DNA from: an uncultured Clostridium sp.
GTDB taxonomy: Bacteria; Bacillota; Clostridia; UBA1212; UBA1255
Assembly (NCBI GenBank): GCA_900555605.1
Contig: USLW01000017.1
Coordinates: 1 to 15,241, forward strand
DNA: 15,241 nt
Reading direction: 5' to 3'
The position numbers were made by a program, and so were the translations under genes. This document shows positions 1-15,241 of the stretch, piece after piece; position 1 is the first letter of the stretch; each line of letters starts with the position of its first letter. The notes beneath the pieces were generated by a model. That model saw only the letters and a program-made list of their open reading frames with translations. It was not told the origin of the DNA and did not search any database.

Positions 1-507
1 AGCACCTTCGGTCACTGGGAGATGGACAGCGTCGAGAGCTGCCAAGGCGTCAGCAACACCTACATCGTGATGACCGAGCGCAAGACCCGCCGCGAGATCA
101 TCATCCCTTCGCCGGATAAGACGAGCGCCAGCGTCGTCGCTGCCCTCGACACCCTCGAGAAGAAAGTCGGCTCCAAAGTGTTCCCGCTGATCTTCCAGTC
201 GATCACCTGCGACAATGGCTGCGAGTTTGCCGACGCCGCCGGGATCGAGCGCAGCATCACCGGCCGAGGCCCTCGCACCGAGGTCTACTACTGCCACCCG
301 TACCGGCCGAGCGAGCGCGGATCCAATGAGAACCAGAACGGCCTCATACGTCGGCACCTGCCGAAGGGCACCGACCTGAGCACGATCTCCTACGAGGAGA
401 CCAAGCGGATCGAGGACTGGCTGAACAACTACCCCCGCAAAATGTTCGGCTATCTGTGCTCCGAGCAGCTTTTCCGGGAAGAAATCGCCCTCATTCTGGC
501 CTCCTGA
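1..507 (+). CDS. IS30-family transposase, 3' part (5' end outside window)
   Basis: The frame is open from base 1, so the first in-frame ATG at 22 is not the real start. This is the catalytic half of an IS30-type DDE transposase, which cuts and joins the ends of its own element. The first Asp lies in GHWEMDS (residue 9 of the visible part), the second in TCDNGCEF, and the catalytic Glu in the RGSNENQNGLIRR block followed by HLPKGTDLS, in the usual IS30 order and spacing. The N-terminal HTH region is off the left edge. The frame closes at TGA 505-507 with no visible damage, so the gene may be intact. The DNA is clearly more GC-rich than anything to its right and uses GC-ending codons, which suggests recent arrival from a high-GC donor. 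Family assignment is secure; activity is unknown. Confidence 0.9.
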   Translation, partial: STFGHWEMDSVESCQGVSNTYIVMTERKTRREIIIPSPDKTSASVVAALDTLEKKVGSKVFPLIFQSITCDNGCEFADAAGIERSITGRGPRTEVYYCHPYRPSERGSNENQNGLIRRHLPKGTDLSTISYEETKRIEDWLNNYPRKMFGYLCSEQLFREEIALILAS

Positions 508-545
508 AAATTATTTTTGCTTTTTTGTGCATTTACTCTTGACAA
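1..545 (+). mobile_element. Right-hand part of a GC-rich IS30-family element
   Basis: The transposase coding sequence is followed by an abrupt change to AT-rich DNA. At about 521-541 there is a T-rich stretch with GTGCATTTACTCTTGAC, which resembles IS30-type terminal repeats and is similar to the GTTGCATTTACTTTT motif near 1238. I take it as the approximate right end. The left end is outside the window, so the terminal repeats and target duplication cannot be confirmed and the boundary is uncertain by tens of bases. Confidence 0.45.
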
Positions 546-694
546 ATGGCAAGAAGTTTTAAACTTGTTATATGAAAAAGTAAAAGCAACATAAGAGTTG
601 TATTTACAAATACGCAACTGGTAAGTTAGAAGAACGTAAGGATTGGGATAGAAAGTTGCATGATGTATTTCTGAAAAAATTTTTAGAATATTGT

Positions 695-1015
695 TGTGTC
701 TGCCGGTGTCGTGAGGAGGTGTGATACAGCAATGCCAAGCCCAAAAGGGGGATGTGAGAGAAACCATGAGTTTATCAGGTGCATACTGCCTAAAGGCACC
801 TCCTTTAATAATCTAACGCAAGAAAAGGTGGATTTAATGATGAACCATATTAATTCATATGGAAGGGAAAAGTATAATTACAAGTCTCCTGCTACGTTGT
901 TTTATACACGCTATGGAGAGGAGAAAGCAAAAAAACTCGGGATTCTAATGATATCACCCCATGATATTTATCTGAATCCCGAGTTAAGCAAATAAAATCG
1001 GCACCGGCAGACACA
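695..1015. repeat. 17-bp inverted repeat bracketing the IS30 remnant
   Basis: The left arm is 695-711 (TGTGTCTGCCGGTGTCG). The right arm is 999-1015 (CGGCACCGGCAGACACA), its reverse complement with one mismatch. The arms enclose the transposase remnant almost exactly. They do not resemble the T-rich GTTGCATTT-type IS30 ends, so they may be ends of a different small element or a duplicated insertion footprint. No target duplication is obvious. Confidence 0.6.
696..995 (+). pseudogene. C-terminal remnant of a second IS30-family transposase
   Basis: Residues from about 729 onward (PSPKGGCERN, then FIRCILPKGTSFNNLT, a MMNHINSYGREK block and an LGILMISPHDIYLNPELSK tail) match the end of clostridial IS30 transposases, after the catalytic Glu motif. 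The DDE core upstream is missing and only about 90 codons remain, so this is a dead fragment. It is AT-rich and belongs to a different IS30 subgroup from the GC-rich transposase at the left edge, so it is not the displaced end of that element. A 17-bp inverted repeat begins at its apparent start and ends just after its stop codon. Confidence 0.8.
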
Positions 1016-1155
1016 AATCATGAAGCAAATAACAGGTTGCATTTTGAATCGGCAGAGAAACCAAGAAAGATTCGCAGCGCTATTCCGTTATGCCAGATCA
1101 TTTTATATCTGTTGCCTTTTTCATACATATTATACAATTATTTATAAAAACATAC

Positions 1156-1204
1156 AAGGCAATCCATAAAAATCCCTTATTTCGGGCTTTCTATGGATTG
1201 CCTT
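1156..1204. repeat. Perfect 13-bp inverted repeat (stem-loop)
   Basis: AAGGCAATCCATA at 1156-1168 is exactly reverse-complementary to 1192-1204. Inside, CCC 1174-1176 can pair with GGG 1184-1186, extending the hairpin. No clean T-tract follows on either strand, so it is not a typical terminator. An insertion-sequence or REP-like relic is as likely. Confidence 0.6.
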
Positions 1205-1216
1205 TACTTCTTCCGA

Positions 1217-1277
1217 GTTGCGTTTCACTTTTCTTTTGTTGCATTTACTTTTCCACTGTTGCATTTTCAATTTCAAA
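1217..1277 (+). repeat. Three tandem ~20-bp IS30-end-like units
   Basis: GTTGCGTTTCACTTTT (1217), GTTGCATTTACTTTTC (1238) and GTTGCATTTTCAATTTC (1258) follow one another at 21- and 20-bp intervals. Each resembles GTGCATTTACTCTTGAC at the end of the left IS30 element. They may be repeated transposase-binding units or stacked element ends. The similarity is clear but the function is inferred. Confidence 0.5.
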
Positions 1278-1473
1278 TAACCTTTGATGGAATTTGTGCT
1301 GAAACCTGGAGAATAATGAAAATTTGTTGACGCGCAGGCGGAGGCATTTGCCAATCTCCGATTTTTATGATAAATTTAAACATAAACTGTTGCATCCGCA
1401 ACAGCTCCGCGGCAGAATCGTGCCCTATGATTTTTCCGCAGGCAGAAGTTTATTGTAGGAGGGTATGAGTGAT

Positions 1474-2676
1474 ATGAACATTAAGGAATTAAAAAAAGAT
1501 TTTTACTGGATAGGAGCCCAGGATCCGGCGCTGCGGATTTTTGATATTATCATGCGGACCGAGTTCGGTACTACTTATAATTCTTATTTTTTGAAGGGAA
1601 CGGAAAAGACGGTGCTCTTTGAAACGGTAAAGGAGCCATTTTATGAGGACTATCTTGCAAAGCTTTCCGCCCTTGCGAATCCGGATAGGATCGACTATCT
1701 TGTGGTAAGCCATACGGAACCCGATCATGCCGGGAGTATTGCAAAGCTGCTGCAGCTCAATCCGGATATCATGATCGTCGCAACCACGTGTGCAGTGGGA
1801 TACCTGAAGCAAATTACGAACCGGCCCTTTAAAAGCATTGCGGTAAAGGATGGAGATACGCTTTCTATAGGAGGAAAGACGCTGCGCTTTTTATCCCTAC
1901 CAAATCTGCATTGGCCGGATACCATGTATACTTATATAGAAGAGGACCGCGTTCTGGTCACCTGCGATTCCTTCGGCGCACACTATTGCCATGACGGAGT
2001 CCTGCGCAGCACGGTTGCCCCGGAAGCGGAGCCTGACTACCTTCGCGCGGCAAAATACTATTTTGACAATATCATCGGTCCCTTTAAACGCCCGTTTATG
2101 ACAAATGCGCTGGCCCGGGTAAAAATGCTGGCCGTTGATATGATCTGCCCCGGCCACGGCCCGGTACTGGACAGCCGGATTGATCAGATTCTTGATTTGT
2201 ATGAAGCTTGGTGCGGTCCGGAGCAGACGGCACATAAGAAGACCGTTGTGATTCCGTATGTCAGTGCATATGGATACACACGGCAGCTGGCAGAGGCGAT
2301 TGGCAGAGGCGTAGCGGACAGCGGTGAAATTGATGTTCGCTTATATGATATGACAGAACATACGGCAGAGGAGGTACTGGCAGTATTACCCGGCGCAGAC
2401 GGGATCCTGCTGGGAACCCCTACAATCTTAGGAGATGCCCTGAAGCCCATCTATGATTTAACAGGGGCCATGGTGCCGGTGCTGTACCGGGGAAAGCCTG
2501 CTGCCGCCTTTGGCAGCTACGGCTGGAGCGGAGAAGGTGTGCCGCATATCATGGAGCGGCTCCGGCAGTTAAAATGCAAGGTACCGGAGGAGGGATTCCG
2601 CGTACGGTTTCGGCCCGCAGAGGAAGATCTGGCAGCGGCGTATCAGTACGGCCGGAATTTCGGCGCAGGGATATGA
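1474..2676 (+). CDS. Flavodiiron protein (A-type flavoprotein, O2/NO reductase)
   Basis: A cytoplasmic diiron-FMN enzyme that reduces oxygen to water and/or nitric oxide to nitrous oxide, with electrons usually delivered by rubredoxin; in anaerobes it protects against O2 or NO. Residues 1 to about 250 form a metallo-beta-lactamase-like domain with the diiron ligands H80-x-E82-x-D84-H85, H146, D165 and H228. Residues from about 255 to 400 form a flavodoxin domain with a phosphate-binding loop near VSAYGYTRQLA and the LGTPTILGD segment. I chose ATG 1474 because AGGAGG (1457-1462) then has usable spacing and the ligand numbering falls on that of classical family members; ATG 1465 is almost touching the Shine-Dalgarno. 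At 400 residues it is the usual A-type core, with no rubredoxin or flavin-reductase extension. It is transcribed alone, between IS debris and a terminator, with no functional link to the CRISPR genes visible. O2 versus NO preference cannot be read from sequence. Confidence 0.93.
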   Translation: MNIKELKKDFYWIGAQDPALRIFDIIMRTEFGTTYNSYFLKGTEKTVLFETVKEPFYEDYLAKLSALANPDRIDYLVVSHTEPDHAGSIAKLLQLNPDIMIVATTCAVGYLKQITNRPFKSIAVKDGDTLSIGGKTLRFLSLPNLHWPDTMYTYIEEDRVLVTCDSFGAHYCHDGVLRSTVAPEAEPDYLRAAKYYFDNIIGPFKRPFMTNALARVKMLAVDMICPGHGPVLDSRIDQILDLYEAWCGPEQTAHKKTVVIPYVSAYGYTRQLAEAIGRGVADSGEIDVRLYDMTEHTAEEVLAVLPGADGILLGTPTILGDALKPIYDLTGAMVPVLYRGKPAAAFGSYGWSGEGVPHIMERLRQLKCKVPEEGFRVRFRPAEEDLAAAYQYGRNFGAGI

Positions 2677-2711
2677 TAAATAGGTAGATTCTTCTGATAA
2701 AATAAAAAAAC

Positions 2712-2748
2712 GGCCTTCCTGTGCTGCTGCCGGGAGGGCCATTTTTTT
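2712..2748. terminator. Strong intrinsic terminator after the flavodiiron gene
   Basis: An 8-9 bp stem (GGCCTTCC at 2712-2719 with GGGAGGGCC at 2732-2740, including G-U pairs) is followed by seven T at 2742-2748. A run of A at 2704-2710 on the other side means it could also stop transcription on the minus strand. It separates the flavodiiron gene from the CRISPR locus. Confidence 0.88.
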
Positions 2749-2786
2749 ATTGGATTTTGATGAAACAGCGGCGTAAATAAAAAGGT

Positions 2787-2815
2787 TTGACATATTTTGT
2801 TAATTATGATAACAT
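2787..2815 (+). promoter_or_regulatory. cas3 promoter with overlapping dyad
   Basis: A perfect -35 TTGACA (2787-2792) lies 17 bp from TAACAT (2810-2815), 44 bp before the cas3 start. A dyad TGTTA-N7-TAACA (2798-2814) overlaps the -10, and a similar TGTTAT-N10-ATAACA lies in the cas5c leader (5586-5607), so both could bind a shared regulator. Inferred from consensus only. Confidence 0.65.
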
Positions 2816-2858
2816 TTATTCCATAATTGGATGGCATTAAATAATAACATCGGAAGAA

Positions 2859-5399
2859 ATGGAAAAATCTATGAAAGAATGGATTGCACGCTTTCGTGAA
2901 AAGGATTTAGAAAAACAAAGCGTTTCAGAACATATTCTAAGTGTTGCCGCTTTCTGCCGCTGCTGGGGAAAGCAGATTGGAATTGCACATTTGGCGGAAT
3001 TGGCAGGTCTTGTGCATGATATGGGAAAATATTCAGATGATTTTCAGAAGATGATATTGCAGGAATATGAATCCGCTCGCAGCGGGGCTGCCCCAAAGGA
3101 CAGGCGGCCCAAACAGAAGGTTGATCACGGGGTATACGGCGCCTTGTATATCCATCTGCATTTTCATACCCAGGGAGAACCCATCGTGTTGTATACGGCA
3201 GAGCTTCTATCCATGGCGGTTTGCTACCATCACGGCGGGCTGGAGGACTATATCAACCAGGAGGGAAAACAGCCGCTTATAGATCGTATGCTGCGGCACC
3301 GCAGGGATGAAGCGTATTGCCAGGCCAAAGAGCGCTATTTTTCAGAGATCTGCACGGAGGCGTATCTTCAGTCGCTGTTTGACGAGGCCTGCAAAGAGGT
3401 TGCGGCGTTTCTGGAAAAGCTGAATGAGGCTCCGGGTTATGCTGTGCCTCATAAATGCTTTGCGATGCATTTGCTTCTGAAGTATTTATACAGTGTTTTG
3501 ATTGACGCGGACCGATGTAATGCGGCGCAGTTTGAGGCTGGGACTTTGACGCAGCATCAGGAACCTGGACCGACACAGATCTCAGGACAGACGCCGGCGC
3601 AAAGGGAGGCGGCGCTTTCGTGCCCGCCTTGGGAGGTATGGCTTCAGCGGCTGGAGGAACGGCTGCAGATGTTTCAGAGTCAGAGGGCGGGAAGTCTGCT
3701 TGCGCAGCAGATCAGAGGGCTTCGGGCAGAGATTTCCGACCGTTGCCGGGAGTTTGCGGAGCAGGCAGAGGGAATTTACAAACTGTCCGTTCCCACAGGC
3801 AGCGGAAAAACCTTGGCGAGTCTCCGATTTGCGCTGCGCCATGCCGCATTGAAAAAGAAAAAACGGATCCTGTACGTGCTGCCGTTTCAAACCATCATTG
3901 AACAGAACGCAGAGGAGGTACGGAAGGTGCTGGACTGCGGAGAGGCGCTTTTGGAGCACCACGCCAATGTTCTGATGGACAAAGAACAAGAACAGGAAGG
4001 GGGATCCTCCTATTGGGAACGATACCGGATTTTAACGCAGCGCTGGGACGCGCCCATCATTTTCACCACCATGGTACAATTTCTAAACACCTTTTATGCC
4101 GCCGGGACGCAATCCATGCGGCGTCTGCACAACCTGTCGGATACGGTATTTGTTTTCGATGAGATTCAGGCTATTCCGCTGAAATGCATCGACCTGTTTA
4201 ACTGCGTCATCAATTTTTTGAGCAGAATCTGCGGCGGAACGGTGATTCTATGTACCGCAACACAGCCGGAGCTCAATCTGGCCCATGTGGCGCCGATTTT
4301 TGGTGCGCAAAGTGAAATGATTCCCGAGGTTTCCTGCTATTTTCAAAAATTTAAACGCGTTGGCGTCGTCGACCGCACAAAACCGAAACTCAGTATTCCG
4401 GAATTTTGCGATTTTACAGATGAAATCAGAGCACATCACACAAGTCTGCTGATTGTGATGAATACAAAGGCCTGTGCCAATGCGGTCTACAACGCCCTGC
4501 GCGAGCGCTGCCGGCTTGGAAAGGGCGAACCGGTGCATATTTACTATTTAAGTACGAACCTGTGTCCGCGCCACAGAATCAGGGTGCTGCATAAAATTAA
4601 AAAAAATTTAGCGGCAAAGCGCCCGCTGATCTGTATCAGCACGCAGCTCATCGAAGCAGGCGTGGACATCAGCTTTTCCTGTGTCATCCGCCAGCTGGCC
4701 GGCCTTCCCTCCATTGCTCAGGCGGCCGGCCGCAGCAACCGCAGCGGAGAAAATCCGGTTGAGAATGCTTTTGTATATATTGTGGATCTGGTCGAGGAGC
4801 GTTTGAATAATCTGCCGGAAATTGCGCGAGGAAGCGAAGCAACGATGACGCTGCTGGCACGGTTTCGGGAACACCCTGCACATTATGATTGTGATCTATT
4901 GTCTCCCGCCGCCATCAGAGAATATTATCAGATTTATTATGCCAAAACAGATTCGAAATATCGTATCCGCGGCTTGCAGGATATGTACGGACTGCTTTCT
5001 GACAACGGCACAGCGGTTGCAGCAAGAAACGGCAGGTTCGGAACTGGTTTTTCTCAGGAGGTTTCTCAGGAGGAGCGCAGCTTTTGCCGCCTGCTGCTGC
5101 CCTTTATGTGCCGAACCGCTGCGGAAAATTTTCATGTCATTGATGAAGATAACACGCCTGTTCTGGTTCCGTACGGCCGCGGGAAAAAAATCATTGCACA
5201 GTATATAGGCGCGGCAGCGCTGCAGGAGCGGCAGGCACTGCTCCGGGCAATGCAGCAGTATGTGGTCCAGATCAATTCCTCGGCCCTGAAGCGGTTAGAG
5301 ATTGAGACCCGGGACGGCGTGCATATTTTAAAGGAAGGATATTACCATCAGGTTTTGGGGGTGGTAACGGAAAAGTATCTGGATCCGGTCTTTGGTTAA
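2859..5399 (+). CDS. cas3: Cas3, HD nuclease-helicase of type I-C CRISPR
   Basis: Cas3 is recruited by Cascade after R-loop formation, then nicks and unwinds target DNA with 3' to 5' degradation. The N-terminal HD nuclease shows H25, H53-D54 (LVHDMGKYSDDF), K57 and a YHHGG metal-site segment. The SF2 helicase has Walker A VPTGSGKT (about 309-316), a DEIQ Walker B (about 434-437), motif III TATQ (about 466) and motif VI QAAGRSNRSG (about 620-629). Length (846 residues) is normal for I-C Cas3 and all key motifs are intact. ATG 2859 has a close GGAAGA; ATG 2871 is an alternative start. It has its own promoter and is separated from cas5c by a 224-bp gap holding a minus-strand small RNA gene, so cas3 and the remaining cas genes are probably separately controlled. 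Confidence 0.96.
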   Translation: MEKSMKEWIARFREKDLEKQSVSEHILSVAAFCRCWGKQIGIAHLAELAGLVHDMGKYSDDFQKMILQEYESARSGAAPKDRRPKQKVDHGVYGALYIHLHFHTQGEPIVLYTAELLSMAVCYHHGGLEDYINQEGKQPLIDRMLRHRRDEAYCQAKERYFSEICTEAYLQSLFDEACKEVAAFLEKLNEAPGYAVPHKCFAMHLLLKYLYSVLIDADRCNAAQFEAGTLTQHQEPGPTQISGQTPAQREAALSCPPWEVWLQRLEERLQMFQSQRAGSLLAQQIRGLRAEISDRCREFAEQAEGIYKLSVPTGSGKTLASLRFALRHAALKKKKRILYVLPFQTIIEQNAEEVRKVLDCGEALLEHHANVLMDKEQEQEGGSSYWERYRILTQRWDAPIIFTTMVQFLNTFYAAGTQSMRRLHNLSDTVFVFDEIQAIPLKCIDLFNCVINFLSRICGGTVILCTATQPELNLAHVAPIFGAQSEMIPEVSCYFQKFKRVGVVDRTKPKLSIPEFCDFTDEIRAHHTSLLIVMNTKACANAVYNALRERCRLGKGEPVHIYYLSTNLCPRHRIRVLHKIKKNLAAKRPLICISTQLIEAGVDISFSCVIRQLAGLPSIAQAAGRSNRSGENPVENAFVYIVDLVEERLNNLPEIARGSEATMTLLARFREHPAHYDCDLLSPAAIREYYQIYYAKTDSKYRIRGLQDMYGLLSDNGTAVAARNGRFGTGFSQEVSQEERSFCRLLLPFMCRTAAENFHVIDEDNTPVLVPYGRGKKIIAQYIGAAALQERQALLRAMQQYVVQINSSALKRLEIETRDGVHILKEGYYHQVLGVVTEKYLDPVFG

Positions 5400-5440
5400 A
5401 AAGGGGCAGGACCCTTCCTGCGGAGAGAAAGGGCCCTGCC
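5396..5440 (-). terminator. Intrinsic terminator of the minus-strand CRISPR-like small RNA
   Basis: Read on the minus strand, GGCAGGGCCCTT pairs with AAGGGTCCTGCC in a 12-bp stem with one G-U pair and a 12-nt loop, followed at once by CC and five T. On the plus strand the hairpin is not followed by a T-tract, so it is oriented to end minus-strand transcripts. It abuts and slightly overlaps the cas3 stop codon. Confidence 0.85.
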
Positions 5441-5487
5441 AAGCGTATAACTAAAAATAACAATTTCAATCCACACCTTTTGGCGAC
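5396..5487 (-). ncRNA. CRISPR-repeat-derived small RNA targeting the cas5c leader (CreR-like)
   Basis: Minus-strand gene of about 92 nt. It begins with a 25-nt shortened repeat (5463-5487): GTCGCC, an AAAA loop, then GGTGTGGATTGAAAT. CGCC can pair with GGTG around AAAA, so the stem needed for Cas5c processing may survive with four pairs instead of seven. GGTGTGGATTGAA is identical in the array repeat at 11449-11481, so the 5' handle is preserved. The guide TGTTATTTTTAGTTATA (5462-5446) equals the minus strand at 5607-5591 at 16 of 17 positions, and that site is preceded by TTC (5610-5608), the known type I-C PAM. The mismatch is at guide position 12, one of the every-sixth bases flipped out in type I effectors. 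Pairing stops after position 17, as in CreR/CreA guides, which bind without triggering cleavage. Inferred role: Cascade-dependent autorepression of the cas5c operon. Alternative: a plain antisense RNA, since it is also complementary to the cas5c mRNA leader. Confidence 0.75.
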
Positions 5488-5493
5488 ATATAA

Positions 5494-5502
5494 ATTATAC
5501 CA
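5494..5502 (-). promoter_or_regulatory. Extended -10 promoter of the CRISPR-like small RNA
   Basis: On the minus strand TGGTATAAT is a perfect extended -10 element. The expected start, about 7 nt downstream, falls on the G at 5487, which is the first base of the shortened repeat. No good -35 is present, but extended -10 promoters can work without one. It is divergent from the cas5c promoter at 5546-5574. Confidence 0.7.
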
Positions 5503-5545
5503 TAAATTTTTGAGAAAAAATTGAAAAATTTGTATAGACAGAAGA

Positions 5546-5574
5546 TTGACAGACTAATCCTATTTTGCTATATT
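5546..5574 (+). promoter_or_regulatory. Promoter of the cas5c-cas2 operon
   Basis: TTGACA (5546-5551), 17 bp, TATATT (5569-5574): close to consensus. The predicted start near 5581 leaves a 40-nt leader with AAAGGAG (5609-5615) before ATG 5624. The 17-bp match to the small RNA guide (5591-5607) lies between the start site and this ribosome binding site, and the TTC PAM overlaps its upstream edge, so effector binding there would block transcription. Confidence 0.8.
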
Positions 5575-5623
5575 ATGTTTGTGCGTGTTATATAAATAAA
5601 AATAACAGAAAGGAGTATGACTG

Positions 5624-6379
5624 ATGGTGGAGATGAAAACAGTATTCAAAAATCAGATCTGTTTCCGGGCAACCGGCAGGTATGCCCTTTTCACAGATCC
5701 CGTCAGCCGGGTCGGCGGCGAAAAAAGCACGCTGCCGATCCCGACCTATCAGGCCCTGAAGGGCTTGACGGAATCCTGCTATTGGAAACCCAGTATTATC
5801 TGGTATATTGATCAGGTGCGCATAATGAAGCCTATCCGGACGGAGTCAAAAGGTGTCCGGCCGCTGCGTTACGACAGTCCGGCGAATGACTTGGCATTTT
5901 ATTGCTATCTTGCGGACGTGGAATACGTGGTAAAAGCACATTTTGAATTTAACCGGAACCGACCGGAGCTGCAGAACGACTGGAATGAGAACAAACATTA
6001 TTTTATTGCAAAACGCTGCATTGAAAAGGGCGGCAGGAGAGATCCGTTCCTGGGGACGCGGGAATGCCAGGCATATATCGAGCCGGCAGCGTTTACAGAA
6101 GGGACAGGCTATTATGACCGCATGGGGACGATTGAATTCGGGTTTCAATACCATTCCATGTGCTATCCGGATGAGAATGGCAGGGGACAGCTGACGGCAA
6201 AATTTTGGTATCCGAAAATGGAAAACGGCGTGGTCACCTTTTTACGGCCTGAGGAATGCCCAAAGGAGCGGTATCTCTACCGTATGCAGCAAAAAGGTTT
6301 CCAAAAGGGCGTGAATTTTTCCGGAACAGAGGAACCGGAGCTGCTTTCCGGATATGAGATCGGCGGTGCGGTGCAATGA
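5624..6379 (+). CDS. cas5c: Cas5c (Cas5d), pre-crRNA endoribonuclease and 5'-handle-binding subunit
   Basis: In type I-C, Cas5c replaces Cas6: it cuts pre-crRNA at the base of the repeat hairpin and stays bound to the 5' handle. The family catalytic triad (Tyr, Lys, His) appears as Y42 in the PIPTYQALKG segment and K124-H125 in NENKHYF. The N-terminal RAMP fold start (FRATGRYALFTDPVSRVGGEK) and the GTRECQAYIEP segment are typical. Length 251 is somewhat longer than the usual 220-240. ATG 5624 has GGAG at 5612-5615, 8 nt away. It is the first gene of the operon; its TGA overlaps the next ATG (ATGA). The gene appears intact, so crRNA processing should be possible. Confidence 0.95.
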   Translation: MVEMKTVFKNQICFRATGRYALFTDPVSRVGGEKSTLPIPTYQALKGLTESCYWKPSIIWYIDQVRIMKPIRTESKGVRPLRYDSPANDLAFYCYLADVEYVVKAHFEFNRNRPELQNDWNENKHYFIAKRCIEKGGRRDPFLGTRECQAYIEPAAFTEGTGYYDRMGTIEFGFQYHSMCYPDENGRGQLTAKFWYPKMENGVVTFLRPEECPKERYLYRMQQKGFQKGVNFSGTEEPELLSGYEIGGAVQ

Positions 6380-7299
6380 GCTGGATTACCTATCTATATC
6401 GCACCTATGAAAATGTCATGCGGGCCGACCCGCGGGAACGGGAGGGGCTGCTGCCCATTGCCCACACCACCCAGAATGCAAATATCACCGTTTTTTTAGA
6501 TGAAAAAGGAAATTTTATCGGAAGTCGCGTCATGGAAAAGCCGGGAAAGGGCTCCCATGACGAACGAAGTACCCTGATCCCCTGTACAGAGGCCTCTGCA
6601 GGGCGGTCCGGCATTTTTCCCGCACCGCATCCGTTATGCGATAAGCTGCAGTATTTAGCAGGCGACTATCAGAAATACGGCGGCGCAAAAGGCGATCTTT
6701 TTCATAAAAAATATATGGAACAGCTCACGGCCTGGTGCGAATCTCCCTATCAGAACCGCTGTGCATGTAAGATTTTAGCATACTTAAAAAAATCGACGCT
6801 TATCGCCGATTTGGTGGATGACCGCACACTGATATGTGACGGGCGGAACCGGCTTCTGGAAAAATGGGACGGGGATAAGAAGCAGATGCCTGCGATTTTT
6901 CGGAGCCTGTCTGCGGGTCTGGGGCAATTCGATGCATTTATCCGGTTTTCAGTAGATGGCACCGATGTATGGACCGATGAGGAAATTCAGCGGGATTTTA
7001 TTGCATATTACCTATCGCTTCAGACAGGCGCGGATCTGTGCTATGTTACCGGGAAGGAGACGGCATGCTCTTCTAACCATCCGAAAAGGATCAGAAACAG
7101 CGGTGATCAGGCGAAACTGATTTCTGTAGGCAATAAAAACAGATTGGCCTATGAAGGCCGCTTCCTGGAGCCCGGACAAGCCGCCCAGGTGGGCTATGAG
7201 GTTTCCCAGAAGGCACATAACGCTTTAAAATGGCTGATTCAAAAACAAAGAAAAGGTGTAGCTTCTGTGGACGGTCGGAGAATGAAGTCGGATTCCTGA
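6376..7299 (+). CDS. cas8c: Cas8c (Csd1) N-terminal part, truncated by an insertion
   Basis: Cas8c is the large subunit of type I-C Cascade; its N-terminal half recognises the PAM and the 5' handle end. The first about 290 residues are a normal Csd1 N-terminal half, including CYVTGKETACSSNHPKRIR, the SGDQAKLISVG segment and VGYEVSQKAHNALKWLIQKQ. Directly after that, where family members continue with a GYRNGDQ-like segment, the DNA switches to a clpX-like sequence in another frame. The last about 18 codons here are therefore nonsense (RKGVASVDGRRMKSDS) before TGA 7297-7299. The start ATG overlaps the cas5c stop by 4 nt. The normal family protein is about 570-650 residues; this one is 307. It could be a dead fragment, a split subunit, or be rescued by a -1 slip in the A-rich tract near 7240-7256. 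Confidence 0.9.
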   Translation: MSWITYLYRTYENVMRADPREREGLLPIAHTTQNANITVFLDEKGNFIGSRVMEKPGKGSHDERSTLIPCTEASAGRSGIFPAPHPLCDKLQYLAGDYQKYGGAKGDLFHKKYMEQLTAWCESPYQNRCACKILAYLKKSTLIADLVDDRTLICDGRNRLLEKWDGDKKQMPAIFRSLSAGLGQFDAFIRFSVDGTDVWTDEEIQRDFIAYYLSLQTGADLCYVTGKETACSSNHPKRIRNSGDQAKLISVGNKNRLAYEGRFLEPGQAAQVGYEVSQKAHNALKWLIQKQRKGVASVDGRRMKSDS

Positions 7300-7379
7300 T
7301 TACGGGAATGAGCGGCTACATTTGCGACAGCTGTGCTACCCAGGCTTATGAGATCACTCAGGAAGCATTGGGAGAAGGC
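7230..7379 (+). other. Inserted clpX-like 5' end (zinc-binding domain) inside cas8c
   Basis: About 50 codons starting at ATG 7230 read as the ClpX N-terminal C4 zinc-binding domain: C10-x2-C13-x18-C32-x2-C35, with CSFCGRSENEVGFLITG and GYICDSCATQAYEITQEA. The wording (VGFLITGM and CDSCATQAYEI rather than the clostridial LIAGP and CDECI) is that of Bacteroidetes ClpX, including the MADSKTKKR start as I remember it. Csd1 proteins do not carry this domain. At the left junction the string ATGGCTGATTCAAAAACAAA serves both as Csd1 codons (KWLIQK) and as the clpX start, which suggests joining through short shared sequence. The right junction is near GEG/LGAS, about 7379. Confidence 0.85.
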
Positions 7380-8348
7380 TTGGGAGCGTCCCTGCTGCGC
7401 AGTGAACCGGCATATTGGTATACGGCCGAGGATATGGCGGTTCGCTTCAATAAGGCGATTTCCGGATACCGGGCCGAACTGGATTATCAGTCTGAGGTTG
7501 CGCTGATGGGCCTGGACGCGGCTACCACCGGCCGGCTCTGCGTTGTATTTTACCGTGAATTTCGCGGGAGCGAAGCAGGGAATTTGATTGAGCGGGTAAA
7601 AAGATGGCATGAAACATGTTCATGGCGGCAGCGCGTTTGGCTGGCAAAGGAGCAAAAACGCGTCTCTTTTATTGGCGCACCTTCTCCGGAAACCATTGCT
7701 TTGGCGGCATACGGTACAGAGCAGGAGGGTCGTCTGAAGGCAAATGAGAAATTGGCGGCCAAAACCATAGAACGCCTTTTGAAATGCATCTCTGAAGGTA
7801 CTCCGATTCCGTATGATATTGTCTGCGCCGCGGTAAACAATGCCTGCGGACCGCAGCAGTATATAAACAGCGATCATTGGGATACGGTGGTGAGGGCAGC
7901 GTGTGCGCTTACAAAAAAATATCGTTCTGAAAAATATGGGGAGGAATGGAATGTGGATATCAATGAGACAAAGGATGTTGCTTATAACTGCGGCAGATTG
8001 CTTGCGGTGGCGCACCAGATTGAGCTGCGGGCCCTTCGGGCTTCCGGAGACAAAAGGACGACGACAAATGCGATCCGGTATTTGCCGCGTTTTCGCACCG
8101 CGCCCTGCGCCACATGGCCTGTCATTGTGGAGCGCGTAATTCCTTATGCAAATAAATTGGGAATTCTTGCCAATGATCTGCGGAAGTTAATCGGAAAGAT
8201 TTCGTCTGAAATTCCGCAGGAGGCGTTTGCTGCTGCGAAAGATCTGGACGGCCGTATGCTTTTAGGCTTTGATGCACAAAGAAACGTTTTTTATAACGCA
8301 AAAAATAAAGGAGGAGATCACGATGAAGATTCTGCAGAACAAGATTGA
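7230..8348 (+). CDS. cas8c: ClpX-type zinc finger fused to the Cas8c (Csd1) C-terminal part
   Basis: A 372-residue frame made of two unrelated parts. Residues 1-50 are the ClpX-type zinc-binding domain, which in ClpX dimerises and binds adaptors and substrates. Residues from about 51 to 372 are the C-terminal half of Csd1 (TAEDMAVRFNKAISGYRAEL, VALMGLDAATTGRLCVVFYREF, FIGAPSPETIALAAYG, YCGRLLAVAHQIE-like segment, TNAIRYLPRFRTAPCATWPV). It lies -1 relative to the Cas8c N-part and overlaps it by 70 nt. A ribosome binding site for ATG 7230 is poor (AGAAGG about 16 nt away), so translation would rely on coupling or a frameshift. Together the native Csd1 parts total about 610 residues, so little of Csd1 was lost. 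The 3' end overlaps cas7c by 26 nt and contains the separate Cas11c start at 7953. Confidence 0.85.
   Translation: MADSKTKKRCSFCGRSENEVGFLITGMSGYICDSCATQAYEITQEALGEGLGASLLRSEPAYWYTAEDMAVRFNKAISGYRAELDYQSEVALMGLDAATTGRLCVVFYREFRGSEAGNLIERVKRWHETCSWRQRVWLAKEQKRVSFIGAPSPETIALAAYGTEQEGRLKANEKLAAKTIERLLKCISEGTPIPYDIVCAAVNNACGPQQYINSDHWDTVVRAACALTKKYRSEKYGEEWNVDINETKDVAYNCGRLLAVAHQIELRALRASGDKRTTTNAIRYLPRFRTAPCATWPVIVERVIPYANKLGILANDLRKLIGKISSEIPQEAFAAAKDLDGRMLLGFDAQRNVFYNAKNKGGDHDEDSAEQD
7953..8348 (+). CDS. cas11c: Cas11c, small Cascade subunit from an internal start in cas8c
   Basis: Type I-C systems make their small subunit, which lines the non-target strand groove, from an internal start within cas8c. 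Here a strong Shine-Dalgarno GGGGAGGA (7938-7945) sits 7 nt before an in-frame GTG at 7953, giving a 131-residue product that begins VDINETKDVAYNCGRLLAVAHQIE. That is the point where family Cas11c proteins start, just ahead of the conserved GRLLAVA segment. An ATG at 7951 is out of frame. This start lies downstream of the clpX-like insertion, so Cas11c should be made even if Cas8c is not. Confidence 0.75.
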   Translation: MDINETKDVAYNCGRLLAVAHQIELRALRASGDKRTTTNAIRYLPRFRTAPCATWPVIVERVIPYANKLGILANDLRKLIGKISSEIPQEAFAAAKDLDGRMLLGFDAQRNVFYNAKNKGGDHDEDSAEQD

Positions 8349-9213
8349 TTTTTTGATGACCGTAACCGCAGCCCACGCAAACCCCAACGGAGACCCCTTG
8401 GATGGAAACCGGCCGCGTGCCATAGCAAACGGACTTGGTGAAATTTCCGATGTCTGCCTGAAACGGAAGATCCGAAACCGTCTTATGGACATGGGAGAGG
8501 CTGTTTTTGTGCAGTCCGACGACAATAAAACAGACGGATATAAATCCCTGAAGGACCGCGCTGCCGGCAATTCCGAACTGATGGCGGCGGAAAAGGCGAA
8601 GAAAAAAGGACAATACGCTGAAATCGCATGCAAAAGCTGGATCGATGTCCGCAGCTTCGGACAGGTATTTGCTTTTAAAGAAGATAAGGCGAAAGAGGGT
8701 CAGGAGATCAAAGGCGGCGGCGTCTCGGTGGGCGTGCGCGGGCCGGTATCGATTCATCCGGCCTTCAGCGTAGACCCCGTTGATATCGTTAGTACGCAGA
8801 TCACCAAAAGCGTAAACAGCGAGTCGAACGAAAAGGCGAAAAAAAGCTCTGATACTATGGGAATGAAGCACCGCATCCAGTTCGGGCTGTATCTGGTAAA
8901 GGGCAGCATCAATGTTCAGCTGGCTGAGAAAACTGGTTTTACGGAAGCGGATGCGGAGAAGATCAAGGAAGCGCTGCGGACGATTTTTGTAAATGACAGT
9001 TCCTCAGCCCGGCCCGAGGGCAGCATGGAGGTCCACACGCTGTATTGGTGGCGGCATAATAATAAGATCGGACAATATTCTTCGGCGAAGGTGCATCGCA
9101 GTGTGCAGGCAACAAAAAAGCCACAGGTGGATTTTCCCTCTTCTATTGACGATTACGAGATTAACGTGATTCCGCTGGAGGGGCTGTGCCTGGAAACCTA
9201 TGAAGGAATATAA
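8323..9213 (+). CDS. cas7c: Cas7c (Csd2), Cascade backbone subunit
   Basis: Cas7c forms the helical backbone that holds the crRNA spacer; its thumbs displace every sixth base. The N-terminal DFLMTVTAAHANPNGDPLDGNRPR block with NPNGDP is diagnostic of Csd2, as are the IDVRSFGQVFAF and SVGVRGPVSIHPAFSVDPV segments. ATG 8323 is preceded by GGAGGAG (8310-8316); the upstream ATG at 8269 has no ribosome site and would add 18 unlikely residues. Length 296 is normal and the gene is intact. Start overlaps the cas8c/cas11c 3' end; its 3' end overlaps cas4 by 14 nt. Confidence 0.96.
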   Translation: MKILQNKIDFLMTVTAAHANPNGDPLDGNRPRAIANGLGEISDVCLKRKIRNRLMDMGEAVFVQSDDNKTDGYKSLKDRAAGNSELMAAEKAKKKGQYAEIACKSWIDVRSFGQVFAFKEDKAKEGQEIKGGGVSVGVRGPVSIHPAFSVDPVDIVSTQITKSVNSESNEKAKKSSDTMGMKHRIQFGLYLVKGSINVQLAEKTGFTEADAEKIKEALRTIFVNDSSSARPEGSMEVHTLYWWRHNNKIGQYSSAKVHRSVQATKKPQVDFPSSIDDYEINVIPLEGLCLETYEGI

Positions 9214-9871
9214 AGAAGAGGACTATTTAATGCTGTCGGGCCTCCAGCATTTTACCTTCTGTCGGCGGCAGTGGGCGCTGATTCATATTGAGCAGCAATG
9301 GCAGGATAATCTCCGAACCGTAGAAGGAGAGCACCTGCACAACCTTGCCCATGACGATGCAATCCGGGAGACGCGGGGAGATTTGATTGTTACGCGCGGC
9401 TTGCATATCTTTTCCCGTTCTCTTGGCGTGAGCGGCAGCTGCGATGTTGTGGAGTTTCGGCGGGATGTCCATGGCGTGACGCTGTTTGGCCGGGAGGGTA
9501 CCTTCCGGCCTATTCCCATTGAGTATAAGCGCGGGCAGCCGAAGGAGCATGATGCGGATCTCCTCCAGCTGACGGCCCAGGCCATGTGCCTAAAGGAAAT
9601 GCTCAGCTGTGATATTCGTGAGGGGTATCTGTATTATGGTGAAATCCGCAGACGGGTGAAGGTTGTATTTTCGGAAGAACTGCAGGATCGGGTACGTAAA
9701 ATGTGTGAGGAGATGCACGCGCTTTACGACAGACGATATACGCCGAAGGTACGGCGGTCCAAAGCCTGCAACGCATGTTCTCTGAAAAATCTGTGCTTAC
9801 CGAAGCTGTGCGGCAATTTATCGGCCGGCGCATATATCGAAAGGAGCATAGAAGCATGCGAAAGCTCTTGA
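9200..9871 (+). CDS. cas4: Cas4, RecB-like exonuclease for spacer selection
   Basis: Cas4 works with Cas1-Cas2 to choose PAM-adjacent prespacers and trim them. It has the PD-(D/E)xK nuclease core: the CDVVEF Asp, PIEYKRG (E-x-K) and QLTAQAMCL motif. The four iron-sulfur cysteines are C21 (FTFCRRQW), the CNAC pair and C of LCLPKLC near the C-terminus. Length 223 is typical. It overlaps cas7c at its start and cas1 at its end, so the genes are likely translationally coupled. Intact by inspection. Confidence 0.94.
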   Translation: MKEYKEEDYLMLSGLQHFTFCRRQWALIHIEQQWQDNLRTVEGEHLHNLAHDDAIRETRGDLIVTRGLHIFSRSLGVSGSCDVVEFRRDVHGVTLFGREGTFRPIPIEYKRGQPKEHDADLLQLTAQAMCLKEMLSCDIREGYLYYGEIRRRVKVVFSEELQDRVRKMCEEMHALYDRRYTPKVRRSKACNACSLKNLCLPKLCGNLSAGAYIERSIEACESS

Positions 9872-10887
9872 ATACCCTTTATGTGATATCTCCGGATGCG
9901 TATTTGTCATTAGATGGAGAAAATGTCGTGATTCTGCGGGGAGAGCAGGCAACGGGACGTTTTCCGCTGCATAATTTTGAAGGGATTGTTACCTTCGGAT
10001 ATACCGGAGCCAGCCCGGCCTTGATGGGCGCGTGTGCAAAAAAGAATATTTCATTATGTTTTCTGTCTGCCCACGGCCGCTTTTTGGCCCGCGTAACAGG
10101 TGAGACCCGCGGAAACGTGCTGCTTCGCAAAAGACAGATGCAGCTTGCGGAGGATCCGGAAGAACGTATAAAAATAGCCCGTAATTTTATAACCGGAAAA
10201 ATATTCAACGCAAGATGGGTAATTGAGCGGGCTATCCGCGATTATTCTCTGCGGCTGAACGTTGAGATGCTGAAAACCGTATCAGATGCGCTGCAGCAGA
10301 CGCTGCCCCGGGTTCGTGCCTGCGGAGCGCCTGATTTGCTGCGCGGTCTTGAGGGAGAAGCTGCCAATCGTTATTTCAGCGTGTTTGACCATCTGATTTT
10401 ACAGCAAAAATCAGATTTCAGCTTTACGACCAGAAACCGACGGCCGCCGATGGATCCTGTAAATGCATTATTATCCTTTGTATACACGCTTCTGGCAAAT
10501 GATACGGCTGCAGCGCTGGAAACCGTGGGGCTTGATCCTTATATCGGGTTCATGCACGGCGACCGTCCGGGCCGTGCCTCTCTGGCTCTGGATTTGATGG
10601 AAGAATTCCGGAGCGTATCTGCCGACCGATTCGTGCTGTCTCTGATCAATCTGCGCAGAATCTCGGCAGAGGGTTTTACGAAAAGAGAGAATGGTTCTGT
10701 CATCATGTCCGACGAGACAAGACGGACTGTTCTTTCCGCATGGCAGGCGCGAAAGCAGGAGACCATCAAGCATCCGTTCTTAGAGGAAAAGATTGAATGG
10801 GGACTTGTTCCGTATGTTCAGGCAATGCTTCTGGCGCGATACCTCCGGGGGGATCTGGATGAATATCCGCCCTTTTTATGGAAATAA
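9856..10887 (+). CDS. cas1: Cas1, CRISPR integrase
   Basis: Cas1 joins new spacers into the leader-proximal repeat with Cas2. Metal ligands are visible at E166 (LEGEAANRYF), H234 (GFMHGDRPGR) and the D246/E249 pair (LALDLMEEF). The N-terminal beta domain starts MRKLLNTLYVISPDAYLSLDGENVV. I chose ATG 9856, which has AAAGGAG about 9 nt before it; the in-frame ATG at 9775 would add 27 residues that duplicate cas4 coding sequence. Length 343 is normal for type I-C. It overlaps cas4 by 16 nt. Confidence 0.96.
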   Translation: MRKLLNTLYVISPDAYLSLDGENVVILRGEQATGRFPLHNFEGIVTFGYTGASPALMGACAKKNISLCFLSAHGRFLARVTGETRGNVLLRKRQMQLAEDPEERIKIARNFITGKIFNARWVIERAIRDYSLRLNVEMLKTVSDALQQTLPRVRACGAPDLLRGLEGEAANRYFSVFDHLILQQKSDFSFTTRNRRPPMDPVNALLSFVYTLLANDTAAALETVGLDPYIGFMHGDRPGRASLALDLMEEFRSVSADRFVLSLINLRRISAEGFTKRENGSVIMSDETRRTVLSAWQARKQETIKHPFLEEKIEWGLVPYVQAMLLARYLRGDLDEYPPFLWK

Positions 10888-10935
10888 ACTGCCGCCCGCA
10901 TACAAATTGTATTTTATAGAAAACTTTGTGAAAGG

Positions 10936-11238
10936 GTGAAGAGCAAATTGCTTGTACTGATTACTTATGATGTAAATACGGAGACAGCAGAAGGCCGTAC
11001 ACGCCTGCGTAGAATTGCAAAACAATGCGTCAACTATGGTCAGCGTGTCCAAAACTCCGTATTTGAATGCAATTTAGATCCGGTGCAGTTTTGCGAACTA
11101 AAATATAAGCTCAAGAAGATCATGGACGAGCATGCGGACAGCCTGCGTTTCTATAATTTGGGAAACCATTACAGTAAGAAAATCGAACACCTCGGCGTCA
11201 ATCCCGGTTATGATGCAGAATCAACGTTGATCGTCTGA
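10936..11238 (+). CDS. cas2: Cas2, adaptation complex scaffold
   Basis: Cas2 bridges two Cas1 dimers in the integration complex. It has the LVLITYDVNTET N-terminus with the conserved Asp, the GQRVQNSVFEC block and the SLRFYNLGNHYSKKIEHLG C-terminal part of I-C Cas2. The outermost start is GTG 10936 (100 residues). TTG 10948 gives a 96-residue protein starting MLVLITYD, the usual family N-terminus and length, with AAGGGTG spaced 9 nt before it, so TTG 10948 may be the true start. It is 48 nt after cas1, the only real gap inside the operon. Confidence 0.95.
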   Translation: MKSKLLVLITYDVNTETAEGRTRLRRIAKQCVNYGQRVQNSVFECNLDPVQFCELKYKLKKIMDEHADSLRFYNLGNHYSKKIEHLGVNPGYDAESTLIV

Positions 11239-11448
11239 AATCGTTTTGGAGAATCGTTTTTGGCCTTTCCGGCTTGGTGCGAACCTGAAGCTCCCATAAA
11301 TTCTCTATAAGGTTCGCACCAAAAAACGGGATCATTCTTGCAGATATACCCCGAGACATGACGAGGATGCACTGGTTTGAAAAAACGAATTTGTGCGATT
11401 TGCCTAAAAAATTGTTAATAATGATTTCTTTTTTTGTATTGTTTTGCT
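11239..11448 (+). promoter_or_regulatory. CRISPR leader with 13-bp inverted repeat
   Basis: A gene-free stretch between cas2 and the repeat. TTGGTGCGAACCT at 11274-11286 is exactly reverse-complementary to 11310-11322. From memory, GGTGCGAA...TTCGCACC dyads recur in type I-C leaders, which suggests a conserved leader element. The last 50 bp are AT-rich with long T runs leading directly into the repeat, as is usual for a leader that carries the array promoter and integration site. I could not place a firm promoter in it. Confidence 0.6.
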
Positions 11449-11481
11449 GTCACCGCCCCTGCGGGCGGTGTGGATTGAAGT
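11449..11481 (+). CRISPR. Solitary type I-C CRISPR repeat (array without spacers)
   Basis: One 33-nt repeat: GTC, a 7-bp perfect stem ACCGCCC/GGGCGGT around CTGC, then the I-C handle GTGGATTGAAGT. It stands in the correct place and orientation after cas2 and the leader. The 3' end reads GAAGT where I-C repeats normally end GAAAT or GAAAC, and where the cas5c-side copy at 5463-5487 has GAAAT. Degenerate 3' ends are typical of the leader-distal repeat, so this may be the product of collapse between the first and last repeats. No second repeat follows. Confidence 0.8.
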
Positions 11482-11583
11482 TGAAAAGGCACAAAAAATC
11501 AATTTGGAATCCCATGTCATCGCCTACATAGGCAGTAATCGTTTGAAGTATATTTTCGTTGACGATTTATGGCATGTTGTCCT
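11482..11583. other. Spacer-less stretch after the solitary repeat
   Basis: No further repeat is present before the convergent regulator gene. The plus strand is open from 11408 to TAA 11585-11587 without a good start codon; its last part reads INLESHVIAYIGSNRLKYIF and on to VVL. It resembles the tail of a real protein but I do not recognise it. It may be sequence joined to the repeat when the array was deleted. Confidence 0.4.
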
Positions 11584-12423
11584 CTAATGCAGAGACTGGA
11601 TTACTTTACGCGTATTGAGCAGGGCCTGTTCTACAAAGTCATACTGATCCTGCGCAGTGCATAAGAAAAGGAGATCGGATAGAAACAGCATTCCATAGCG
11701 GGAGCCGATGGCTCCGATTCGAATTTCATCTTCGACATGAGGCACCTGCAGCACTGCGTCGGCTAATGTGTGTAGCGGATTCGGCTGAGTACTTGTAATA
11801 CAAATACAATAGGTACCGTTGTGCTTTGCCTGTCGGATTGCGGTTAAGACTTCCCTTGTCTGGCCGGAATATGAAAAACCTAATACCACGTCCTCTGGTT
11901 TTGTATGAACGGATGTAGAAAGCTGAATACTGCTGTCAGACTGAAAAATACACTTTTTCCCGATACGTATCAGCTTAGAGGCCAGATCTTGGGCAACGAT
12001 AGCGGATGCCCCTATCCCGTATAAATAAATGCTTTCAGCGGACTGCATATGAAGGATAGCATTTTCCAGAGATCTTGGTTTCAGTAGTTCTTTTGTGTTT
12101 TGTGCTACCTGTTGAGAGAGATAGACTAACTTTTCGGCGATTGTTTGCCATGTATCCTGTTTTTGCAGTAAAAGCGTCTTTTCTCCAGGGTCAGTCTTAG
12201 ACAGCTCTACGGCAAGATCGCAACGCAATTCACTGAGACTCTCATAACGCAGCTTTTTGACAAAACGAATAATTGCGGCAGGCGAGGTCTCTGTTACGGA
12301 GCCCAATTCGGCTACGGAATAAGACAGCGCTGTTTCCGACTGGTGTAAAAAATAGTCCGCGATTTTTTGATCTGTCTTTGTAAAACTTTTTGCCATCCCC
12401 TTAATGCGCGAGGTCAAGCCCAT
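11584..12423 (-). CDS. MurR/RpiR-family transcriptional regulator (HTH + SIS)
   Basis: A sugar-phosphate-responsive DNA-binding regulator. Residues 1 to about 77 are the RpiR-type HTH domain (MAKSFTKTDQKIADYFL, then AELGSVTETSPAAIIRFVKKL). Residues about 120-250 are the SIS phosphosugar-binding domain (IYLYGIGASAIVAQDLASKL, GFSYSGQTREVL, CICITS). Length 279 is typical. On the minus strand GAGAGGGG is 7 nt before the ATG. The gene is divergent from the lipoprotein operon with about 200 bp between starts, so it most likely controls that operon and itself. Its ligand is probably a phosphorylated sugar or amino sugar from the glycan the operon handles, which cannot be named. It converges on the CRISPR array with no clear terminator between. 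Confidence 0.92.
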   Translation of the reverse strand: MGLTSRIKGMAKSFTKTDQKIADYFLHQSETALSYSVAELGSVTETSPAAIIRFVKKLRYESLSELRCDLAVELSKTDPGEKTLLLQKQDTWQTIAEKLVYLSQQVAQNTKELLKPRSLENAILHMQSAESIYLYGIGASAIVAQDLASKLIRIGKKCIFQSDSSIQLSTSVHTKPEDVVLGFSYSGQTREVLTAIRQAKHNGTYCICITSTQPNPLHTLADAVLQVPHVEDEIRIGAIGSRYGMLFLSDLLFLCTAQDQYDFVEQALLNTRKVIQSLH

Positions 12424-12452
12424 AAGTATGCCCCTCTCTTTTTTTCCATTAT

Positions 12453-12481
12453 ATAATACCCCGTGATGAAAAATATCTCAA
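12453..12481 (-). promoter_or_regulatory. Promoter of the RpiR-type regulator
   Basis: On the minus strand TTGAGA (12476-12481), 17 bp, TATTAT (12453-12458), about 30 bp before the regulator start codon. A second AT-rich hexamer, TATAAT, lies just downstream of it. Consensus-based inference. Confidence 0.55.
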
Positions 12482-12490
12482 GATTTTTGC

Positions 12491-12503
12491 TGAAAATTTT
12501 TCA
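12491..12503. promoter_or_regulatory. Candidate RpiR operator between divergent promoters
   Basis: TGAAAATTTTTCA is a perfect 6-1-6 palindrome placed just upstream of the regulator's -35 and 63 bp upstream of the lipoprotein operon's -35. RpiR-family operators are often TGAAA/TTTCA dyads. Related half sites occur nearby (TGAAAAATAT at 12466, ATTTCAAAAA near 12576). Binding is inferred. Confidence 0.45.
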
Positions 12504-12565
12504 TACCGGATACCTGAGGAATTTTACTTATTGTGAATTTAAATTACAATTAATATAAAATATTA

Positions 12566-12594
12566 TTGACATAAAATTTCAAAAATGATATACT
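12566..12594 (+). promoter_or_regulatory. Promoter of the lipoprotein-discoidin operon
   Basis: TTGACA (12566-12571), 17 bp, TATACT (12589-12594): near consensus. The predicted leader is short, with GAAAGGAG at 12613-12620 before ATG 12628. Confidence 0.75.
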
Positions 12595-12627
12595 CCGTCC
12601 ATCAGAATACAAGAAAGGAGTCAAATT

Positions 12628-14028
12628 ATGAAGAAAGGAAAACGTCTCTTTTGCTGTTTACTGGCAGTCGGGGTAATGATATGCGTCTGTGCATGTGGTC
12701 AGCAAACCGGCGACAGAGAGAATCCGCAACAGAATCAATTGGTAAGCGAGGAGGATTTAAAACGCATGGAAGAAGAACGAGAAGCAACGGAAATCATAAT
12801 TGGTTTATGGGAGGGTCCACGCAAGCATGTAATGACAACCCAGGAGGAAGCAAATCAACGCTATGAAGAAATAAAAGCAGCCGGAATCAATATGGTTTAT
12901 CTGTATGCCGAACTGCAGGACGAAGACTGGCTGGAAAAATCTCTGTGTGCCGCAGAAACTGTAGGCGTGTCTGTAATGATTGATTTAGGTGGGGTATATA
13001 CGGATAAAACAAAATTTTACCGGGCAGTTGAGCAGACAAAGGACAGCCCTGCGGTGATTGGATACAATATTGTAGACGAGCCGTCATACCAGAATTTCAA
13101 TAAAATTAAAACAGTTGCCGGTCTGCTGAGAGAGGAGATCTCAGCGGATAAAATCATTCTCTGCAATCTCCTACCGAATTACGCCCAGAACAGTGCTCTG
13201 GCCGCTGAAGCGCAGGATGGCAAGACATTTTATCAGACATATCTGGATACCTTTTGTGCTACAGTTCCGGTAAATATTCTCCACTTTGACTATTATCCCT
13301 ATAATCTGAACCCGAAAGGCGATCCGGCGTCGATTCGGAATATGGTTGTCAATCTGGTAGATATCCGAAATACCGCGGAAAAATACGGCATTACAATAGG
13401 GGGCTTTTTACAGTCCTGCCGCTGGGGTTCTTATGATGATAACGGAACATGGAAAGGGACCCGTATTCCCAATGAAGCTGAGTATCGTTTTATTGCGAAT
13501 CTTCACTTAGTCTTCGGGGCAAAAACCATGACCAATTTCCTTTATTGGTCCCGAAACGGTTCGGATCCGAATCAGCGTGTGGGTGGAATATTCGACGGCC
13601 TGATTACCTATGAAGGCGAACAGACCCCTGTGTATGGAATTGTCCAAAAGACCAATCAGGCGATTCATGCTATGAAAGGTGTCTATTTATCATATACGCA
13701 CGATGGCTTTTTGACCGTCGGGTTGCCGGAGGATGTAGAGGCTGTCCTAAAAGAAACACTGCTTTTAAATTCCTATGATATGGTAAAAGAGATAGAGAGC
13801 GACGGACAAATTCTGGCGGGTTGTTTTCGGGACAACGGAAAAAAAGGATTGTATATTATGAATTTTGAAAGAGCCGGAAGTGAAGAAAGCCAGGTGACGG
13901 TGAAGCTGGAGAAAACCTGTACTTACCAGGTATGGGGTGCCGGCGGATTGGAACAGGCCGGTTCCGGCAGTGAGATTACGGTGTCTCTGCTGCCGGGCGC
14001 AGGCTGTTTTGTAGAGCTGGAAAGTTAG
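12628..14028 (+). CDS. Secreted lipoprotein with TIM-barrel glycoside-hydrolase-like domain
   Basis: Residues 1-23 form a lipoprotein signal: KKGKR charged start, a hydrophobic core and VCAC with the lipidated Cys at 23, so the protein is anchored on the outer face of the membrane. After a charged linker (about 24-52) comes a domain with glycosidase-like strands: IIIGLWEGPRKHVMT, INMVYLYAELQD, VSVMIDLGGVY, AVIGYNIVDEPS (D150-E151-P, at the usual strand-4 acid/base position of clan A enzymes), ILHFDYYPYN, GGFLQSCRWGSY and TNFLYWSRNGSD. A C-terminal beta domain (about 360-466) is like those of glycosidases. I cannot name the GH family or the nucleophile, so a non-catalytic glycan-binding role is possible. 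It is first in an operon with a discoidin-domain protein 22 bp downstream, and likely under the divergent RpiR regulator. Confidence 0.75.
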   Translation: MKKGKRLFCCLLAVGVMICVCACGQQTGDRENPQQNQLVSEEDLKRMEEEREATEIIIGLWEGPRKHVMTTQEEANQRYEEIKAAGINMVYLYAELQDEDWLEKSLCAAETVGVSVMIDLGGVYTDKTKFYRAVEQTKDSPAVIGYNIVDEPSYQNFNKIKTVAGLLREEISADKIILCNLLPNYAQNSALAAEAQDGKTFYQTYLDTFCATVPVNILHFDYYPYNLNPKGDPASIRNMVVNLVDIRNTAEKYGITIGGFLQSCRWGSYDDNGTWKGTRIPNEAEYRFIANLHLVFGAKTMTNFLYWSRNGSDPNQRVGGIFDGLITYEGEQTPVYGIVQKTNQAIHAMKGVYLSYTHDGFLTVGLPEDVEAVLKETLLLNSYDMVKEIESDGQILAGCFRDNGKKGLYIMNFERAGSEESQVTVKLEKTCTYQVWGAGGLEQAGSGSEITVSLLPGAGCFVELES

Positions 14029-14050
14029 TTCAGAAGGAGGACGAAATACC

Positions 14051-15241
14051 ATGAAAATAAAAAAACATTATATTTTATTGTTAATATTGATTTTCTGTTT
14101 TACTTTCTCAGAGCTTTTGCCGCAGATGGCCCGAGCGGAGGCACAGCCTCTTACCTATGAGACTGCACTCCGTTCCACGGCCCCGGAAAAATATCGGATG
14201 TATTGGACTCCACATCCCGATTATTCTTTGGAAAATCTGAATGACGGAGATCCGGAGACGATTGCACAGGTGGAATATCATAAAGCAGACGGGACAGATT
14301 CGTATAACGGCGATTTGTTGGAGGATTCGTTTTATATCCTGTTGGATTTAGGCGCGGTATATGATCTGGATAGTATTGCGATTTGTTGGTATCCCAAAGG
14401 AGGACGGAGTTATAAATATAATATAGAAATCAGTTCGGATGACCTGACTTATCAGAAGGCCGCCGATCATTCCGAGAATGTAACGGATAAGGAGACAATT
14501 ACCGATTCCTTGTCCGGTCAGAGCGGCCGCTATATACGGATAGAGATTTTTGGAAATTACCGAGACAGTGATAAGACGCATTCTGAATATTTCCCTACGT
14601 CAGAGATCACTGTTAAAGGCGTTCTTTCCGACCATCAGCCGGAGGTGACTTCTTCCCCGGCGCCAGATGACAATCGACTGGACTATGAGATTACATTATA
14701 TGAAAATGCGGGAAATGCACTGAATTGGACGGCCGTCTATCCTATTGAGAACATCAACGACGGTGATCTGAGCACAGTTGTTCAGGCAGTCTACAATGGG
14801 TGGTATGATGAAACAAATGGGATGCTGGATGAACCCTTCGGCTTTATTTTAGACTTAGGCGCGGTTTATGACTTAGAACGTATTCAGGTGGATTGGTTCG
14901 TAAAGGGAGATAAATACTATATGTACAAGGTTTTGGTGAGCTGCGACGACCTGACGTATACGCTTTGCGCCGATCATGCGGACAATACAAAGCCCGGGAC
15001 GATCGTGGATTCTTTAGAAGGAGTGTCTGCCCGGTACATCCAATTTGAAATTTTAGGAAATTACATGCCTAAAGAACAAGATGCAAATATTTATTATGCA
15101 ATTTATGATTTGGGGGTGTACGGCGTTTATTCCGCCGATCAACCGACTGAGAGGCCTGCTACTCCTACCGTACAGTCGACTGCGACCCCATCGCCCCAGC
15201 AGGAGCAGTCCCCTGTTCCGACCGGCTCGGCAAGCAAAGAG
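14051..15241 (+). CDS. Secreted protein with two F5/8 type C (discoidin, CBM32-like) domains, 3' partial
   Basis: The frame is open from ATG 14051 to the last base (397 codons), with AGAAGGAGG (14032-14040) before it. Residues 1 to about 30 are a signal peptide with a hydrophobic core (YILLLILIFCFTF) and a likely cut after MARA. Two related domains follow, about 37-200 and about 220-375. Each has a NLNDGD or NINDGD metal-loop motif, an LDLGAVYDL strand, a CWYPKG or DWFVKG strand, a YKYNIEISSDDLTY or YKVLVSCDDLTY strand, and RYIRIEIFGNY or RYIQFEILGNY: the discoidin sandwich fold that often binds galactosides or host glycans. From about 378 a Pro/Thr/Ser/Gln-rich linker runs off the window, so more domains, possibly catalytic, are expected. 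It is likely secreted to work on the same glycan as the upstream lipoprotein. Confidence 0.85.
   Translation, partial: MKIKKHYILLLILIFCFTFSELLPQMARAEAQPLTYETALRSTAPEKYRMYWTPHPDYSLENLNDGDPETIAQVEYHKADGTDSYNGDLLEDSFYILLDLGAVYDLDSIAICWYPKGGRSYKYNIEISSDDLTYQKAADHSENVTDKETITDSLSGQSGRYIRIEIFGNYRDSDKTHSEYFPTSEITVKGVLSDHQPEVTSSPAPDDNRLDYEITLYENAGNALNWTAVYPIENINDGDLSTVVQAVYNGWYDETNGMLDEPFGFILDLGAVYDLERIQVDWFVKGDKYYMYKVLVSCDDLTYTLCADHADNTKPGTIVDSLEGVSARYIQFEILGNYMPKEQDANIYYAIYDLGVYGVYSADQPTERPATPTVQSTATPSPQQEQSPVPTGSASKE

Follow-up and report, generated by a model that had tools for sequence, protein, structure and literature searches.

The cas3-cas5c gap carries a putative small RNA gene

The window, by which we mean the whole stretch of 15,241 nucleotides analysed, carries cas genes of subtype I-C on its plus strand. 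The gap between cas3 and cas5c is 224 nt long, and its minus strand holds a promoter, a shortened I-C repeat, a guide and a terminator. The features are as follows.

2859-5399, plus strand: cas3, with HD and helicase domains
5398-5440, minus strand: intrinsic terminator, a stem-loop (5440-5405) followed by CCTTTTT (5404-5398), from a hairpin scan and folding
5441-5462, minus strand: guide TGTTATTTTTAGTTATACGCTT, 22 nt long and ending at the terminator stem, from the sequence
5463-5487, minus strand: shortened I-C repeat of 25 nt, GTCGCCAAAAGGTGTGGATTGAAAT, from the sequence
5494-5502, minus strand: extended -10 promoter element TGG-TATAAT, TGGTATAAT, with TATAAT at 5499-5494, from the sequence
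5546-5574, plus strand: predicted cas5c promoter TTGACA-N17-TATATT, from a scan (11 of 12 consensus matches)
5591-5607, minus strand: target (seed-matched protospacer) TGTTATTTTTATTTATA in the cas5c leader, from the guide comparison
5608-5610, minus strand: TTC PAM adjoining the target, from the sequence
5624-6379, plus strand: cas5c (PF09704), on which the proposed repression acts
6376-8348, plus strand: cas8c, split in two, from profile matches
8323-9213, plus strand: cas7c (PF05107)
11449-11549, plus strand: canonical CRISPR with a full repeat (11449-11481), one spacer-sized stretch and an apparent degenerate terminal repeat, from a repeat search and by eye

The earlier note had described a minus-strand gene in the gap, and when 5502-5398 was re-read base by base all of its parts were present in the order claimed. 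The repeat begins 6 nt 3' of TATAAT on the minus strand, and the predicted transcript start, 5487, is the first G of the repeat. With 25 nt against the 33 nt of the array repeat of the locus, the repeat is reduced to a 4-bp stem (CGCC/GGTG) and an AAAA loop, with the handle TGGATTGAAAT intact. The terminator stem-loop has 15 pairs and a hairpin energy of -28.2 kcal/mol. The RNA from 5487 to 5396 folds with a z of -4.5; in its minimum-energy fold the handle pairs with the 3' half of the guide and the repeat hairpin is not formed. An Rfam search gave no relevant family, the single match being a sub-threshold microRNA. A degenerate repeat and spacer lying beside the cas operon and outside the array is the arrangement of the cas-regulating RNA CreR; the usual mini-CRISPR form of CreR has two flanking repeats, and here no exact second repeat core was found 15-75 nt downstream.

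The guide matches the cas5c leader beside a TTC

TTC is the type I-C PAM, and every sixth guide base is left unread by type I effectors. The present data fit both. The guide was said to match 5607-5591 over 17 nt beside TTC with a sole mismatch at position 12, and this is correct: of guide positions 1-17 (5462-5446), 1-11 and 13-17 match the target and 12 does not, so that the pairing is confirmed at base resolution. On the plus strand the PAM reads GAA and heads the cas5c Shine-Dalgarno GAAAGGAG. The target sits between this and the predicted cas5c +1 (about 5581-5583), about 17 nt 5' of the start codon and behind the predicted promoter, in a predicted leader of only about 41 nt. The promoter scan is weak by itself, with 1 promoter found against a shuffle mean of 1.0.

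There are 619 TTC sites on the two strands of the window, and the next best guide run at any of them is 4. In 20,000 trials no shuffled guide reached a run of 17 on the 8 TTC sites of the gap. With every TTC of the window open to them, 0 of 2,000 shuffled guides did so and 2 of 2,000 reached a run of 11; these shuffles, like those of the terminators below, were single-letter and not dinucleotide. The claim that chance is unlikely thus holds, no shuffled guide having equalled the match on the gap sites. A run of 17 beside TTC is limited PAM-flanked complementarity to a cas leader, as in CreR.

Guides and targets covary among related loci

The comparison set comprised 146 distinct Cas5c loci, with cas3 located in 141. 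A match to the repeat handle was present in 58 loci (by subtraction of the 83 without a match from the 141), and 46 elements were kept once mismatched handles, and any element whose neighbour on the same strand was no more than 150 nt away, had been removed. This leaves 46 loci with a solo repeat in the vicinity of cas3 or cas5c. Where the gap is at least 100 nt long, the element is present in 20 of 24 loci. The most similar Cas5c proteins among the genomes searched are those of L144 and L145 (66% and 64%), and both loci have the layout of the window with different guides and with targets 16 and 14 nt from cas5c. The layout is also seen beside intact operons in Indiicoccus explosivorum (L019), with its target 14 nt 5' of cas5c, and in Lysinibacillus boronitolerans (L018), where that distance is about 210 nt.

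A match was scored when the DNA upstream of the cas genes of the same locus held a site next to TTC with a run of at least 11, positions 6, 12, 18 and 24 being ignored. By this rule 26 of the 46 solo elements have a target, with runs of 11-20, and these fall into 21 guide families (single linkage, 17 of 24 letters). L144 is among the 26; L145 is not, since its guide also mismatches at position 9. With any of the five other skip registers the count fell to 5-6 of 46, and with no skip to 5 of 46. When guides were swapped between loci, 10 of 2070 pairs matched. The shuffled-guide p, again from single-letter shuffles, was at most 0.01 in 29 of 46 elements. When sites were sought without regard to the PAM, 30 elements had a best run of at least 11, and in 23 of them that site directly follows a TTC; other PAM triplets match in 0-3 of 46 each. 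L134, which the neighbour filter excluded, was checked by hand and has TTC, a run of 15 and mismatches at 6 and 12. The covariation of guide and target that the earlier note had proposed as a check is therefore present, with register, PAM, swap and shuffle controls, and its reading of the element as a type I-C, CreR-like autorepressor is supported by these comparisons.

The remaining 20 of 46 elements fail the TTC run-of-11 rule. Shorter TTC runs were seen in L016 (10), L124 (9), L125 (9), L145 (8), L004 (7) and L028 (7), runs of 13-14 lie beside CTC in L011, L013 and L022, and a run of 15 lies beside CCC in L045. No convincing target was seen in the cas upstream DNA for 10 of 46 elements. A different PAM was considered as a general rule and rejected, with CTC and TAA at 3 of 46 each, ATG at 2, and ATC, CCC and CGA at 1 each. 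The three loci with TAA sites each have a TTC site too.

Promoter, repeat and terminator recur

The start of the repeat could be placed in 39 elements. In 27 of these the repeat is preceded by a hexamer that agrees with a -10 element at 5 or more of its 6 bases, and in 14 of those 27 the hexamer lies exactly 6 nt 5' of the repeat. Among twelve 25-nt repeats, that of the window included, 46 of 48 stem cells pair. The stem covariation score is 0.883 against a shuffled mean of 0.290, with 0 of 500 shuffles as high, a score to be read with the fact that repeat starts in the relatives were placed to favour pairing.

A terminator-like hairpin of -8 kcal/mol or lower was found by folding in 42 of 46 elements (24 of the 26 matched), against 2 of 46 in which the mean of single-letter shuffles reaches that energy. 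The folding scan supersedes a simple hairpin scan that gave terminators in 22 of 46. An exact second repeat core, searched 15-75 nt downstream, was found in 0 of 46 elements. A repeat-like stem lies downstream of the element in L006.

Alternative explanations

Four other accounts of the element, each improbable, bear on the reading given below. Under one of them the element would be a CreTA-like module, in which an antitoxin guide represses a toxin gene and regulation of cas is incidental. CreA shares the design (PMC8501985), and a small ORF that is not cas follows the target in 6 of the 26 matched loci (L250, L015, L232, L234, L227 and L044; four from a script listing and two read by eye), so the gene repressed there may not be cas. 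In the window, however, the target lies about 17 nt before the cas5c start codon and behind the predicted cas5c promoter, so that the gene under it is cas5c and not a creT; the predicted leader is too short to hold a gene of its own for a protein toxin. The target is also within about 21 nt of the cas5c or cas3 start in eight further loci (L144, L019, L166, L032, L008, L010, L165 and L134), these starts being estimates that may err by tens of nucleotides. We regard this account as improbable.

We consider it just as improbable that the RNA controls cas5c independently of Cascade, through transcription interference or as an antisense to the message. In the window the stretch of the cas5c leader beside the Shine-Dalgarno is complementary to the guide RNA, so the two could pair directly, and the element is transcribed away from cas5c from about 60 nt upstream of its promoter. 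Antisense pairing would nevertheless require no adjoining TTC, no skip at the sixth base and no intact repeat handle. Moreover, 13 of the 26 targets are on the strand opposite to that of the window target, i.e. the cas-sense strand; the RNA there has the sense of the cas mRNA and cannot pair with it, which makes antisense pairing impossible in these loci.

It is slightly less probable still that the repeat is a relic of an array, decayed and functionless, and that the leader match is due to chance in AT-rich DNA. The repeat does stand alone and is shorter than the array repeat, the guide is AT-rich, and 10 of 46 solo repeats elsewhere lack a convincing target. Against this, guides match their targets by the every-sixth-base rule and the TTC PAM in 21 guide families, and shuffled guides do not; covariation is seen in the shortened hairpin, and most elements have a terminator-like hairpin. 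A relic is contradicted by the register and swap controls. Least probable, and very much so, is a Racr, a host- or prophage-encoded RNA anti-CRISPR titrating Cas proteins. Racrs are solitary repeats behind a promoter (PMC10651486), and one of them, RacrIC1, resembles the element in being a solitary I-C repeat so placed. They are virus- or plasmid-encoded repeat mimics and need no guide match to cas. This element lies inside the cas operon, and its guide has a PAM-flanked match to that operon.

Proposed mechanism

We therefore favour, with a probability of about 0.84, a reading in which the minus-strand crRNA-like RNA directs type I-C Cascade to repress cas5c and the genes behind it. In form, the element is best read as a putative CreR-type autorepressor of subtype I-C made of one repeat and a terminator.

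Transcription is predicted to start from TGGTATAAT, beginning at the repeat. Cas5c, which we take to be the repeat-processing enzyme of subtype I-C, would then cut or bind the hairpin with its minimal stem of 4 bp, so that the TGGATTGAAAT handle remains; this step is suggested by a handle that is intact and a stem that covaries. RNA-loaded Cascade would bind the target through the seed (1-5 and 7-11) plus 13-17, with 6 and 12 unread; the pairing itself is visible in the sequence and the binding is what it suggests. Since pairing stops after about 17 nt, probably too short to license cutting by Cas3, the host DNA would be occupied and left uncut, following the precedent of CreA and CreR. With Cascade sitting between the +1 and the Shine-Dalgarno, cas5c and the cas genes downstream would be transcribed less. 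This would provide feedback on the level of Cascade that array crRNAs or anti-CRISPRs could relieve by competition, as CreR leads one to expect.

To our knowledge, subtype I-C has no Cas6 retained on the 3' repeat hairpin, and for this reason one repeat with a terminator may suffice; this could explain the lack of an exact second repeat core.

Relation to known systems

CreR has reportedly been described for types I-B, I-E and V-A (Cell Host & Microbe, 2023). Shmakov and colleagues are said to have found (NAR, 2023) standalone repeats and mini-arrays near cas genes, mostly of type I, predicted to regulate cas and with partial matches to cas promoters. The element resembles these in its solo repeat near cas and its partial match to a cas promoter region, though theirs are reportedly often two-repeat mini-arrays.

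A review calls CreR widespread in type I and V-A and contains no whole-word mention of I-C (PMC12737573). The element shares with CreR, as outlined in PMC12737573 and PMC12948488, a crRNA-like RNA beside cas, a limited PAM-flanked match to a cas promoter or leader, and, by our reading, the service of the Cas effector as autorepressor. It differs in belonging to I-C, in having one shortened repeat at the predicted +1 with a terminator in place of the second repeat, and in borrowing its PAM from the antisense of a Shine-Dalgarno.

As described in PMC8501985, CreA of Haloarcula (type I-B) requires positions 1-5 and 7-11 beside TTC, with 6 and 12 free, and the creA of H. hispanica (Haloarcula hispanica, type I-B) has one repeat and a T-rich terminator end. 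The same paper reports that, in type I-B, one-repeat creA yields far less mature RNA and weaker repression than two-repeat creA. The element is like CreA in its seed, PAM, free bases 6 and 12, and one repeat with terminator; it is unlike CreA in that its target is the cas5c leader and not a toxin promoter, and no separate protein toxin gene fits. In the abstract of PMC9458426 one or two ectopic repeats are mentioned. Since a one-repeat creA is published (PMC8501985), two repeats are no absolute requirement of the wider kind. The earlier suggestion of a separate I-C design, made of a single repeat and a terminator, accordingly stands in part: the form recurs (an exact second core 15-75 nt downstream in 0 of 46 elements, a terminator-like hairpin in 42 of 46), but it is not peculiar to I-C, type I-B having a published precedent.

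The underlying principle is already known from CreR and CreA, and a one-repeat creA is published. Among the literature matches listed we found no paper on an I-C CreR; neither I-C nor terminator was found in the text of PMC9458426, nor CreR in the main text of PMC13131331.

Wider reading

A broader proposal, to which we give even odds, is that self-silencing guide-RNA genes form a class of their own within I-C, found across Bacilli and Clostridia and as far as Psychrobacter, and that they direct Cascade against the operon that encodes it. Each would consist of a promoter, a minimal 25-nt tetraloop repeat at +1, a short guide and a terminator, and a side branch would silence small helix-turn-helix genes between the element and cas. 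One repeat would suffice with no Cas6 holding the 3' hairpin, making this the leanest natural guide format of type I. If the element acts as set out under the mechanism above, RNA-guided cas autorepression would extend to subtype I-C, and dozens of natural guide-target pairs would show which seed bases I-C reads (1-5 and 7-11 fixed, 6 and 12 free). The short one-repeat guide would offer a natural format for compact I-C repression tools, and anti-CRISPRs or abundant crRNAs would be predicted to raise I-C cas expression in these bacteria.

Cas8c and the array of the contig

The halves of cas8c are 6376-7299 (Csd1 profile 1-256) and 7230-8348 (a ClpX-type zinc finger plus Csd1 profile 291-559). 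With its Cas8c in two parts, the Cascade of this contig may not work. No protein above 53% identity to the first half was seen among 120 of 203 matches listed, and none above 51% to the second among 120 of 2175, although the length limits of these searches may have kept out an intact protein. A search of the window for a second full array repeat, allowing up to 3 mismatches, matched 11449-11481 only, which falls short of a canonical array; the degenerate terminal repeat at about 11516-11549 was read by eye, and the array of the contig seems to hold one spacer. The cluster with an identical Cas5c is present on 21 contigs.

The element and its operon

The operon in the window is of type I-C, and the 224-nt gap between cas3 and cas5c carries a predicted minus-strand gene for a one-repeat guide RNA, proposed in the earlier note to act as a CreR-type autorepressor. 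The cas genes listed below were placed by family search, except for cas4, cas1 and cas2, which were identified solely by inspecting the ORF list by eye; the parts of the element were read from the sequence.

Features of the operon and the element
2859-5399, cas3
5624-6379, cas5c
after cas5c, cas8c, in two pieces
8323-9213, cas7c
after cas7c, cas4, cas1 and cas2
gap, minus strand, TGGTATAAT, six bases before the repeat
5487-5463, minus strand, shortened repeat, 25 nt
5462-5441, minus strand, guide, 22 nt
5440-5398, minus strand, strong terminator
5607-5591, minus strand, guide target

The guide is identical to the minus strand at 5607-5591 in 16 of 17 positions, the sole mismatch being at position 12, and TTC directly precedes the match. 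This site lies between the predicted +1 and the Shine-Dalgarno of cas5c, where the TTC is the antisense of GAA within GAAAGGAG. Measuring a match as the run from the PAM side with every sixth guide base ignored, the next best run at all 619 TTC sites of the window was 4. Shuffled guides gave no run of 17 at the gap's 8 TTC sites (20,000 trials) or anywhere in the window (2,000 trials), and reached a run of 11 anywhere in the window in 2 of 2,000.

As described in PMC8501985, CreA, the guide RNA of the CreTA toxin-antitoxin module, represses with Cascade through guide positions 1-5 and 7-11 beside TTC, positions 6 and 12 being free. The same paper reports a one-repeat creA ending in a T-rich terminator, and less mature RNA and weaker repression from one-repeat than from two-repeat forms. 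CreR applies CreA-type repression to cas genes, according to the reviews PMC12737573 and PMC12948488, and some I-C elements may already be listed in CreR or mini-array papers. The window element fits the CreA/CreR scheme, under which its RNA would be loaded, bind the target and repress. We suggest that the second repeat would be dispensable in type I-C because this subtype has no known Cas6. In the best predicted fold of the window RNA the handle pairs with the guide, an arrangement that might form at the expense of the repeat hairpin.

The window copy of cas8c is interrupted at 7230-7380, where the second ORF opens on a C4 zinc finger of the ClpX type (PF06689, E 3.5e-16); at this position both relatives read (L004 and L145) carry ordinary Cas8c sequence a few tens of residues long, and none of the database matches listed exceeded 53% identity to either Cas8c half. 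The split may stem from a join made during assembly or from a break that is recent; if real, it may leave this copy lacking Cascade. The canonical array at 11449-11549 seems to be down to a single full repeat, a stretch the size of one spacer and, by eye, a degenerate terminal repeat, and it appears to hold one spacer. By eye, a high-GC IS30-like transposase end (1-507) adjoins AT-rich DNA, and a second transposase-like C-terminal fragment lies at 696-995.

Related loci and the shared architecture

Related loci (L-numbers) were collected via Cas5c. One genome scan gave 53; another 103, longer stretches, are the surroundings of the stronger matches from four whole-genome searches (398, 391, 344 and 250 genomes, overlapping genomes being counted repeatedly). 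With the window the set comprised 157 loci, 146 of them distinct as judged by a 120-nt cas5c stretch. Subtype was assigned from Cas5c and Cas3 matches alone, and L053 and L165-L167 are distant. The cas3-cas5c gap, measurable in 141 loci, was shorter than 100 nt in 117 and at least 100 nt in 24, and 20 of these 24 contained a solo-type repeat; none was recorded in L035, L041, L129 and L038, the 8-kb gap of the last lying outside the search. After filtering, 46 elements from 46 loci remained, 19 within gaps and 27 upstream of cas3.

A terminator hairpin of -8 kcal/mol or better beside a T-rich tail was present in 42 of the 46 (24 of the 26 with a matched target, below); the mean over shuffles reached that level in 2 of 46. 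A search 15-75 nt downstream gave no exact second repeat core for any of the 46. Repeats were most often 25 nt long, and in the twelve of that length a 4-bp stem was paired in 46 of 48 cells with 16 double changes, which 0 of 500 shuffles equalled; the placing of repeat starts, done beforehand, had favoured pairing, and some rows are close kin. A -10-like hexamer (at least 5/6 matches) preceded 27 of the 39 repeats with a placeable start, in 14 cases by exactly 6 nt. The shuffle control covered the hexamer score; on average 30% of shuffles scored as high, so that the hexamer taken alone is weak evidence.

Guide-target pairing across loci

Pairing was scored at TTC sites in each locus's own cas upstream DNA, ignoring positions 6, 12, 18 and 24. 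By this criterion 26 of the 46 elements matched, with runs of 11-20, compared with 5-6 in the five other skip registers, 5 without skipping and 0-3 with any other PAM; guides exchanged among loci matched in 10 of 2070 pairs. With 300 shuffles per element, p was at most 0.01 for 29 of 46. When no PAM was required, the best site reached a run of 11 or more in 30 elements, adjoining TTC in 23, CTC in 3, TAA in 3 and CCC in 1. Among the 26, position 6 was mismatched in 21 and position 12 in 20; the absence of mismatches at 1-5 and 7-11 is by construction, and the actual test is the register control. Mismatches occur about as often at 6 and 12 (77-81%) as they do at positions 19-24 (66%), the pattern that unread bases should give.

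Grouped by guide similarity, the 26 fall into 21 families; among them are named records from Bacilli and Clostridia as well as a single Psychrobacter (L044). L144 and L145, whose Cas5c is the most similar to that of the window among the genomes searched, share the window layout in different letters, L145 having an extra guide mismatch at position 9. L134, removed by a filter, was later found to match (TTC, run of 15).

Six further elements (L016, L124, L125, L145, L004 and L028) had shorter TTC matches, with runs of 7-10, and four had runs of 13-15 adjoining CTC or CCC. The CTC cases L011, L013 and L022, upstream of cas3, had runs of 13-14, and their arrays carry variant repeats; CTC is a possible PAM variant there. 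No convincing target was found for ten (L052, L231, L114, L029, L183, L247, L119, L139, L253 and L006), some of which resemble near-intact array repeats. L052 had a run of 9 adjoining CTC, and a repeat-like stem lies downstream of the L006 element.

Positions of the targets

Eight of the 26 targets (window, L144, L166, L019, L032, L165, L008 and L010) lie about 21 nt or less from the estimated cas5c or cas3 start, as does that of L134; in L167 the distance is 58 nt. Ten targets lie farther upstream with no clear ORF between (L152, L154, L147, L196, L023, L226, L246, L018, L230 and L239), and that of L002 was assigned to no class. A small ORF separates target and cas genes in L250, L015, L232 and L227 by script and in L234 and L044 by eye. 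Such ORFs, some of helix-turn-helix, transposase-OrfA-like appearance by eye, may represent a regulator silenced by Cascade or a module of the CreTA kind. With cas5c on the plus strand, the regions concerned are 1555-1871 in L250, 9370-9786 in L015, 1786-2008 in L232 and from 1801 onward in L234.
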